Positions 1 through 64,000 of a stretch of 64,000 bases of DNA are shown in pieces. Within the stretch, counting starts at the first letter, position 1; the number at the start of each line of letters is the position of its first letter. The translations under genes and the position numbers were made by a program. Under the pieces are notes generated by a model that made no database searches, had not been told where the DNA came from, and was given only the letters and a program-made list of their open reading frames with translations. The stretch is from Myxococcales bacterium 68-20 (lineage in GTDB: Bacteria > Myxococcota_A > Polyangia > Polyangiales > Polyangiaceae). The stretch spans positions 434,001 through 498,000 of the forward strand of contig MKVQ01000005.1 of the NCBI GenBank assembly GCA_001899635.1. Reading direction: 5' to 3'.

Positions 1-224
1 TCTTCGTCCGTCCGGCGGATCGCGGATATGGCGCCGGCCTAGCGCTGATGCGCGCCCTCGCGCAGAAGGCGCTCGAGCGCGGCTGCGCGCGCTTCGTCTG
101 GCAGGTGCTCGACTGGAACGAGCCGGCGATCGCGTTCTACGAGAAACTCGGTGCAAGCATCCAGCGCGAGTGGCTCACGGTGCGGATGGAGGGTGAGGCG
201 CTCGCACGGCTCGCCCGCGGCTGA
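1..224 (+). CDS. GNAT N-acetyltransferase, C-terminal part (cut by window start)
   Basis: Only the last 73 codons are present; the frame begins at base 3 and ends in TGA at 222-224. The translation contains the acetyl-CoA-binding signature of GNAT enzymes (RGYGAGLALMRALA, the Q/RxxGxG/A loop) followed by the helix and strand usually seen near the C-terminus (WNEPAIAFYEKLGA, where the Tyr is the common general acid). The family moves an acetyl group from acetyl-CoA to an amine; the substrate cannot be told from this fragment. The gene converges on the DUF1566 lipoprotein gene 34 bp downstream. Confidence 0.85.
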   Translation, partial: FVRPADRGYGAGLALMRALAQKALERGCARFVWQVLDWNEPAIAFYEKLGASIQREWLTVRMEGEALARLARG

Positions 225-258
225 ACGCCGTCGGGATCGCCCGGTCTCGGGCGCAGCC

Positions 259-1353
259 TCAGTCCATCGTGCGAACGCAGCGGGCCCACAGGTCTGGGAC
301 GTCGTCATTGCGGATGTCGGTCGTCGAACCGGTCGAGAACGGCACCACGACGCGGTGGTTGGGGGCGCGATTGGGCAACGTCGACGTCCAGTAGTTCCCC
401 TGCTCCGTCTCGAACGCCAGCGTGTCGATCGCAGGGTTCTCGCGCTTCGTGTAGAGGAGCGACGAGAGCTCCGAGTACGTCGGGACACGCCACTCGTTCC
501 GTCCCGCGGGCGGCAGGGACTGACAGTAGGCCTCCGCCTGGATGTACTTCCCCGACTTCCCGCGGCCGCGCTCCCACTCGAGTCGCGTGCCGTTGTCGCG
601 GACGATGTTGCAGGCCTGGCTGATCTCGTAGCGATGCGTCGGCCGCGACGGTGCTGGGCCACGCACGCAACGATAGCGGAGGAGAGAAGCCGCTGTGTCG
701 AAGCCCAAGTTCGTGCCGGCGCCGCCCGTGTAGAACGCCACGCCCCACCCCCACTTGACGTTCGAAGACGTCGGTGTCGTTGACCAGTAGTAGGCCTCGA
801 CCGTGTCCGGGAAGACCGCCTGGTCCGCTCCCGCCGTCGCGTCGTCGACGGGATACCAGTTCTGGATCGTGATCAGCTCCATCCGTGTGGGGAGCCGCGC
901 GCCGCGCGACGCGCAGGCAGCGATGGCATCCGCTCGCGTGCCCGAGGGTGACGTCCCGCCATCCGGCTCGAGCAGCCACGTCAGCTTCGTGACGTTGTCG
1001 TAGACCTCGCCCGGCACCGACGCGTCGTACGAGGCCCGGTTCGAGACGCCCGTCGCCGTCGCGGGCTGGGGAACCGGCGTGTTGAGAAGATCCTCCCAGG
1101 TGTTGTCCACGAGCACGACGTCCGCCCAACAGCCGGCATCCACGACCGCTACGTCGTTCGAGCCGTCACCGACCGGGCCGACATCCGCCTCCGCCGAGCC
1201 ATCGCCTTCCGCAGGCGCCCTCTCGTCGCCCGCGTCGGCGTCCGGGCCGGCGTCAGCGACGACCGGTTCATCCAGGCCGAGAATCGCGTGACACGCCGAG
1301 CTCCCGAGGAGAAGCGTGAACGACAGGAAGAACAGCCTGCGCCGCCACATCAT
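259..1353 (-). CDS. DUF1566 (Lcl C-terminal) domain lipoprotein
   Basis: A 364-residue exported lipoprotein. The N-terminus is a type II signal peptide (MMWRRRLFFLSFTLLLGSSAC) with the lipobox Cys at 21, followed by an Asp/Ala/Gly-rich spacer to about residue 75 that probably crosses the periplasm or extends from the membrane. The rest holds two copies of the DUF1566/Lcl C-terminal fold, each with a RxPTxxEL or RVPTYSEL strand, a YWSTT or YWTST strand and a closing RCVR motif (near 230 and 360). This C-type-lectin-like fold is common in myxobacterial and spirochaete surface proteins; a ligand is not known. Two ATG codons in tandem open the gene; 1350 is an equal choice. It is a single gene behind folC on the same strand, separated by 180 bp holding nested inverted repeats. 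Confidence 0.85.
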   Translation of the reverse strand: MMWRRRLFFLSFTLLLGSSACHAILGLDEPVVADAGPDADAGDERAPAEGDGSAEADVGPVGDGSNDVAVVDAGCWADVVLVDNTWEDLLNTPVPQPATATGVSNRASYDASVPGEVYDNVTKLTWLLEPDGGTSPSGTRADAIAACASRGARLPTRMELITIQNWYPVDDATAGADQAVFPDTVEAYYWSTTPTSSNVKWGWGVAFYTGGAGTNLGFDTAASLLRYRCVRGPAPSRPTHRYEISQACNIVRDNGTRLEWERGRGKSGKYIQAEAYCQSLPPAGRNEWRVPTYSELSSLLYTKRENPAIDTLAFETEQGNYWTSTLPNRAPNHRVVVPFSTGSTTDIRNDDVPDLWARCVRTMD

Positions 1354-1491
1354 CGGAGCCCCCCGAGCCCATCAGCCACGACAGCCAACTCGTCTCGTCT
1401 GGTCACGTCAGGTCCTAGGTCGGAACGCGTGCGGATCCGCAGAGTCGAACCGCCCGGCCGGTGTGGAGGATCCTACATTCCCCTCCTGTCG

Positions 1492-1528
1492 GGTCAACTG
1501 ATGCACGTTGCGGTCAGTTGACCGCAAC
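1492..1528. terminator. two mutually exclusive hairpins downstream of folC
   Basis: Arms GGTCAACTGA (1492-1501) and TCAGTTGACC (1514-1523) pair perfectly over 10 bp. Arms GTTGCGGTCA (1507-1516) and TGACCGCAAC (1519-1528) also pair perfectly over 10 bp. They share bases, so only one can form in RNA at a time. The element lies 5 bp past the folC stop codon (minus strand) and upstream of the DUF1566 gene. No T-tract follows, so it may be a Rho-type or anti-terminating structure or a protein-binding palindrome rather than a simple intrinsic terminator. Confidence 0.55.
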
Positions 1529-1533
1529 GACCA

Positions 1534-2778
1534 TCAGAGGGCGACGATCGGATCGGGCCGGAGGCGAAGGAGCTTCGCCCGCGCTTCGCCCACGAGATAG
1601 AGCGAGCCGCAGACGACCACGAGGCGCCGCCCCGCTGCGCTGCGCGCGAGCCGGAGGGCGTCGTGGAGCGTAGCTGCAGGCGTTCCACCGGCGAGCTCGC
1701 GGAGCACCTCCGGATCCGCCGGCGCCCTCCCGGCGGGCGCTGCGTAGAACCGCGTCGCGTCGATCGTCGCCACGACAGCGAGCATCTCACGCCACGCCTT
1801 GTCCTCGAGCGCGCCGAACACGACGGCTCCGACGTCTTCGTTCGCAAGCGCTCGCGTGAGCGCCCGCGCGCCGTCCGGGTTGTGCGCGCCGTCGAGGAGC
1901 CATGTCCCGGCCAGGTCCCCTTCCTCCACGTCGATCCGCTCGAGCCGACCTGGCCACCGCGCGACGGACAGGCCGCGCGCCCGCGCGCTCTCGGAGAGCC
2001 CGAGCTCTGCGCCGATGGTCCACGCGACGCGCGCGTTCTCGCGCTGATGCTCGCCCGTGAGGCCGACGCTCGTGTCGGGCGGGAGCGGAAGCGCGTCCAC
2101 CACCCGCGCGCCCGCCGCGGTCGCGATCTCGATCGCCGCCGCTCGCGCCTCGTCTGGCAACACGCCGAGCACCATGGGCACGCCGGGCTTCGCGATCGCC
2201 GCCTTCTCACGCGCGATCGCGTCGAGCGTGTCGCCGAGCTTGTCCTGATGATCGAGCGCGACGCCCGTGAGGGCCGTGCACCGCGGCGAGGCAATGATGT
2301 TCGTCGCGTCGAGGCGTCCGCCGATGCCGACCTCGAGGACGGCGAGGTCCACCTTCGCTTGCCGGAACGCGAGGAGCGCGGCGAGCGTCGCCGTCTCGAA
2401 GAACGAGAGGTCGCTGCCCACACGAAGCGCCTCCTCCAGGACCGAGGTCAACGCCTCGTCCGAGAGCGGCTCGCCGTCGATCCGGATTCGCTCGGCGAAC
2501 CGGACGAGATGCGGCGACGTGTAGAGGCCCGTCCGAGCTCCACCGGCCCGAGCCATCGCCTCGACCATCGCCGAGGTCGATCCCTTCCCGTTCGTCCCGC
2601 CGACATGGACGACGTCGAACGCGCGCTCAGGGTGTCCGGCACGCACGCACGCGTCGCGCATCGGATCGAGACCGAGACGCATGCCGAGCGGCACGCGCGC
2701 ATAGAGCGCCGCGAGGGCCGATGCGAGCCTGCGCTCGACCGGGCCGGCGCTCGTTCCGTCGTTGCCGCTGGAGCTCAA
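1534..2778 (-). CDS. folC: Folylpolyglutamate synthase / dihydrofolate synthase
   Basis: FolC joins L-glutamate to dihydropteroate (making dihydrofolate) and lengthens the polyglutamate tail of reduced folates, using ATP in the cytoplasm. The P-loop VGGTNGKGSTSAMV and the Mur-ligase-type motifs SFFETATLAALLAF, LEVGIGGRLDATN and LLDGAHNPDGARAL are all visible; the catalytic Lys-carbamate region and C-terminal domain are complete. I start it at a TTG (2778-2776) overlapping the accD stop as TTGA, giving 414 residues, close to the E. coli enzyme; the next in-frame starts (GTG or ATG about 25-30 codons in) would remove the first helix. The much longer open frame that continues upstream through accD and yajQ is antisense shadow. 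accD-folC adjacency is also found in E. coli and fits translational coupling. Confidence 0.93.
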   Translation of the reverse strand: MSSSGNDGTSAGPVERRLASALAALYARVPLGMRLGLDPMRDACVRAGHPERAFDVVHVGGTNGKGSTSAMVEAMARAGGARTGLYTSPHLVRFAERIRIDGEPLSDEALTSVLEEALRVGSDLSFFETATLAALLAFRQAKVDLAVLEVGIGGRLDATNIIASPRCTALTGVALDHQDKLGDTLDAIAREKAAIAKPGVPMVLGVLPDEARAAAIEIATAAGARVVDALPLPPDTSVGLTGEHQRENARVAWTIGAELGLSESARARGLSVARWPGRLERIDVEEGDLAGTWLLDGAHNPDGARALTRALANEDVGAVVFGALEDKAWREMLAVVATIDATRFYAAPAGRAPADPEVLRELAGGTPAATLHDALRLARSAAGRRLVVVCGSLYLVGEARAKLLRLRPDPIVAL

Positions 2779-3647
2779 GCCGACGCGACGCGTGGCTCGC
2801 GCGCGTCGCGCTGGAGATGGCTGATGAGGAGGCTGAGCTCGCGGCGCATCTCGAGGCGGCTCGTGATCCGGTCGATCATGCCGTGCTCGAGGAGGAACTC
2901 GCTCCGCTGGAAGCCTTCGGGGAGCTTCTGGCGGATCGTCGTCTCGATGACGCGCGGACCGGCGAAGCCGATGAGGGCCTTCGGCTCGGCGATGTTCACG
3001 TCGCCGAGGAAGGAGAAGCTCGCCGCGACGCCGCCCGTCGTCGGGTTGAGCAGCACGCTGACGAACGGGACGCCCGCATCGCGGAGCCGCTCGCGCGCTG
3101 CGACGGTCTTGGCCATCTGCATGAGGCTCAGGATGCCCTCCTGCATGCGCGCGCCACCGGAGGCCTGGAGGAGCACCACGGGCAGCCGCAGCGAAGCGCC
3201 GCGCTCGAAGAGGCGCGCGATCTTCTCCCCGACGACCGATCCCATCGAGCCGCCCATGAAGCGGAAGACGAACGCACCGTACGCGATCGGGATACCGTCG
3301 AGGCGCGCCTTGCCGATCTCGATCGCCTCCTTCGCGCGGGTGGACTTCTGCGACGCGGCTACGCGGTCCGGATAGGGCTTGCCGTCGGTGAAGCCGAGCG
3401 GATCGGCGGGCTCCAGCTGGCCGTCCCAGTCCTCGAGCTTGCCGTCGTCGAGGAGCAGCTCGCGCCATCGCTCCGCAACGAGCTTGTGATGCTGGCCGCA
3501 GTGCGGGCACACCTCGAAGTTCTGCTCGAGGGCCTCCGCCGGCATCGTCTCGCCGCAGCCGTCGCACTTGCGGAAGACGCCCTTGCCAAAGCTGGTCTTT
3601 TCGCTCGCATCGAGGCCGCCGGGCTTCTTGTCGGGCCAGTCGCTCAT
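2775..3647 (-). CDS. accD: Acetyl-CoA carboxylase, carboxyltransferase beta subunit
   Basis: AccD with AccA forms the carboxyltransferase that passes CO2 from biotin-BCCP to acetyl-CoA to give malonyl-CoA, the first step of fatty acid synthesis. The 290-residue protein has the expected N-terminal four-Cys zinc ribbon (CDGCGETMP and CPHCGQHH, about residues 26-50) and the crotonase-type oxyanion and CoA motifs (FMGGSMGSVVGEKIARL, LQASGGARMQEGILSLMQMA, LNPTTGGVAASFSFLGDV). The start MSDWPDKKPG is chosen because it gives the usual AccD length; 63 open codons upstream have no family similarity. It is the first gene of the accD-folC pair and diverges from yajQ, with 139 bp between for both promoters. 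Confidence 0.96.
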   Translation of the reverse strand: MSDWPDKKPGGLDASEKTSFGKGVFRKCDGCGETMPAEALEQNFEVCPHCGQHHKLVAERWRELLLDDGKLEDWDGQLEPADPLGFTDGKPYPDRVAASQKSTRAKEAIEIGKARLDGIPIAYGAFVFRFMGGSMGSVVGEKIARLFERGASLRLPVVLLQASGGARMQEGILSLMQMAKTVAARERLRDAGVPFVSVLLNPTTGGVAASFSFLGDVNIAEPKALIGFAGPRVIETTIRQKLPEGFQRSEFLLEHGMIDRITSRLEMRRELSLLISHLQRDAREPRVASA

Positions 3648-3786
3648 AGTGAGCCGACTTAGCACAAGGGCCGGTTTCTTGGTGTATCCTCCCCAGTCCT
3701 TTTCCGCCGCCACCGGGCAACCCGACAACACGCCCACACCACAAGAGCCCGGCGGCGGTCTCCAGGTCTCGCGAAAGGAAGCGGTC

Positions 3787-4272
3787 ATGCCGAGCTTCGA
3801 TATCGTCTCGAAGGTCCCCTGGCACGAGGTCGACAACGCCCTCGGGCAAGCCCAGAAGGAGCTCGCTCAGCGCTACGACTTCAAAGACACGAACACCGAG
3901 ATCGAGAAGACCGCGGAGGGGCTCTTGGTCCGCTCGTCGAGCGAGGACCGCGCCAAGGCCGGGCTCGTGGTGCTCCAGGAGAAGCTCATCAAGCGGAAGG
4001 TCAGCCTCAAGTTCCTCGACCTGCAGGACCCGCAACCCACCGGCAAGGGCGGGTCGCGCATCCTCGCCAAGGTCAAGGAAGGCATCGAGGGAGAGCCCGC
4101 CCGGAAGATCGTGCTCGGGCTCAAGGAGGCCAAGGTCAAGGTCCAGGCCTCCATCCAGGATGCCCAGGTTCGGGTGACCGGCAAGAACAAGGACGACCTC
4201 CAGAAGGCCATCGCGCTCGTGCGTGGAATGGACCTCGACGTCGAGCTCTCGTTCGTGAACTTTCGCGACTAG
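3787..4272 (+). CDS. yajQ: YajQ family nucleotide-binding protein
   Basis: A 161-residue protein matching YajQ/UPF0234 over its whole length: MPSFDIVSKVPWHEVDNAL at the start, RYDFKDTNTEIE, the EGIEGEPARKIVL centre, and the closing RVTGKNKDDLQKAIAL and FVNFRD. Members have two similar alpha/beta domains; some bind cyclic di-GMP or nucleotides and influence transcription, but the cellular role is not settled. The ATG at 3787 has an AAGGAAG Shine-Dalgarno 6 bp upstream; the frame is open for another 73 codons upstream without family similarity. It runs into glmM on the same strand 29 bp later. Confidence 0.93.
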   Translation: MPSFDIVSKVPWHEVDNALGQAQKELAQRYDFKDTNTEIEKTAEGLLVRSSSEDRAKAGLVVLQEKLIKRKVSLKFLDLQDPQPTGKGGSRILAKVKEGIEGEPARKIVLGLKEAKVKVQASIQDAQVRVTGKNKDDLQKAIALVRGMDLDVELSFVNFRD

Positions 4273-4301
4273 CAAGCAAGCGATAATTGGAAGAGACAGC
4301 G

Positions 4302-5867
4302 ATGGCAGACGCGACCAGCACGAAGAACACGCGTTCCGGCACGAAGAACAACCGCGGTCCCAAGGCGCCTCCCGAAACCAGCGACGGATCGCACGCGAAG
4401 CCGAACGGCGCCGCCGCCAAGAACGGCGCTCCGGCCAAGAACGGCGCCGCCGCCAAGAACGGTGCGGCCGCGACGAAGGCGGCAGCCGCTGCGCCGGCGC
4501 CGGTCCGCCAGCTGTTCGGGACCGACGGCATCCGCGGGACGGCCAACGAATGGCCGATCACGCCGGAGCTCGCGCTCGGTCTCGGCAAGGCGGTCGCCCA
4601 CGTCGCCGGCCGGAACACGCCGAAGGCGCACGTGCCTCGGATCCTCATCGGCAAGGACACGCGTCTGTCGGGCTACATGATCGAACAAGCGATCGCCGCG
4701 GGCATCTGCTCGATGGGAGCACGCGTCATCCTGTGCGGACCGATCCCCACGCCCGCGGTGGCGCAGCTCACGGTGAGCATGCGCGCGGACGCCGGCATCG
4801 TCATCAGCGCGAGCCACAATCCGTACCAGGACAACGGCATCAAGATCTTCGGCGCGGACGGCTTCAAGCTGGCGGACGCGATGGAGGCCGAGATCGAGCA
4901 GCTGATGTCGAACGACGCTCTGCTCGGCCTCCGCCCGACCGGGCCGGGAATCGGCAAGGCGTCACGCCTCGACGACGCCGGCGGCCGCTACGTGGTCTTC
5001 GCGAAGGCGACGTTCCCCCGCGGTCTCACACTCGACGGCGTCCGCATCGTCGTCGACGGAGCGCACGGCGCCGCCTACAAGGTGGCACCGCTCGTGTTCG
5101 CCGAGCTCGGCGCGAACGTCACGTCGATCGGGGTGAAGCCCAACGGCGTGAACATCAACAAGGACGCAGGCGCGCTCCATCCGGACAAGGTCCGCGCAGA
5201 GGTCGTCAAGCAGGGCGCGCAGATCGGCATCGCGCTCGACGGTGACGCCGACCGCCTGATCGTCATCGACGAGAAGGGCCAGATCGTCGACGGCGACGTC
5301 GTCATGGCGATGTGCGCGACGCGCATGCTGGACGACGGACAGCTCGCCAAGCGCACGCTCGTCGCCACCGTGATGAGCAACCTCGGACTCGAGCGCGCGA
5401 TGCATAGCCGAGGCGGCACCCTCGTCCGGACGCAGGTCGGCGACCGCTACGTCGTCGAGGCGATGCGCAAGCACGGCTACAACCTCGGCGGCGAGCAGTC
5501 CGGCCACCTCATCTTCCTCGAGCACGCGTCGACCGGTGACGGCATCGTCGCTGCGCTCCAGGTGCTCGCCATCATGGTGCGCACCGGCCGCCCGCTCTCG
5601 GAGCTCGCCAAGGAAGCGATGGAGCGCGTCCCGCAGGTGCTCGAGAACGTGACGCTCCCGAAGCGCCAGCCGCTCGAGAAGATGAAGCAGCTCGCGACGG
5701 CGACCGGGAAGGTCAAGGACGCCCTCGGTCAGGAAGGCCGCGTCCTCATCCGCTGGAGCGGCACCGAGCCGAAGCTCCGCATCATGCTCGAAGGTCCGAA
5801 CGAGGATCGCCTCCGCAAGTGGGCCAAGGACCTCGCCGCGGCCGCCCAGAAGGACGCGCGCGGCTGA
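4302..5867 (+). CDS. glmM: Phosphoglucosamine mutase with Lys/Asn/Ala N-terminal extension
   Basis: GlmM interconverts glucosamine-6-phosphate and glucosamine-1-phosphate on the way to UDP-GlcNAc, for peptidoglycan and LPS. The core begins at about residue 68 ([20 protein letters not shown]) and has the phosphoserine loop ([20 protein letters not shown]), the metal-binding DGDADR, the substrate loop [10 protein letters not shown] and the phosphate-binding [15 protein letters not shown]. Normal GlmM is about 445 residues; this one is 521 because of a low-complexity, positively charged N-terminal extension with three AAAKNG-like repeats. The ATG at 4302 has GGAAGAG in front; an in-frame TTG at 4287 is less likely. 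The extension resembles the basic tails on Bcp (51.9 kb) and the protein at 60.8 kb. Confidence 0.95.
4410..4463 (+). repeat. three tandem 18-bp repeats inside glmM
   Basis: Consensus GCCGCCGCCAAGAACGGC repeated three times in frame, coding [18 protein letters not shown]. It makes up the middle of the GlmM extension and probably grew by slippage. Confidence 0.8.
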
Positions 5868-6059
5868 GCTTACCGACCTCGGCACTTGCCGGGCCGTAGT
5901 CTCGACCCGCTCTGCGGGGACGCGCTCAGTGGACCTGCAAGCATCTGCTTCGCGGTTCGCGGAAGCCTTGCTATGCCTCGTGTCCGTCACTGGTCGTCCA
6001 TTCTGAGGACACAGCGATTCCGGACACGGCCGCCAGGATGATGCATTGAACCTGTACGA

Positions 6060-8087
6060 ATGACTCAGTCGACCGCAGACACGGCTGCGCCCGTCCACGT
6101 CTCCCGGTTCGGCGCGGGGTTGACTCTCGCGCGGGCAACCATCGCCTCGGCCGGTCTGACTGTCCTGGCCTTCGTTCTCACGCAGGCATTTCTTGTCGGT
6201 GTCGACGGTAGCGCCGCTCTCCTTCTCGCGGCGCCCGTCGCGTTCGTTCCGTCGCTCGGGATCGGCGCCCTCATCTCGATTGGCGCGCGTGCGTACGGCA
6301 ACACGGGCCGGCGACACGGGCCGGCGATGGCGTCGTTCGTCCTCGCCGCCGTCGTCGGTTCGACGGTGCTGGCCGTCGGCGTGTGTCTCTCGAACGTGCT
6401 CCTCGTCGACTTCCCAACCGAGCCGCGCACGTTGGCCGGATGCGCCGCCTCCTGCGTGCTCGGGCTCCTCGCGTTCGCCGGTTGCCGGCGCTGGTCGCGG
6501 GGCCCCCGGATCAGAGCCGCCTTCGAGCGACGTTGGAGGGAGGCGCTCGTCACGACAGCCGTCCTCGTCGGTGTCGCCGTCCTCATCGGCGACGCCGTTT
6601 GCTTCCCTTTCTCATTCCCATCGGCACATACCGCCGCGATCCTCCTCGCGCTCGTCGGGTTCGCGTGCGCAGCACGGATCGTCTGCGGCGCGCCGCTCTT
6701 CGGCACCCGAGTGCGCGCCCTGTTTCGCTTGGTCGGTGCAGCTTCCTGCGTCTTCGCGCTAGCGGGCGGGCTTGTCGCGACGCGCCGGGGCACGTTCGAT
6801 GGCCTCATGAGGGTCCCATCGGCAGGGCGCACGCTGCTCGTCGCCATGCGCGGCCTCCTCGATCGGGATGGCGACGGCTACAGCGCGTTGCTCGGCGGCG
6901 GCGATTGCGACGACGATGACTCGACCGCATTCCCGCGCTCGAAGGTCGGTCGCGACTGCCTGGACCTCGCGCCGGTAGCCACGTCGCCGACGACCGAACA
7001 CCTGCCGAGCGTCGGACGCTACGACGAAGTTGCGACCGGCGATGCGCCGCGCATGCTCGTACTGGTCACGATCGATGCCTTTCGTTGCGGCTTTGGTCGT
7101 TACGAGCGCGCCGAGCTCGTCGACCCGTGCCCGTCACTGACCGAGCTCGGCCGCGAGGGTCTCCTCCAGACCCACGCCCACGCGCGTGCTCCGCACACGG
7201 TCGCCAGCCTCGCAGCGATCATGGCGTTCCGCGGAGACGGCGAGCTCGTGACCCTGCCCGCCGCGTTGAAGCGGCGCGGCTACCGGACGGCCGCGATCGC
7301 GACCCATCGGGCGCTCCTCCGCGATCCGGCGCTCCGAGCGTCGTTCGACGATCCGGACGACTCGCTCGTCCCGATCTCCCAGGAAGCGGGCGCCACTACG
7401 GCCGAGGAAGTGACGACGCGTGCGCTTGCCAAGCTCCAAACGGCAGCGCATTCGGGAGAGCCGACCTTCCTGTGGGTCCACTACTACGACACGCACGATC
7501 CGTACGTCCGGGTGCCGGGCTCACGCTGGGTGACCTCCCGCCTCGACGCGTACGTCGAGGAGGTGAAACGCACCGATCGAGCGATCGGCCGTCTCACGTC
7601 GTCGTTGAAGGAGCTCTTCACTGAAGGGGAGCTCGCCATGTTCGTCACCGCCGACCACGGCGAGGAGTTCTCCGAGCACGGCGGCACGACGCATGGCCGC
7701 ACGCTCCACGAGGAGGTCGTGAGGGTCCCCTTCCTCAGCTGGCGCACCGGCTCGGATCCCCAGAAAGGGCTTCCCGCAGACCTCCCAGCAGGCGGCATCG
7801 ACATGGCGCCGTACGTCATGTCCGTCGTCACCGGCGCGAGCTTCGAGCCCTCGGAGTCGGTCTTGATGGAAGCGAACCCGGTGAACGACGCTCAGGTCGG
7901 CGTCGTCCGCGGCAGCACGAAGTACATCCTCCACTACCAGCTCGGCTACGAGGAGCTGTTCGACCTCTCGAGCGATCCCGCCGAACACGACGACCTGAGT
8001 GCCAAGGACGTCGAGCAGACCGCGTCGATGCGGAAGGTGCTCGGCGAGCACCTCCACCTCGAACGACAGCACCCTCGCACGCTCTGA
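6060..8087 (+). CDS. Membrane-anchored sulfatase-like (alkaline phosphatase superfamily) hydrolase
   Basis: A 675-residue membrane protein. Several hydrophobic segments lie in the first 240 residues. Next comes an acidic loop DRDGDGYSALLGGGDCDDDD (about 268-287), the calcium-binding type often found in myxobacterial surface proteins. A sulfatase-fold domain runs from about 331 to the end. Metal-site motifs are LVTIDAF (Asp 339), TADHGEEFSEHGGTTHG and the late DPAEHDDLS. The usual formylglycine signature CxPSR is absent; at its place is ARAPHTVASLAAIM, so Thr 380 is the likely nucleophile. This suggests a phospho-transfer or phosphodiester enzyme rather than a true sulfatase. Substrate unknown. 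The ATG lacks a clear Shine-Dalgarno. It converges on the AAA gene with 32 bp between. Confidence 0.8.
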   Translation: MTQSTADTAAPVHVSRFGAGLTLARATIASAGLTVLAFVLTQAFLVGVDGSAALLLAAPVAFVPSLGIGALISIGARAYGNTGRRHGPAMASFVLAAVVGSTVLAVGVCLSNVLLVDFPTEPRTLAGCAASCVLGLLAFAGCRRWSRGPRIRAAFERRWREALVTTAVLVGVAVLIGDAVCFPFSFPSAHTAAILLALVGFACAARIVCGAPLFGTRVRALFRLVGAASCVFALAGGLVATRRGTFDGLMRVPSAGRTLLVAMRGLLDRDGDGYSALLGGGDCDDDDSTAFPRSKVGRDCLDLAPVATSPTTEHLPSVGRYDEVATGDAPRMLVLVTIDAFRCGFGRYERAELVDPCPSLTELGREGLLQTHAHARAPHTVASLAAIMAFRGDGELVTLPAALKRRGYRTAAIATHRALLRDPALRASFDDPDDSLVPISQEAGATTAEEVTTRALAKLQTAAHSGEPTFLWVHYYDTHDPYVRVPGSRWVTSRLDAYVEEVKRTDRAIGRLTSSLKELFTEGELAMFVTADHGEEFSEHGGTTHGRTLHEEVVRVPFLSWRTGSDPQKGLPADLPAGGIDMAPYVMSVVTGASFEPSESVLMEANPVNDAQVGVVRGSTKYILHYQLGYEELFDLSSDPAEHDDLSAKDVEQTASMRKVLGEHLHLERQHPRTL

Positions 8088-8119
8088 CCTCGTACGCGGC
8101 TTGACGCGCGGCCGCGGGT

Positions 8120-9496
8120 CTAGCCGCGCCCGACGACGACGAAGCGCTCGAGGTTGGGTGGCGGCCAGATCGCGCGCTGACGCGCGAGCTTACCGTCGCG
8201 CGCGCGGAACACGTACTCGCAGGGGTGGCCCCACGCGATGCCCGGCTCGCGATCGATGAAGAACAGGTGCCCCGTCCCGCCCTCCGCCCCCGGGAGGACG
8301 GCCTCTCCGAACGCGTCGCGGACGTCCCTCACATGCACCGGCTCCGGGAGCACGTAGACGACGGCGCCTCGCGTGAGATCGTCGTCCAGCGCAGCCAGGA
8401 CCTCATGTCGAACTGCGGGCGGCGGCGCATGTGCCCACCGGGGCCCGGGAAGCTCGGGCGCGCCGAACGCGAGGTCCATCACCTGCGAGACGGTCGCGCC
8501 CTTCTGGATCCGATCGGAGACCCGGACCACGCGGGGGCCGGCACCGGACACCTCCCCGAGCGTCTCGAGGCGGAACACCTGGTAGGGCTCCACCGAAGCG
8601 ACGACGAACGGCGAGCGCGTCGTCGCGACGAGCTGCACATGCGGGAACGCGCGACGGAGATCGCCGATGAGACGCGACTGCCATCGCGGATGGAGATGCG
8701 CGTCGATGTCGTCGATCACGTAGAGCAGCTCTTCGTTCGGTCGAGCGGTCGTCAGGCGCAGCAGCTCGAGGACCATGACGAGAACGGACTCGAACGCGTC
8801 GCCCAGCTCGCTCGACGAGGCCAGGCCGGCCGCGCTCGAGAACACGAGCTCACCGTCGGTCGTCATGTGATTGAACGCGTACGGCCAGAGGACGCGATCG
8901 ATGGCGCGCACAGCAGAGTCCCAGGCGGGGCCGCCGCGGCGGATGCCGGCGATCCAGTCGATGAGCGGATCGTGACCGTCGTCGAGCCGAGGATCGGTCG
9001 CGTCGTCCTCGGGGCCGTCATCGGCCACGTCGCTCCCGCTCGCGATCGAGAACGCCGCTCGCGGCGCGGGCTCCTGCTCGATGACTCGTCGCCAACGGTC
9101 GAACGCCTCCGCCGGCAGGGCACGGAGAGGCACGGACGCTGACGTCGAAGACCCCTTCGTGAGCTCCTTCTCGAGCGTGAGGATGACGCGCCCGCTGCCG
9201 TCTCGACTCTCGGGAGGGCGGGCGCCATGACTGGAGGGGGCGACGACGTCGTCGATGACGACGCGGCAGCGCGCGCTCTCGGCGGTGCGCCGGATGTCGT
9301 GCTCTCCGAGCTCCTCGCCCGCACCGACGGCCTCGGAGAGCAGGCCGGCGACGCCGCGGAGCAAGCTGCTCTTCCCCGCGCCGCTCTCACCGACGAAGAG
9401 GACGACATCGAGCGGCACGCCGCGCTCGTCGCAGAGGTTCACCTCCGCCCGCTCGAACGTGACGAAGCGTTCGAAGACCAGGCCTCGGAGACGCAT
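8120..9496 (-). CDS. AAA ATPase of the ABC/OLD-like type
   Basis: A 458-residue ATPase starting MRLRGLVFERFVTFERAEVN. This is the two-strand opening of SMC/ABC-like AAA proteins, followed by Walker A GESGAGKSS (36-44). Walker B and the catalytic acid are in LLYVIDDIDAHLHPRW, and a histidine/threonine switch strand follows (VQLVATTRSPFVVAS). The gap between Walker A and B is long, about 190 residues. No TOPRIM nuclease is evident after the ATPase. Such stand-alone ATPases are often annotated as ATP-binding proteins of defence or repair; no partner gene is next to it here, so I assign no function. The frame is open to a GTG at 9571, but family similarity begins at the ATG at 9496. No convincing Shine-Dalgarno is seen for either. 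Confidence 0.78.
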   Translation of the reverse strand: MRLRGLVFERFVTFERAEVNLCDERGVPLDVVLFVGESGAGKSSLLRGVAGLLSEAVGAGEELGEHDIRRTAESARCRVVIDDVVAPSSHGARPPESRDGSGRVILTLEKELTKGSSTSASVPLRALPAEAFDRWRRVIEQEPAPRAAFSIASGSDVADDGPEDDATDPRLDDGHDPLIDWIAGIRRGGPAWDSAVRAIDRVLWPYAFNHMTTDGELVFSSAAGLASSSELGDAFESVLVMVLELLRLTTARPNEELLYVIDDIDAHLHPRWQSRLIGDLRRAFPHVQLVATTRSPFVVASVEPYQVFRLETLGEVSGAGPRVVRVSDRIQKGATVSQVMDLAFGAPELPGPRWAHAPPPAVRHEVLAALDDDLTRGAVVYVLPEPVHVRDVRDAFGEAVLPGAEGGTGHLFFIDREPGIAWGHPCEYVFRARDGKLARQRAIWPPPNLERFVVVGRG

Positions 9497-9639
9497 GACG
9501 AACGGATACCACGCCGTCGGGCCCATGCGCCGGTCGACCGACGAACGGGCAGAAGCGGACGGCGGCTGCACGCTCGTCCGCCGACGCGTACCGCCCCGAC
9601 GCGCGACGCGCGGGCGGCGACCTCACGCCGAAAGTGAAA

Positions 9640-9671
9640 CGGCGCCGCCCTCGGGAGAGAGAGCGGCGCCG
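9640..9671 (-). terminator. intrinsic terminator of ahcY
   Basis: Arms CGGCGCCGC and GCGGCGCCG (9 bp) pair perfectly, continue through one mismatch into CTC/GAG, and close on a 6-nt loop. Read on the minus strand, 77 bp after the ahcY stop, the stem is followed by GTTTCACTTTC, a usable T-rich tail. Confidence 0.75.
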
Positions 9672-9748
9672 GCGGGGACCACCGTCACCCGCGCCGACGG
9701 TCCAGCGAGCTGGGCCCGTCGCGCCGGCGATGCGAGTCGGTCAGGCGA

Positions 9749-11059
9749 TCAGTAGCGGTAGTGCTCGGGCTTGAACGGCCCCTCGGTCGGAACGCCGAGG
9801 TACTCCGCCTGCTCCTTCGTGAGCTTCGTGAGCTTCACGCCGAGCTTGCCGAGGTGGAAGGCCGCGACCTTCTCGTCGAGGTGCTTCGGCAGCGTGTAGA
9901 CCTTCTTCTCGTACTTGCCCGGGTTCTGCCAGATCTCGATCTGCGCGAGGGTCTGGTTCGAGAACGACGAGCTCATGACGAACGACGGGTGGCCGTTCGC
10001 GCAGCCGAGGTTCACGAGGCGGCCGCGCGCGAGGAGCGTGATGCGCTTGCCGTCCGGGAAGACGAACTGGTCGACCTGCGGCTTGATGTTCACTTCCTTG
10101 ATCTCGGGGTTCTTCTCGAGCCAGGCGACGTCGATCTCGCAGTCGAAGTGACCGATGTTGCAGAGGATCGACTGATCCTTCATCGCCTTCATGTGCTCGG
10201 GGCGAACGATGCCCGCGCAGCCCGTGGCGGTGACGATGATGTCGGCCTGCGGAGCGGCCTCTTCCATCGTCGTGACCTGGTAGCCTTCCATCGCCGCCTG
10301 GAGCGCGCAGATGGGGTCGATCTCGGTGATGAGGACGCGGGCGCCGAGCGCGCGGAGCGCCTGGGCCGAGCCCTTGCCGACGTCGCCGTAGCCGGCGACG
10401 ACCGCCGTCTTGCCGGCGAACATGACGCCGGTGGCGCGCTTGAGGCCGTCGCCGAGCGACTCACGGCAGCCGTAGAGGTTGTCGAACTTCGACTTGGTGA
10501 CCGAGTCGTTGACGTTGATAGCGGGGACCTTGAGCGTGCCCTTCTTCGCCATCTCGTAAAGGCGGTGAACGCCCGTCGTCGTCTCCTCGGAGAGACCGCG
10601 GATCGGGTCCGGTCCCTCGAACAGCTCCGGGTGCTTCTCGTGGGCGATGATCGTGAGATCGCCGCCGTCATCGAGGATCATGTTCGGGCCCTTGCCGCCC
10701 TTGAATGCCTTGAGCTGCAGCTCGATGCACTCGTTGTACTCCTCCTCGGTCTCGCCCTTCCAGGCGAAGACCGGCACGCCCGTCGCGGCGATCGCGGCGG
10801 CGGCGTGGTCCTGCGTCGAGAAGATGTTGCAGCTCGTCCAGGTGACCTCGGCGCCGAGCGCCGTGAGGGTCTCGATGAGGACCGCGGTCTGGATCGTCAT
10901 GTGGAGGCAGCCCGCGATGCGCGCGCCCTTGAGGGGCTGCGACGGGCCGTACTCCTTGCGGATCGCCATGAGGCCAGGCATCTCGCTCTCGGCGATCTCG
11001 ATCTCCTTGCGGCCCCAGTCGGCGAGCTTGATGTCCGCGACCTTGTAGTTCGTGCTCAT
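9749..11059 (-). CDS. ahcY: S-adenosylhomocysteine hydrolase
   Basis: AhcY splits S-adenosylhomocysteine (SAH), the product of methyl transfer, into adenosine and homocysteine using bound NAD+. The 436-residue protein is full length: substrate domain with [14 protein letters not shown] and [30 protein letters not shown] (catalytic Lys and Asp region), the NAD Rossmann loop [13 protein letters not shown], and the C-terminal KPEHYRY that completes the neighbouring subunit's NAD site. A strong Shine-Dalgarno (AAGGAAAGG) lies inside the end of the upstream regulator gene, whose stop is only 4 bp before the ATG. The pair is therefore one operon, controlled as argued under that gene. Confidence 0.98.
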
Positions 11060-11063
11060 GGCT

Positions 11064-12140
11064 TTACTTTCCCTTTCCTTCTTTCACTAGGGTCCGGCGA
11101 ACGCTGGATCCTCTCGAACCGACAGACGGACTGCTCTCCTTCGACGACGTCGACGAGCAGCGTGCGATCAGCACCTGCCACGGCAGATGCGCATCCCTTC
11201 CCCGCCCGCACCACGCGGACGGGAGACGAACGACCTCGATGTCCTCGAGCCCCGCGGCGGCGGCGAACCCGCCGAGCTCCGCCGGCTCGAAGCCGAGCCA
11301 GAGGTCTGCCTCGTCGCGCATCGACTCGTCGTCATGGCGCTCGTAGTCGATGACCACGATCGCCGCGCCGGGACGCGCGAGGCGGGCGAGCTGCTTGACG
11401 AGATCGACCGGACGCGGCGCGTGGTGCAAGAGGCGCGAGGCGAACACGACGTCCGCACCTTCGCCCACGTGCTCGCGCAGCTCCGCGGCGCCGAGCTCCG
11501 ACTTCAACAGCTTCACGTTCTCGTAGCCGCGCGCCGCCACGCGAGCGCGGGCACGATCGAGCTGCGCCTCCGACCGATCGACGGCGACGACGCGCTCGAA
11601 CGCGGGCGCGAGCACGTCGAGGAGCCCTCCATCGCCGGTGCCTGCGTCGACCGCAAGGCGCCGGTTCGGCAGCAGACGAGCGAGCGCGGCCACGTAGGCC
11701 GCGGTCGCGTCGGCAGGCTCGAACACAGCTGCGTCCTTCGCGGGCGCCTGCGCGAAGAACTCGCGCGCCACGCGATCGCGCTCGCGCAGGACGTCCGCGA
11801 TGCGCGAGAGGCTCCCGTCGCTCTCGCAGAGCGCGCGGCCGCTCGCGAGCGCATCGGCGACGACGGGATCGGCCGACGCCGCCTCGGCGATCCGCACGAG
11901 CGCCCGAGTGCCCTGCTTGCGCGCGAGGACGAGCCCTGCGGCCTTCAGCGGCGCGACGTGGCGCGAGATGTTCGGCTGGCTCTCCGACAGGAGGACGGCG
12001 AGCTCGCCGATCGCGAGCTCTTCCTCCGCCGCGAGCGCGAGGAGACGCAGACGCACCGGCTCCGCGAGCACCCGGTAGAGCTCCCATCGCGTCGTCGAGC
12101 CGACGGCGGCGTCCATCACGAAGGCTCTATATTCCGTCAT
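11064..12140 (-). CDS. ArsR-type regulator fused to a methyltransferase fold (SahR-like)
   Basis: Residues about 15-95 form an ArsR winged helix ([19 protein letters not shown], then the recognition helix [20 protein letters not shown]). Residues about 145-325 form a class I SAM-dependent methyltransferase fold with motif [12 protein letters not shown] and the acidic strand VVAVDRSE. This architecture directly upstream of ahcY is that of SahR, the SAH-sensing repressor of methionine/SAM-cycle genes described in Proteobacteria, in which the methyltransferase domain is thought to sense SAH. From the family and context I infer that this protein controls its own operon with ahcY. The ATG at 12140 gives 358 residues; an ATG at 12116 ([10 protein letters not shown]) is possible and would leave an imperfect palindrome (12131-12146) in the leader. 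The last 30 residues are a charged tail that also carries the ahcY ribosome site. Confidence 0.88.
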
Positions 12141-12286
12141 ACGAATGAACGCAAGGAACGCCGCCGCAGGGTCCGCACGGCGTCAGCTGGCTGACAACGA
12201 GCCCCAGTGAGATCAGGGACATCCGGAGCGTTACTGCCCGCCACCATGCCGTTGGCTCTACCGATCGGAAGGGCTCGCCGGGTGGG

Positions 12287-12835
12287 TCATGCCCTTGGCG
12301 GAACGCTGGCGAGGTCGAGCTCGGGCCAGTCCGCCCCGTCGCGGTCGACCACCACGCAGTCCTCGGGCGTGCCGTCCTCGTGGACGAAGACGACGAAGTC
12401 GGTCTCCGAGTCGAGCGTCAGCATGGGGTGATGCCACACGCCGGGCCCGTAGCTGATGCCCTGCGGTCCCTCCGCGACGAACGCGGCGAGTGTCGAGAGG
12501 TCGGGACGATCGTTCCCGAGCGCGACGAGCGCGATGTAGCGCGATGCGTTCATCGGGATGAAGAGCTGCGTCGAGCACGGATGCTTCTCGAGCAGCGCCA
12601 GCGGTCGGCGCTCGCGCGGAACGGGACGCGAACGGAAGACCTTCACCTTGAGCGACGCAGTCGCCGTTCGTGTGTTCGTCACGTCGCACACGTCGTCGAA
12701 GCGGAGCGCAGTGCCGAGATTGGCAGTCGCTCCGGGCTCGCCCCGCGGCGAGGCCATGAGGACCCGGCCGTAGGGCGCGTACGCTTCCGGCGTCAGCCGA
12801 CGGGGAACGATGAGCTGGCTCACGGCGGCGACCAT
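12287..12835 (-). CDS. allA: Ureidoglycolate lyase (AllA family)
   Basis: AllA converts ureidoglycolate to glyoxylate and urea at the end of purine/allantoin breakdown. The 182-residue protein shows family landmarks: LTPEAYAPYGRVL near the start, VKVFRSRPV, the LEKHPCSTQLFIPMN strand, and GISYGPGVWHHPMLTLD with the conserved cupin histidines. The ATG at 12835 (MVAAVSQLIVPRRL) matches the family N-terminus; a TTG seven codons upstream is weaker. No other allantoin gene is beside it, so it may serve a scattered pathway. The 146 bp between it and the SahR-like gene start show nothing else clear. Confidence 0.88.
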   Translation of the reverse strand: MVAAVSQLIVPRRLTPEAYAPYGRVLMASPRGEPGATANLGTALRFDDVCDVTNTRTATASLKVKVFRSRPVPRERRPLALLEKHPCSTQLFIPMNASRYIALVALGNDRPDLSTLAAFVAEGPQGISYGPGVWHHPMLTLDSETDFVVFVHEDGTPEDCVVVDRDGADWPELDLASVPPRA

Positions 12836-12944
12836 AGCAGAGCCACGGCTGGCCAACAGACACGTGGTCGCGATAACGGACGTCGTGTCCGCTTGAGCCC
12901 TCGCTCTGGCGGAGTGTGCCGGCTATCCTGCGCCGCGCTCCGAG

Positions 12945-14999
12945 ATGACTCAGCCGTTGCGTTCGCCTGCCATGAGCTCCGCCTCTTCCGTGGAGCGTGA
13001 GGATCGCGCCGACCACGCGGACATCGACGCTCCTCCATCCGAGCCCGAGCCGCCGAAGGAAGCGAGGCAGACGCACCAAGAGAGCGGCCAGACGCGGCGC
13101 GTGTCGTCCGGAATCATCGCGAGCGGTTGGCATGCGGCACGGAGCAAGGCCCGCGTCCGGCGCTGGGTCGCGCGCACGCTCGTGATCGGTACGCCGGTCG
13201 CGCTCGTGCTCTACGACCTCGCGAGGCGGGGCACACGCATCGTCGACTTCGACGCGCAAGGGCTCTTCTTCTACTTCGCGAGCGCAACCGTCGGCGTCCT
13301 CCTCTGGACCAGCCTCCTCTCCGTGGCGACGCGCGCGCGCGGCCCCGCGCGCTGGCCGGTCCGCGTCGTCATCGCGATCTGCGCGCTCCTCTGCGTCGGC
13401 AGCCAGCTCTACACGTTCGCCCGCTACGGCGCGTACATGAACCATCGCGCCGTGCTCGTCGGGACGTCGTTCCTCCCGAGCGTCGGCCAGCAGCTGTGGT
13501 TCGACCGCTGGACGTTCCTCCGCTCCCTCCTCCCCTGCCTCGCGGTGGCGATCGCCGTCCCCGTCGTCGCCTCACGCCTCGCTCCGATGCGACGACGCGC
13601 GCGCGGATGGCTGTGCCTCGACGTCGCGCTCGTCGCGGCGATCACCGCGATGTTCGTCTCGCCGGAGCGCGGCGCAGAGCAAGGCCAACCGCCCGACGTG
13701 ATGTACGTCTCCGCGATGGGACAGCTCATGCGGGCGCGTTGGGATCACAACGAGACCGTCGAGCGCGTTCACCCCGGCCCGCGCTCACCGGAGCCGGTCC
13801 CCGCGTTCGTCGCGCGTCCGTCGCGCCAGCGAAACGTCGTCATGGTCATCACCGAGTCGGTGCGCGCCCAGAGCGTGTGTGTAGAGTACACGCCCGACTG
13901 CAAGTACACGCCGTTCTCGAACACGGTCGTGAAGGACCGCATCCCGCTCACGCAGATGCGTGCCCTCGACTCCACCACGGCGATCTCCCTCGCCGTGATG
14001 TGGAACGGCCTCCTCCCCACGCGGGACCGGAAGGACCAGCACACGGCGCCGCTCATCTGGGAGTACGCCCACGCGGCCGGGCTCGAGACCGCCTATTACA
14101 CTTCCCAGCACCTGCTCTTCGGCAACTCCGGCACCTGGCTCGCCGGCCAGCCGTGGACGAGGCACGTGAGCGCCACGCAGATCGAGCAGGACGCGACCTA
14201 CGAGGTCGGCGCCGACGACGGCAAGCTCGTCGACCATGTCCTCGGTGACATCGGTCACCTGAAGGAGCCTTGGCTCGCCGTCGTCCACCTGTCGAACACG
14301 CACTTCCCGTACAAGATCGATCCGAACGACATGCCCTTCACGCCCCAGGAGGAGGCGACGGGCCCCGGCTACGAGACCGAGATCCGGAACCGGTACCAGG
14401 ACTCGATCCACATGCAGGACAAGGCGCTCGCTCGATTGCTCCGCGAGCTGGGTACGCGGCCCGAGGCGGACCGCACGGTGATCCTCTACGTCTCCGATCA
14501 CGGCGAGCAGATGCGCGAGAAGGGGGCCGTCGGTCACACGGGGACGCTGTTCGACCCGGAGGTGCGGATCCCGTTCTGGGTCAACGCGCCGGACGGAACG
14601 CTGACCGATTCGGAGCGCAAGAGCCTCCACTCGCTCCGGACGACGCCGGTCACCCATCTCGACGTCCTCCCCACGGTCATGGACCTCCTCGGCTTCTGGG
14701 ACGCACCCGAGCTCGCCGCGCTCCGCACGAACATCGCGGGGCAGAGCATGCTGCGAGGAGGCTCACCCGTCGATCGCCCGCTCGTGATGACCAACTGCAC
14801 CGAGCTCTGGGCGTGCGCGTTCAAGAACTGGGGCGCGATCAAGGGGACGAAGAAGCTCATCGCGCACCAGGGCGACAGCTCCTGGAACTGCTACGACGTC
14901 GCGACGGACCCGCTCGAGGAGCACCGTCTCGACATCTCCGAGTGCGCCGACCTCCTCCCGCTCGCCGAGGGCACGGTCTCGGGAAAAAGACCCTTCTGA
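12945..14999 (+). CDS. Membrane phosphoethanolamine transferase / LTA synthase-like enzyme
   Basis: A 684-residue inner-membrane enzyme. A charged N-terminal segment (to about 70) precedes about five membrane helices (76-92, 105-128, 139-158, 195-212, 222-238), then an extracytoplasmic alkaline-phosphatase-fold domain from about 296. Metal and catalytic motifs match the EptA/LtaS group: NVVMVITESVRAQS (Glu 304), DSTTAISLAVMW (Thr 345 at the nucleophile position), YVSDHGEQMRE and the following GHTG. Such enzymes move phosphoethanolamine or glycerolphosphate from a phospholipid to an envelope acceptor; the acceptor here is unknown. It is the second such enzyme in 7 kb (the first at 6.1 kb). Start at ATG 12945; an ATG at 12972 is an alternative. 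Confidence 0.83.
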   Translation: MTQPLRSPAMSSASSVEREDRADHADIDAPPSEPEPPKEARQTHQESGQTRRVSSGIIASGWHAARSKARVRRWVARTLVIGTPVALVLYDLARRGTRIVDFDAQGLFFYFASATVGVLLWTSLLSVATRARGPARWPVRVVIAICALLCVGSQLYTFARYGAYMNHRAVLVGTSFLPSVGQQLWFDRWTFLRSLLPCLAVAIAVPVVASRLAPMRRRARGWLCLDVALVAAITAMFVSPERGAEQGQPPDVMYVSAMGQLMRARWDHNETVERVHPGPRSPEPVPAFVARPSRQRNVVMVITESVRAQSVCVEYTPDCKYTPFSNTVVKDRIPLTQMRALDSTTAISLAVMWNGLLPTRDRKDQHTAPLIWEYAHAAGLETAYYTSQHLLFGNSGTWLAGQPWTRHVSATQIEQDATYEVGADDGKLVDHVLGDIGHLKEPWLAVVHLSNTHFPYKIDPNDMPFTPQEEATGPGYETEIRNRYQDSIHMQDKALARLLRELGTRPEADRTVILYVSDHGEQMREKGAVGHTGTLFDPEVRIPFWVNAPDGTLTDSERKSLHSLRTTPVTHLDVLPTVMDLLGFWDAPELAALRTNIAGQSMLRGGSPVDRPLVMTNCTELWACAFKNWGAIKGTKKLIAHQGDSSWNCYDVATDPLEEHRLDISECADLLPLAEGTVSGKRPF

Positions 15000-15107
15000 G
15001 ACGGCGATCCCAGCCGCGCCCAACCGCGACCGAAGGCCCAACCACGCCTCCCGAGCGTGAGGTTTTTCCCCTGAAACCGGGGCGCCATTGTGCGACCATG
15101 GGTGTCG

Positions 15108-18100
15108 ATGGCGGAAGGCCCCGGGCAAAGGTTTCCCTCGCCTCCGAAGACGGAAGACGCGGGCGTACGGAGCGCCGGCCGACCGGAGTACGAGTCGGTC
15201 GATCTCGAGGACGTCGAGGAGGTGCCCCTCAGCGTCGACGAGATCAGCGCCATCGACATCGACATCGAGGAGGACAACGTCGACAAGATCCTCGCGATGA
15301 CCGGTGAGAACTGGTCGATCGATGCCCAGCGCGAGACGCTGAAGGAGGCGGCGAAGGATCCCGCCACAAAGGACAAGCGGGACGGAAGGGAGTCTCCGCC
15401 GCCCCCCGGCGTGAAGCCTTCGCTCCACATCCCGACGCCGTACGACTTCGGCGGGACCGATCGCCCATCGGACTCGATCCTCGTCGACGACGCGGAGCTG
15501 AGTGGTGCGGTGGAGCCTGCTGGAGGCGGCCGCAAGGCTGCACGGGGGATCGAGGAACCGGCGCGCCCTTCCCTCACGCGTCCTCCGCAGCGCACGATGC
15601 CCCCGCCGCTTCCCGGCGGACCGAGCTCGATCGCGCCGCCGCGCAGCTTCCCGCCGCCGCCGCTTCCACCCCATCGTCCCGGCAGCTCCGGCTCGGTCAG
15701 GCCCGGCGCGCCGGCGTCGCGCAGGCCGCCGCCTCCCCCGCTCCCGAAGTCGGACATCACCGGAGCATCGCGCGTTCATCCCGTCGCCCCGCCGGAGCGC
15801 GAGGCGCCGCGCATCTCTCCCGAAGGTCACACGCTCGTCGAGCTCCTGACGACGCGCATCGAGCGCCTCGCCGGCGCCGAGGACCGCGTCGGTCTCTCGC
15901 GCGCACACCTCGAGCTCGCGATCGTCCACGAGACGCTCGGCGACGACACGAAGGTCAACGCGGAGGTCACTGCAGCGCTCGAGGTCGATCCCGATCTCGC
16001 GCCCGCGCACGGGATCCTCCGTCGCCGCCTCCACCATCGCACGCAGCTCGTGCCGATGCTCCGCCACCTCGACCGCGAGATCGCGGTCGCCTCGGGCGAG
16101 GCCGCGACCGTCGAGCTCCTCGTCGAGCGCGCCCGCTTGCTCGTCGCTGGCGATCGCACGGACGACGCGCGCGACGCGTGGGAGCTGGTCCTCAGCCGCG
16201 CACCGCATCACTCCGCGACGCTGAAGGGCCTCGAGACGGATCTCGGACGGCGCGTCTTCGCAGACCGAGCGGACCGAGGTGCGGCCGCCGGATCGAAGGC
16301 CCCCGCCGGCAAGGACGACCTCGTCCCGACCACGGACGAGGACCGATGGGAGGATCTCGTCACCCATCTCGGCCGCATGGCCGACGCGTACTCCGCGCAG
16401 CCCGATCTCGCAGCGTGGATCCACGTGGAGCGCGCGCGCCTCCTCGAGCACCGCCTCGGTCGCGTCGATGCCGCCCGCGGTGCGTTCGAGCGCGCCCTTC
16501 GGCTCGACGGCGGCGTCGGTCCGGTCCGTGATGCCTTCACGCTCCACTGCGCCGCGCATCACGACACCGCTCGCCTCGCCGCCCTCCTCGCGGAGGAGGC
16601 GCGCCTCGAGCCTTCTTCGTCCCGTTGCGCGCGCCTCGAGCTCGATGCCGCGACGCTCGCACACACGCTGCTCGGCGATGACGCGCAGGCCGTCGCGCTC
16701 CTCGAGCACGCCGCCGCGCGCGCCCCGACGACCCCGTCGGTCGATCGTCGCGTGCTCGACGACCTGGTTCGCCTCTACGAGACCTCGGGACAATGGCCCG
16801 AGGCCGCGCGCACGCGTCGCGCCCGGCTGCGCTTCTTCACCGATGCCTCCACGCAGGTCTACGAGCTCAAGCGCCTCTCGGCGATCGAGGAGCGGCTCGG
16901 CAGCCTCGAGGACGCGATCGGAGACATCGAGCGCGCGCTCGAGATCGACCCCGATGACGCCACGCTCGTCGACGAGCTCGATCGCCTCCTCTCGCTCGCC
17001 GGCAAGGACGACGTCCGTATCGCGCTCTGGCACGGCGAAGCGCAGCGCACCGAGGAGGGTTCCAAGCGCGCGCGCTCTCTCGCGAAGGCAGCGCAGCTCG
17101 CCGAGGCGATCGGCCGACACGACGAGGCGCTACGACACCTCCGCGCGGCCTGGGTCGCGGCCCCCGGCGACTCCGAGATCCTCGATCAGCTCTCCCGCCT
17201 GATGTCGCCCGCTCCGACGGAGACCTTCGACCGCGAGGTCCGCGGGCTGATCGAGCTCTACTCGCAGGCCGCGCAGGCCACGCGCGACACCGGGCGCCGT
17301 GTCGCCTACCTCGAGAAGGTCGCCGTCCTCTGGGAAGAGCTCGTTGGCGATCAACTCCGCGCGACGCGCACGTTCGAGGAGATCCTGCGGCTCGAGCCCG
17401 GGCGCCGTGGCGCGGTCCTCGGCCTCGAGCGCACCGCCGGTCGCGTCGGCGACGACCGCGCCCTCTCCCGGGCGCTCTCCGACGAGGCAAAGCTCGCCGA
17501 AGACGGCGTCGACGTCCTCGGCCTCCGCGTTCGCTCGGCGCAGGTCCTCTCGCGCGTCGACCCCGCGCGGGCTGCGAGCCTCGTCCACGAGGTCCTCGAG
17601 CAGGATCCTCACCACGTCGCTGCGCGCGCGCTCGAGACGCGCCTCCACGAGGAGGCCGGGCGCTGGGAGCTCGCGACCCAGTCGATCAGGGCCCGCCTCG
17701 ACATCGTCGTCACCACGATGGACAAGGTCGCGCTCTGGCTCCAGCTCGCGCAGATCTACGACGCGCGCCTGCGCGATCCGAAGTCCGCCGTGGAAGCGCT
17801 GCAGGAGGCTCGCAAGGCCGACCCGATCCATCCGGTGCCGCCCGAGGAGATCGCGCGCGTGCTCGAAGCCGCGGGCGACGCAAAGGCGCTCCGTGTCTCG
17901 ATCGAGCAGCTCTCCCAGGACGCGATCACCCCGCAGGAGCGCGCGCGCCACCTCACCCACGCCGCCGAGATCGACGAGCTCCGGCTCATGGACGATCTCA
18001 GCGCCGCGACGCTCTACGCGCGCGCCCTCACCGAGACGCCGGAGGACGAGCTCATCGCCGACCGCCTCGTGCGCGTGCTCGCACGCCGCATCGTCACCAC

Positions 18101-21100
18101 CGCCGGCGCGCCGGGACCGGTCGGGTTCGAGACCCCCGCTTTCCAGGAGCTCCTCGCGCAGCTCGCCAAGCGCGCCGAGAAGGCGACGACGCCCGCTCGA
18201 GCGCAGGCCTACTCATTCCTGCTCGCTTCTCTCCTCGTCGTCGCCAACGTCGACCTCTCACGCGCACGCGCGCTCCTCGACGCGATCCACGACGGCGACC
18301 CACGGCACGTCGGTGCGCTCCGCCTCCTCGAGGCGATCGCGCGGCGCGGGCCGAGCGCGCAGCAGGTCGCCAACGTCCTCAAGCAGCAGGGCGAGAGCTT
18401 CACCGACGTCCGCGCCCGGCTCGGCGCGCTCTGGGAGCTCGCGAGTCTCGAGGCGTGGCGGCTCTCCACCGGCGAGTCGGTCGCGACCTATACCCGCATC
18501 CTCGAGCTCGACCCGACCGATCCATCGGCCCTCGAGGCCGCCGTTCGGCTCGCGCTCTGGCCGGCGAGGCGCGGCGAGGTCGCTGCTCGGCGCGCGGCGG
18601 TCGCGGCGCTCCGCTCGCTCTCCGCCCTTGCACACGACGAGGCGATGCGCATCGCGAACGACCTCCGCCTCGGGCTCATGCTCGAGGCCCACGCGATGGA
18701 TCCGACGACCGAGCGCGACGCCATGACGAGCGCTTCGCGCGAATCGCTCGAGCGCCTCCGCGAGGTCCTCACCCTCGACCCGCTGAGCGTCACGGCCGCG
18801 ACCTCGCTCGCCCGCGTCGCCAATCGCCTCGGAGACGCGAGCGGCGCCGCCGCGGCCGCGATCTCCCTCGCCGAGCTGTCGGTCCAGCCCAAGGTTCGCG
18901 CCAAGTACCTCGTCGACGCGGCCAACCTCCTCCTCAGCGACTCTACCGACGAGGCGCTCGGACCGATGGACGAGCGCACCGAGCGCGCGGCCCAGCTCCT
19001 CGAGAAGGCGCTCGACTCGGATCCGAACTCCACCACCGCCGCGACCCGCCTCTCCCAGGTGCGCGGGGCGCAGCATCAGAGCGAGCGGCTCATCGACGTC
19101 TTCCGCAGCGCGCTCTCCCGCGCCACGGCTAAGGACACGATCGTCTTCGTCGGTACGGAGATCGCTCGCGTCGCCCGCGACGAGCTCGGCGAGATCGGCG
19201 TCGCGATCGAGGCGATGCGCGCGGTCCGCGCCGCCGCGCCCGATCACATCCCCTCCCTCCTCACGCTCTCGGAGCTCTTCATCGCCCAGCGCGCGTGGCC
19301 CGAGGCCGTGGAGACCCTCGAGGACATCGTCGCGCGCGGCAAGGAGCCCGCGCCTCGCGTCACCGCACTCTTCGCGCTCGCGAGCGTCTACGAGAAGGTG
19401 CTGAGCGATCCGATCGAGGCCGAGCGCGCCCTCCGCACCGCGCTCTCGATCGAGCCGGAGAACCCGCGAGCGATCCGCGCGCTCATCCATCGCCTCGCAG
19501 CGAAGCAGAACGAACCCGACGCGGACGGCCAACCGCAAAACAAGACCGCCGCCAAGCTCGAGATCGCGAGCCTGCTCGATCGCCTCGCGCACGTCGAGAA
19601 GGACCGCCACGTAAAATGCGACATCCTCCTCGAGCTCGCCGACATCCGCGTGGCGCTCAAGGACATGGCGCAGGCCGAGAAGGCGCTCGTCGAGGCCGTG
19701 GCGACCGCGCCCGACCACGCGCGGGCCTTCGCGCGACTCTCGCGCTTCTTCCGCTCGCCGCAGAACCCCGGACCGGGCGGCCTCGACGCCGTCTCGTACG
19801 CGCGCGCGCTCGGCGCCGTCATCGGACGCGGTCAGCAGCTCGGCACGTCCGATCCGCGCTGGTACGCGTCGCTCGGTCATATCGAGGTGGAGCAGCTCAA
19901 CCGCCTCCGTGACGGCGTCGGACACCTCCAGCGCGCCGTCCAGATGGACCCGAACCTGCACGAGTGCCGGTTCGAGCTCGCCAGCGCGTTCTCGCGGCTC
20001 GGCGCCCACGACGACGCGTCGAAGACCGTGCTCTCGATGATCACGCCGAACGCGACGCCGCTGGTATCGATCTCCGATCCCGCCGCGGCGCTCGAGCTCC
20101 TCGAGCGCGCGTTCAATGCCGAGCGCCGGCAGGAAGAGGCAATCGTCGTCAGCGAGCTCCGCGCGATCGCGGGGGAGCTCGACGAAGGGCGTCACGCCTG
20201 GCTCCGCGGGCGGAGGTTGCCGCCGTTCGAGCAACATCACGCCGTGCTCGATCGGAGCACGCTCGTGAGCCACGTCATCCCGCCCGAAGGCCGTCACCTC
20301 CTGCTCGACATCGCGGCTGCGATCTCGGGCATCGAGACGAAGCTCCTCCGCGCGGACATCAGCGAGATCGGGATCACCGCCCGCGACCGCATCGGAAAGC
20401 GGAGCGGGAACCCGACGCGCCTCCTCCTCGATCGCATCGCGAAGGCGCTCGGGATCGGCGACGTCGAGCTGGTCGTGACTCCGAACGTCTCGCGAACGCG
20501 CGTGCTCGCGCAGGACGGGATCTGGGTCGTCGTCCCGAAGGCGCTGACCGAGCTCCCCGAGCCGACGCAGCTCGCATCGATGGGACGCGCGCTCGCCCGC
20601 GTCGCGCTCAACGTCCCGTGGCTCGAGGAGCTGCCGCCCCCGCACATCGAGGCGATGCTCGTCGCCGCCGCGCGCGCGGTGAATCCGGCGTACGGCAAGG
20701 ACGACGTCGACGTCCTCTCGCTGAAGCTCGTGATGCAGTACGAGCCGAACCTCGCGAAGGAGCTCTCACGCAAGCAGAAGCAAGCGCTGGAGAAGCTCGT
20801 TCCGCTCATGAACGCGACGGGCCCGGGCTTCGGCGGTGCGCCGGGCGCCGGGCAAGGCGGACGCCTCATCCCGATCGACGTGCTCATCGGCGCCCTCGCT
20901 CGCGCGGAGCTCCGCATCGCGTACCTTCTCACGGGCGACGTGCTCGCGACGATCGACGAGCTGCGCGGCCTCGACAGCGCCTTCCTCCAGGCGACCGAGA
21001 GCGCTGGCCGCGGCTCGGTCGCGGCGGTGCTCGATCACCCGTTCGCAGGCGACGTCGTTCGCTTCGCGCTCACGCCCGAAGCGACGGCGCTCCGCCGCCG

Positions 21101-21125
21101 CGTCGGCTCCACCTGGGCGGGCTGA
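15108..21125 (+). CDS. Giant TPR-repeat protein (2005 residues)
   Basis: A very large, probably cytoplasmic repeat protein. The first 55 residues are acidic (SVDLEDVEEVPLSVDEISAIDIDIEEDNV). About residues 90-245 are a disordered Pro-rich linker with runs such as PPPPLPPHRPG. From about 250 to 1700 the sequence is back-to-back TPR-like helix pairs, typified by LYARALTETPEDELIADRLV and AIGDIERALEIDPDDATLV. The last 300 residues form a different, non-repeat domain (VIPPEGRHLLLDIAAAISG onward, including a Gly-rich stretch GPGFGGAPGAGQGG). No signal peptide or membrane segment is seen. Related long TPR proteins occur in Polyangia genomes, but I know no assigned role; scaffolding is an inference. 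The ATG at 15108 is preferred to a GTG at 15090. It converges on the hybrid kinase with 40 bp between. Confidence 0.85.
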   Translation: MAEGPGQRFPSPPKTEDAGVRSAGRPEYESVDLEDVEEVPLSVDEISAIDIDIEEDNVDKILAMTGENWSIDAQRETLKEAAKDPATKDKRDGRESPPPPGVKPSLHIPTPYDFGGTDRPSDSILVDDAELSGAVEPAGGGRKAARGIEEPARPSLTRPPQRTMPPPLPGGPSSIAPPRSFPPPPLPPHRPGSSGSVRPGAPASRRPPPPPLPKSDITGASRVHPVAPPEREAPRISPEGHTLVELLTTRIERLAGAEDRVGLSRAHLELAIVHETLGDDTKVNAEVTAALEVDPDLAPAHGILRRRLHHRTQLVPMLRHLDREIAVASGEAATVELLVERARLLVAGDRTDDARDAWELVLSRAPHHSATLKGLETDLGRRVFADRADRGAAAGSKAPAGKDDLVPTTDEDRWEDLVTHLGRMADAYSAQPDLAAWIHVERARLLEHRLGRVDAARGAFERALRLDGGVGPVRDAFTLHCAAHHDTARLAALLAEEARLEPSSSRCARLELDAATLAHTLLGDDAQAVALLEHAAARAPTTPSVDRRVLDDLVRLYETSGQWPEAARTRRARLRFFTDASTQVYELKRLSAIEERLGSLEDAIGDIERALEIDPDDATLVDELDRLLSLAGKDDVRIALWHGEAQRTEEGSKRARSLAKAAQLAEAIGRHDEALRHLRAAWVAAPGDSEILDQLSRLMSPAPTETFDREVRGLIELYSQAAQATRDTGRRVAYLEKVAVLWEELVGDQLRATRTFEEILRLEPGRRGAVLGLERTAGRVGDDRALSRALSDEAKLAEDGVDVLGLRVRSAQVLSRVDPARAASLVHEVLEQDPHHVAARALETRLHEEAGRWELATQSIRARLDIVVTTMDKVALWLQLAQIYDARLRDPKSAVEALQEARKADPIHPVPPEEIARVLEAAGDAKALRVSIEQLSQDAITPQERARHLTHAAEIDELRLMDDLSAATLYARALTETPEDELIADRLVRVLARRIVTTAGAPGPVGFETPAFQELLAQLAKRAEKATTPARAQAYSFLLASLLVVANVDLSRARALLDAIHDGDPRHVGALRLLEAIARRGPSAQQVANVLKQQGESFTDVRARLGALWELASLEAWRLSTGESVATYTRILELDPTDPSALEAAVRLALWPARRGEVAARRAAVAALRSLSALAHDEAMRIANDLRLGLMLEAHAMDPTTERDAMTSASRESLERLREVLTLDPLSVTAATSLARVANRLGDASGAAAAAISLAELSVQPKVRAKYLVDAANLLLSDSTDEALGPMDERTERAAQLLEKALDSDPNSTTAATRLSQVRGAQHQSERLIDVFRSALSRATAKDTIVFVGTEIARVARDELGEIGVAIEAMRAVRAAAPDHIPSLLTLSELFIAQRAWPEAVETLEDIVARGKEPAPRVTALFALASVYEKVLSDPIEAERALRTALSIEPENPRAIRALIHRLAAKQNEPDADGQPQNKTAAKLEIASLLDRLAHVEKDRHVKCDILLELADIRVALKDMAQAEKALVEAVATAPDHARAFARLSRFFRSPQNPGPGGLDAVSYARALGAVIGRGQQLGTSDPRWYASLGHIEVEQLNRLRDGVGHLQRAVQMDPNLHECRFELASAFSRLGAHDDASKTVLSMITPNATPLVSISDPAAALELLERAFNAERRQEEAIVVSELRAIAGELDEGRHAWLRGRRLPPFEQHHAVLDRSTLVSHVIPPEGRHLLLDIAAAISGIETKLLRADISEIGITARDRIGKRSGNPTRLLLDRIAKALGIGDVELVVTPNVSRTRVLAQDGIWVVVPKALTELPEPTQLASMGRALARVALNVPWLEELPPPHIEAMLVAAARAVNPAYGKDDVDVLSLKLVMQYEPNLAKELSRKQKQALEKLVPLMNATGPGFGGAPGAGQGGRLIPIDVLIGALARAELRIAYLLTGDVLATIDELRGLDSAFLQATESAGRGSVAAVLDHPFAGDVVRFALTPEATALRRRVGSTWAG

Positions 21126-21165
21126 GCGGCGACGGCCCGCGCCGCTCCGCCCGAACCCGGAGCAC

Positions 21166-24100
21166 TCAGTGGTGCATCAGCTGGCGAACGCGCTCGAGGA
21201 GCGCCGTCTGCGAGAATGGCTTCTGGAGGAGCATCTCGGACGCGACCTGGGCCTCCTCGAGCGGGATGCTCTCGGGTGAGAAGCCGGACACGAACAGCAG
21301 CTTCGCCGACAGATTGAGGTCGTAGAGGCGCCGTCCGAGCTCCGGCCCCGTCACGCCCGGCATGAGCACGTCGAGGATGACGAGCCCGATGCGCGCCCCT
21401 TGCTGACGCGCCACGTCGAGCGCCTCGAGCGAGCCGCTCGCCGCGACGACGCGATAGCCGTTGCGCTCGAGGATCTTGGCGATCGAGCGGCGCACGAGAT
21501 CGTCGTCGTCGACGACGAGGATCGTGTCGGGCCCCTCGTGCTTGACGATCGGAGCAGGCAGCGCGCCGATCGGGCGCACCGGCGAGAGGTGGCGGCGTTC
21601 GACGCGCTTGAGGAACAGGCGGAACTGGGTCCCCTTCCCGAGCTCGCTCGACACGTCGATGCCGCCGCCGCAATTGCGCGCGAAGGCGTAGACCATCGAG
21701 AGGCCGAGCCCGCTGCCGCTGCCCGACGGCTTGGTCGTGAAGAACGGCTCGAAGATCCGCGAGAGCGTCTCCGTGCTCATGCCCTCGCCGGTGTCGGAGA
21801 CCTCGAGCTCCACGTACGCCCCGGGCATGAGGTTGACGTGCTGGGCCGCGGCGTCACCGAGCACGACGTTCCTCGTCGTGATCGTGAGCGCCCCTCCGCT
21901 CGGCATCGCGTCGCGAGCGTTGATGAGGAGGTTGACGAGCGCCTGGTCGAAGCTCCCCTGATCCACCTCCACGGCGTCCACCGCGGGTGAGAGGTTCGTC
22001 GCGACGGTCACCTTCGATCCGACGACGCGCCGGAGCATCGGCTCGAGCGTGGCGATGAGCTGGTTGACGTCGTGCACCGCGACGGGCACCGGCTGGTGTC
22101 GCGAGAAGCTGAGGAGCTGGCTCGTCAACTGCGCGGCACGCGTGGTCGCCTGCGAGATGATGTCGAGCTCGATCGTCAGCTCGGCGTCGAGCGCGGCGCG
22201 CTCACGAGCCGCCGAGAGAGCGACCTTCATCGCCGCGAGCATGTTGTTGAAGTCGTGCGCGAGGCCGCCCGCGAGCTGCCCCATGGCCTCCATCTTCTTC
22301 GCTTGCTGGAGCGACGAATGGAGCTGCTCGCGCTCGAAGAGGAGACGCGCGATCTCGAGCGTGATCGGGACCTGATGAGAAAGGAGGACGAGGAGCGACC
22401 GATCATCGAGCGTGAAAGGGGCGTCGTCGACCGAACGCTCGATGCAGAGCGCGCCGACGGGCTTCTCGTAGAGGTTCAGCGGCACCGCGATCACGCGGGT
22501 CGGATCGAAGGGCTGTTCGCCCACGCCGCGCGCCTCACCGGTGAGAGGCGGCCACGCCTCGCCCGCTTGATGGACCGCGCGGAGCAGCGCGCCATGGGGG
22601 GAGTCGGCGCCGATCGAGATCGAGATCTCGCTCCCGCGGTGGCGGAAGACGGCCGTCCCCGTCGTGGTGGACTCCGGCTGGAACCAGATCGCCCCGCGAG
22701 CCGCGTTGATCGAGCTCATGAGCTCGTCGAGGATCCTGCCTGCCTGCTGCTCTGTCTTCAGATCACGCCGTGGCGCCTGGGCAACGTGAAGCAGCGCCGC
22801 GAGCTGGCGGTTCATGCGGCTCGATCGGCGGCTGCTGCTCGAACCTTCGAGCGCGGTCACCTCCAGCACCGGGGTCGGCAACGCGAACTCCTCGCGCACC
22901 CAGCGTGCCCGATGCACCGCGCCGTGCTCGGTAGCGAGCATCTCGGCGATACGAGCTTGATCGCGTGCGGCGTCGCCGCGGCCTTCGGCGCGAAGCTTGT
23001 GCGCACGCGCGCGAGCCACGCCATAGAGGACCCACGTACAGCTCTGCTCGTCCGCGAGGGCCTCGGCCTCTCCGAGCGCCTTGCTCGCCTTTCGCTCGTT
23101 GCCCTCGAACCACGCGAGCGTGCCCTCGGCGAGGAGCAAGTGGGCGCGCAACACCGGGAGCTTCGCGATGACAGCGAAGTCCGCTGTCGCCCGTCGGAGC
23201 GCCCCGACGTGGCGGTCTCGCTCGAGCGCGCTCGAGCGGAACGCCTGGAACATCCGGGCGTGGACGATCGCGAGGTAGTACTCGAACACCACGGGATGGG
23301 CAGAGCGAGGCTCGTGGCCCTCCGCGTCGAAGGCTCGGATCAGCTCGTCGAATTCATCGCCGAAGTCGCCGCGCTCGACGTACCAGCGCGCCCGCGGCCC
23401 CCACGAGAGAAGGCGGTGAAAGCCGTGTCCACCGTCGCCGGCGGCGACGGCCGACAGCTGCGCCGCGAGCCATGGCGAGCTCGGCTCCCGCCCGAGCACC
23501 GCCAAGGTCGCGCGGGTCCGATGCAGCAGGTACTCCACCGCCACCGGTCGCGTATTGCTGCGACGAAGGCGGTCGAGCCCTCGCTCGAGCCACGACCACG
23601 CCTCGATCGACCGCCCGCGCGCCGCCTGGATCATCTCGGCATTCGAGATGTGGTAGCAGTACTCGTTGAGCTCGAGCCACGGCCCGAAGATGTCGACGCA
23701 CTCGCGGGCGAGGTTCATCCCCACGTCCAGCTCGCCGGCGTAGAGCAGCGCCGACGATCGTAGCTGGAGGCAGAAGACCGTCGTCACCGGGTCGTGCTGC
23801 TCCGCGGCGATGGCCTCGGCCCGGGCGAACTCGCGGGCGCTCGCATCGTGGAGGCGCATCCCCTTGAGGACGAAACCATTGATCGCACGGGCGCGCGCCG
23901 TTGCCCGCGCCGAGGCCCCTTGCTTGCTCAGCTCCAGAGCCTCGGCGCTGCTCTGGACGAGGCGGAGCGGCTCACCGTACTCGAGGCCGAGACGCGCGTT
24001 CTGATAGTGCAGCCCCGAGAGCAGCTCGATCTCGTTGCGCCCCGGCGCGCGGGCGGCGCGATCGACGAAGCGCCTCGCCTTCGCGCCGGCAACCGCGAGC

Positions 24101-26583
24101 GCGGTCCGTGCCGCCGACCCGACGGTACCGACGGGCATCCGAACGCCGAGCGCGAGGAAGGCGCGCTCGAGCATCTCGGAGGCGCGCTTCGGCTCCGCCC
24201 GCGTCTGGTACACCCAGGCGAGCCGCCCGAGCAGCGTCGCGCGCTCCTCCGGATCCGCCGAGCACTCGAGCGCGGCCCCGAACGCGGCGAGGCTCTCGTC
24301 GAGCATGCCGAGCCGGAGCTGCGCCTCTCCTACGGCGCGGTGGTGGTTGGCGTCGAGCCTCCTTCCCGCTCGGGCGGCTGCCTTGCTCGCATAGCCTAGG
24401 TACTCGAGCGCGGTCTCGTTGCTGAAGCGGTCGAGTGCGGCCCTTGCCGCCGCGCGGCAGGCGTCGAGAGCCTGCGACGGGTCCTTGTCGACCTCACCGT
24501 TCACGAAGTGGAGCGCGATCGCGCAGAGTGCGTCGACGGTCGACGACCGCTCCGACGCGAGCGACTCCGCGACACGCTGATGCAGGCGCTTGCGCGCGCC
24601 GCCCTCGATCCCCTCGAGCAACATCTCGCGGAGGCTGTCGTGGACGAAGCGATGGCTGCCGTCCCCCTCCGACTCCACGAGCCCTGCGCGACGCGCCGCC
24701 GCCAGCCCGAACCCGAGGTCGTCGACCGAGAGATCGACCACGCGGGCGAGCAGCTCGTCGTCGAACGCGGTCCCGATCACCGCTGCGGCCTCGAGCACGC
24801 GCTGCGTCGCGGCCGGGAGCTCCGCGAGGCGGCGGCCGAGCAGCGCGAGCGCGCCGCGCGGAAGGACGATGCGATCGGCGCGGGCGACGTCGAAGAGCCA
24901 GGCACGGGAGTGCGGCCGGACCGCGCCCGCGTCGAGGAACGCTCCCAGCACCTCGAGGACACCGAGCACCGTCCCGTCGGCCATCGCATGGACGCGGCGT
25001 ACGAGGGCCTCGCTCGCACGCAGCTCGCCAAGGTGCGAGGCAACGAGCGCGCCGACCTGCGTCTCGGTCAGCGGCCCGAGCTCCACGACGAGGGTCCGCT
25101 TCGGCAGTGCGGCCGCAAAGCGATCCGCGAGCGCGCCGGGCGAGCTCGCGCTGGAGCGAGAGCCGAGCAGCAGCACGATGGGGGCCTCGCCGACCCGGTA
25201 CGCGACGCGCAGCAAGGCGTCTGCGCTCGCCGGATCCATCCACTGGATGTCGTCGATGAAGAGGTGGAGCGGCCGCCGCGCGGCGAGGCGGAGGAGGATC
25301 TCCGCTGCGCCCTCGGCGAGCGCGTCGGCGCCGCCCGTGCTCGGCGGGACGCCCTGGCCGGAGACTCCATCGCTCGCGGCGCCCGCGAGGCTCGGCGCGA
25401 TGATCTTGGCGACGAGCGCGAGCTTGCCGAGGCTCGCCATGAACTCGTCATCACTCGAAGCGGGTCTGCCTCGCCGCCTCGTCGATGCAACATAGCCCTC
25501 GAGGATGCGGCGCAAGGTGGAGAGCGGCGCGTCGTCCCGCGTGCACTTGAGCTCCAGGACGGTGCCGCGCTCGCGCGCGCGCCCAGTGACCGCCGCGAGG
25601 AGCCGCGTCTTGCCGGCACCGCGTTTTCCGCTGACGACGACCACGGCGCCGCGCTCGCGGACCGGTCCCTCGGCGTCTTCCCGTTTCGTCTTTCGCTCCG
25701 ACACGGAGCCGAGGAAGTCCCCGATCTGCTCGAGCTCGGCAGCGCGCGCCACGAGGGGGATCGCCCTGCGATCGAGCTCGTAGCCGCTCGGGCCGAGGAG
25801 CGGCTCGCCCCGGGCCATCCGCTCGAGCTCCGCCTTCACCGCGCGCGCCTCCGGGTAGCGGTCCTCGGGATCGTGCTGGAGCAGGCCAGCGATGATCTCG
25901 GCGAGATCGACGGACACTGCCGACGCGATCAGCTCCGCGCGCGCGTCCGCGCCGAACGGACCGACCCCCGTGCGCGTCGCGAGCGCCTGGCCCGTGAGAC
26001 ACTCGAGGAGCACCCGCCCGACCGCGAAGAGGTCCGTACGGCCGTCCACCCGGCCCGGCATCACGAGCTGCTCCGGCGCGGCGTAGGCAGCCGTCCCGGC
26101 CGCGTCCTCCCTACCCAGCCGCTCGATCGGGGTCGCGAAGCCGAAGTCGACGAGCTTCAACGCACCGCCGGTGCTCTCGATGATGATGTTGCGCGGCTTG
26201 ACGTCACGATGAACGAGGCCGGCGTCGTGGACGGCGGAGAGCGCGTCGAGCAGCTCGCTCAGCAGGGCGATGCATACGCTCTCGTCGAGCCGTTCCGCCT
26301 GCATCCGCCCCGCGAGCGTCTCGCCGACGACCAGCTCCATCACGAGGTACGGCAGACCGTCGACGTCGCCGACCTCGAGGACCTCGGGTAGCGCGCGGTG
26401 CTTGACCCGCGCGAGCGCGACGGCCTCGCGATAGATCCAGCGCGTCCAGCGCGCCTTCACGCTCGGCAGCTTCACCGCACACGGTGTTCCGGCCTGCACC
26501 GCGCGGTAAACGACCGAGTGAGCTCCGCGTCCGAGCTCGTCGAAGATCTGGATGCCTGGGAGCTGCGGACTACTGAAGGCCAT
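21166..26583 (-). CDS. Ser/Thr kinase - ATPase - TPR - GAF - histidine kinase - receiver hybrid
   Basis: A single chain of about 1805 residues. Order: a Ser/Thr kinase (about 12-260) with G-loop GRGAHSVVY, AVK lysine, HRDVKPRN, DFG and APE motifs all present; an AAA/STAND-type ATPase with Walker A GKRGAGKT (about 320) and Walker B LHLFIDDIQWMD (about 441); a long TPR-like helical region; a GAF domain (about 1230-1400); a histidine kinase with AHDFNNML (His about 1444), NLLINARDAMPSGG, DTGEGM and GSGSGLGLSMVY; a receiver with Asp in LVILDVLMPG (about 1739) and Lys in LLQKPFS. All catalytic residues are visible. HstK-type Ser/Thr-His kinases of cyanobacteria and myxobacteria share much of this plan. 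The gene lies 67 bp downstream of the YcaO gene on the same strand and may be co-transcribed. ATG at 26583 (GTG just before). Confidence 0.93.
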   Translation of the reverse strand: MAFSSPQLPGIQIFDELGRGAHSVVYRAVQAGTPCAVKLPSVKARWTRWIYREAVALARVKHRALPEVLEVGDVDGLPYLVMELVVGETLAGRMQAERLDESVCIALLSELLDALSAVHDAGLVHRDVKPRNIIIESTGGALKLVDFGFATPIERLGREDAAGTAAYAAPEQLVMPGRVDGRTDLFAVGRVLLECLTGQALATRTGVGPFGADARAELIASAVSVDLAEIIAGLLQHDPEDRYPEARAVKAELERMARGEPLLGPSGYELDRRAIPLVARAAELEQIGDFLGSVSERKTKREDAEGPVRERGAVVVVSGKRGAGKTRLLAAVTGRARERGTVLELKCTRDDAPLSTLRRILEGYVASTRRRGRPASSDDEFMASLGKLALVAKIIAPSLAGAASDGVSGQGVPPSTGGADALAEGAAEILLRLAARRPLHLFIDDIQWMDPASADALLRVAYRVGEAPIVLLLGSRSSASSPGALADRFAAALPKRTLVVELGPLTETQVGALVASHLGELRASEALVRRVHAMADGTVLGVLEVLGAFLDAGAVRPHSRAWLFDVARADRIVLPRGALALLGRRLAELPAATQRVLEAAAVIGTAFDDELLARVVDLSVDDLGFGLAAARRAGLVESEGDGSHRFVHDSLREMLLEGIEGGARKRLHQRVAESLASERSSTVDALCAIALHFVNGEVDKDPSQALDACRAAARAALDRFSNETALEYLGYASKAAARAGRRLDANHHRAVGEAQLRLGMLDESLAAFGAALECSADPEERATLLGRLAWVYQTRAEPKRASEMLERAFLALGVRMPVGTVGSAARTALAVAGAKARRFVDRAARAPGRNEIELLSGLHYQNARLGLEYGEPLRLVQSSAEALELSKQGASARATARARAINGFVLKGMRLHDASAREFARAEAIAAEQHDPVTTVFCLQLRSSALLYAGELDVGMNLARECVDIFGPWLELNEYCYHISNAEMIQAARGRSIEAWSWLERGLDRLRRSNTRPVAVEYLLHRTRATLAVLGREPSSPWLAAQLSAVAAGDGGHGFHRLLSWGPRARWYVERGDFGDEFDELIRAFDAEGHEPRSAHPVVFEYYLAIVHARMFQAFRSSALERDRHVGALRRATADFAVIAKLPVLRAHLLLAEGTLAWFEGNERKASKALGEAEALADEQSCTWVLYGVARARAHKLRAEGRGDAARDQARIAEMLATEHGAVHRARWVREEFALPTPVLEVTALEGSSSSRRSSRMNRQLAALLHVAQAPRRDLKTEQQAGRILDELMSSINAARGAIWFQPESTTTGTAVFRHRGSEISISIGADSPHGALLRAVHQAGEAWPPLTGEARGVGEQPFDPTRVIAVPLNLYEKPVGALCIERSVDDAPFTLDDRSLLVLLSHQVPITLEIARLLFEREQLHSSLQQAKKMEAMGQLAGGLAHDFNNMLAAMKVALSAARERAALDAELTIELDIISQATTRAAQLTSQLLSFSRHQPVPVAVHDVNQLIATLEPMLRRVVGSKVTVATNLSPAVDAVEVDQGSFDQALVNLLINARDAMPSGGALTITTRNVVLGDAAAQHVNLMPGAYVELEVSDTGEGMSTETLSRIFEPFFTTKPSGSGSGLGLSMVYAFARNCGGGIDVSSELGKGTQFRLFLKRVERRHLSPVRPIGALPAPIVKHEGPDTILVVDDDDLVRRSIAKILERNGYRVVAASGSLEALDVARQQGARIGLVILDVLMPGVTGPELGRRLYDLNLSAKLLFVSGFSPESIPLEEAQVASEMLLQKPFSQTALLERVRQLMHH

Positions 26584-26585
26584 CA

Positions 26586-26619
26586 CTGCCCGGCCAGGCT
26601 ACCCCGGGCAGCGCCTCCT
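26586..26619 (-). promoter_or_regulatory. Shine-Dalgarno separated from the start codon by a hairpin
   Basis: On the minus strand a consensus AGGAGG (26619-26614) lies 30 bp ahead of the hybrid-kinase ATG, too far for normal use. Between them CTGCCCGG and CCGGGCAG (26611-26604 and 26593-26586) pair perfectly over 8 bp with a 10-nt loop, leaving 2 nt on each side. If folded, the hairpin would bring AGGAGG within reach of the ATG. It could instead be a weak terminator for the YcaO operon. Confidence 0.5.
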
Positions 26620-26649
26620 AGGAACGCGCAAACGCTGTCGTCGCCCTCA

Positions 26650-27747
26650 TCACGAGATCGGATGAATCCGACGCTCGACGGGCACGTCGGCGCTGAGCGG
26701 TGATTCGCCGAAGACGAGCGGGCGGGCCGTTGCGCAGATCGCCTTCGCGACGCGCAAGCCGCCACCGAGCCAGCGGGGCGTCAGGTCGGCGAACAGCACC
26801 TCCTCGGCGCCGATCCGACCGACCGTTCTGTTTCGAGTGGCCTGCGCGCCGAGCAAGGTCGGCGAGTCGTGTAGGCGCGCGGCGTCGGCTCGAACGTGCT
26901 CGCCGGCGAGCCACGACCGGAGGAGCGAATGATGCGCGTGCGCCTGGTGAAAGTCGAGGTGCCCCATCGCCGTCGGCTCCGTGCTGGCGGACACCTCCGC
27001 GACGGGCTCACCCCAGAGGAAGCCGAGGAGCTGGACCGCCTCGCGTGTCGCGTCGTCGAGCGCCGCCTGCCGGTCGGGACGCGCGGCGAAGCCAATCGCG
27101 AGCGGAGCGTCGGGCCGGGTCGGGAATCCGAAGACGCCCACGACCGAGATGCCGCGCGAGAACGAGTCGGCGCCCTCCTCGGGGAAGAGCCACGCCGACC
27201 AGTCGTAGCAGGTCGTCGCACCGAGCCCGACCGGCGCTCCATCGATACGGAGCGGACGCACCTCTCCGTTCCACGAAGCGAGCACGCGATCGCGCTCCGC
27301 GAGCTCCCACAGCGCGCGTTCGCAGGCGCGCGACCAGTCACCGTGGATCGCGACGCCGTTCGAGCGAGCGTAGCGCCACGTCGACGGGTCGTCGCTCTCG
27401 GGGAAGAGGTCGCGGTGCGCGCACGTGCGAACGAACGTGCCGGACGCGGTCCGGAGCTCGTAGGCGGCCGCCGGCGCTCGCATCGCCTCGACGATGCTCG
27501 CGCGTTCGAGCAGCTCGAACCAGCTCCTCGACGCGGCCGAGATCTCACCGGCATGCGCCTCGTCGAGCGACGCAGCCGAGCCGGTGATCTCCTCACCGTC
27601 CGGCGCGACGCTCGCGATCCCCGCTCTCCGGATCGAGAGCCCGTCGACGACGATGACGTCTTCGCAGCTCTCGGGGACCGACCAGCCCTCAGGCAGCGGG
27701 GGCCTGAGCGAATCCGTCTCGGATCGAAGGCTTGCTGACGCGGCCAT
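26650..27747 (-). CDS. YcaO-domain protein, candidate peptide-backbone-modifying enzyme
   Basis: YcaO enzymes use ATP to activate peptide-backbone amides and make azolines, thioamides or amidines in ribosomal peptides (or modify ribosomal proteins). This 365-residue protein shows the core signature: SNGVAIHGDWSRACERALWE followed by LAERDRVL (about 129-155), which carries the nucleotide and Mg2+ ligands, and a later REAVQLLGFLWGE. It lacks the Pro-rich PxPxP tail of azoline-forming members and any fused E1-like or TfuA partner, so the reaction is not predictable. The ATG has GGAG 4 bp ahead and overlaps the upstream oxidase gene by 59 bp. Its neighbours (heme-oxygenase-like oxidase, nine-codon peptide, GNAT) suggest peptide natural-product biosynthesis. 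Likely cytoplasmic. Confidence 0.85.
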   Translation of the reverse strand: MAASASLRSETDSLRPPLPEGWSVPESCEDVIVVDGLSIRRAGIASVAPDGEEITGSAASLDEAHAGEISAASRSWFELLERASIVEAMRAPAAAYELRTASGTFVRTCAHRDLFPESDDPSTWRYARSNGVAIHGDWSRACERALWELAERDRVLASWNGEVRPLRIDGAPVGLGATTCYDWSAWLFPEEGADSFSRGISVVGVFGFPTRPDAPLAIGFAARPDRQAALDDATREAVQLLGFLWGEPVAEVSASTEPTAMGHLDFHQAHAHHSLLRSWLAGEHVRADAARLHDSPTLLGAQATRNRTVGRIGAEEVLFADLTPRWLGGGLRVAKAICATARPLVFGESPLSADVPVERRIHPIS

Positions 27748-28393
27748 GGGTCTCCGCGAGCTCCGTGCAGAAAGCGTAGAAGTAGTCCATCGAGTCGCGA
27801 AGCACCTCGCGCATGCGCGGCAGCATGCTGGGCTCGGCGACGAGATCGTCGATGCAGTCGAGGGCTTCCTCGACGTGGCCCTGATCGATCTCGATGTGCT
27901 TGTCGATGACGGTCATCGACGTGCGCGGGATCCCGCAGTTCTCTTCGAGGAGGCGGAGCCACTCCGGACCGATGACGACCGTGAAGTACTCGCCGAAGAG
28001 GATGTACGCGAGGAAGAGCGTCGGATCTTCGTCGATCGTCCGAAGGATGAACGCCACGTGGCGCTCCATCGCTGGCAGCACGCCCGGCGCCGCCTCGACC
28101 GTGGCCGGCAGCGACGCGAGGTCGTCCTCCGCCCAGCGGAAGTGACCGGCCTCCTCCACGAGCTTGTGTTTGAAGTGGTCCGCGAGCTTGTGATCGCCGC
28201 GCGCGATCGCGAGCTTGCGCGCTCGGACCAGGCAGATCGGCGTGTGGCGGAGCAGGTGATGCAGGTTCGTCAGGTAGGCCCGGATGCAGACGCCGTCGAC
28301 GTTCCCCTCCTCCGCCATCCGGAAGAGCAGGTTGTCACGGCACTTCGTCTTCGCAAACGTCTCGATGTCAGCGCGGAGCGCATCAGCGATCAT
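27689..28393 (-). CDS. Heme-oxygenase-like (TenA/PqqC-type) iron-containing redox enzyme
   Basis: A 234-residue all-helical protein of the heme-oxygenase-like diiron oxidase/oxygenase (HDO) type, annotated in databases as iron-containing redox enzyme. Candidate metal ligands are spaced as in the family: LVEEAGHFRWAEDD (Glu 80/81, His 84), FGEYF (Glu 135) and DKHIEIDQGH (His 166, Asp 170, His 173). Known members such as UndA, SznF and CADD perform O2-dependent oxidation, decarboxylation or fragmentation of amino-acid-derived substrates. Here the substrate may be the product of the adjacent YcaO enzyme or the tiny peptide. The ATG has a GAGGAA Shine-Dalgarno. It lies just after the stem-T-tract element and overlaps the YcaO gene. 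Confidence 0.85.
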   Translation of the reverse strand: MIADALRADIETFAKTKCRDNLLFRMAEEGNVDGVCIRAYLTNLHHLLRHTPICLVRARKLAIARGDHKLADHFKHKLVEEAGHFRWAEDDLASLPATVEAAPGVLPAMERHVAFILRTIDEDPTLFLAYILFGEYFTVVIGPEWLRLLEENCGIPRTSMTVIDKHIEIDQGHVEEALDCIDDLVAEPSMLPRMREVLRDSMDYFYAFCTELAETHGRVSKPSIRDGFAQAPAA

Positions 28394-28424
28394 GGTCGTT
28401 CCTCGGAAGCAGCCGAAAAATAGG

Positions 28425-28462
28425 AAGCGGCATGACCTCGATCATTCGAGGTCATGCCGCTT
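28425..28462 (-). terminator. 17-bp perfect stem with T-tract between tiny ORF and oxidase gene
   Basis: Arms AAGCGGCATGACCTCGA and TCGAGGTCATGCCGCTT pair without mismatch around a 4-nt loop. On the minus strand the stem is followed by CCTATTTTT. It begins 5 bp after the stop of the nine-codon reading frame and ends 31 bp before the oxidase ATG. A terminator inside an operon would give more short transcript than full-length transcript, as is usual after RiPP precursor genes. As a perfect palindrome it could also bind a regulator. Confidence 0.85.
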
Positions 28463-28467
28463 GGCAC

Positions 28468-28497
28468 TCAGAAGGTCGCGCGTGCAAACTTCTTCAT
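28468..28497 (-). CDS. Nine-residue peptide MKKFARATF, candidate minimal RiPP precursor
   Basis: The frame reads ATG AAG AAG TTT GCA CGC GCG ACC TTC TGA. AAGGAG sits 6 bp before the ATG, the best-placed Shine-Dalgarno in this stretch. The ATG overlaps the GNAT stop as ATGA, an arrangement that favours translation by reinitiation. A 17-bp stem with a T-tract follows at once, then the oxidase and YcaO genes. The peptide is basic, with one Thr, two Phe and no Cys or Ser. Inference: substrate of the YcaO and oxidase enzymes, with no separable leader. Pentapeptide precursors such as that of the biarylitides show such tiny genes exist. It could instead be a regulatory leader peptide. I know no described family with this sequence. 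Confidence 0.6.
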   Translation of the reverse strand: MKKFARATF

Positions 28498-29114
28498 GGT
28501 CGGCTCCTTTCGGTGGTGGTGTTTGCGGGTACGTCCAAAAACTGCCCCCGGTAGATGCGCTCCGCCTCGTCATCGAGGAACTTCGTGAAGCGCAAACTGA
28601 GCCCCCACCTCTCAGAACTGCTTGTCGACGTGACGATGAAACCTTGGTTGCTGAGCAGCCGCACCATCGGGCGGTTTGCCGGCGATGTGTCGACCTCCAT
28701 CCGCTTCACTCCCGCCTCGCGGAATCGGGCATAGAGAGGCTCTGCAAGGGAGGCGACGAGGTTGCGCTGCCGGTACTCGGGCAGGATCGTCGCGACCCGC
28801 CAGTAGTAGGTCGACCAGTCCAACGGATGCGCGACGATGACGCCGACGATCTTCGCCTCGGCGCGGAAGACGAAGACGTCCATCTCCTCCCCGAACCGGC
28901 GCTTTGCCTCGGTCATCTCCTCCTGGAGCCACTGGCGACCGACGTTGAACGTCTGCGGGAAGACCTCTGCCATGAACGGCAACACGTCCGCGAGACGCTC
29001 GTACTCGACGCGGACGTCGTCGAAGTGCCACGGGAGGATGCTCTTCCAGTCGATGTCCCAGAGCCTCTGCGACATCGACACACGCGGCGCCTCTCCGGGG
29101 CTGACGCGGCTCAT
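28494..29114 (-). CDS. GNAT N-acetyltransferase, first gene of the YcaO operon
   Basis: A GNAT-fold protein of about 206 residues: a long N-terminal helical part, then KIVGVIVAHPLDWSTYYWRV, the acetyl-CoA loop LPEYRQRNLVASLAEPLYAR, and NRPMVRLLSNQGFIV, the strand-helix that ends the fold. The family acetylates amines; in this operon the target could be the peptide's N-terminus or Lys side chains, or the enzyme could confer self-protection (inference). I start at ATG 29114 (MSRVSPGEAPRVSMSQRLWD) because of a GGAG 6 bp upstream; ATGs at 29162 and 29075 are possible and the frame is open to 29375. The stop overlaps the nine-codon frame. It diverges from the receiver-EAL gene. Confidence 0.8.
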   Translation of the reverse strand: MSRVSPGEAPRVSMSQRLWDIDWKSILPWHFDDVRVEYERLADVLPFMAEVFPQTFNVGRQWLQEEMTEAKRRFGEEMDVFVFRAEAKIVGVIVAHPLDWSTYYWRVATILPEYRQRNLVASLAEPLYARFREAGVKRMEVDTSPANRPMVRLLSNQGFIVTSTSSSERWGLSLRFTKFLDDEAERIYRGQFLDVPANTTTERSRP

Positions 29115-29283
29115 CCCCGACTCCGGGACCTCCAACGCATTCGTGCGAGCGGCTAGCGCCATCGTGGGGACATTGACTACCGCCGTTCCTCCAGGTGGGC
29201 CAAAGTTCCTGCAACGAATTCCACGGTTATCCCAATTAGTACTTTCGCTATCCCTACAGACCCACATTTCCCCCACGATCTGC

Positions 29284-29302
29284 AGGGTGAGCAACTCACC
29301 CT
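29284..29302. promoter_or_regulatory. 8-bp inverted repeat in the divergent intergenic region
   Basis: AGGGTGAG and CTCACCCT face each other around CAA, in the roughly 240 bp between the YcaO-operon GNAT gene (minus) and the receiver-EAL gene (plus). The neighbouring stretch 29205-29265 is clearly more A+T-rich than the surroundings, as expected of a promoter region. A shared operator is plausible; no regulator is identified. Confidence 0.4.
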
Positions 29303-29357
29303 CGCGATTGATCGACGACGGCGACGCAACCTGCGCTCTACTGGGCGCGGCGAACGA

Positions 29358-30554
29358 ATGACTCCAGCTCCGCATACGCCGAAGATCCTGCCCCGCCCCG
29401 CCACCCTACCCCGCCTTCTCCTCGTCGAGGATGACGAGGCGCTACGAGCCGCCCTCGTGCGCATGCTCGCCCGTCGCTTCGAGGTGACGTCGCTCTCGGA
29501 CGGCTCGACCGCCGCCGAGCGCTTGAGGGGCGATCGCTTCGACGTCGTCCTCAGCGACATCCATCTCCATGGGATGAACGGGATCGATCTCCTGCGCCTC
29601 GTGCGCTCGGCGGATCTCGATGTCCCGGTGATCCTGATGACAGGGTTGCCCGACGTCGACAGCGCGATCGAAGCGATGGATCTCGGCGCGCTCACGTACA
29701 TCAAGAAGCCGTTCGAGCTGAGCGTCCTCGACGGAGCGCTCGCGCGAGCGACGAAGCTCGCGGCGCTCGCGCGAGCGAAGCGCGATGCGATCGATGCTGG
29801 GCTCGGAGGCTCCCCTGCGTCGAACGAGCACGCCGCGCTGACGACGAGCTTCGATCGTGCCCTCGACTCGATCCGGATCGCGTTCCAGCCGATCGTCGAA
29901 GGTCGTTCGCGCAAGACGATCGGCTTCGAGGCGCTGATGCGCTCGTACGAGCCGACGATGCCGAGCCCGGCGGCGGTCCTCGACGCGGCGGAGCGCCTCG
30001 ACCGCATCCACGAGGTCGGCAGGTGCGTGCGTGCGCGCACCGCGGCGGCCTTCGAGCGTGAGAACCACGACGCCCTTCTCTTCGTGAACCTCCACGCGGC
30101 CGATCTCGTCGACGACGACCTCTACGATCCCAAGGCCCCGCTCTCGAAGCTCGCGGACCGCGTCGTCCTCGAGATCACCGAGCGGGCGGCGATCGGCGAC
30201 ATCAGCGACGCCCGACAGCGGACCGCGGAGCTCCGCCGGCGCGGCTTCAAGATCGCCATCGACGATCTCGGCGCCGGCTACGCGGGCCTCACGAGCTTCG
30301 CGACGTTCGAGCCCGAGATCGTGAAGCTCGACATGTCGCTCGTGCGCGGGATCGAGTCTTCGCCGGTGAAGCGCCTCATCGTGGGACGGATCGCCGGCCT
30401 CTGTCGCGATCTCCAGATGCGCGTCGTCGCAGAGGGCATCGAGACCAATGAGGAGCTCGCATGCATGCTCGAGCTCGGCTGCGAGTACCTGCAGGGCTAC
30501 CTCCTCGGACGACCCGACGAGGCGCGGCGTCCGAGCAACTACCCCTGGGAATGA
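29358..30554 (+). CDS. Receiver-EAL protein (cyclic di-GMP phosphodiesterase)
   Basis: A 398-residue two-domain regulator. Residues about 18-130 are a response-regulator receiver (LLLVEDDEAL, phospho-Asp in VVLSDIHLHG, Lys in YIKKPFE). Residues about 160-395 are an EAL domain with its metal and catalytic residues: FEALMR, FVNLHAADL, LEITERA, IDDLGAGYAG, VKLDMSLV, AEGIET and LQGYLLGRP. The enzyme should open cyclic di-GMP to pGpG when phosphorylation permits. No histidine kinase is adjacent; the hybrid kinase at 21-26 kb or kinases elsewhere may feed it. It diverges from the YcaO operon and converges on the cyclase gene. ATG at 29358, no strong Shine-Dalgarno. Confidence 0.93.
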   Translation: MTPAPHTPKILPRPATLPRLLLVEDDEALRAALVRMLARRFEVTSLSDGSTAAERLRGDRFDVVLSDIHLHGMNGIDLLRLVRSADLDVPVILMTGLPDVDSAIEAMDLGALTYIKKPFELSVLDGALARATKLAALARAKRDAIDAGLGGSPASNEHAALTTSFDRALDSIRIAFQPIVEGRSRKTIGFEALMRSYEPTMPSPAAVLDAAERLDRIHEVGRCVRARTAAAFERENHDALLFVNLHAADLVDDDLYDPKAPLSKLADRVVLEITERAAIGDISDARQRTAELRRRGFKIAIDDLGAGYAGLTSFATFEPEIVKLDMSLVRGIESSPVKRLIVGRIAGLCRDLQMRVVAEGIETNEELACMLELGCEYLQGYLLGRPDEARRPSNYPWE

Positions 30555-30621
30555 CCGCCGGCTCTAGCCGCTAGTACCGAGTGCCCTGAGCTCGTGCGGG
30601 GTACCGGCGCGCCGTACTCGT

Positions 30622-32463
30622 TCAGCCGGCCGCACGCACGGCGCGATGATCGCTCACGACGTCGACAGCGAGCTTCGTCCGGACCAGCGTGAGCGGGTGC
30701 TCGACGCCCTTCACCCGGGTCTCGACGCGCTCGAGCAGCCGCAGCTTCGCCTTGTCCGCCTCGGGGAGGCGCGCGTACACCTCCTCCTCGAAGAGGATCT
30801 CGCCGCTCTCCGCGCAGTGCTGCACGCGGGCAGCGCAATTGACCGTCTGACCGAAGTAGTCGATCGCGTCGTTCGCGGTGACCACGTAGCACGGGCCCGC
30901 ATACAGCCCGAGCTTGAGCCCCGTGAGCTCGCCATTCTCGGCGTCGACGCGGAACTTCTCGAAGGCGTGCAGGCACTCGATCGCCGCGCGCACGCCGCCG
31001 ACCGGCTCGACGAAGGCCGCCATGATCGCGTCGCCCATCGTCTTCACGACGACGCCGCCGTGCGCGTCGATCACCTTCCGCAGGACGTCGAAGTGATCGT
31101 CGACGAGGCGAAATGCAGCGGCATCGCCGGCGGTCGAGTAGAGCGCGGTCGATCCGGTGAGATCGCTGAAGAGGATCGCGCAGCTCGCGACCTTGAGCGG
31201 GGTGCTGGGCTTGAGGAGATCCCGCGAGAACAGGCGACGGAACTCGCTCATCGTGGTGACGACGTGCGCGGTCGCGGCCAGCGTGGCGTAGCCGAGCCGC
31301 TCAATCTTGACGTGAAGCGGGTCGCCCGTCGCGTTCGTGACGCTCAGCGACCCACCGGGCGCGACGCGAAGCTCCCTCGGCGAGAGATCGTCCCCTTCGA
31401 GCGTCGCGACCGCGTCCACCGGCGCGTCCGCGTGGACCTCGAGAGAAGCGACCGCGCCCCCCCGCGCGAAGAGGCGATACCGGCCCGGCTCGGAGGGCGC
31501 CTCCAGGGCGCGCTTCGCACCGGGTTCGATCACGACCTGGACGATGACGTGCGGCGTTCGCCACGGCCCGCCGACGCAGAACATCTGGGTCGTCACCTCG
31601 CGGACGCTCGGATGCGGGACGAACGTGGCCTCGACGGCGCGATCGAGCTCGATGCCGTACGAGAGATCACAGAGCTGGCAGTGGCTCTCGCTGCCGATGT
31701 CGGCGAGTGACGTGACCTGGTCGTTCGCCGTGCGGCAGCTCGGACAGACGAGCGCCCACCGGAGCTCGACGATCCCGAGCATGACCGCGTGGAGGAACGC
31801 GCGAAGCATCTCGCGCCCGTCGAGCCCGCGGTCGTGGGCAACCTCGAACGGCCGGATGCGGACGAGATCGGCATCCGGTGCCGTTCGTATCAGCTCGACG
31901 AGCGCCTGGACCACCGTCGCATCGAGACCGCGCTTGGCGAGCTCGCTCCGGGCGAAGTCGAGCCGCTCCGCGTTCGCAGGCGAGGCCGGCTTCAGGAACG
32001 GGCTCGGCGCATTGTCACGGAGATGCGCGTCGATCGCCTCGGCGATCCGGCTCATGCCAGCGACGATGCGCGCGCCCTGGATCTGCACGATCGGCCGGAG
32101 CGCCCAGTGGCGCGGCTCGAGCTCCAGGCGCAGGGTCGCGCGCGTACCGCCGTCGCTGCTCGGCTCGAGCGTGATGCCGTACGTATAGGCCCGCAGCGGG
32201 CCCGAGCGCATCTTGCGATAGACGCTGAACGACTTGTTGAGCGTCCATTCGAACGGCGCCTCCTCGTAGCTCATCGCGAACCCACCCGCGCGCGTCTCGA
32301 CGACGAAGCGCGCGCTGCTCTTCGAGCCGGGCTCGATCGGCTTGTAGACGTTGCCGCTGCCGCCGACGAGACGGTTGGTGCGGTCGGTGTCCGTGATGAG
32401 CGGCCACACCTCCGCAGGCGCGGAAGCCAGGGTAATCGTCGAATTGACGACCACGGAGCGCAT
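30622..32463 (-). CDS. Class III nucleotide cyclase with SRPBCC and DUF5939-like regions
   Basis: A 613-residue soluble protein. Residues about 1-150 look like an SRPBCC/START-type ligand-binding fold (STITLASAPAEVWPLITDTDR). The middle has a four-Cys zinc-ribbon-like element (CPSCR, CQLC) and a region like DUF5939. The C-terminal 190 residues are an adenylate/guanylate cyclase catalytic domain. Catalytic elements are present: metal-binding FSDLTGSTALY, base-specifying KTMGD, and transition-state Asn/Arg in GQTVNCAARVQ. The likely product is cAMP; guanine use cannot be excluded. Its start is 32 bp from the divergent Ser/Thr kinase start, with overlapping -10 elements, which suggests coordinated control. 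Confidence 0.88.
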   Translation of the reverse strand: MRSVVVNSTITLASAPAEVWPLITDTDRTNRLVGGSGNVYKPIEPGSKSSARFVVETRAGGFAMSYEEAPFEWTLNKSFSVYRKMRSGPLRAYTYGITLEPSSDGGTRATLRLELEPRHWALRPIVQIQGARIVAGMSRIAEAIDAHLRDNAPSPFLKPASPANAERLDFARSELAKRGLDATVVQALVELIRTAPDADLVRIRPFEVAHDRGLDGREMLRAFLHAVMLGIVELRWALVCPSCRTANDQVTSLADIGSESHCQLCDLSYGIELDRAVEATFVPHPSVREVTTQMFCVGGPWRTPHVIVQVVIEPGAKRALEAPSEPGRYRLFARGGAVASLEVHADAPVDAVATLEGDDLSPRELRVAPGGSLSVTNATGDPLHVKIERLGYATLAATAHVVTTMSEFRRLFSRDLLKPSTPLKVASCAILFSDLTGSTALYSTAGDAAAFRLVDDHFDVLRKVIDAHGGVVVKTMGDAIMAAFVEPVGGVRAAIECLHAFEKFRVDAENGELTGLKLGLYAGPCYVVTANDAIDYFGQTVNCAARVQHCAESGEILFEEEVYARLPEADKAKLRLLERVETRVKGVEHPLTLVRTKLAVDVVSDHRAVRAAG

Positions 32464-32480
32464 CGTCGAAAGAAAGTACC

Positions 32481-32488
32481 ACTATACT
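32481..32488. promoter_or_regulatory. overlapping divergent -10 elements
   Basis: The sequence ACTATACT reads TATACT on the plus strand (32483-32488) and TATAGT on the minus strand (32486-32481). It is the only A+T-rich stretch in the 32 bp between the cyclase ATG (32463, minus) and the kinase GTG (32496, plus). On the plus strand the start codon would fall at about the expected transcription start, implying a leaderless kinase mRNA. No clear -35 is seen on either side. Confidence 0.5.
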
Positions 32489-32495
32489 GGCGCCG

Positions 32496-34949
32496 GTGCT
32501 CGCGCCTGGCTTGGTCATCGATCGTTACGAGCTCGTGTGTCCGATTGGCGACGGGGGCATGGCCCACGTCTGGGCCGCACGCCAGCGAGGGGCCCACGGC
32601 TTCGAGAAGCTCGTCGCGGTGAAGGTCATCCACTCGCGGTTCGCCGAGGACGAGACCTTCCGGGAGATGTTCCTCGACGAGGCGCGCATCGTCTCGCAGA
32701 TCCGGCACCAGAACGTCGCTCAGGTCCTCGATCTCGGCGAGACGGGCTCGCTCCTCTATCTCGTGATGGAATACGTGGACGGCGAGTCGCTCTTCGAGCT
32801 GACCGCCCCGCAGCGGACGGTCCCCATCCCGATCGCCGTGCGCATCGCCGCCGATGCCTGCGCCGGGCTTCAGGCGGTCCATTCGCTCGTCGATGCGAAC
32901 GGGCGCTCCCGAAACGTCGTCCACCGTGACGTCTCTCCCCAGAACCTGCTCCTCGGAACGAGCGGCGAGGTGAAGCTCATCGACTTCGGGCTGGCGCAGG
33001 CGCGCGACCGTGTCGCCGCCGCCACCGGAGTCGGGGTCGTGAAGGGCCGGGCTCGATACATGGCGCCGGAGCAGGCACGCGGAGAGGCGGTCGGGCCGTA
33101 CACGGACGTGTTCGCGCTCGGCGCCACCCTCTTCCGCATGCTGGCGGGACACGCGCCGTATGCGGCCTCGAGCGACGTCCAGACGATGCAGGCGCTGCTC
33201 GCCTCCGCGCCGGCGCTCCACACGCTGCCGCCGAGCATCCCGCCGGCGGTCGCCGAGGCCGTCCGTCACGCGATCGCTCCCAACGTCGCGGCACGCTTCC
33301 AGACGGCGCGCGAGCTCGGGGCGGCGCTCGAGCAAGCGCTGGCCGGCGAAGCCCGCACGCCCGACGTGAATGCCTGGGTGAACGCGAACCTCGGCGACGG
33401 CGCACGCGAACGGCGCGCCCGCCTGTTCGAAGGCTCGAGCGCGGCCGCGCCCCCGATGCGCGCGCAGGTACCGTCGCTCCCTTCGAGCCATGCGGCGGCA
33501 CCGCAGCCGGGCGTCGCGAAGGCCCCGAGCTTCATGGATGTCGGCGCGCTCGTCGCGAAGGCCACGCGCGGCGAGCCGGGCGGCCCTCCGCCGGTCCGGG
33601 CGCGAGAGGCGCCGGAAGCGCCGGACGACCTCGAGGATTTGATCATCCGGGGCGCCCACCTGCCCGACCCCGCCCCCGAGCAGAAGGCTGTCCCCGCGCC
33701 GCGCACCAACGCAGGCGGCCTCGGCCGCGCGCTCAAGGTCGCCATTCTCGCGCTCGTGCTCGTGCTCGTGTCGGTCGGGTTCCTGTTCCTGGCGCCGTCG
33801 CTCGTGCGCGATCGCGCGATCGCGCTCGCACGCGAGGCCGGCTTCGAGGTCACGATCGAAGGCGTGGGCGTCGGCTTCGGAGGGGTCACCCTCCGTGGCG
33901 TCAGCGCGAAGGCGATGCGCACGCCGGGGATCGGGGCCCGCATCGAGGAGGTCCACCTCACCGGCCTCTCAGGCAGGGAGGTGCGCGTCCTCGGTCTCGA
34001 CGCGCGCCTCGAGGGACCTCGCTCGGACCTCGAGGTCGGAATCGCCGCGCTGATCGCCGACAACCGCGCGCGCTTCGCGGGGACGCCCGGGGCCCCGCGT
34101 CACCTCTCGGTCGTCAACGCGCGCCTGGTCTGGGGGGGGCCTGGGGGCGAGCGCTTCGCATCGAGTGACATCGGGCTCGAGCTCGATTCGCACAGCGCCG
34201 GAAGCGAAGACCTCCACGGGAGCATCGGCCGTTTCGAGCTGAAGTCGCCGCAGACGACGCTGGGGCCGTGGGCGCTCTCGTTCGAGAGGACGGGGGCGAG
34301 CTCGCGCCTTCGCCTGATGTTCGACCCTCCCGTGCCGGACGGACCGAGCGCGCTCATCGTGACGAGCAAGACCGGTGTGAGCGAGCTCACCGTGAAGGTC
34401 CCCCGCTCCTCGTTCGAGAACGTCGGCGTCCGGCCGTCCGAGATCGGCCTCCCGGCGAACGACGCGACGGACATCCAGCTCTCGCTCACCGGAAGGCTCT
34501 CCGAGTCGGAGCGATCGGAGGTGACGTTCGATGCCACCGTCTGGGGACTGCGGCCGAAGGGGTTCTCCGGAGCGATCGACGTCCACGTGGAGGGCGGGGC
34601 GAGCAGCACCCCCGACAAGCCGTTCGAGCTCGAGAAGACGAGCGTGAGCGTCGGACCGTTCGTCGCGGGCGTGACCGGCACCGTCGTGCCTCACGCCCGT
34701 GGCCTCCGTCTCGACGCGATGTTCAGGACGATCCCCATCCCCTGCGAACGACTCGCACGGGCCGAGGCCAAGAACATGGGGCCGCTGGTGGCGACCCTCC
34801 AGGCGCTCGGCCAGAGCACCGGCGCCCTCCGCGTGACCGGGCAGGTCAACGCATCCGGCGCCCTGAAGCTCGACACGGCGGCCCTGGAGGAGACAAACGT
34901 GACCTGGCTGGCGAAGGAAACGTGCGGCGTGTCGATCTTCGGCAGGTGA
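32496..34949 (+). CDS. Transmembrane Ser/Thr kinase with AsmA-like extracytoplasmic tail
   Basis: An 817-residue kinase. The cytoplasmic kinase domain (about 10-285) has GDGGMAHVW, AVKVIH, VHRDVSPQN, DFGLA and MAPEQ motifs. A Pro/Ala-rich linker follows to about 410. One membrane helix (VAILALVLVLVSVGFLFLAP) lies at about 418-437. The outer part (about 445-817) is strand-rich, with patterns such as VTIEGVGVGFGGVTLRGVSA and LTGRLSESERSEVTFDATVW that resemble AsmA/DUF748-type repeats rather than PASTA or other sensor domains. A kinase with such a tail is unusual; ligand and targets are unknown. Start is GTG at 32496; a TTG four codons later is possible. There is no room for a Shine-Dalgarno if transcription starts from the overlapping -10. 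Confidence 0.87.
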   Translation: MLAPGLVIDRYELVCPIGDGGMAHVWAARQRGAHGFEKLVAVKVIHSRFAEDETFREMFLDEARIVSQIRHQNVAQVLDLGETGSLLYLVMEYVDGESLFELTAPQRTVPIPIAVRIAADACAGLQAVHSLVDANGRSRNVVHRDVSPQNLLLGTSGEVKLIDFGLAQARDRVAAATGVGVVKGRARYMAPEQARGEAVGPYTDVFALGATLFRMLAGHAPYAASSDVQTMQALLASAPALHTLPPSIPPAVAEAVRHAIAPNVAARFQTARELGAALEQALAGEARTPDVNAWVNANLGDGARERRARLFEGSSAAAPPMRAQVPSLPSSHAAAPQPGVAKAPSFMDVGALVAKATRGEPGGPPPVRAREAPEAPDDLEDLIIRGAHLPDPAPEQKAVPAPRTNAGGLGRALKVAILALVLVLVSVGFLFLAPSLVRDRAIALAREAGFEVTIEGVGVGFGGVTLRGVSAKAMRTPGIGARIEEVHLTGLSGREVRVLGLDARLEGPRSDLEVGIAALIADNRARFAGTPGAPRHLSVVNARLVWGGPGGERFASSDIGLELDSHSAGSEDLHGSIGRFELKSPQTTLGPWALSFERTGASSRLRLMFDPPVPDGPSALIVTSKTGVSELTVKVPRSSFENVGVRPSEIGLPANDATDIQLSLTGRLSESERSEVTFDATVWGLRPKGFSGAIDVHVEGGASSTPDKPFELEKTSVSVGPFVAGVTGTVVPHARGLRLDAMFRTIPIPCERLARAEAKNMGPLVATLQALGQSTGALRVTGQVNASGALKLDTAALEETNVTWLAKETCGVSIFGR

Positions 34950-34955
34950 CCTGCT

Positions 34956-35189
34956 ATGAAGCGTCCCGCCATGCGTGGATTCCTTCAGCCCGCCCTCAAG
35001 AATGTCCCCTCCGAGACCCAGCTCGCGTTCGCGAAGCTCTCGCGTCACCGCCGCGTGCACCTCGCCGAGGCCGCCCAGACGTCGCTCCTCAAGGCGTCGC
35101 AGTGGTCCCGCGGTGACGGGGTTGCGCCGGCCGTAGCCGAAGCGCTCGACAAGCAGGTCTCCGCGCACCTCGCGAAGAAGAAGGGCTGA
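34956..35189 (+). CDS. Small basic protein, unknown function
   Basis: A 77-residue Lys/Arg/Ala-rich protein (MKRPAMRGFLQPALKNVPSE to AHLAKKKG) starting 7 bp after the kinase stop, with only a weak AGGTGA upstream. It is predicted helical and has no signal peptide. It may be co-transcribed with the kinase. Codon bias matches real genes here. I do not recognise a family. Confidence 0.65.
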   Translation: MKRPAMRGFLQPALKNVPSETQLAFAKLSRHRRVHLAEAAQTSLLKASQWSRGDGVAPAVAEALDKQVSAHLAKKKG

Positions 35190-35192
35190 TCT

Positions 35193-35211
35193 CCCGAGGC
35201 CATGCCTCGGG
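35193..35211 (+). terminator. 8-bp hairpin after the small basic gene
   Basis: CCCGAGGC and GCCTCGGG pair perfectly around CAT, 4 bp past the stop codon of the gene ending at 35189. No T-tract follows, so termination strength is uncertain. It could serve the convergent serC as well. Confidence 0.5.
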
Positions 35212-35324
35212 CGTGGAGCGAGTGAGGCGTCAGGCGCCGGGGTCATCATCCTCGAGCGCGCCGGCCTCCTCCTCGTCTCCAGCCCCCTCGACGTGACCTC
35301 GACGCGACCAGGAGCGCGGCGGCC

Positions 35325-36446
35325 TCAGCCGTAGCGCTTCGCGAAGTCCTTCATGAACGCCGCGAGCGCCTCGCACCACGAGAGCTCCGCGGCGTTGTAG
35401 ATCGAGGCGCGAATGCCGCCGACGGCGCGGTGCCCCTTGAGGCCGACCATCCGCTGCGCCGAGGCTTCCTTCACGAACGTCTCTTCGAGCTCCGCGGTCG
35501 GCAAGCGCCACACCACGTTCATGATCGAGCGGCACGCCGGCTCGACCGGACAGCGGTAGAAGCCGCCCGAGCCGTCGATCGCCGCGTAGATCGCCGCCGC
35601 CTTCTTGCGGTTCCGCGCCTCGATCGCCGCGACACCGCCCTCGGACTTCAGCCACGTCAGCGTGTTGCGAACGAGGTAGATCGCGAACGTCGGGGGCGTG
35701 TTGTAGAGCGACTGGTTCTCCGCCACCGTCCGGTACTGGAAGATCGTGGGGATGTCCTTGCGACCACGAGCGGTCATCTCCTTCTTCAGGGCGACGATCG
35801 TGACTCCGCTCGGCCCGATGTTCTTCTGCGCGCCGGCGTAGATCATGTCGAACTGCGAAGCGTCGACCCGACGACCGAGGATGTCGCTCGACATGTCGAC
35901 GACGATCGGGACGGCGGCCTTGGGAAACGGCATCTCCGGGCCGACGGCGTACTCGACACCGTGAATCGTCTCGTTGCTCGTCACGTGGAGGTAGGCCGCG
36001 TTCGGCGTGAGCGTCAGCTCCTCCTGCTTCGGGACGCGGACGTAGCTCTTGTCGGCGCCCTTGGTGCTCGCGGCGACATGGGGCTCGCCGCCTCCGAGCG
36101 CCTTGATCGTGCGCGCCTCCGCGACCGCTTTCTCTCCCCACGCGCCGGTGACGACGTAATCCGCCGTCATGTTCGGCCCGAGGAAGTTCATCGGGATCTG
36201 GGCGAACGCCATCGAGGCCCCGCCCTGGACGAAGAGGACGTCCCACGTGTCGAGCGGCGTGCCGAGCAGCTCGGCCACGAGCGCGGTCGCCTCGGAGTGG
36301 ACCTTCTCGTAGACCTTTCCGCGGTGGCTGTGCTCCATGACGCTCATCCCCGACCCCTCGAAGTCGAGGAGCTCTTCGCGAGCACGATCGAGCGCAGCGA
36401 GAGGAAGCGCAGCAGGACCAGCGTTGAAGTTCATCGCTCGGCTCAT
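35325..36446 (-). CDS. serC: Phosphoserine aminotransferase
   Basis: SerC transfers an amino group from glutamate to 3-phosphohydroxypyruvate, giving phosphoserine for serine synthesis (and a related step in pyridoxal phosphate synthesis). The 373-residue PLP enzyme shows NFNAGPAALP at the start, the substrate and cofactor loops VQGGASMAFAQIPMN and GAWGEKAVAEA, the PLP-lysine motif YAGAQKNIGPSG, and the C-terminal SEGGVAAIEARNRKKA and GGIRASIYNA. Full length compared with the family (about 360). Start at 36446; ATG at 36434 (MNFNAG) is nearly as good. It stands alone; no serA or serB is in the window. Confidence 0.97.
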   Translation of the reverse strand: MSRAMNFNAGPAALPLAALDRAREELLDFEGSGMSVMEHSHRGKVYEKVHSEATALVAELLGTPLDTWDVLFVQGGASMAFAQIPMNFLGPNMTADYVVTGAWGEKAVAEARTIKALGGGEPHVAASTKGADKSYVRVPKQEELTLTPNAAYLHVTSNETIHGVEYAVGPEMPFPKAAVPIVVDMSSDILGRRVDASQFDMIYAGAQKNIGPSGVTIVALKKEMTARGRKDIPTIFQYRTVAENQSLYNTPPTFAIYLVRNTLTWLKSEGGVAAIEARNRKKAAAIYAAIDGSGGFYRCPVEPACRSIMNVVWRLPTAELEETFVKEASAQRMVGLKGHRAVGGIRASIYNAAELSWCEALAAFMKDFAKRYG

Positions 36447-36541
36447 GGCCCCATGACTCTACCACTCTCGCACTCTCGCCACCTCGGCTCCGCCGCTCCC
36501 CGCTCGACGCGATCGAAGGATGGCCTGCCGGGATTTCTTGT

Positions 36542-36862
36542 ATGCTGCGGCGCGTGAGCCGCCTGTTCCTCGCCTCCCCGCTGCTGCTGCTCGCAGTCGC
36601 ATGCAATGGCAAGGCGACGCGCGAGCAGTGCGTCGAGATGCTCGACAAATACGTCGACATGACGATGGCCGACGACCCGACGCTCGCAGACCTTCCGGCC
36701 GCCGAGGCTCGCGCAGCGCGCGAGATGAAGAAGGCGCTCCGGAAAGCCGAGCCCGGGTACGCGCGCGTCGAGGGCCAATGCGAGGCCGAGATCTCCAAGC
36801 GCGAATACCGCTGCGCGATGAAAGCCCCCAATCCGGAGACGTGGCAAGCATGCATCGACTGA
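36542..36862 (+). CDS. Small Cys-containing lipoprotein
   Basis: A 106-residue lipoprotein: signal peptide MLRRVSRLFLASPLLLLAVAC with lipobox Cys 21, then a helical, charged mature part with four further Cys (REQC, GQC, YRC, QAC), likely two disulfides in the periplasm. Short lipoproteins of this pattern are common in Polyangia; no function is known. Its last codons overlap the next lipoprotein gene by 13 bp, which indicates one operon. Confidence 0.8.
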   Translation: MLRRVSRLFLASPLLLLAVACNGKATREQCVEMLDKYVDMTMADDPTLADLPAAEARAAREMKKALRKAEPGYARVEGQCEAEISKREYRCAMKAPNPETWQACID

Positions 36863-37632
36863 CCAAGACGTCATTCTGCTTTTCCATCCTCGCGCTCGCC
36901 GGAGCAGCCACCGCATGCGGCGGCGGGAAGAAGGGCGCCGACAATCCGGAGGCGACGTACGACATCGATGCCGGCGAGGACGGCAACGACGACGCGGAGA
37001 AGGCTGACGGCGGAGCGCCCGAGAGGAAGAAGGAGGCCTGCGTCGGCTTCGACATCGGCAACCTCGAGGACCTCCTCGCGAAGAGCGACTGCGAGGTCCC
37101 CGACGCGAAGCCCGACTCGGTCGACAACCCCGACATGAAGGGCAAACTGGAGGTCACGTTGACCTCGAGCCCGACGCGGGTTGCGCCCGGCGGGAAGGCG
37201 GACCTCCTCGTCACGTTCGCGAACAAGACGAATGCCCCGCTGCCCCTTCGCTTCCGGATCGATCCGCTCGCGCGCTTCGAGACCGAGGTCTACGACGCGA
37301 AGAAGAAGCGCGCTGACGTGCCGCCCGGCAATCCGCCGCCGCCGCCGAAGGGCCACAGCGCGCCCCCGCCCGCCGAGCAGAAGGTCGGCATGGTCACGGT
37401 CGCGCCGAATGGAAGCGCCCGGGTGCGTGTTCCCTGGGAAGCCGTGAAGATGAAGTGGGCACCGAACAAGGTTCGCGGGACCGCAGTCGAAAAGGGCTAC
37501 CCCCGGGTCCCGTCCGGCGCGCTGGCGAAGGGCAAATACACCGTGAAGGTCGTCACGCCGCTCATCGGCGTCTTCGAGGGCGGCGACCACGAAATGAGCT
37601 CGCCCTCCGTCGAAATCGAGGTCGGATTGTGA
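36850..37632 (+). CDS. Lipoprotein with Ig-like beta domain
   Basis: A 260-residue lipoprotein: signal MHRLTKTSFCFSILALAGAATAC (Cys 23), Asp/Gly-rich linker to about 60, a short Cys-containing segment (ACVGFDIGN, SDCEVPD), then a beta-sandwich-like domain (LEVTLTSSPTRVAPGGKADLLVTF to the end) interrupted by a Pro-rich loop. The pattern VxPGGxxxLxVTFxN resembles Ig-like domains of exported proteins. The ATG at 36850 lies within the preceding gene. The frame is open further upstream, but only this start gives a signal peptide. Function unknown. Confidence 0.82.
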   Translation: MHRLTKTSFCFSILALAGAATACGGGKKGADNPEATYDIDAGEDGNDDAEKADGGAPERKKEACVGFDIGNLEDLLAKSDCEVPDAKPDSVDNPDMKGKLEVTLTSSPTRVAPGGKADLLVTFANKTNAPLPLRFRIDPLARFETEVYDAKKKRADVPPGNPPPPPKGHSAPPPAEQKVGMVTVAPNGSARVRVPWEAVKMKWAPNKVRGTAVEKGYPRVPSGALAKGKYTVKVVTPLIGVFEGGDHEMSSPSVEIEVGL

Positions 37633-37660
37633 AGACACGCAACGGAGGAGGAGATTCGCG

Positions 37661-38716
37661 ATGGGGGGCGTAGCCGGTAATCCCCCTGCGGCGGGCGATC
37701 CTCCTTCGAGGGCGACGCCCGACTCGACGGAGATCGCGTCGCGGAAGAAGGCGTTCCGCGCGGTCTTCTTCGGGACACCGCAGTTCGCGGTCCCGTGCCT
37801 CGACGCCCTCGTCGAGATCGCCGACGTCGCAGCCGTCGTGTGTCAGCCGGACAAGCCGCAAGGCCGCGGGCTCGAGCTCACCGCCCCGCCGGTGAAGCAG
37901 CGCGCGCTCGAGCTCGGCCTCGGCGTGGTCCAGCCGACGAAGCTGAAGACGGGTGAGTTCGGGGCGTGGCTCCGCGACCTGAGCGTCGATGTCGCGCTCG
38001 TCGTCGCCTACGGGCGCATCCTGCCGAAGGACGTCCTCGAGGCGCCGCGCCTCGGATGCGTGAACGTGCATGCGTCACTCCTTCCGAAGTATCGCGGCGC
38101 GGCTCCGATCACGTGGGCCGTCGTGCGGGGCGAGCCCGAGAGCGGCGTCACGCTGATGCAGATGGACGAGGGCATGGACACGGGCGCGATGCTCGAGCAG
38201 TTCACGACCGAGATCGTCGCCGACGAGACCGCAGGCGACCTCTCCGAGCGGCTCTCGGCGCTCGGAGCGCTCGCCGTCCGCAAGGGCCTGCCGAAGTACG
38301 TCGCCGGCGGCTACAAGCCCATCCCCCAGGACGGGGCCAGGGCCACGCTCGCGCCCATCCTGAAGAAGGAAGACGGCCGCATCGACTTCACCAAGCCGGC
38401 GCGCGCCGTCCACGATCACGTGCGCGGGATGAGCCCGTGGCCCGGCGCGTTCACGACATCGCGAGGCAAGGGCCTGAAGGTGCACACGACGCGCGTGACG
38501 GACCTGCCCGCCACGAACACCGGCGGCAGCACCCCGCCGGGCACCGTCGTCCTCGCCGACAAGTCCCGAGTCGTCGTCGCCTGTGGCGAGCGCGCAATCG
38601 AGCTCCTCCGTGTGCAGGTCGAAGGCAAGAAGGCGATCGGCGCGGGCGACTGGGTCGCCGGACGCGGCGTCGCCGAGGGCGACGTCCTCGGCGCGAGCTC
38701 GAGCGCGACCTCCTGA
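37661..38716 (+). CDS. fmt: Methionyl-tRNA formyltransferase
   Basis: Fmt formylates initiator Met-tRNA using 10-formyltetrahydrofolate. The catalytic domain begins at about residue 32 (FRAVFFGTPQFAVPCLDAL) and holds the folate and catalytic motifs VNVHASLLPKYRGAAPI (Asn and His) and MDEGMDTGAML (Asp); the C-terminal tRNA-binding domain is present (PPGTVVLADKSRVVVACGE). The 351 residues include about 30 extra at the N-terminus, with a good GGAGGAG ahead of ATG 37661, so the extension may be real. It is 28 bp from the upstream lipoprotein gene. The usual partner def is not in the window. Confidence 0.96.
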   Translation: MGGVAGNPPAAGDPPSRATPDSTEIASRKKAFRAVFFGTPQFAVPCLDALVEIADVAAVVCQPDKPQGRGLELTAPPVKQRALELGLGVVQPTKLKTGEFGAWLRDLSVDVALVVAYGRILPKDVLEAPRLGCVNVHASLLPKYRGAAPITWAVVRGEPESGVTLMQMDEGMDTGAMLEQFTTEIVADETAGDLSERLSALGALAVRKGLPKYVAGGYKPIPQDGARATLAPILKKEDGRIDFTKPARAVHDHVRGMSPWPGAFTTSRGKGLKVHTTRVTDLPATNTGGSTPPGTVVLADKSRVVVACGERAIELLRVQVEGKKAIGAGDWVAGRGVAEGDVLGASSSATS

Positions 38717-38728
38717 GCGACGAGCAAA

Positions 38729-38765
38729 CGCGCCGACGACCCGGGCCCCGAGGGACGTCGGCGCG
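38729..38765 (+). terminator. 10-bp hairpin after fmt
   Basis: CGCGCCGACG and CGTCGGCGCG pair perfectly around a 17-nt G/C-rich loop, 12 bp past the fmt stop. There is no T-tract. It probably separates fmt from lhr. Confidence 0.55.
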
Positions 38766-38874
38766 CGATGCGTGACGGGCCGATCCCTGACAGCCTGCTG
38801 ACAGGTTCCAGCCGCGCTCTGTCCCGCCAGGGCTTCCCATTTGAGGGCGGCCGAGCAAGATTTGTTCGCTTCCC

Positions 38875-41800
38875 ATGAGCGCCAAGGCTCGCGCGCAGGC
38901 CAAGCTCGATCCGCTCGCCGGCTTTCACCCGGCGGTGTCGGAGTGGTTCCGTTCGGCGCTCGGCGAGCCGACCCGGGCACAAGCGCTGTCGTGGCCGCAC
39001 ATCGCGGAGGGCAAGACCACGCTCCTGCTCGCGCCGACGGGCTCGGGCAAGACGCTCGCGGCGTTCCTCTCCGCGATCGATCGGCTGTCGCGCTCACCTG
39101 TCCCCGACCCGAAGAAGCGCCTTCGCGTCCTCTACGTCTCGCCGCTGAAGGCGCTCGCGGTCGACGTCGAGCGCAACCTTCGTGCTCCCATCGCCGGCAT
39201 CGCGGCGGTGAGCGGTCGCCTCGGCGCGGACCTCCGCCGCCTCGAGGTCGCCGTCCGCACCGGGGACACACCCGCCCTCGATCGGACGAAGATGCTCCGC
39301 ACGCCGCCGGACATCCTCATCACGACGCCGGAGTCGCTCTACCTGCTGCTGACCTCGAGCCAGCGCGAGATCCTCACGTCGGTCGACACGGTCATCATCG
39401 ACGAGATCCACCAGATGGCCGCGAGCAAGCGCGGCGCGCACCTCTTCCTCTCGCTCGAGCGGCTCGAGGCCCTGCGCAAGGAAGCAGACGCTTCTCTCGC
39501 CACAAACGCGACCGAAGCGACCGAAGCGACCGAAGCGACCAGACGAGCCGGCGTCCAGCGCGTCGGGCTGTCCGCGACGCAGCGGCCGCTCGACGAGATC
39601 GCGCGCCTGCTCGGCGGCGCCGAGGTGAAGGGAAAGCGGGTGCTTCCGCGGCCCGTCGAGATCGTCGACGCATCGGCGAAGAAGACGCTCTCGATCACGG
39701 TGGAGGTCCCGCCTCCCCTCGCCGTCGTTCCCTTCCGTGATCCGCGCGCACCGGACATCGACCTCGACGCGCTCGACGACGGCGGCGGCGACACGAAGAG
39801 CATCTGGCCCGGGGTGCATGCCCGCCTCGTCGAGCGCGTCCGCGCCGCGCGCTCGACGATGATCTTCGTCAACAGCCGGCGCCTCGCGGAGCGCCTCGCA
39901 ACGGCCCTGAACGAGACCGCCGGCGAAGAGATCGCGCTCGCGCATCACGGGTCGGTGGCGAAGGACATCCGACGCGCGACCGAGGAGCGGCTCAAGGCCG
40001 GCAACCTCCCCGCGATCGTCGCGACCTCTTCGCTCGAGCTCGGGATCGACATGGGCGCGGTCGATCAGGTGATCCAGGTCGAGGCTCCGCCCTCGGTCGC
40101 CTCGGGCATCCAGCGGATCGGACGCGCGAGCCACCATGTCGGCGGTGTGCCGTCCGGCGTGCTCGTACCGAAGCACAAACACGATCTCCTCGCCTGCGCG
40201 GCCGCATCGGCGGGGATCGAGGACGGCGACGTCGAGTCCACGTTCTACGCACGTAACCCGCTCGACGTGCTCTCCCAGCAGATCGTCGCGATCGCCGCGA
40301 TCGGGCTCGGGCGCCGCGCGGCACCGGCGAAGAAGAAGCGACGGCGATCGTCTCACGACGACGATCGACCGATCGAGACCGACGTCGAAGAGCTCTGGGC
40401 GCTCGTACGTCGCGCGGCTCCGTTCTCGGAGCTTCCGCGCACGAGCTTCGACGGCGTCCTCGACATGCTCTCGGGCCGCTACCCGAGCGACGAATTCGCC
40501 GACCTCCGCCCGCGCATCACCTGGGACCGCGCCGCCGGCACGATCACGCCCCGAGCGGGCGCGCAGCGACTCGCGATCCTGAACGGCGGCACGATCCCGG
40601 ACCGCGGCCTCTACGGCGTGTTCCTCGCGGACGACTCGAGCGAAGACGGCGAGGTGGCGAAGGGATCGACGAAGGGCAAGCCCTCGCGCCGCGTCGGCGA
40701 GCTCGACGAGGAGATGGTCTTCGAGCTCCGCGAAGGCGAGGTGTTCCTCCTCGGCGCCTCGTCGTGGCGCGCCGATCAGATCACGCGCGACCGCGTCCTC
40801 GTCACTCCGGCCACGGGGATCCCCGGCAAGATGCCGTTCTGGCACGGCGACCGAGCCGGGCGCACCGTCGCCTTCGGGACACGGATCGGCAAGCTCACAC
40901 GCGACGTCGCTTCGCTTGCCCCCGCCGATGCGCGGGCGCTGCTCGTGAAGGAGCACCACCTCGACGACCGAGCCGCCGACGACCTCGTCGCCTACATCGG
41001 CGCAGAGACGAAGAACGCGGGGACGGTCCCGAGCGATCGGATGATCGTCGTCGAGCGCGTGCCGGACGAGCTCGGGGATCTGCGCATCTGCGTCCTCACA
41101 CCGTTCGGGAGCCGCGTGCATGCGCCATGGGCGATGGCCGCGCTGAAGCGCCTCCGCGAGGAGCGCGCCGGCGACATCGAGGCGGTGTGGTCCGACGACG
41201 GCATCGTGTTCCGCGTCCCCGGCGGGGAGTCACCACCGCCGGTCGACCTCCTCTTCCCTTCGTCCGAGGACGTCGCGGACATCGTCACGCGTGAGCTCGC
41301 CTCGTCGTCGCTCTTCGCCGCACGCTTCCGCGAGTCGGCCGCACGCGCGCTGCTTCTCCCGCGGCAGTCGATCGGCAAACGCACGCCGCTCTGGGCGCAG
41401 CGCAAGCGGTCCGCGGATCTCCTCGCGGTCGCCTCGCAGTACCCAGCGTTCCCGATCATCCTCGAGACCTACCGCGAGGTCCTCCGCGACGCGTTCGACC
41501 TCCCCGGTCTCGTCGATATCCTCCGCGCGATCGAGGCACGCAAGGTTCGCATCACCACCATCGACGCGCCGGTCCCCTCCCCGTTCGCGGCGTCGCTCCT
41601 CTTCGCGTTCGTCGGCAGTTTCATCTACGACGAGGACGCTCCCGCCGCCGAGCGCCGCGCGCAGGCTCTCACGATCGATCACGCCCAGCTCCGCGAGCTC
41701 CTCGGCGAGGTCGAGCTCCGAAAGCTCCTCGATCCCGAGGTCGTGCTCGAGCACGAACGCATGCTCCAGCGGCAAGACCGGCCGCTCAAGCACGCCGACG

Positions 41801-43809
41801 CAGTACACGATGTCTTGCTCTGGCTCGGCGACCTCTCTCCCGACGAGATCGAGCGAAGGGCCCCCCAAGGTCACGTCGCCGAGTGGCTCTCCGACCTCAC
41901 CGCGAAGAGGCGCGTCGTGCGCGCGCGCCTCGGAGGAGAGACGCGCCTCGTCGCCGTCGAAGATGCCGCGCGCTACCGCGATGCGCTCGGCGTCGTCCTC
42001 GAGCGAGGTCTCCCCGACGTGCTCCTCGGCCCCACGAAGGACGCCCTCGTGAGCCTCGTCGCCCGATACGCGCGGACCCACGGTCCGTTCACCGCGAACG
42101 CGATCGCCAGGCGCTGGGGGATCGGCGAGGCCGCCGTGACGACTGCGCTCGAGACGCTCGAGGCGAAGGGCAAGGTCGCCCGAGGCACGTTTCTCCCCCT
42201 CGCTGCGGGAGCGAGCGGCGCCGAGCGCCGAACGACGAACGACGAGCTCGGGGCTCGCGCCCCAACCACCCGCAGTGGTGGGTCTTCGGGACGCGTCGAG
42301 TACGTCGACGTCGAGGTGCTTCGCGCGCTCAAGCAGAAGACGCTCGCCCGCCTCCGTAAGGCGATCGAGCCCGTGTCGAGCGAGGCATTCGCGCGCTTCC
42401 TCGCCGGCTGGCACGGTGTCGTCACCGATCGGACGACGCCGTCGCGCACGCGTCCGCTCGATCTGCTCGTCGAGGTCATCGGTCGCCTCGAGGGCTGTCC
42501 GATCCCGGCGTCGGTCCTCGAGAGCGAGGTGCTCCCCGCGCGGATCCCGGGGTTTCACCCTCATCACCTCGATCAGCTCCTCGCGACCGGAGAAGTCGTC
42601 TGGGCCGGCATCGCTCCCATCGGATCGAACGACGGGCGGATCGCGCTCTATCGGACCGATCGCGAGCCCCTGCTCGCCACGCCGGTCCTCGATGCTCTGC
42701 CGAGCGGACCGCTCCACGCGAAGCTCCGCGAGCTCTTCGAGCGACGCGGCGCGGTGTTCTTCGCCGAGATCGCGCGGACGGTGGGCGGCTATCCCGGTGA
42801 CGTGCTCGAGGCGCTCTGGGATCTCGTCTGGAGCGGCGAGGTCACCAACGACTCGCTCGAACCGCTCCGCAGCCTCGCGCGCGAGTCCGGTCGATCGCGC
42901 GAGGGTCGCCGCGCGCGCGCTCGCCGTCCGCGCGGTGGTCCCGCAGGCTCGGAGGGCCGCTGGTCGCTCCGTCGCTCGCGCTGGGAGCGCGAGCCCACGC
43001 AGACCGAGCGCGCAGCCGCGACGGGGCGCGCGCTCCTCGAACGCTACGGCATCGTCCTGCGTGAAGCCGGCGCCGCCGAAGCGCTGCCCGGCGGCTTCGG
43101 ATACGTCTACGACGTCTACCGCACGATGGAGGAGCAAGGCCGGCTCCGCCGCGGCTATTTCGTCGCCGGGCGCGGAGCGACGCAGTTCGCGCTCCCCGGC
43201 GCCGAGGAGCGCCTTCGCGCCCCTCTCCGAGCAGACTCGGACGACGAGGAACAAGGGCCGCGCGCGACGGTCCTCGCGGCGACCGACCCCGCCAACCCGT
43301 GGGGGTCGCTCCTGCCCTGGCCGGAGAGTGGCGGACGTACGGCGCAGCGAGCGCCTGGCGCTCGCGTCATCATGATCGAAGGACGCCTGCTCGCGTGGCT
43401 GTCTCGCGGCGGCCAGCACATCGCGACGTTCCTCGCTCGAGAAGAGCCAGCATGGACGCAGGACGCCGAGCGCCTCGCGCGCGCATTGCTCGACCTCTCG
43501 AGCGCTCCGCGATCCCACGGTCACCACACCACGATGCTCGCCTCGATCGACGGAGTAGCTGCGCCCGAGAGCCCGCTCGCCGGCGTCCTCGTCGCGCACG
43601 GCTTCGTGTCCCGACAGGGCTCGCTGGTCTACATCCCGAGCGCAGTCGACGGCTCGGGACGGCGCCCCTTCGGACGACGCGGCTCGACATGGTCCCGCGA
43701 GGAGGACATCGGGATCGCCTTCGACTTCCCGATGGCCGCGAGCGACGTCGAGCTCGACGACGAAGACGAAGACCCCGGCATCGACGGCGAGGTCCACCCC
43801 GATGCCTGA
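38875..43809 (+). CDS. lhr: Lhr-type large DEAD/DEAH helicase
   Basis: Lhr is an ATP-driven 3'-5' translocase that unwinds RNA:DNA and DNA duplexes and is linked to DNA repair. The 1644-residue protein has motif I LAPTGSGKT (52-60), motif II IIDEIHQM (176-179), motif III VGLSATQRP, motif IV FVNSRRLAERLA, motif V ATSSLELGIDMG and motif VI QRIGRASHHVGG, followed by the winged-helix and beta-barrel Lhr core and the long C-terminal Lhr-CTD. It is slightly longer than E. coli Lhr because of low-complexity insertions: a tandem 9-bp repeat near 39.5 kb, a repeat element near 42.25 kb, and an Arg/Gly-rich stretch (SRREGRRARARRPRGGPAG). It overlaps nei2 by 8 bp, an association also seen in mycobacteria. 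Confidence 0.96.
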   Translation: MSAKARAQAKLDPLAGFHPAVSEWFRSALGEPTRAQALSWPHIAEGKTTLLLAPTGSGKTLAAFLSAIDRLSRSPVPDPKKRLRVLYVSPLKALAVDVERNLRAPIAGIAAVSGRLGADLRRLEVAVRTGDTPALDRTKMLRTPPDILITTPESLYLLLTSSQREILTSVDTVIIDEIHQMAASKRGAHLFLSLERLEALRKEADASLATNATEATEATEATRRAGVQRVGLSATQRPLDEIARLLGGAEVKGKRVLPRPVEIVDASAKKTLSITVEVPPPLAVVPFRDPRAPDIDLDALDDGGGDTKSIWPGVHARLVERVRAARSTMIFVNSRRLAERLATALNETAGEEIALAHHGSVAKDIRRATEERLKAGNLPAIVATSSLELGIDMGAVDQVIQVEAPPSVASGIQRIGRASHHVGGVPSGVLVPKHKHDLLACAAASAGIEDGDVESTFYARNPLDVLSQQIVAIAAIGLGRRAAPAKKKRRRSSHDDDRPIETDVEELWALVRRAAPFSELPRTSFDGVLDMLSGRYPSDEFADLRPRITWDRAAGTITPRAGAQRLAILNGGTIPDRGLYGVFLADDSSEDGEVAKGSTKGKPSRRVGELDEEMVFELREGEVFLLGASSWRADQITRDRVLVTPATGIPGKMPFWHGDRAGRTVAFGTRIGKLTRDVASLAPADARALLVKEHHLDDRAADDLVAYIGAETKNAGTVPSDRMIVVERVPDELGDLRICVLTPFGSRVHAPWAMAALKRLREERAGDIEAVWSDDGIVFRVPGGESPPPVDLLFPSSEDVADIVTRELASSSLFAARFRESAARALLLPRQSIGKRTPLWAQRKRSADLLAVASQYPAFPIILETYREVLRDAFDLPGLVDILRAIEARKVRITTIDAPVPSPFAASLLFAFVGSFIYDEDAPAAERRAQALTIDHAQLRELLGEVELRKLLDPEVVLEHERMLQRQDRPLKHADAVHDVLLWLGDLSPDEIERRAPQGHVAEWLSDLTAKRRVVRARLGGETRLVAVEDAARYRDALGVVLERGLPDVLLGPTKDALVSLVARYARTHGPFTANAIARRWGIGEAAVTTALETLEAKGKVARGTFLPLAAGASGAERRTTNDELGARAPTTRSGGSSGRVEYVDVEVLRALKQKTLARLRKAIEPVSSEAFARFLAGWHGVVTDRTTPSRTRPLDLLVEVIGRLEGCPIPASVLESEVLPARIPGFHPHHLDQLLATGEVVWAGIAPIGSNDGRIALYRTDREPLLATPVLDALPSGPLHAKLRELFERRGAVFFAEIARTVGGYPGDVLEALWDLVWSGEVTNDSLEPLRSLARESGRSREGRRARARRPRGGPAGSEGRWSLRRSRWEREPTQTERAAATGRALLERYGIVLREAGAAEALPGGFGYVYDVYRTMEEQGRLRRGYFVAGRGATQFALPGAEERLRAPLRADSDDEEQGPRATVLAATDPANPWGSLLPWPESGGRTAQRAPGARVIMIEGRLLAWLSRGGQHIATFLAREEPAWTQDAERLARALLDLSSAPRSHGHHTTMLASIDGVAAPESPLAGVLVAHGFVSRQGSLVYIPSAVDGSGRRPFGRRGSTWSREEDIGIAFDFPMAASDVELDDEDEDPGIDGEVHPDA
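39508..39540 (+). repeat. tandem 9-bp repeat inside lhr
   Basis: GCGACCGAA is repeated three times plus a partial fourth, coding ATEATEATEAT in a surface loop after the DEIH box. Slippage-type expansion; in-frame whatever the copy number. Confidence 0.85.
42250..42281 (+). repeat. dispersed two-hairpin repeat, copy 1 (inside lhr)
   Basis: GGGGC-TCGC-GCCCC, then AA, then CCACC-CGCAGT-GGTGG: two consecutive hairpins. A second copy lies at 53561-53593 and keeps both stems, with compensatory changes in the second (CGACC/GGTCG). Here it is translated within the linker DELGARAPTTRSGGSSGR between the winged-helix and later domains of Lhr. Confidence 0.7.
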
Positions 43810-44644
43810 GGGCGACTCCCTCCATCGCCTTGCCGCGAGGCTCGCGCCCGTCCTCGAAGGGCGCGAGGTCGTCGACTTCAGCGCGCGGCGTTTCACGAAC
43901 GATGCCGCGCGATCGCTCGTTCGGCGTCGCGTGACCTCCGTCGCCGCCAAGGGCAAGAACCTCCTGATCCGCTTCGACGACGCGCGCGTCCTCCACATCC
44001 ACCTCGGCATGGAGGGGCGCGTCCTCGTCGAGCGGCCCCGCTCGACGTTCTGGGCCATGGATCGAGAGCGCTGGGAGCCGGACATGCGCCTCGCCGTACG
44101 CGGCGCCACGATCGTGGGCCGCCGCCTCCCCATGCTCCGTCTCCTGACGGAATCCCAAGAGAAGCGCGCGCCAGACCTCGCCGAGCTCGGTCCCGATCTG
44201 GTCCGCGAAGGCTGGGACGAGAACGAAGCGGTTCGTCGCTTGCGGGCGCTCACGGATCGCGCGATCGCCGATGCGCTCCTCGTGCAGCGCGCAGCGGCGG
44301 GGATCGGCAACGTGTACAAATCCGAGGTGTGCTTCCTCGAGGGCGTCGACCCCCGCACGATGCTCTCGGAGCTCCACGACGACGAACTCCGGCGGCTACT
44401 CCGGCGAGCGAGCGCCCTGCTCCGGAGCAACCTCGGGAGCGGGCCTCGCGTGACCCGGCCCTCGCTCCGCGGACCACGCCTCTGGGTCTATGGGCGCGGC
44501 GGACGGCCGTGCCTTCGCTGCAAGACGCCCATCGTTCGGTTGATGCAAGGCCCCGCTCCGTTCTCGGCAAGCGCCCGCTCGACCTACTTCTGCCCAACCT
44601 GCCAGCCGCCGCACGCCGCGCGGCGCGACGAGGCGCGACCATGA
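43802..44644 (+). CDS. nei2: Formamidopyrimidine-DNA glycosylase / endonuclease VIII (Nei2-like)
   Basis: Base-excision enzyme that removes oxidised bases and nicks the abasic site. The 280-residue protein opens with MPEGDSLHR, the catalytic Pro-Glu of the Fpg/Nei family and the PEGD form typical of Nei. It has AAKGKNLLIRF with the conserved Lys of the beta-F loop, the H2TH element AAGIGNVYKSEVCF, and a C-terminal zinc finger (CLRCKTPI and CPTCQ). Start ATG overlaps the end of lhr by 8 bp; the stop overlaps the next gene as ATGA. lhr-nei coupling supports a joint DNA-repair role. Confidence 0.93.
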   Translation: MPEGDSLHRLAARLAPVLEGREVVDFSARRFTNDAARSLVRRRVTSVAAKGKNLLIRFDDARVLHIHLGMEGRVLVERPRSTFWAMDRERWEPDMRLAVRGATIVGRRLPMLRLLTESQEKRAPDLAELGPDLVREGWDENEAVRRLRALTDRAIADALLVQRAAAGIGNVYKSEVCFLEGVDPRTMLSELHDDELRRLLRRASALLRSNLGSGPRVTRPSLRGPRLWVYGRGGRPCLRCKTPIVRLMQGPAPFSASARSTYFCPTCQPPHAARRDEARP

Positions 44645-45222
44645 GCAAGACGAGATCGGACGCGATCGAAACGGGCAAGGAGCGGCTCGCCCGGCTCCTC
44701 GCCGAGCTGGCCAAGGAGTTCCCGCGCTTCCGGATCCTGAAGAAGCGCACGAGCGCGCTCCAGAAGGCCATCCACGTCGCGCTCGCCCTGATCACGCTCG
44801 GCGGCCAACGCGTGTATCTTACACGTTATCATACGGTGCTCTTCGGAACGCTCTGGGTCCCGGACGCCTGGGACGCAATGACGGACGACGACAAGTACAT
44901 CCTGCTCCGGCACGAGCGCATCCACCTCCGCCAGCGCGCGCGGATGGGCGACGTCGTGATGAGCTTCGTCTACCTCGTACCGTTCTTCCCGCTCTTCCTC
45001 GCCTACGGACGCGCCCGGATCGAGTGGGAGGCGTACATCGAGACGCTCCGCGCGACGGCCGAAGTCTACGGTCCGGAGTCCGCCGAGGCCCTCCGCTCGC
45101 ACATCAAGGAGCGCTTCGTCGGCCCCGAATATGGCTGGATGTGGCCGTTTCCGAAGGCAATCGATCGGTGGTTCGACGAAGCCATGGCCGACATCCGGGC
45201 CGAGCACGACAGCGCGATCTAG
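44641..45222 (+). CDS. Unknown protein with HExxH motif, coupled to nei2
   Basis: A 193-residue protein whose ATG overlaps the nei2 stop. It has ALQKAIHVALALITLGGQRV, then YILLRHERIHLRQRARMGD, with HERIH matching the zincin HExxH, then a hydrophobic segment (VVMSFVYLVPFFPLFLAYG) and RIEWEAYIETLRA, where a Glu could be the third zinc ligand. The spacing and size recall minimal membrane-associated metallopeptidases, but I do not recognise a named family. Its place behind lhr and nei2 makes a repair or stress link possible, though this is only inferred from coupling. Confidence 0.72.
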   Translation: MSKTRSDAIETGKERLARLLAELAKEFPRFRILKKRTSALQKAIHVALALITLGGQRVYLTRYHTVLFGTLWVPDAWDAMTDDDKYILLRHERIHLRQRARMGDVVMSFVYLVPFFPLFLAYGRARIEWEAYIETLRATAEVYGPESAEALRSHIKERFVGPEYGWMWPFPKAIDRWFDEAMADIRAEHDSAI

Positions 45223-45285
45223 ATGGGCGAGCGTGAAGCTCGATCAAAATCCAGCGAGCGAAGCGAGCGCTGCGTGGGGTGGGGA

Positions 45286-45311
45286 CCCCGGAAAACCGCG
45301 CTTTTCCGGGG
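45286..45311. terminator. 10-bp perfect inverted repeat
   Basis: CCCCGGAAAA and TTTTCCGGGG around CCGCGC, 63 bp after the HExxH gene stop. The A/T blocks lie inside the stem, unlike a usual terminator. The flank AGCGAGCGAAGCGAGCG is also repetitive. The rest of 45223-45476 shows no gene. Confidence 0.5.
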
Positions 45312-45476
45312 CGGGGCGGCGCGTGCGCGCTTGCCTCCCCGTGATGACGAGAGGCCGCAGCCGCCGCCGCAGGCCACCTCACGGAGCAAGCGCCACCTCT
45401 CCGCGAGCTGAGCCGAAAGGCGGATAGCCGCACATTTCGCTTGTCACTCCAGCGTGCCCATGGGGACCATGCCCGC

Positions 45477-46403
45477 ATGGATCCCTGGGCGCCGATCAAC
45501 GGCATCTCGCTCGAACGTTATGCAGAGCTCTCGGCGGAGGTCGACGGCACGCAGGACCCCGAGAAGCAGGCGGAGATCGTGGGAAGGCTCGGCGTGCAGC
45601 GCGCCGACTGGGAGGCGGCGAAGTCGGGCTGGACCGCGCGCATGCAGGACATGTCCCTGATGGGCCAGGTCGCGATGCGCTACATGCCGCTCTACCAGGC
45701 CGCCCTCGCGAAAAAATCACCCGGTGGCGCCCCGCAGATCAGCTTCGAGGACTACGTCGCGATGAGCGCCTGCGTGCCGGTCATCGGCTACGAGGGGATG
45801 CTCCAGCACTACAAGGTCACGTCCGCGCAGTGGACGATGATCGCCGGGCACTGGAACTCCGTGATCCCCACCAACCCGCAGTACATGCAGTACGGGCTCC
45901 TCGTGCAGCAGGAGACGGCGCGCATCCGTGCAGGCGGTCAGCCGAAGCCGGTCGCGATCGGCGCCGGCGGGGCCGCCGCGCAAGGTCCCGGCGCGCAGGG
46001 CGCGATGCCCGCGGCAGCGAACCCGTACGCGCAGCAGCCGGCCAACCCGTACGCGCAGCAGGCAGCCAACCCCTACACGCAGCAGACCCCCTATGCGCAG
46101 CAGGCGGCGAATGCGTACGGGCAGCAGGCCCCGTACGGGCAGCAGGCGCACTACAACGCGCAGGCGCAGCACGTCGGCGCGCAGCTCGGGAGCGCGTTCA
46201 ACGCCTTCGGCAGCGCGCTCGGCTCGCTCGTCGACAGCGCGGTCGGCGGGCTGGGCGTCGGTGCCCGCGTGATGGTCCAGTGGTCCGACGGCAACCGCTA
46301 CCCCGGCACGGTCACCGCCGTGCAGAGCGGCCAGGTCGAGGTCGCATTCCCTGACGGACGCCGTTTCTGGGTCCCGCAGGGGTACGTCAGCGTCACCTAC
46401 TGA
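45477..46403 (+). CDS. Gln/Tyr-repeat protein with C-terminal Tudor/SH3-like domain
   Basis: A 308-residue protein of three parts. Residues 1-150 are helical and may contain two related halves (ISLERYAELSAEVDG and ISFEDYVAMSACVPV). Residues about 180-225 are a low-complexity stretch of NPYAQQ-like units. Residues about 260-308 are a small beta barrel-like module (GARVMVQWSDGNRYPGTVTA, then FPDGRRFWVPQGYVSV) like Tudor/agenet folds. No signal peptide. ATG 45477 (MDPWAPINGI) is chosen over a TTG at 45441. Function unknown. It ends at a strong bidirectional hairpin. Confidence 0.78.
   Translation: MDPWAPINGISLERYAELSAEVDGTQDPEKQAEIVGRLGVQRADWEAAKSGWTARMQDMSLMGQVAMRYMPLYQAALAKKSPGGAPQISFEDYVAMSACVPVIGYEGMLQHYKVTSAQWTMIAGHWNSVIPTNPQYMQYGLLVQQETARIRAGGQPKPVAIGAGGAAAQGPGAQGAMPAAANPYAQQPANPYAQQAANPYTQQTPYAQQAANAYGQQAPYGQQAHYNAQAQHVGAQLGSAFNAFGSALGSLVDSAVGGLGVGARVMVQWSDGNRYPGTVTAVQSGQVEVAFPDGRRFWVPQGYVSVTY
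46020..46145 (+). repeat. degenerate NPYAQQ-coding repeats
   Basis: About seven units around AACCCGTACGCGCAGCAG, varying in length, code NPYAQQPA, NPYAQQAA, NPYTQQ, TPYAQQAA, NAYGQQ, APYGQQ. In-frame expansion inside one gene, not an independent array. Confidence 0.8.
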
Positions 46404-46410
46404 CGCGTCG

Positions 46411-46449
46411 CTCCGGCTCGAGGAGAGGCTCGCTCTCCTCGACCCGGAG
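46411..46449. terminator. bidirectional hairpin between convergent genes
   Basis: CTCCGG, one mismatch, TCGAGGAGAG pair with CTCTCCTCGA, one mismatch, CCGGAG around a 5-nt loop: 16 bp paired. It sits 7 bp after the plus-strand stop and 19 bp after the minus-strand stop, so it can serve both genes. Confidence 0.75.
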
Positions 46450-46468
46450 GCAGGAGCTCACCAGCGGC

Positions 46469-47095
46469 TCACTTGTTCCGCGCGAAGACGTGCACGCCGA
46501 TGCGGCCCGCGCCCTTCGTCGCCGCGACGTCGACCTTGTAGGGCACCGGGATCGGGACGATCGGGCAGAGGGCGGCGGTGCCCTTGCCGATGACCGGCAT
46601 GTTCTTGTCGTTCGCGCCCGACTTGCCCGCCTCGATGTTGAAGAGCGGCGGCCCGTAGAGCTTCACGTCCAGCTTCTCGACGCTGCCGGCCGGCGAGTTG
46701 CCGATGATCGTGTAGCAGCGGTTCGGCGCGAGCGTGATCATCATCGAGAAGTGCTCGCCCTCCTTGAGGGTCGCCCGACCGGGCGCGCCTTCCTTCTCCA
46801 TCTTCGGCGCGAGCTTCGGCGCAGCCGTCGTGATCGCGAGATCGATCGCGCTGTCGAGCGCGGCCTCTGCCAGCGCCGTCACCGGAGCACCAGCGTCCTC
46901 GCCGGTGAAGAAGGCGGGGCCCGCATCGGCGCCAGGCGCTCCCGCGTCCTCCGGCGCACCGACGGCACCGGCTTCTTCGCCCGCGTCCGGCATCACCGGC
47001 GTTGGGGCCACTGCCGGGGCCGGCTTGTTCGAGGAGCACGCGACGACGACGGCCGCGGCAGAAAGCGTGATGGCGATGGCCAGGCTCTTGCGCAT
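46469..47095 (-). CDS. Lipoprotein, unknown function
   Basis: A 208-residue lipoprotein with signal MRKSLAIAITLSAAAVVVAC (Cys 20), a long Asp/Ala/Gly/Pro linker to about 65, and a compact domain with FSMMITLAPNRCYTIIGNSP and a second Cys (ALCPIVPIPVPY), probably disulfide-bonded. The pattern of a Cys-containing response strand followed by VDVAATKGAGRIGVHVFAR is seen in other myxobacterial lipoproteins; no function is known. It follows the next gene on the same strand by 8 bp, so they are likely co-transcribed. Confidence 0.78.
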   Translation of the reverse strand: MRKSLAIAITLSAAAVVVACSSNKPAPAVAPTPVMPDAGEEAGAVGAPEDAGAPGADAGPAFFTGEDAGAPVTALAEAALDSAIDLAITTAAPKLAPKMEKEGAPGRATLKEGEHFSMMITLAPNRCYTIIGNSPAGSVEKLDVKLYGPPLFNIEAGKSGANDKNMPVIGKGTAALCPIVPIPVPYKVDVAATKGAGRIGVHVFARNK

Positions 47096-47103
47096 GGCGC
47101 GCC

Positions 47104-48114
47104 TTATATCACGTCGACGTTCAGCGTCGCTCCGCCGTCGGGCTTAGGGGTGATCCGAGCCGAGAGCTTTCTCCAAGGCCCGTTTCCATCGTTCTGGTCC
47201 GCCTCGACGAGCCGCGCTGCCGCATCGACGACCTCATGCGAGGGATCGACCGCGCGGAGGGATCCGGACGCGTCGTTCGCCGCCAGGAGGACGACGAGCC
47301 GCCGCTTCTCCGTCGGCGACGGCGACGCTCGATCGACCGTGAGCACGAAGAGCGCTTGCTGGTAGCCGGGGACCGCCTTCGCGAACGCACCGAGCACCGC
47401 AGTGGCGACCGGGAGGAAGAGGCTCCGCGCAGGCTCGCGGATCTTCCGCTCCGGCGGCGGTGTCTTCGACCGTGCGCTGCGCGGCTCGTAGATCTCGCGA
47501 ATGGGCGGGAGCGACCGATGAACCGGCGGAGGCGTCGTCCTCCGTGCGGGCGGGCTCGATCGCGCTTCACCTGGGAGAGGCAACGGCGGCGCCGATCGAC
47601 GCGCGGCCGGCGGAGGCGGAACCGAGTAGCGCGACGGATCGGGCGCCTCGCCTTCGCGAGGACGAGGCGAGTCGAAGAGCCCGATGAACGTGATCTCCTC
47701 TTCCGTCCGGCGAAGCTCCACACCCTCGCCCTTCGCGACCACCACCGCGAGCCGCGCGAGCGTGCGCGCGTCGTCCTCGTCGAGGTCGCCGACGACGCTC
47801 ATCGCGAGCTGAGGGACCCCGCGCGATTGGCCCTCACGGGAGACGAGCTCGGCGTGAGTCATCGTGGAGATCGACGATCGACCTGCCCACGCCCAGCGGA
47901 GCAATCGATCCCGCACGACGTAACGGGCGATGACGTCGCCGTACCAACGACCGATGACGTCCCCCCGACGCGTCTCCCACGTCGCCATGCGCGAGACCGA
48001 GTCGTAGCGAACCTGCTCACCACGATCCGCGCGCGCGCGCTCGCGTTCGAGCAGTCGCCGGAGCTCGCGCTCGAGACTGATGGCGAGCTTTCGTGTCGCT
48101 TCGTCGAGGGGCAT
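47104..48114 (-). CDS. Unknown protein with Pro-rich centre
   Basis: A 336-residue protein. The N-terminal half (MPLDEATRKLAISLERELRR, DSVSRMATWETRRGD, WYGDVIARYVVRDRLLRWAW) looks like a small alpha/beta domain with repeated Trp. A Pro/Arg-rich linker spans about 160-225. The C-terminal 110 residues form an alpha/beta domain (LFVLTVDRASPSPTEKRRLVVLLAANDASGS). No signal peptide. I do not recognise a family. Codon use is normal for the window. First gene of a probable pair with the lipoprotein downstream. Confidence 0.7.
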   Translation of the reverse strand: MPLDEATRKLAISLERELRRLLERERARADRGEQVRYDSVSRMATWETRRGDVIGRWYGDVIARYVVRDRLLRWAWAGRSSISTMTHAELVSREGQSRGVPQLAMSVVGDLDEDDARTLARLAVVVAKGEGVELRRTEEEITFIGLFDSPRPREGEAPDPSRYSVPPPPAARRSAPPLPLPGEARSSPPARRTTPPPVHRSLPPIREIYEPRSARSKTPPPERKIREPARSLFLPVATAVLGAFAKAVPGYQQALFVLTVDRASPSPTEKRRLVVLLAANDASGSLRAVDPSHEVVDAAARLVEADQNDGNGPWRKLSARITPKPDGGATLNVDVI

Positions 48115-48249
48115 CGGTCGAAACGGCCTTCCTCGCTTCTACCATCGAGGGCCGGATCCTTGTAGGTTAGCGCTGCTCGCCCTTTTCAGGAGAGCGTGCC
48201 GTGCGGGCTCCCGCGCGGCCCAGCAGTCGACCGATCAAGGAGATCGATG

Positions 48250-48705
48250 ATGTCGCTTTCTCGCAACTGGGCGCCCCGCCCCATGGTCTTCGCGCTTGCC
48301 GTCTGTAGCGTCGTTCCGGTGCTCGCGGGGTGCCCCAAGAAGGAGACCCCCGCCGTGGTCGACGCCGCCCCGCCGCCGCCGCCGGTCGAGGAGGTCCCGA
48401 CGAACCTCGTCCCGATGGAGGAAGACGCGGGCGAGGTCGTCGACGCCGCGCCCGACGCGCCCGCGAAGATCCCCGGCAAGGCGGTCAACGCGAACGTGGC
48501 CCGCCTCAAGCAGTGCTGTAACGCGCTCGCCGCCGAGGCGAAGCGCATGGGCTCATCGCCCGAGGCCGGCATGTTCACCGCCGCGGCGGCGCAGTGCAGC
48601 ACGCTCGCGGCGCAGGCCGGACCGTCGGGCACCGCGCCGGAGCTCGGCGTGCTCCGCACGGCGCTCGCAGGCCGGAACGTCCCCGCGATCTGCGCCGGCT
48701 TCTGA
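48250..48705 (+). CDS. Small lipoprotein with Cys pairs
   Basis: A 151-residue lipoprotein: signal MSLSRNWAPRPMVFALAVCS...VLAGC with the lipobox Cys near 27, a Pro/Asp-rich linker, and a helical C-terminal domain with QCCNAL, AAQC and PAIC cysteines. AGGAG lies 7 bp before ATG 48250 (the ATG at 48247 is too close to it). Stops 4 bp from the convergent thiL stop. Function unknown; paralogous style to the lipoprotein at 36.5 kb. Confidence 0.78.
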   Translation: MSLSRNWAPRPMVFALAVCSVVPVLAGCPKKETPAVVDAAPPPPPVEEVPTNLVPMEEDAGEVVDAAPDAPAKIPGKAVNANVARLKQCCNALAAEAKRMGSSPEAGMFTAAAAQCSTLAAQAGPSGTAPELGVLRTALAGRNVPAICAGF

Positions 48706-48709
48706 GCCG

Positions 48710-49708
48710 TCAGCCGAAGTGATCGAACCCCTTCGGGTCGACGGGCGCGCGCGTCCCGTCGACCCGGACGAGGGTCAGGCCGCCGCTCGCCGTGTCGGAA
48801 CCGGAACCCGAAGCGGCTGATTCGACGACGCCGATGCGGTCGAAGCCTTCGATCGGCGAAGGGCTCGTGACGAGCAGTGCGTAGTCCTCGCCGCTCCCGC
48901 GGAGGACGAGATCGAGCACGTCGAGCCCCAGCAGTGAGGCCGCGCTGGTGAGCGTGCCCGCCGCGCGCGCGCGGAGGAGGGCCTCCTCGACGACGAGCGT
49001 GACGCCGCTCGCCTCGGCGATGTGAGATGCGTCGCGCGAGAGGCCGTCGGAGATGTCGAGCGCCGCGCTCGCGATCCCGCGCATCGCGAGGCCTCGATCG
49101 ATCAGCGCGCGCGGCCGGCGCCATGCCTGGATGCACGCCGCGATGCTCGGATCCGCGGCAGAGGCGACACCGCGCTCGAGCGCGAGCAAGCCTGCTGCAG
49201 CCATTCCGACCGCGCCGGCAAGATAGAGCCCGTCCCCCACCCGCGCGCTGCTCCGGAGGATCGGGCGATCGGCGTATCCGAGCAGCGTCGTCGTGACGGA
49301 CGTCTCTTTTCCGCGCGCGAGGTTCCCTCCGACGATCGGCGCCGACACCGTGCTCGCCGCGTCGGCCTGACCTCGCGCGAGCGCGTCGAGCGCCGCGTCG
49401 TCGACTTCGTCCGCGAGCGCGAGCGCCGAGAGGGCTGCGAGCGGAACGGCGCCCATCGCCGCCAGATCGCTCGCGGCAGCCATGAAGCTCCGCCACCCGA
49501 CGTCCTCCCATCCGAGCCAGTCGAGGCGGAAGTGGGTCCCTTCGACCTGCGCGTCGATCGTCCAGACGAGCGGCGCGGCGGCAGGCTCGAGGACAGCGGC
49601 GTCATCGCCGATGCCCACGTCGATGCGCGCGTCGCCTTTTAGCCCATGCGCGCCGCCGAACCGCTTCGCGAGGAGCGCGATGCGTGCGAGCTCGGTCCCG
49701 CGGCTCAC
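48710..49708 (-). CDS. thiL: Thiamine-monophosphate kinase
   Basis: ThiL phosphorylates thiamine monophosphate with ATP to make the cofactor thiamine diphosphate. The 332-residue protein has the family landmarks: IGDDAAVLEPAAAPLVWTID, DWLGWEDVGWRSFMAAASDLAAMGA, PIVGGNLARGKETSVTTTLLG, ALDISDGLSRDASHIAEASG and LRGSGEDYALLVT. The start is a GTG that overlaps the histidine kinase stop as GTGA, which fixes the 5' end. Being third in an operon behind an MglA-like GTPase and a sensor kinase is not a usual thiL setting and says more about packing than function. Confidence 0.96.
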   Translation of the reverse strand: MSRGTELARIALLAKRFGGAHGLKGDARIDVGIGDDAAVLEPAAAPLVWTIDAQVEGTHFRLDWLGWEDVGWRSFMAAASDLAAMGAVPLAALSALALADEVDDAALDALARGQADAASTVSAPIVGGNLARGKETSVTTTLLGYADRPILRSSARVGDGLYLAGAVGMAAAGLLALERGVASAADPSIAACIQAWRRPRALIDRGLAMRGIASAALDISDGLSRDASHIAEASGVTLVVEEALLRARAAGTLTSAASLLGLDVLDLVLRGSGEDYALLVTSPSPIEGFDRIGVVESAASGSGSDTASGGLTLVRVDGTRAPVDPKGFDHFG

Positions 49709-51159
49709 GACAGCGCCGGGGGAACGCGAGACGGAAGCGCGGCGCGCCGCGCCTGCGCGGATGGGAGAGTGACGACGAACACGGTGCCGTTCGGCTCGTT
49801 GGCCTCGACCGCGACCCGCCCGCCGTGCGCGTCGACGATGCGCTTCACGATCGAGAGGCCGAGCCCGGTGCCGCCGTACTCGCGCGTGGACGACGAGTCG
49901 ACCTGATAGAACGCGTCGAAGACCTTGGTGCGCTCGACCGACGGGATCCCGATGCCCGTGTCGGAGACGCGAACCTCGACCTGCTTGAGAAGCGGCGCGA
50001 GGAGCGCCGCGCCCGCGTCGTCGTCGTCCTCCTCGCTCGGCGAGATCGTGGCCTCGGTCACGCGAGCGTGCACCGCGACCTTTCCGCCCTTTGGCGTGAA
50101 CTTCACCGCGTTGTCGACGAGGTTGATGAACACCTGACGCAAGCGCTCGGCGTCGGCGGCGAGCTCGCACGCGATGTCGTCGGCGTCGAGCACGAGCTCG
50201 ACCTCCTTCTTCCGCGCCACGGGCGTCAGCGTCGAGATGACCTCCTTCAGGATCGGAGCGATCTGCGCCGGCGCCTGCCGAAGGCTCATCGTGCCGCTCT
50301 CGAGCTTCGAGAGATCGAGGAGGCCCATGATGAGGCGAAGGAGCTGCTCGCCCTTCGCGTGGATCGTACGGACGTACTCCTGCTGCTCGGGAGCGAGCGT
50401 ACCGGCGATGCCCTCGGCGAGCATCTCGCTGTAACCGATGATCGACGTGAGCGGCGTGCGGAGCTCGTGGCTCATCGTCGCGAGGAAGTTCGACTTGAGA
50501 CGATCGACCTCCTTCAGGCGCGTCAGCGTCTGCTCGAGCCGTGCCGTTTTGTCCTGCAGCTCGCGGTAGCTCTCGCGCACGCTGTAGAGGTGGAGCTTGC
50601 TCGTCACCCAGGCCTTGTGGCTCGAGAAGATGATGAGCTCGAGCGTCTCCTTCACGTGCGCCGCGATGCGCTGGAGCGCCTCCTGCTTCACCCGCGGGAC
50701 CTTCGCGACCAGCTCGCTCGCCCGCGCGATGTCGAGCCTCTTGTCGGTCTGAGCGAGCGACGGCGGCGGCTCACGCAGCCCCGCCGGCGCGTACGGACCG
50801 AGCACGATGCGCCCGACGCGACGGCCCTCGTGCTCGAGCGACACGATGCGATAGGCGAGGCCGGTGAAGCACGGATGCGTCACCTCGCCATCGTCGCCTG
50901 GGGCGACGCTCCTCGCAGCGCTCACGGTCGAGCCGCACGCCGCGCGGGAGCCGGAGAGCTCGTTGATGTACCGGCACAGCTCATGCTCCGTCGCCACGTT
51001 CGCGAGGAGCACGCCCTCGGACGAATAGACGCGCACTCCGATGCCGAACAGCTCGTGGATGCTCTTGCAGAGGTCCTCGAGCGCCTCGCGATCGACGACG
51101 TCCTCGAGCGCGATCGGCTGATCGCCGACGACGTAGTGGCTCGTGGGGATCTCGCTCAT
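49705..51159 (-). CDS. PocR-domain sensor histidine kinase
   Basis: A 484-residue cytoplasmic kinase. Residues about 15-165 match the PocR ligand-binding domain (LEDLCKSIHELFGIGVRVYS, CRYINELSGSRAACGS, HPCFTGLAYRIVSLEHEGRR, GPYAPAGLREPPPS) with the conserved Cys residues. A coiled linker (VRESYRELQDKTARLEQTL) leads to HisKA (MSHELRTPLTSIIGYSEM) and HATPase (NLVDNAVKFTPKGG, DTGIGIP, GGTGLGLSIVKRI). PocR domains are thought to bind small molecules such as hydrocarbon derivatives. The ATG overlaps the upstream GTPase stop as ATGA and the stop overlaps thiL; with no receiver gene nearby, its partner is elsewhere. Confidence 0.93.
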   Translation of the reverse strand: MSEIPTSHYVVGDQPIALEDVVDREALEDLCKSIHELFGIGVRVYSSEGVLLANVATEHELCRYINELSGSRAACGSTVSAARSVAPGDDGEVTHPCFTGLAYRIVSLEHEGRRVGRIVLGPYAPAGLREPPPSLAQTDKRLDIARASELVAKVPRVKQEALQRIAAHVKETLELIIFSSHKAWVTSKLHLYSVRESYRELQDKTARLEQTLTRLKEVDRLKSNFLATMSHELRTPLTSIIGYSEMLAEGIAGTLAPEQQEYVRTIHAKGEQLLRLIMGLLDLSKLESGTMSLRQAPAQIAPILKEVISTLTPVARKKEVELVLDADDIACELAADAERLRQVFINLVDNAVKFTPKGGKVAVHARVTEATISPSEEDDDDAGAALLAPLLKQVEVRVSDTGIGIPSVERTKVFDAFYQVDSSSTREYGGTGLGLSIVKRIVDAHGGRVAVEANEPNGTVFVVTLPSAQARRAALPSRVPPALS

Positions 51160-51887
51160 GCGCCCACCTTCCTGCCGCCGACGTACGCGCTGCAGAGCTC
51201 GCGCGCCCGGCCCGGATAGCCCAGGCTGGCCGCGGCCTTTGCGAGGAAGTCGTCGGGTTCGATTCCGAGCTTCTGCCTGAGGTCGTGCTCGACGTCGAGC
51301 TTGCGCCACGCGCGATCGAGCAGCCCGAAGAACGACTCCATCACGCCCTGCCCGTGGACGGCGGATGCCTTGAAGACCGGCTCCTTCCCTCGTCGCGCGA
51401 GGTCGTCGATCTCGGCATCGCTGCGTACGTTGGGAAGGTCGCGCTTGTTGAACTGGATGACGAGGGGCACGTCCCGCATCGAGCGTCCGAGCTCTTTCAG
51501 GTTGGTCCGTAGGTCGAGAAAGGAGGCCGCGTTGTTCTCCGTCTCGGCGATCTGCGAGTCGGCGATGAACGCGACCCCGTCGGCGCCCTGGAGCACCAGC
51601 CGCCGCGTCGACGCATGGACGACCTGGCCGGGGACGGTGAAGACCTTCACGCGGAGGTTCATCGCTCCTCCCTCGGTGTCTGCCTTGAAGACGAGCGGCA
51701 GCATGTCGAAGAACAGCGTGCGGTCGTCTTTCGTCTCGAGCGTCATGAGACGGCCACGACTGTCGGCCTTCGTCAGCTCGTGCAGCGCCTTGAGGTTCGT
51801 GGTCTTCCCGCTCAACGCGGGCCCGTAGTAAACGAGCTTGATTGCGACTTCTCGGGCGGCGAAATTCAGCTGCAAGGCGCAAAGCAT
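51156..51887 (-). CDS. MglA-like small Ras-type GTPase
   Basis: A 243-residue GTPase close to MglA, the polarity switch of myxobacterial gliding: REVAIKLVYYGPALSGKTTNL (P-loop, 22-29), the unusual G3 TVPGQVVHASTRRLVLQGAD, VAFIADSQIAE and G4 QFNKRDLP. It carries about 45 extra C-terminal residues (LDRAWRKLDVEHDLRQKLGI to the end) not in classic 195-residue MglA, so it may be one of the several MglA paralogues of Polyangia rather than the gliding regulator. First of three overlapping genes with the PocR kinase and thiL. No mglB-type roadblock gene is beside it. It diverges from bcp with only 14 bp between start codons. Confidence 0.88.
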   Translation of the reverse strand: MLCALQLNFAAREVAIKLVYYGPALSGKTTNLKALHELTKADSRGRLMTLETKDDRTLFFDMLPLVFKADTEGGAMNLRVKVFTVPGQVVHASTRRLVLQGADGVAFIADSQIAETENNAASFLDLRTNLKELGRSMRDVPLVIQFNKRDLPNVRSDAEIDDLARRGKEPVFKASAVHGQGVMESFFGLLDRAWRKLDVEHDLRQKLGIEPDDFLAKAAASLGYPGRARELCSAYVGGRKVGA

Positions 51888-51901
51888 CGTATCATGGGCG
51901 C

Positions 51902-52507
51902 GTGCTCAAGGAAGGCGACAAGGCTCCGACGTTCAACCTGGACAGCGACGAAGGCGGAAAGCTCTCTCTCCGCGATTTCGGCGACAAGACGCTCGTCCTC
52001 TACTTCTACCCTCGCGACAACACGCCGGGCTGCACCCGACAGGCCCAGGCGTTCACCGCGGCAAGGCGCGCGATCGAAGGCGCCGGCGGCGCGGTCGTCG
52101 GCGTCTCACGCGACTCGCTGAAGAGCCACCAGTCGTTCCGCCAGAAGTGCGGGCTCGGCATTCCCCTGCTCTCCGACCCGGACCTCGCCGTCCACAAGGC
52201 CTACGGCGCGTGGGGTGAGAAGACGATGTACGGGAAGAAGGTCGAGGGGGTGCTCCGCTCGACCTTCCTGGTGAAGGGCGGGAAGATCGTCCGGGTGTTC
52301 CCGAATGTGAAGGTCGACGGCCACGCCGAGGCGGTGCTCGCGGCGCTCGGTGGAGCGACCGCCGAGCCGAAGGCCGCCGCCAAGAAGAAGGCCGCTCCCG
52401 CAAAGAAGGCCCCTGCGAAGAAGGCCACGAGCGCGAGCGCCGTGAAGTCGGCGACGAAGAAGGCGACCGCCAAGAAGGCTCCGAAGAAGGGCGCCACCAA
52501 GAGGTGA
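51902..52507 (+). CDS. bcp: Bcp-type peroxiredoxin with histone-H1-like tail
   Basis: Bcp/PrxQ reduces H2O2 and organic hydroperoxides through a peroxidatic Cys. The 155-residue core has YFYPRDNTPGCTRQAQAF (the TPGCT catalytic motif), VVGVSRDSLKSHQSF, LLSDPDLAVHKAYG and LRSTFLVKGGKIVRVF. The usual resolving Cys five residues after the first is absent (CTRQA), so it would act as a 1-Cys form or use the later Cys (RQKCGLG). About 45 extra residues at the C-terminus are Lys/Ala/Pro-rich (PAKKAPAKKATSASAVKSAT), like histone H1 tails, and could tether it to DNA (inference). GTG start at 51902; the next gene overlaps as GTGA. Confidence 0.93.
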   Translation: MLKEGDKAPTFNLDSDEGGKLSLRDFGDKTLVLYFYPRDNTPGCTRQAQAFTAARRAIEGAGGAVVGVSRDSLKSHQSFRQKCGLGIPLLSDPDLAVHKAYGAWGEKTMYGKKVEGVLRSTFLVKGGKIVRVFPNVKVDGHAEAVLAALGGATAEPKAAAKKKAAPAKKAPAKKATSASAVKSATKKATAKKAPKKGATKR

Positions 52508-53544
52508 GCGAAGACGCGCTCGTCGTCGCCTGGCTCGAGGCAAGCGAGGCCCGCGAGGACGCGGTCCGAGCCCTCGGCGAGTGGGCGCGCGCGCGAGGAG
52601 CTCGGCTCGTCGGGCTCGACGAGAGCACGCCGGCGCAGCATGTCGACTTCACGCTCGCGGAGCGCGCCGAGAAGGAGCTCGAGCGCGCACGCCTGGCGAT
52701 CGGCGCTGCGGACGCCGACGCCGCCGAGCGCGCTCTCGCGCGGGTCGAGAGTCTGCTCCGCGACCATCCCGAGCTCCCCCAGGCGCCGTGGCTTCGCGCC
52801 GAGGTCGAACGGACGTGGTCGGCGCGCTGGCTGCGCGTCGAGCCGCGCGACGAGGCCCGCGCGCGCGCCGCGTGGCAGAACGCAGAGGCGCTCGACGGCG
52901 GACGGGTCCAGGGGATCGGGGAGTCCGGCTACCCGCCGAAGCGGACGGTGAAGGCGACGATCATCGTCGCCGGTGCGCAGAGCGGGCACGTGTCGCTACG
53001 GCTCGACGGTACGCCGATCGAGCCCGCGGAGACCGACGCTCGCGGAGCGATCTACACGGTCGACGTCGCGCCGGCGGAGCACCACCTCCTCGCGACGTCC
53101 GACGATCGGATCGTCTTCGCGTCATGGGTCGCGATCGCCGGCGAGGAGCCGGCGCCCACGCGGATCAGCGTGGTCACCGGCGGAGGCTGCAGCCGCGACG
53201 AGCTCGGGCGCGCGCAGCGACGAGACGGACGGATCGACGCCGCCGGCGTCGCGTGCCCGCGCTGGCTCGCGGCCATCCCGGGCCAGAAGCGCGGGAGTGT
53301 CCTCGTAGCACGCTGCGAGCGAGACACGTGCGGACCGCTCCTCGAATGGCGCACCGAGCGTCTCCCGACGTACGGACCGCCGCAAGCCCACAGCACCGTC
53401 GCGGGGTGGCCTTCATGGGCGACGTGGACGCTCGTCGGCATCGGCGCGGCGACCGCGGCGTCGATGGCGATCATCGCTACGGGCGTCTTCGAGACCCGGC
53501 CCGTCGAGCCGCGCTTCGTCGTCGGCGGCGCTCGTCAGGAGTGA
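52504..53544 (+). CDS. Unknown membrane-anchored protein, coupled to bcp
   Basis: A 346-residue protein starting with GTG over the bcp stop. The N-terminal 120 residues are charged helices (TPR-like AERAEKELERARLAIGAADA). A beta-rich middle follows (KATIIVAGAQSGHVSLRLDG, VDVAPAEHHLLATSDD; a PEGA-like pattern), then four Cys (GGGCSRDEL, GVACPRW, VARCERDTCG), and one membrane helix near the C-terminus (WATWTLVGIGAATAASMAII). Without a signal peptide most of it should face the cytoplasm. Function unknown. Confidence 0.75.
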   Translation: MSEDALVVAWLEASEAREDAVRALGEWARARGARLVGLDESTPAQHVDFTLAERAEKELERARLAIGAADADAAERALARVESLLRDHPELPQAPWLRAEVERTWSARWLRVEPRDEARARAAWQNAEALDGGRVQGIGESGYPPKRTVKATIIVAGAQSGHVSLRLDGTPIEPAETDARGAIYTVDVAPAEHHLLATSDDRIVFASWVAIAGEEPAPTRISVVTGGGCSRDELGRAQRRDGRIDAAGVACPRWLAAIPGQKRGSVLVARCERDTCGPLLEWRTERLPTYGPPQAHSTVAGWPSWATWTLVGIGAATAASMAIIATGVFETRPVEPRFVVGGARQE

Positions 53545-53560
53545 AGAGCCGTCCACGAAC

Positions 53561-53593
53561 TTGGGGCTGCGCCCCAACGACCCGCAGCGGTCG
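53561..53593 (+). repeat. dispersed two-hairpin repeat, copy 2
   Basis: TTGGGGC-TGC-GCCCCAA followed directly by CGACC-CGCAGC-GGTCG. It matches copy 1 at 42250 over about 30 bp. The second stem differs at both strands in a pairing-preserving way. It lies 17 bp after the stop of the bcp-coupled gene and may act as its terminator. Confidence 0.7.
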
Positions 53594-54098
53594 CGCGTAC
53601 CGAACGCGTACTCGCGAAGCTGCAGACGCTCGAAGACCGCGCCGGTGTGAGCGACGTCTCTTCTTGGCGCAGCCCGTGCTCCTACTGCGCCCGCGCGACG
53701 CGCTACCAGGCGCGACGTCGACTCGACGGCGTCGCTGAACGCCGCACGAGCGAAACGCGACGGCGTTCGGCTCCCGACGAAGTGACACGCGAAGGGCAGA
53801 CCGGGCCCGCGCGCGCCGCTCGGTCGCGCTCTCGGCCCGACATTGCTCGCCTTCGTCGAGCGCGCGCGAGCTGGGAAGAGAACCCGAATCTCGCGTGTAG
53901 CTAGTGACGAAGGCAGCGATGCCGGCGACGACGCAGGCGGGCCGCCGCATCCCCCCGCCCCCCGCGAAGCGAACGAGGCAGAGCTAGCCCTCGTAACTCC
54001 CTCGACCCGTTCCTCCCCCTTCCCCCACGCACTTAAACGCTCAGGAGGTACTCCCGCCCATCCCCGACAACCGACCATGTGAAAGCTGCAACTGTGGC

Positions 54099-54128
54099 GG
54101 CTCCCCGGCGCATTCGCGGCGGGGAGCC
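54099..54128 (+). terminator. strong hairpin with T-rich 3' flank
   Basis: GGCTCCCC and GGGGAGCC close an inner G-C/CGC-GCG stem with an ATTC loop and one G-G mismatch; TTCCCTATTTTG follows. It is an intrinsic-terminator shape on the plus strand, although the nearest plus-strand gene ends 550 bp upstream, so an untranslated RNA or long 3' end may run through. Confidence 0.65.
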
Positions 54129-54251
54129 TTCCCTATTTTGTCCCTCTATTTTCGGAGGCGATGATGTTCGGAGACGAGCTGTTCTTCGCGCCCTCCGACA
54201 TTGCGCAGGCGCGGTGCCGCGCTTAGGCTGTTTCCCGGAAAGAGGTAGACG

Positions 54252-55148
54252 ATGGCTGAAGCCCCGGCGCTCGACTTCAACGCGTACGTCACGAGAAAGA
54301 GGGCCGAGCGTGCGGGCGGCGCCGCCGTCGGCGAGCACGACTACTCGTTCGTGCTCGACCGCCAGTCGCGCGCGACCGTCGAGTCCGCGCGGCCGATCCA
54401 GCTCGCGGTCGCGAGCACGGTCCGTCTGTGGAAGCAGGTCTGGCGCGGCCAGCTCCTCGGAAGCGCGGTGAAGGTCTCGGACCGCCAGTTCCCGCGTATC
54501 CACGGGCTCACCCGCGAGTGCGCGGAGCAGCTCGGCATCGGCGTGCCTCAGGTCTACATCGTCAACAGCCCGCACCTGAACGCGGGCACGTTCGGCACGG
54601 ACGAGGAGTCGTTCATCCTCGTGCACTCGGCGCTCGTCGATCACTACTCGGACGAGGAGCTCCGCACCGTCATCGGACACGAGTGTGGCCACATCCACAA
54701 CTCGCACGTCGTCTACCTGACGACGCTCCACTACCTGAAGACGATCGCGGCGGCGTTCATCCCCTGGATCGTCTATCCGGCGATGATCCCGCTGAACGAG
54801 CTCTCGCGGCGCGCGGAGATCACGTGCGACCGCGCCGGCATGCTCTGCGCGAAGAACGAGCAGGTCGCCGCGCGCGCCCTCACGAAGCTCGTCCTCGGAT
54901 CGCGCAAGCTGTACGACGAGTTCAATCTCGACGCGTTCCTCGAGCAGTACGAGGAGGGCAAGGATTCCATCGGCCGCTACATGGAGGCGCTCGCGACGCA
55001 CCCGTACCTGCCGAAGCGTGTCCTGGCGATGCGCGTGTTCGCCCAGAGCGAGCTCTACAAAAAGACGGCGAGGGTGCTCCCCGCCGAAGGCCTCTCGATG
55101 TCCGAGGTCGACGATCGGGTGAAGGCCCTCTTGAAGGGCGAGGCCTGA
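54252..55148 (+). CDS. M48-family metallopeptidase
   Basis: A 298-residue zinc peptidase. VIGHECGHIHNSHV carries HExxH, and RRAEITCDRAGMLC supplies the downstream Glu of the M48 (HtpX/Ste24-like) active site. A hydrophobic stretch IAAAFIPWIVYPAMIPL lies between them, suggesting membrane contact, but there are no N-terminal membrane helices as in HtpX. Members typically trim or degrade damaged membrane-associated proteins. Shine-Dalgarno AGAGG precedes ATG 54252. The dynamin-like gene follows 89 bp later on the same strand, so a joint role in membrane quality control is possible. Confidence 0.88.
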   Translation: MAEAPALDFNAYVTRKRAERAGGAAVGEHDYSFVLDRQSRATVESARPIQLAVASTVRLWKQVWRGQLLGSAVKVSDRQFPRIHGLTRECAEQLGIGVPQVYIVNSPHLNAGTFGTDEESFILVHSALVDHYSDEELRTVIGHECGHIHNSHVVYLTTLHYLKTIAAAFIPWIVYPAMIPLNELSRRAEITCDRAGMLCAKNEQVAARALTKLVLGSRKLYDEFNLDAFLEQYEEGKDSIGRYMEALATHPYLPKRVLAMRVFAQSELYKKTARVLPAEGLSMSEVDDRVKALLKGEA

Positions 55149-55237
55149 TCCGCGTCACCGAACCGCGAGAGCCTCCTGTCTCTCGTCCCGAGAAGCGCAT
55201 CGCAGCGATACGTCCGTAGGAAGCCGAAGGAAAGACC

Positions 55238-57031
55238 ATGCTCGAAGGATTCCGTGAACGAAAGCTCGACGTGACGGTGGCACTCCAGGAGCTCGGCGAG
55301 ATCGCCGACGGGCTCGGCGCCAAGAGCCTCAAGGAGCGCCTCGATCGGGAGCTCGTGAAGAAGCTCGAAGAGGACCGCTTCCACCTCGTCGTCGTCGGCG
55401 AGTTCAACCACGGCAAGTCGACCTTCGTGAACGCGCTGCTCGGCGAGACGGTGCTCCCGGTCGGCGTCACCCCGACGACCGCGGCGATCCACCACCTCAA
55501 GTACGCAGAGAAGCCCGACGCCACGGTCGTCTTCCAGTCGGGAAGGCGCGAGTCGATTGCGTTCGAGGACACGCGCAGGTTCGCCGTCGGCGGCGGCTCG
55601 AGCGCCGATGAAGTGGACTACCTCGAGGTCGGGTACCCCGCGGCGTTGCTGAAGGAGCGCATCCTCCTCGTCGACACCCCAGGCGTGAACGACCTCTCGC
55701 TCCAGCGCGCCGACATCACGTACAGCTACATCCCGCGCGCCGACGCGGTGCTCTTCCTCCTCGACGCCGGTCAGATCCTGAAGGAGAGCGAGCGCCAGTT
55801 CCTCAACGACAAGCTCCTCAAGGCGTCGCGCGACAAGATCGTCTTCGTCATCACGAAGTGGGACATCCTCGACGAGAACGAGAAGCAGGAGGCCCTCGCC
55901 TACGCGCGCACGCAGCTCGCGAACCTGGTGAAGGATCCGGTCGTCTTCCCGATCAGCTCGGAGACGGCGCTCCAGGGTGCGAGGGACAAGTCCGGCCTGC
56001 CGGAGCTCCTCGCCCACCTCACGACGTTCCTCGCCGAGGAGCGCGGGCGGATCCTGCTCGACAACGCGCTCGGTGAGGGCGTCAACGTCGGCAACCTCCT
56101 CTCGAAGGGCGTCGACGCCCGGCGCCGCTCGCTCACCATGAAGACCGAGGAGCTCGAGCGGCGCATCAAGACGCTCGAGGAGGACCTCAAGGGCACGGCG
56201 GGCACGATCGAGCAGCGCCGCATGAAGATCCGCGAGGAGATCAGCGGGATCAAGGTCGGGGCGCAGAAGGACCTCGAGCGCTTCGTCGAAGACACCGTCC
56301 GCCAGCTCCCGAACGTCATCGAGTCGGCCAAGCAGGACGACCTCCGGAAGTTCCTCCCGGCGTTCCTCGAGGACACCTTCCGCCAGTGGGCCGAGGCGGA
56401 GTCGACGGAGATCGCCGCAAAGCTCGAGCAGCTCGCCGAGAAGACGATCGCTCTGATCAAGGAGGACGCCCACGACGCGACCAAGCGCGTCGGTGAGGCG
56501 CTCGGCGGCGACGTGAGGCGGCTCGACATTCAGATCGACACCTTCCGCTACGACGCCGGCATCGCGGCCGTCCTCGTGCTCGGCCTCGGCATGATGTTCG
56601 TCAACGTCATGGTCGGCGGCCTGCTCACGATCGCGGCGCCTATCATGGCGCTCGTCCTCCGCGACCGCATCGATGCGGAGTACAAGAAGCGCGCGGCGGA
56701 GCAGGCGCCCGAGGTGCTTCGGCAGGCCGCGAAGCAGGTCGGCCCGAAGATCGACGAGATGATCGAGGACTTCGCGAAGAAGCTCGACGCCTGGGTCGTG
56801 ACCGCCGGCGAGGAGCTCTACCGCGAGGTCCTCGAGGTCCTCAATGCCTCGCGCGACGCCCGCGCGAAGGCGAACCACGACGAAGCCAAGGCGAAGGAAG
56901 AGGTCGAGGAGCAGGACGCCCGACTCGAGAAGGCGAAGAAGCGCGTGGCCGACCTCCGCGCGCAGCTCTGGCTGCCCAAGGACAAGGTCCGCGTCGCCGA
57001 CAGCCAGACCGAGCTCGCGGCCACCGACTGA
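55238..57031 (+). CDS. Bacterial dynamin-like GTPase
   Basis: A 597-residue large GTPase. G1 is GEFNHGKSTFVNALLG (about 54-69), G2 Thr in VTPTTAAIHHL, G3 VDTPGVND, G4 ITKWDILD. The helical stalk follows, with a double hydrophobic paddle (IAAVLVLGLGMMFVNVMVGG and LLTIAAPIMALVL, about 447-480) for membrane insertion, and a C-terminal coiled coil (DEAKAKEEVEEQDARLEKAK). Such proteins remodel or fuse membranes and some protect against membrane stress or phage. A single BDLP here, not the paired LeoB/LeoC type. Good Shine-Dalgarno AAGGAAAG before the ATG. Confidence 0.93.
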   Translation: MLEGFRERKLDVTVALQELGEIADGLGAKSLKERLDRELVKKLEEDRFHLVVVGEFNHGKSTFVNALLGETVLPVGVTPTTAAIHHLKYAEKPDATVVFQSGRRESIAFEDTRRFAVGGGSSADEVDYLEVGYPAALLKERILLVDTPGVNDLSLQRADITYSYIPRADAVLFLLDAGQILKESERQFLNDKLLKASRDKIVFVITKWDILDENEKQEALAYARTQLANLVKDPVVFPISSETALQGARDKSGLPELLAHLTTFLAEERGRILLDNALGEGVNVGNLLSKGVDARRRSLTMKTEELERRIKTLEEDLKGTAGTIEQRRMKIREEISGIKVGAQKDLERFVEDTVRQLPNVIESAKQDDLRKFLPAFLEDTFRQWAEAESTEIAAKLEQLAEKTIALIKEDAHDATKRVGEALGGDVRRLDIQIDTFRYDAGIAAVLVLGLGMMFVNVMVGGLLTIAAPIMALVLRDRIDAEYKKRAAEQAPEVLRQAAKQVGPKIDEMIEDFAKKLDAWVVTAGEELYREVLEVLNASRDARAKANHDEAKAKEEVEEQDARLEKAKKRVADLRAQLWLPKDKVRVADSQTELAATD

Positions 57032-57082
57032 CCCCGTACGTAAGCACCTACCGGACGCCGACGGCGGTAGGATGCCCCCTCG

Positions 57083-57574
57083 ATGGCGAAAGCTAGCCAC
57101 GTCTCCGAGACACCCGCGACGGCGTTCCTGAAGAAGAACGCCGTCGCGTTCACAGAGCATCCGTACGAGTACGAGGAGCGCGGTGGTACCCGTGTTTCTT
57201 CGGAGAAGCTCGGCGTCCCGGAGCACGCCGTCATCAAGACGCTCGTGATGGAGGACGACGAGAAGAAGCCGCTCGTGGTCCTCATGCACGGCGACCGCGA
57301 GGTCTCGACGAAGAACCTGGCGCGGCAGATCGGCAAGAAGCGCGTCGAGCCGTGCTCCCCCGACGTGGCGCAGCGTCACTCGGGCTACCAGGTCGGCGGC
57401 ACGAGCCCGTTCGGGCTGCGGAAGCCGATGCCGATCTACGTGGAGAAGTCGGTCCTCGAGCTCGAGCGCATCTGGATCAACGGAGGCCGCCGCGGCTTCC
57501 TCGTCGGTATCGATCCGAAGGAGCTCGTACGGGTCTCGAAGGCGACCGCCGTCGAGGTCGCGCTCGAGAAGTAG
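57083..57574 (+). CDS. ybaK: YbaK-type Cys-tRNA(Pro) deacylase
   Basis: YbaK hydrolyses Cys mischarged on tRNA-Pro. The 163-residue protein carries TPATAFLKKNAVAFTEHPYE, the conserved VIKTLVM catalytic Lys, VLMHGDREVSTKNLAR, YQVGGTSPFGLRKPMPIYVE and IWINGGRRGFLVGIDP, all in the expected order. Length is as in E. coli (159). It ends 18 bp from the convergent MBL hydrolase stop. Confidence 0.94.
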   Translation: MAKASHVSETPATAFLKKNAVAFTEHPYEYEERGGTRVSSEKLGVPEHAVIKTLVMEDDEKKPLVVLMHGDREVSTKNLARQIGKKRVEPCSPDVAQRHSGYQVGGTSPFGLRKPMPIYVEKSVLELERIWINGGRRGFLVGIDPKELVRVSKATAVEVALEK

Positions 57575-57592
57575 CCCACCGCGAGGCGCGCG

Positions 57593-58654
57593 CTACTCGA
57601 AGCTGTCGTCGTCCGGGATCGTCGGCGTCGGTGCGGGCGCAGGCGCGGCCGGCGCAGGCTCGGCCGGCGCGGGCGGCGGGAACGAGGGCGCGGCCGGAAG
57701 CTCGGGCCCCTCCCCGACCTTCACGAAGACGCGACGCTCGCCGATCTCCATCGGCGCGATGACGCGGGTGCCGAGATCGAGCTTCTTCTGCGCGTTGGCG
57801 AGCTCGCGAAGCGGGTCGCCCGGATCGTCGGTCGAGGTGACGAACGTGCCGTAATGAATCGGCACCATCCGCGCGGCGTCGAGGTCGACGAACGCCTGCA
57901 CTGCCTGCGCCGGGTCCAGGTGGAGGCGGCGCATGTAACCACGCGGCGCGATCGGTGCGATCGGCAACAGGGCGAGGTCGAGCTTGGGGAACCGCTGCCC
58001 GGTCTCGACGAACATGCGCTGGTCGTACGCGCTGTCGCCGCCGAAGTAGACCTTGAGCCCGTGGTACTCGATGACGTACCCGGTGAACGAGTGGGTCATC
58101 CACGCCTCGTCGACGCCGTAACGCCAGCCGACGTGATCCACCGGCACCGCCGTCACGCGGAGGCCGTCCTTCTCCCACGCCTGCCACGTTTCCAGCTCGT
58201 ACGCGGGGAAGGCAAACCCACCCGTGAGGTAGGCCGTGCCGCCACGCGGGAGGAGCAGCGTCTTCACCTTCGACTCGATCATCTCGAGGCTGCCGAGCGA
58301 CAGGTGATCGAAGTGCATGTGCGAGACGAGCGCGACGTCGACCGGCGGAAGGTCCTTCGGGTCGAGGCCGGGCTCGACCAGCCGCTTCGACAGCTGACCG
58401 ACGGTGCTCGTGAACACCGGGTCGGTCAGGATGACCTTGTCGTCGATCTGGATGAGCGCCGTCGAGTGCCCGACCCAGACGACGGCGAGCCGAGCATCGG
58501 GCGTGACGGGCTGCTTGTTCTTCACGACCTCGCGAGGGCTCGAGAAGAGCGAGCCCACCACGCGGCCACCCGCGCGCGCGACGAAGCACCCTGGAAGGGT
58601 CGCGGTCGCCGCCACGAGCGCCGTCACCAACGCAAGCTCAGCGCGGCGCAGCAA
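57593..58654 (-). CDS. MBL-fold metallohydrolase, UlaG/NAPE-PLD-like lipoprotein
   Basis: A 353-residue exported hydrolase. Signal LLRRAELALVTALVAATATLPGC (lipobox Cys about 23), then the metallo-beta-lactamase fold: VVWVGHSTALIQIDDKVILT, SHMHFDHLSL (HxHxDH), VPVDHVGWR, YFGGDSAYDQRM, MVPIHYGTF. The last 45 residues are Pro/Ala-rich (PPPAPAEPAPAAPAPAPTP). Related proteins include UlaG lactonase and NAPE-type phospholipase D; substrate unknown. I choose a TTG start at 58654, with GGAG 6 bp ahead, because it gives a full signal peptide; GTG 58627 is possible. It overlaps the upstream lipoprotein gene by 17 bp. Confidence 0.85.
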   Translation of the reverse strand: MLRRAELALVTALVAATATLPGCFVARAGGRVVGSLFSSPREVVKNKQPVTPDARLAVVWVGHSTALIQIDDKVILTDPVFTSTVGQLSKRLVEPGLDPKDLPPVDVALVSHMHFDHLSLGSLEMIESKVKTLLLPRGGTAYLTGGFAFPAYELETWQAWEKDGLRVTAVPVDHVGWRYGVDEAWMTHSFTGYVIEYHGLKVYFGGDSAYDQRMFVETGQRFPKLDLALLPIAPIAPRGYMRRLHLDPAQAVQAFVDLDAARMVPIHYGTFVTSTDDPGDPLRELANAQKKLDLGTRVIAPMEIGERRVFVKVGEGPELPAAPSFPPPAPAEPAPAAPAPAPTPTIPDDDSFE

Positions 58655-59000
58655 GGGTGCTCCCGACGTCGACGTTGCCGTGGCGCACGCGGACCGTGAT
58701 CGGCGCGCCGTCGAAGATCCTGTCACTCTCGGAGACGAGGCGGACGGTCTTCGTGTCGCCGTCCTCGAGATCCGCACTGCACTGCTCGGCCGGGGCCGCT
58801 TGCCCGGCGAAGGTCACCCGCGTGCAGTAGGTGCCGATGTTCCCGCCGAGGCTCTCGGACGCGAGAAGGTCGACCTCGACGACAACCCTCTTGTCTACCG
58901 CGCGATGCGCGCGCGTTCCCGTGATCTGGAGCGATGCGCCCGTGTCGTCGCAGGCAGCGAGCCCGATCGCGAGACAGCCGAGCAAGAGAAGGGACCGCAT
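58638..59000 (-). CDS. Small lipoprotein
   Basis: A 120-residue lipoprotein (MRSLLLLGCLAIGLAAC, Cys 17) with a mature beta-rich domain (LQITGTRAHRAVDKRVVVEV, YCTRVTFAGQ, DTKTVRLVSESDRIFDGAPI) and a Cys pair. Unknown function. The ATG overlaps the upstream outer-membrane-like gene stop as TGATG, so it is in the thrB-OMP-lipoprotein-MBL operon. Confidence 0.8.
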   Translation of the reverse strand: MRSLLLLGCLAIGLAACDDTGASLQITGTRAHRAVDKRVVVEVDLLASESLGGNIGTYCTRVTFAGQAAPAEQCSADLEDGDTKTVRLVSESDRIFDGAPITVRVRHGNVDVGSTLAAPR

Positions 59001-59662
59001 CAGAAGTACCGGAGCCGGAGGGTGGCGATCGCCGCGAGCGGAGCGTGCGTCGGCGCGACGGTCATCTGGACCCCGACCGTACCGCCGAGGATGTAAGCGC
59101 CGACGTCGTAGGCGACACGGAGGCCGTCGTACGCATACACCGATGTGCCGAGCGAAACCGAGAGATACTCGCCTCGATGCGCCACCGGCAGGTACGCGCG
59201 GAGGCCTGGGCGGACGAGGACGCTGTCGATGTGGCCACCGATGTACTCGACCGACGCCGACAGCTCGAGCGACCCCGAGTGCCGCGCGATCGGATCGACG
59301 ACGAGGTAGCGCCAGCGGGACTGACTCGGATGGACGCCGAACGACCAGAGCACCGGCGTGAGCTGCCACCGCAGTCCGAACGCGGCGCGCGCACTGGCGT
59401 CGATGTTGCCGGTGGGCCCGATGTGGCGCTGCCGGCCGACCGCGACCTCCGGGCTCGGCACGAGCTGGAGCAACGCCCACGTGAGCGTGGGGCGAGGCAC
59501 TGCCTGGTGATAGCCGAAGCTCGTGTCGGGCTGCGGCGCGTGATGGACGACCGGCTCGGGGACCGAGCTCGAGACCTCCGGCGGCTCGGCGGCGACCGCA
59601 GCCCCTGCGAACGAAACGGCAGCGGCGGCCGACAGCGAGGCGATCAGCGAGCGAAGCTTCAC
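59000..59662 (-). CDS. Exported beta-barrel-like protein
   Basis: A 220-residue protein with a signal peptide (VKLRSLIASLSAAAAVSFAG, cleavage after AVAA) and alternating-hydrophobicity strands such as LWSFGVHPSQSRWRYLVVDP, SGSLELSASVEYIGGHI and LSVSLGTSVYAYDGLRVAYD, ending IATLRLRYF with the C-terminal Phe typical of outer-membrane barrels. GTG start overlaps the thrB stop as GTGA. No family recognised. Confidence 0.8.
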   Translation of the reverse strand: MKLRSLIASLSAAAAVSFAGAAVAAEPPEVSSSVPEPVVHHAPQPDTSFGYHQAVPRPTLTWALLQLVPSPEVAVGRQRHIGPTGNIDASARAAFGLRWQLTPVLWSFGVHPSQSRWRYLVVDPIARHSGSLELSASVEYIGGHIDSVLVRPGLRAYLPVAHRGEYLSVSLGTSVYAYDGLRVAYDVGAYILGGTVGVQMTVAPTHAPLAAIATLRLRYF

Positions 59663-60663
59663 AGCCCGAGCGCCTCCAGGAAGCCGTGTCGCCCGAGACG
59701 CTCGATCGCCTCGCGCCGCTCCACGAAGCGCTGCCATCGCTTTCCGACGCGGATCGCGTCGTCCGTGATGCGCGTGATCGTGAACCGGAGCGCCGCGAAG
59801 ATGGCCTCGTCGTAGAGGACCTCGCGATCGCCCGCTTCGAGCTCGCGGACGGAGCGGTACCCTCGGACGATGGCGGCAGCCAAGTCGGTGTCGAGCTTCG
59901 ATCCGTACGACCACGCGAGGATCGTCACGGCAAGGTCGTAAGCGAACGGGCCATCGTGCGCGCTCTCGAAGTCGAGGAGCGCGGCGATGCTACTACAGGT
60001 CCCCGTCCCCGTGGCCGAGGTGTCGTCGCTCCAGAGGACGTTGTCGCGAAAGAGATCGCCATGGATGAGCCCGCGAGGCACGTCGTACCGGCGGCTCGCC
60101 GCAATCCGGATCATGGCGTCCCGAAGCGAGCCCGCGAGCGCGCGCGCCTCCGGATCGCTCGAGGACGCCACGCGCTCGCAGCGCGTCACGAGGTGCGCCG
60201 GATCGAAGCGTCCCGCGTCGAGCGGCGCAGTCGGCGCATGGCCGGCGACGTGGATGCGCGCGAGTGCCGCGCCGACCGCCGCGGCCGCGTCCACCGTGAC
60301 CGCTCGCTGGCAGAGCATCTCCCCGTCGACCCACGGGAAGATCGCCGCGGGCTTGCCGGCGAGGAGCCGCATCGTCGCGCCATCCCGGGCCGCGATCGGC
60401 GCGGGGGTCGGGAGCCCATGCGCTGCGAGGTGGGCCAGAACCGCCGCCTCGCGAACGGCGCCGGCCGCGTCCTGCTCCTCGTAGATCCGGAGGAACCAGC
60501 GGCGCCGCCGTCCCTCGCGCTCGCGCTCGAGCTCGAGCTCGAGCTCGAAGCTGGTGTTGACGGTCCCCGCCTCGATTCCCCGAAACTTCTCGAGGGGTTC
60601 CAAGGGGTAAGCGGCGACGAAGCTCGCGAGCTCCGCAGTGGTGGGAGTGGTCAGGATCGCCAT
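59659..60663 (-). CDS. thrB: Homoserine kinase (APH-fold, ThrB2)
   Basis: ThrB2-type enzymes phosphorylate homoserine for threonine synthesis. The 334-residue protein has the opening YPLEPLEKFRGIEAGTVNTSF, the catalytic GLIHGDLFRDNVLW, and metal-binding ALLDFESAHDGPFAYDLAV, as in the choline kinase/APH-like homoserine kinase family (MTNCHSK). An insertion ELELELEREREGRRRR arises from a GAGCTC hexanucleotide expansion near 60.53 kb. First gene of a four-gene operon with the barrel protein, lipoprotein and MBL hydrolase, none of which is threonine-related. Start ATG 60663. Confidence 0.9.
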   Translation of the reverse strand: MAILTTPTTAELASFVAAYPLEPLEKFRGIEAGTVNTSFELELELEREREGRRRRWFLRIYEEQDAAGAVREAAVLAHLAAHGLPTPAPIAARDGATMRLLAGKPAAIFPWVDGEMLCQRAVTVDAAAAVGAALARIHVAGHAPTAPLDAGRFDPAHLVTRCERVASSSDPEARALAGSLRDAMIRIAASRRYDVPRGLIHGDLFRDNVLWSDDTSATGTGTCSSIAALLDFESAHDGPFAYDLAVTILAWSYGSKLDTDLAAAIVRGYRSVRELEAGDREVLYDEAIFAALRFTITRITDDAIRVGKRWQRFVERREAIERLGRHGFLEALGL

Positions 60664-60814
60664 GGGAAAGGGCCGCCGGGGAGCGAGGCTCGAGGGGCGG
60701 AAAGGAGTGCTGTGGGACGCATCCTAACCCGAACCATTACAAGTATTCGTGGACTAAACGCTCAGACAAATGGTAGGTGGCGCTTCCTGCGGACACTTAA
60801 CCCGCGCAACGAAG

Positions 60815-61456
60815 ATGGCCACAAAGAAGCTCGCTAAGGGGAAGCCCGATTCAAAGGGCGCAGGTAAGAACGGAGCGAAGGCGTCTGGTGCGAAGGGCGC
60901 TAGTGCGTCAGACTCGCCGAAGCGCAAGCTCGGCCTGAGGGGCGCGGCTCCTTGGGCAGCGCGTCACGCGGCGAAGCACGCCGCCGAGGCGCGTGCTCGC
61001 GCGGCCGAGCCGCCCCTTCCGGGCAGCGCGCGCGCGACGATCCGAACGCCGGCGACGGCCGAGGCCATCAAGGCGAAGATCGCGGATCTTCACAACGCGC
61101 TGCAGCAAATCAAGGGCTTCCGTAAGAACCTCACGAAGGGTTTCTACGACGTCGGCATCGTCCTCAAGGACATCCAGGCGCGCCGCCTCTTCGAGGCGAA
61201 GGGCTTCGGCACCTTCGAGGCGTTCCTCGAGCGCGAGACCGCGGAGCTCGGCAAGACGACGGCGCTCCGCCTCGTCCGCATCGCGAGCCTCTTCCAGAAG
61301 GACGCCGCGCTCGAGCTCGGCATGGACCGCATCTTCATGGCGCTCATGTCGATCGAGGCCGGCGACGGCGTCGCGCCGGACGCGCGCCCGAGCGGCAAGA
61401 TCCCGCCGCCTCCCCTCTCGTCGTCGGTCCTCCCGCTCAAGCCCCCGGGCCGCTGA
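60815..61456 (+). CDS. Basic protein with helical (DUF3102-like) core
   Basis: A 213-residue protein. The first 65 residues are Lys/Ala/Ser-rich (MATKKLAKGKPDSKGAGKNG). The core (about 80-180) is helical: AEAIKAKIADLHNALQQIKG, FYDVGIVLKDIQARRLFEAK, GFGTFEAFLERETAELGKTT, ALRLVRIASLF. This order (growing-helix, short loop, then a ERETAELGKTTALRLVR helix) recalls DUF3102-type small proteins, whose role is unclear. The basic tail suggests nucleic acid binding (inference). The 150-bp upstream region is A+T-richer (60735-60775) and likely holds its promoter. A good terminator follows. Confidence 0.75.
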   Translation: MATKKLAKGKPDSKGAGKNGAKASGAKGASASDSPKRKLGLRGAAPWAARHAAKHAAEARARAAEPPLPGSARATIRTPATAEAIKAKIADLHNALQQIKGFRKNLTKGFYDVGIVLKDIQARRLFEAKGFGTFEAFLERETAELGKTTALRLVRIASLFQKDAALELGMDRIFMALMSIEAGDGVAPDARPSGKIPPPPLSSSVLPLKPPGR

Positions 61457-61580
61457 GCCCACGGCTCGGGCATCCTCGGCGCGCTGCGCTCGAGGTCCCG
61501 AGTCGACGAGCGCATACGCCTGGCCCCGTCACGGGTCGGGCGCGATGGCGCGCGCGCAGTCCGGAGCGATCGCCCACGGC

Positions 61581-61608
61581 GACGCGTGAGCAGCCACGCT
61601 TACGCGTC
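61581..61608 (+). terminator. intrinsic terminator with T-rich tail
   Basis: GACGCGTGAGC pairs with GCTTACGCGTC (one G-U) around AGCCAC, then GTTTCGTTTGG follows. It lies 125 bp past the basic-protein gene and just before the end of the convergent secreted-protein gene. Confidence 0.75.
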
Positions 61609-61625
61609 GTTTCGTTTGGTCTCGT

Positions 61626-62384
61626 TCATTGGACCGGAGCCCACTCCGCGAGGACGAGCGCCTCGCGCAGACGATCGCGTGCGGGAGAAGGCACCGCCTC
61701 GAGCGCGGCGATGCGCTGGTCGAGCGTCGCACGCTCCGCGAAGACGTAGACGTCGCTCGTCGTGAACATCCCGGCGCTCTCGACGAGAGTGTCGACGAGG
61801 ACGACTCCGCGCTCGGTGTCGAGCACGTCGATGTGGTCGCGCGGTCGCGCGCTCGCGATCGTGTCGCTGCGGACGACGGCGATCGCCGCGTGGCCCGGCC
61901 CGGCCAACCGGACCACCCGGCGGATCCGATCGCGGCCGACCCGGAACGCCGGCCGGCGCTCCTGCTCGAACACCATCCTGACGAGCCCTCGATCGAGACC
62001 GCGCTCCTTCGCGAGCGGCGCATCGAGCGCGATCCCCGCGTAGATCTCCGCCTCGTAATCCGCGCGCGGCTTGCCCGTGCTCTCGACGACGGCGAGGGCC
62101 CCGGATGGCCGCGCCGTCACCGAAACCACCGGAGGCGCCTTCGTCTTCGGCGTCACCGGCGGAGCGAGCTCGCGCTCCCTCTTCGGCGACCGCGACTTCG
62201 AAGCGATCGGCGTCCTCGCGACGATGGCCGTGTCCTTCGACGCGCTCGGCGCGATCGCCGCTGCGGGCGCCTTCGGGTCGATCCGGAGCAGATCGCGGGC
62301 CCCACCGGCCTGGGCCGTGGTCGTGAAGAGGAGCAGCGCGAGCCAACCCATCGCCGGTTTGATCCCCATGGGCACACCATGCAT
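61626..62384 (-). CDS. Secreted protein, unknown function
   Basis: A protein of 252 residues with a signal peptide (GIKPAMGWLALLLFTTTAQAGG). A Lys/Arg/Pro-rich linker (SKSRSPKRERELAPPVTPKT) leads to an alpha/beta domain: YEAEIYAGIALDAPLAKERG, LVRMVFEQERRPAFRVGRDR, HIDVLDTERGVVLVDTLVES. No catalytic motif or family is recognised. ATG 62369 would also give a good signal. It follows the histidine kinase gene on the same strand by 97 bp. Confidence 0.72.
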   Translation of the reverse strand: MHGVPMGIKPAMGWLALLLFTTTAQAGGARDLLRIDPKAPAAAIAPSASKDTAIVARTPIASKSRSPKRERELAPPVTPKTKAPPVVSVTARPSGALAVVESTGKPRADYEAEIYAGIALDAPLAKERGLDRGLVRMVFEQERRPAFRVGRDRIRRVVRLAGPGHAAIAVVRSDTIASARPRDHIDVLDTERGVVLVDTLVESAGMFTTSDVYVFAERATLDQRIAALEAVPSPARDRLREALVLAEWAPVQ

Positions 62385-62481
62385 CCTGGCGCAGGGCTGG
62401 CCAAGAAAACGCCCGGCGGCCCGCCGGCGTACGTCCGCGAGGCCTCGGCATCGACGACCGCCGCTGTGAGCGCTCGCTCGC

Positions 62482-64000
62482 TCAGCGACCGATCGGGATC
62501 GAGACGATCACCTTGGCGCCCTTCCCGCGCTCGCTCTCGATCGTCACGTCGCCGCCGTGCTGGTCGACGATCTTGCGGACGATCGAGAGGCCGAGGCCCG
62601 TTCCGGCCTCCTTCGTCGTGAAGAACGGATCGAACACGTTCGGCAGCAGCTCCGAGGCGATCCCCGGTCCCGTGTCCTCGACGACCATGAGGACACGCTC
62701 CTGCTCCGGCCGCACGCGCACCGTGAGCGTACCGCCCTGCTTCATCGCCTCGAGCGCATTGACGACGAGGTTGATCGTCACCTGCTTCAACTTCTCGCGA
62801 TCCCCGATGGCGACACACCCGTCGTCGGGCAGGTCGCGCACGATCGTCACGCCGCGGCCCTTCGCGCTCTCCTCCTCGAGGTCGAGCACCTCGTCGGCGA
62901 GCCGCGGCAAGTGCACCGGCTCCCGCGCGATGCCACGTGGACGCGCCAGCTCGAGGAACTCGGTGAGGAGGCGGTTGAGCCGTCCGATCTCGTCACCGAC
63001 GATCCGCGTGCGATCCTTCAACGCCCCCCGAGTCACCTCGTCGGCTTCGATCCGATCGAGGTTCCGCGTGAGGAGGTGGAGCTGCAGTACCGCCGCGTTG
63101 AGCGGGTTCCGGATCTCGTGCGCGAGGTTCATCGCGAGCTCGCCCATCGCCGACAGCGCCTCGGCATCCGCCGCGCGCTTCTCGAGCGCGCGCCGCTCGG
63201 TGACGTCGATGCCGATCAGGTAGACGAGGTCGCCCGACTCGCGGGACCGCGAGACGTGCCAGCGGATCCGCTTGGCCCGCGGCGAAGTGTGGATCGAGCC
63301 CACCTCGTCGAGCGGTCGGTCGAGCGCCGATGCGGAGCTGCGCGCGCTCCGCGTGTCCACGAATCCCGTCTCCACCTCGGCAGCCCGGATCTGCCCGCGC
63401 GTCGTCGCAAGCGCAGCGCGCACTGCGGCGTGGTCCTCCGCCGGGATCCACGCCTCGAGGAACGATCGGCCGAGGGCCTGGTCGCCCGTCGTGCCGGCGA
63501 GGCTCGCCGCCTTGCGGTTGATCAACGTGACCTCGTCGGCGCCGCCGAGCGCGACCACGAGCACGTCGGTGACATCGACGAGGTCGCGGTACCGACGTTC
63601 GAGCTCGTCGCGCTCCTGCCTGAGCTCCACCTTCGTGAGCGCCTGCTCGACGATCGAGATGAGCTCCTCCGGTCGGAAGGACTTCAGGACGAACGCGAAC
63701 GCCCCCGAGCGGAGGGCGCCGATCGCGGCGTCGACGCTCGCAAAACCCGTCACGAGAAGCACCTCGGAGAATGGTGCGACGGCCCGGAGCGGTCGGATGA
63801 GATCGATGCCGCTCACGTCGGGCAGCTTCACGTCGACGATCGCGACGTCGAAGCCCTTCTGCGCCATGACGAGGGCTGCGGCTCCGCTCTGCGCCGTCTC
63901 GATCGCGATGCCCGGGAAACCGGAGGCGATGACCGCCCGCATCGTATCGACGAGCTCGGTGTTGTCGTCGACGATGAGCACCCGCGAGCGCAGGGGCGCG
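62482..64000 (-). CDS. Receiver-PAS-histidine kinase (5' end cut by window)
   Basis: At least 500 residues. Receiver (LIVDDNTELVDTMRA, phospho-Asp in VAIVDVKLPDVSG, Lys in FVLKSFRPE), a coiled linker, a PAS domain (about 130-270), then HisKA (GELAMNLAHEIRNPLNAAVL) and HATPase (NLVVNALEAMKQGG, EDTGPGI, GTGLGLSIVRKIVDQ). The PAS-HK part resembles NtrB/AtoS-type kinases. The frame stays open to the window edge (APLRSRVLIVDD), so the start is probably outside or at the GTG at 63981. A receiver placed before the kinase suggests it is itself a target in a phosphorelay. Confidence 0.9.
   Translation of the reverse strand, partial: APLRSRVLIVDDNTELVDTMRAVIASGFPGIAIETAQSGAAALVMAQKGFDVAIVDVKLPDVSGIDLIRPLRAVAPFSEVLLVTGFASVDAAIGALRSGAFAFVLKSFRPEELISIVEQALTKVELRQERDELERRYRDLVDVTDVLVVALGGADEVTLINRKAASLAGTTGDQALGRSFLEAWIPAEDHAAVRAALATTRGQIRAAEVETGFVDTRSARSSASALDRPLDEVGSIHTSPRAKRIRWHVSRSRESGDLVYLIGIDVTERRALEKRAADAEALSAMGELAMNLAHEIRNPLNAAVLQLHLLTRNLDRIEADEVTRGALKDRTRIVGDEIGRLNRLLTEFLELARPRGIAREPVHLPRLADEVLDLEEESAKGRGVTIVRDLPDDGCVAIGDREKLKQVTINLVVNALEAMKQGGTLTVRVRPEQERVLMVVEDTGPGIASELLPNVFDPFFTTKEAGTGLGLSIVRKIVDQHGGDVTIESERGKGAKVIVSIPIGR

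Follow-up and report, generated by a model that had tools for sequence, protein, structure and literature searches.

The locus described here raises a question of two parts: does a reading frame of nine codons, set among genes for peptide-modifying enzymes, encode a peptide in its own right, and, if so, what becomes of that peptide? The window, by which we mean the whole 64,000-nucleotide stretch of myxobacterial DNA that was analysed, carries an operon of five genes on the minus strand at 21166–29375. Read 5′ to 3′, these encode a GNAT acyltransferase (PF00583; 28494–29162), the nonapeptide MKKFARATF (28468–28497; nine codons and TGA), a heme-oxygenase-like diiron enzyme (HDO, PF14518; 27689–28393), a standalone YcaO protein (PF02624; C-terminus HPIS; 26650–27747) and, directly 3′ of the YcaO gene, a hybrid sensor kinase of 1,806 residues (21166–26586). 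The start codon of the GNAT gene is uncertain; ATG 29162 was adopted, while the open frame extends to ATG 29375. The nine-codon gene, hereafter the minigene, is a candidate gene for a precursor peptide on the grounds of its sequence, its relatives and a codon test. The minus strand around it reads ..CACCGAAAGGAGCCGACC-ATGAAGAAGTTTGCACGCGCGACCTTCTGA.., in which the Shine–Dalgarno sequence AAGGAG and a 6-nt spacer (28498–28509, minus strand) precede the minigene ATG, and this start overlaps the GNAT stop by 4 nt. A perfect 17-bp stem with a 4-nt loop, followed by CCTATTTTT, begins 5 nt past the minigene stop and forms a terminator-like hairpin (28425–28462, minus strand) in the region between the minigene and the HDO gene. 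The ribosome-binding site with its spacing, the ATGA overlap, the stem with its T-tract, and the HDO and YcaO genes downstream on the same strand had all been pointed out in an earlier reading of the window (the original prediction), and the minus-strand sequence and coordinates bear them out. The same reading expected peptide derivatives of a 1069-Da class, whereas the mass computed for unmodified MKKFARATF is 1098.60 Da. The hybrid kinase downstream of YcaO was absent from it.

The minigene is a true, selected and very short coding gene. The host, to judge by a near relative, L010, is a Labilithrix-like member of the Myxococcota. In L010, counted as one genome with G443 as the sequences agree, the HDO is 87% identical and all 30 nt of the minigene are unchanged, while the flanks differ. 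Among genomes with HDO homologues only 34–44% identical (G149, G347, G337 and G111), the short frames between the GNAT and HDO genes read MKKFATGTF, (V)KKFARTSL, MKKRFALNCL and (V)KKKFAHMSF, respectively. Over 21 loci with 20 different peptides, the family follows the pattern M-[K/R]-K-(K/R)0-1-F-A-x-x-[T/S/C]-x and a stop, with 9–10 codons, and the minigene keeps its place in relatives whose enzymes are mostly 28–53% identical. Here 27 bases of coding sequence stay conserved among genomes whose enzymes are down to about a third identity.

Searched as a DNA pattern, the minigene was found in 18 of the 183 genomes of the order, once in each, and the reversed control pattern in none; a stricter pattern matched 4 of 377 genomes across the phylum (control, 0). 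Every pattern match adjoins a GNAT gene of the family, and those contigs that run on carry HDO and/or YcaO together with the kinase; in G432, the contig stops just past the minigene. Three further loci came from protein homology and lie outside the pattern, namely VKKRFALITH (G473), MRKKFALACY (G288) and MKKKFAHITA (G258). The DNA pattern required K-K and F-A as well as a codon that fits T, S or C, and loci found by it are not independent evidence at those places. Since the pattern presupposes the conserved residues, a search with the window HDO protein alone is the less biased test. By this route, the 16 genomes of the order that match strongly (E 2e-34 or better) without exception hold a minigene, that of G432 being found by the pattern on a different contig from its HDO gene. 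G288, from another class, also gives a strong match and has the minigene, and all loci found through HDO carry T, S or C in the second-last position. No minigene lies beside the HDO gene at four weak matches (G468, G368, G177 and contig 429 of G258), and inspection of the short frames at the weak matches of G293, G329, G171 and G291 (L016, L017, L076 and L077) brought up no such peptide.

Codon usage within the family was compared in 20 minigene rows, leaving out G443, whose minigene is identical to that of the window. The K2, K3, F and A codons show a pS of 0.76 and a pN of 0.02 (pN/pS 0.02), the two variable places a pN/pS of 1.4, the last two codons 0.58, and all codons together 0.39. K2 is replaced by R once, in G288, and the Ala codon appears in all four GCN forms (GCG 6, GCT 5, GCC 5, GCA 4). 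The second-last residue is T in nine rows, S in six and C in five, and it is one of these three in 21 of 21 loci; the last residue is F in 11 rows, L in six, and H, Y and A in one each. Such a pattern of change indicates selection on the peptide, with a presumptive nucleophile kept at one place. The original prediction had named two outcomes that would count against it, enzymes without a conserved short frame beside them and codons that drift freely; the searches returned a conserved short frame beside the homologous enzymes, and nearly all change in the K, K, F and A codons is synonymous. A chance reading frame was rejected on the conservation in relatives, the pattern counts against the reversed control and the codon test. 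One mark of a RiPP, an encoded short peptide under coding selection, is present at this locus. In a separate observation, G149 and G487 (L011 and L052) have identical GNAT proteins and YcaO proteins at zero distance, yet their peptides end in GTF and GSF, T in the one being replaced by S in the other at the second-last place; G487 also has a broken HDO frame.

The overlap between the GNAT stop and the minigene start is seen in 11 of the 21 loci (10 of 20 plus G258), and might be taken to mean that the enzymes have another target and the minigene is a mere device of translational coupling. We regard this as very improbable, given that the amino acids are conserved while synonymous change is free, and that eight loci with 3–127 nt between the GNAT gene and the minigene keep the same kind of peptide. 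An insensitive scan of contigs with short-peptide patterns outside the phylum returned 29 stretches with one relative, the near relative L010, plasmid records held no HDO or GNAT match, and a literature search, limited for subscription papers, found no description of the minigene family. Nine-codon genes fall below the limit of gene finders, and families of this kind are therefore hard to see in annotated databases.

Within the order, the minigene co-occurs as a unit with YcaO, GNAT and the hybrid kinase. Profile searches found GNAT (E 1e-15) and YcaO (E 1e-10) each in 20 of the 183 genomes, and the minigene is present in the same 20, in 18 by pattern and in G473 and G258 by inspection. A second mark of a RiPP, an associated peptide-modifying enzyme, is provided by YcaO and GNAT in these same 20 of 183 genomes. 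The chance of this agreement, 1/C(183,20), would be 10^-26 for genomes independent of one another, but these are not independent. Members of the system served to build the profiles, and scoring was confined to the best 15 or 11 candidates in each genome; what the co-occurrence says is therefore that none of the genomes yielded one of the families in the absence of the rest; genomes lacking GNAT and YcaO were searched for the minigene by the strict pattern only, and many of the compared genomes are fragmented drafts. Of the 12 genomes in the genus of the window, 5 carry the set, and neither a GNAT nor a YcaO match was seen in the remaining 7.

The YcaO gene shares a contig with the minigene in 16 of the 20 genomes, the contig of G432 is consistent with an assembly break, and in G258, G430 and G473 YcaO is unlinked and stands among unrelated genes. 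The idea that YcaO is dispensable was rejected, as the three loci that seemed to be without it have these unlinked copies, which the YcaO tree places among linked ones. Midpoint-rooted trees of YcaO and GNAT divide the family into a mostly MKKF and a mostly MKK[KR]F group; support is moderate, there are unresolved forks, and G258 is placed differently in the two. The middle region of the kinase was found in the same 20 genomes and, as a remote relative, in G125; the kinase lies in the same gene run in all 18 genomes whose contig allows a check, and is part of the core in the order. No minigene-like frame, GNAT match or YcaO match was found near the remote relative in G125.

The HDO is more loosely attached. 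It is full length in 15 of 20 genomes, damaged in two (with a broken frame in G487, and in G357 shortened so that the ligand region is missing) and absent at the locus in three (G413, G425 and G258), and its role as an obligatory partner was rejected on this account. With 5 of 20 genomes lacking an intact HDO at the locus, the core within the order comes down to GNAT, minipeptide, YcaO and kinase, and HDO is an extra. Two assignments of the original prediction are reversed by these counts: it had placed HDO in the core and left GNAT, which is present in the same 20 genomes, in the background. Its central idea, a minimal YcaO precursor, finds good support in the result that 20 of 20 minigene genomes hold YcaO even where it is unlinked. 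The window HDO scores 27.1 bits against PF14518 (cut-off 28.9), and its candidate metal ligands E80/E81, H84, E135, H166, D170 and H173 are invariant in 16 aligned homologues. The predicted structure (pLDDT 91) adopts an HDO/TenA fold, with the uncharacterised Shewanella protein 3dde as the best match, followed by CADD, and with UndA and PolF lower among the matches.

The one locus outside the order is that of G288, whose 10.4-kb contig carries YcaO, GNAT, the minigene and HDO but no kinase. It may have arrived by transfer or be a contaminant, because the genome is 6% contaminated and is the only strong case in its class; an HDO profile run over 90 genomes of that class returned G288 and two weak matches. 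A phylum-wide GNAT profile found only G000, G111 and G149 among 207 genomes, a sample that perhaps leaves out G288. In G468, a YcaO match of 50 positions lies below threshold, and decayed remnants of HDO and kinase stand near a contig end (L070, 9850–10491) with no minigene seen near them, perhaps the trace of a recent loss of the system.

What the YcaO would do to the peptide is suggested by the enzyme and by the residue it may act on. YcaO motifs are invariant in 17 aligned homologues, and the only NCBIfam match, in 17 of 17, is the azoline-forming SagD family TIGR03604, against which the window protein scores 48.9 bits (cut-off 219.25). The best solved relatives are TruD, MusD and LynD. As in linear azol(in)e peptides (TOMMs), Cys, Ser or Thr is found in the putative modified region, in 20 of 20 rows. 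A proline-rich C-terminus is said to mark azoline-forming YcaOs in the account of PMC8442711; the 17 aligned proteins, judged by eye, end in HPI[ASPV] or HPVA with no proline-rich tail. Additionally, the window operon has no E1-like or ocin-ThiF partner, and the window YcaO carries no other Pfam domain. With neither tail nor partner protein, filing as a classical TOMM is disfavoured and the chemistry is left undecided; cyclodehydration to an azoline at the second-last place is favoured because the residue there is always T, S or C.

The absence of a proline-rich tail would also suit a YcaO that makes a backbone thioamide or amidine rather than an azoline, with all else much as in the reading that we prefer, and in thiovarsolins a YcaO and a heme-oxygenase-like enzyme go together where a thioamide is made (PMC6511847). 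This alternative seems unlikely to us. No TfuA gene is found in the window operon (21166–29375), thioamidation offers no evident role for a T, S or C that all 21 loci retain, and an amidine would call for an N-terminal amine that is blocked if GNAT acylates the N-terminus. The original prediction had preferred thioamide or amidine formation, or oxidation of Phe or Lys, to azole rings, Thr being the only hydroxyl residue; the constancy of T, S or C at that position in 21 loci lends this preference no support and suggests that the Thr is not incidental.

The minigene probably supplies the complete precursor of a tiny modified peptide. Specifically, the standalone YcaO would spend ATP on a ring closure that joins the second-last Thr, Ser or Cys, through its side chain, to the carbonyl before it and leaves an oxazoline or thiazoline adjacent to the C-terminus, and the N-terminal M-K-K-(K/R)-F-A would act as a recognition element inside the peptide, replacing a separate leader; we consider both azoline formation and the internal recognition element likely. 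It is plausible, too, that GNAT acylates the N-terminus or a lysine and that HDO, where present, oxidises the product further, either from azoline to azole or by a side-chain desaturation of the kind proposed for VarO of thiovarsolin (PMC6511847). The window operon showed no recognisable gene for a protease or a transporter. If the peptide is modified, the enzymes would accept a substrate without a separate leader, a property useful for peptide engineering.

The hairpin behind the minigene may set the dose of the peptide. The 121-nt fold has a z-score of -5.5, and 0 of 200 shuffles are as stable. A simple terminator scan finds 1 site against a shuffle mean of 1.6, so sites are no more numerous than chance would give and it is the length of the stem that stands out. 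Three Rfam matches fall far under their gathering scores and none lies on the hairpin, and a known Rfam RNA was rejected at this place. A Shine–Dalgarno-type site is found in the 20 listed minigenes, a list pre-filtered for AGG or GGA. By analogy with microcin C, the hairpin would stop many transcripts after the minigene, and because many transcripts end there the peptide would outnumber the enzymes.

A short reading frame right before a terminator-like hairpin is at the same time the textbook layout of a regulatory leader peptide, in which a ribosome reading the nine codons would control the hairpin, by attenuation or arrest, and with it the downstream genes, and the peptide would be no product. 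Arrest peptides this short exist, and the hairpin covaries in four close relatives, where 5 of 17 pairs change on both sides (9 of 500 shuffles score as high) in a set of few and related sequences. Other features do not fit such a role. The stem 3′ of the minigene is unmatched by 30 mononucleotide shuffles in 12 of 20 loci and not so in 8, and the T-tract is clear mainly in the window. The gene to be controlled varies: HDO, intact or damaged, comes next in 17 loci including G288, YcaO in G413 and G425 and the kinase in G258, while in G432 the contig ends. Moreover, the minigene genomes are the YcaO genomes even with YcaO unlinked, and interchange of T, S and C at one place fits a nucleophile better than an arrest codon. 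Regulation by a leader peptide is accordingly improbable in our judgement, and we keep to a precursor peptide with a terminator-like element behind it.

Among known systems, the architecture is closest to that of microcin C, and the enzymes are unrelated. The microcin C gene mccA has seven codons (MRTGNAN) and a conserved short length, no leader being mentioned for it, and between this gene and mccB lies a transcription terminator at which termination is brought about when ribosomes bind mccA (PMC6495379). The tiny precursor gene, the terminator-like element before the first enzyme gene and the conserved short length are shared with the present locus, and the hairpin may play the same role as that terminator. 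Unlike microcin C, in which MccB adenylates the C-terminus, the present system has YcaO, GNAT and HDO. No MccB-type ThiF adenylyltransferase was found in the window operon. To our knowledge, no sensor kinase is known for microcin C.

Other small RiPPs share single features. Biarylitides also have a minimal precursor gene that evades annotation, bytA with five codons, and myxarylin is a myxobacterial member; there, a P450 crosslinks residues and the leader has two residues, and the main text of these papers does not mention YcaO (PMC13417212, PMC12951456). No cytochrome P450 lies beside the window minigene. Thiovarsolins (VarA/VarY/VarT/VarO) likewise bring a YcaO and a heme-oxygenase-like enzyme to one ribosomal peptide, and their product is N-acetylated, as proposed by an enzyme outside the cluster; a repeating precursor, a TfuA partner and the thioamide are their own (PMC6511847). 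A YcaO with a heme-oxygenase-like gene is also described in Sinorhizobium (PMC8120280), so the pairing as such was already known from these two cases. Goadsporin combines azoles and an N-terminal acetyl group on one ribosomal peptide, with six azoles and two dehydroalanines peculiar to it (PMC5303826). Streptamidine, found by short-peptide mining, resembles the system in its standalone YcaO and differs in its leader-containing precursor, its amidine, its hydrolase and dehydrogenase partners and the proline-rich C-terminus of its YcaO AmiD, which the window YcaO lacks (PMC8442711).

The kinase suggests what the product may be for. Its domains run Ser/Thr kinase, AAA_16 (STAND-like), TPR-like solenoid, GAF, HisKA, HATPase and receiver, with TPR_12 under its cut-off in the window protein. 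Among 13 long copies, HRD is found in 10, DFG in 13 and HDFNN in 12, and the Ser/Thr kinase part looks degenerate in G473 and G258. At L069 (8800–10020) and L098 (4610–10030), the kinase frame is open and the Ser/Thr kinase motifs are degenerate, as in a pseudokinase, with the rest kept. The model of the middle region (pLDDT 85) consists of winged-helix-like elements and a long solenoid (about residues 475–1275), which resembles MalT domain III (Z 17.7, rmsd 4.5, 348 aa), the Rap–PhrC complex (Z 17.1, rmsd 3.3 Å, 274 aa), NprR–NprX (Z 15.0) and a STAND-TPR protein (Z 14.7). Helical repeats readily give high structural Z, and unrelated eukaryotic TPR proteins score equally or higher (top Z 20.6). 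The modelled fold is of a suitable type for such a reader, in a fitting operon, and is not proof of peptide binding.

In RRNPP receptors, the solenoid reads a short peptide, and RRNPP peptides derive from exported propeptides. Here the peptide is directly encoded, the putative reader is a Ser/Thr–His hybrid kinase, and the RRNPP route of an exported propeptide that is cut and re-imported is not seen, the gene having only 9–10 codons. The kinase resembles RRNPP receptors and MalT/STAND sensors (PDB 4gyo, 4gpk, 1hz4, 6mfv) in its modelled TPR-like solenoid, which in those proteins reads a small ligand. We therefore raise, tentatively, the possibility that the product is a signal read by the solenoid of the kinase from the same operon. 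A fuller picture, in which the YcaO-modified and acylated nona- or decapeptide is a dedicated signal (an intracellular messenger or a pheromone) read by the solenoid of a STAND-type hybrid kinase, and a 30-bp gene, its maturases and its receptor form a portable unit, is more doubtful.

Many small RiPPs are bioactive compounds, and the peptide might instead be an antimicrobial or metal-binding agent, modified in much the same way, with the kinase regulating the operon and nothing more. The antibiotic microcin C (PMC6495379) and the G288 locus, which has no kinase beside it, are in keeping with this. On the other side, no immunity or export gene was recognised in the window operon, the kinase is present in 20 of 20 peptide-bearing genomes of the order, and the very low peptide diversity across old divergences would be unusual for a weapon. 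We rate such a function as possible, if somewhat unlikely. The conserved peptide, its modifying enzymes and the sensor kinase in distant myxobacteria suggest one of the smallest encoded modified-peptide systems, possibly a signal. If the kinase does read the peptide, the locus would be a compact myxobacterial signal module in which ligand, maturases and receptor are testable with a synthetic 9-mer.

Several neighbouring genes were also observed. The unlinked YcaO gene of G258 (L121, contig 610, 3122–6283, minus strand) lies directly upstream of a gene for a small Cys-rich protein, beside genes that we take to be of the DUF692 (MNIO) and DUF2063 kinds in a bufferin-type arrangement. In the window, a receiver-EAL protein is encoded at 29358–30554 (plus strand), divergent from GNAT, and L010 has a similar neighbour; its gene may encode a response partner for the hybrid kinase or just happen to lie there. 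A gene for a large protein (15090–21125, plus strand) converges with the kinase gene, and the C-terminal part of this protein is encoded at the same place in G347 (L012, 13991–14935, minus strand), so that the locus is partly syntenic within the genus.
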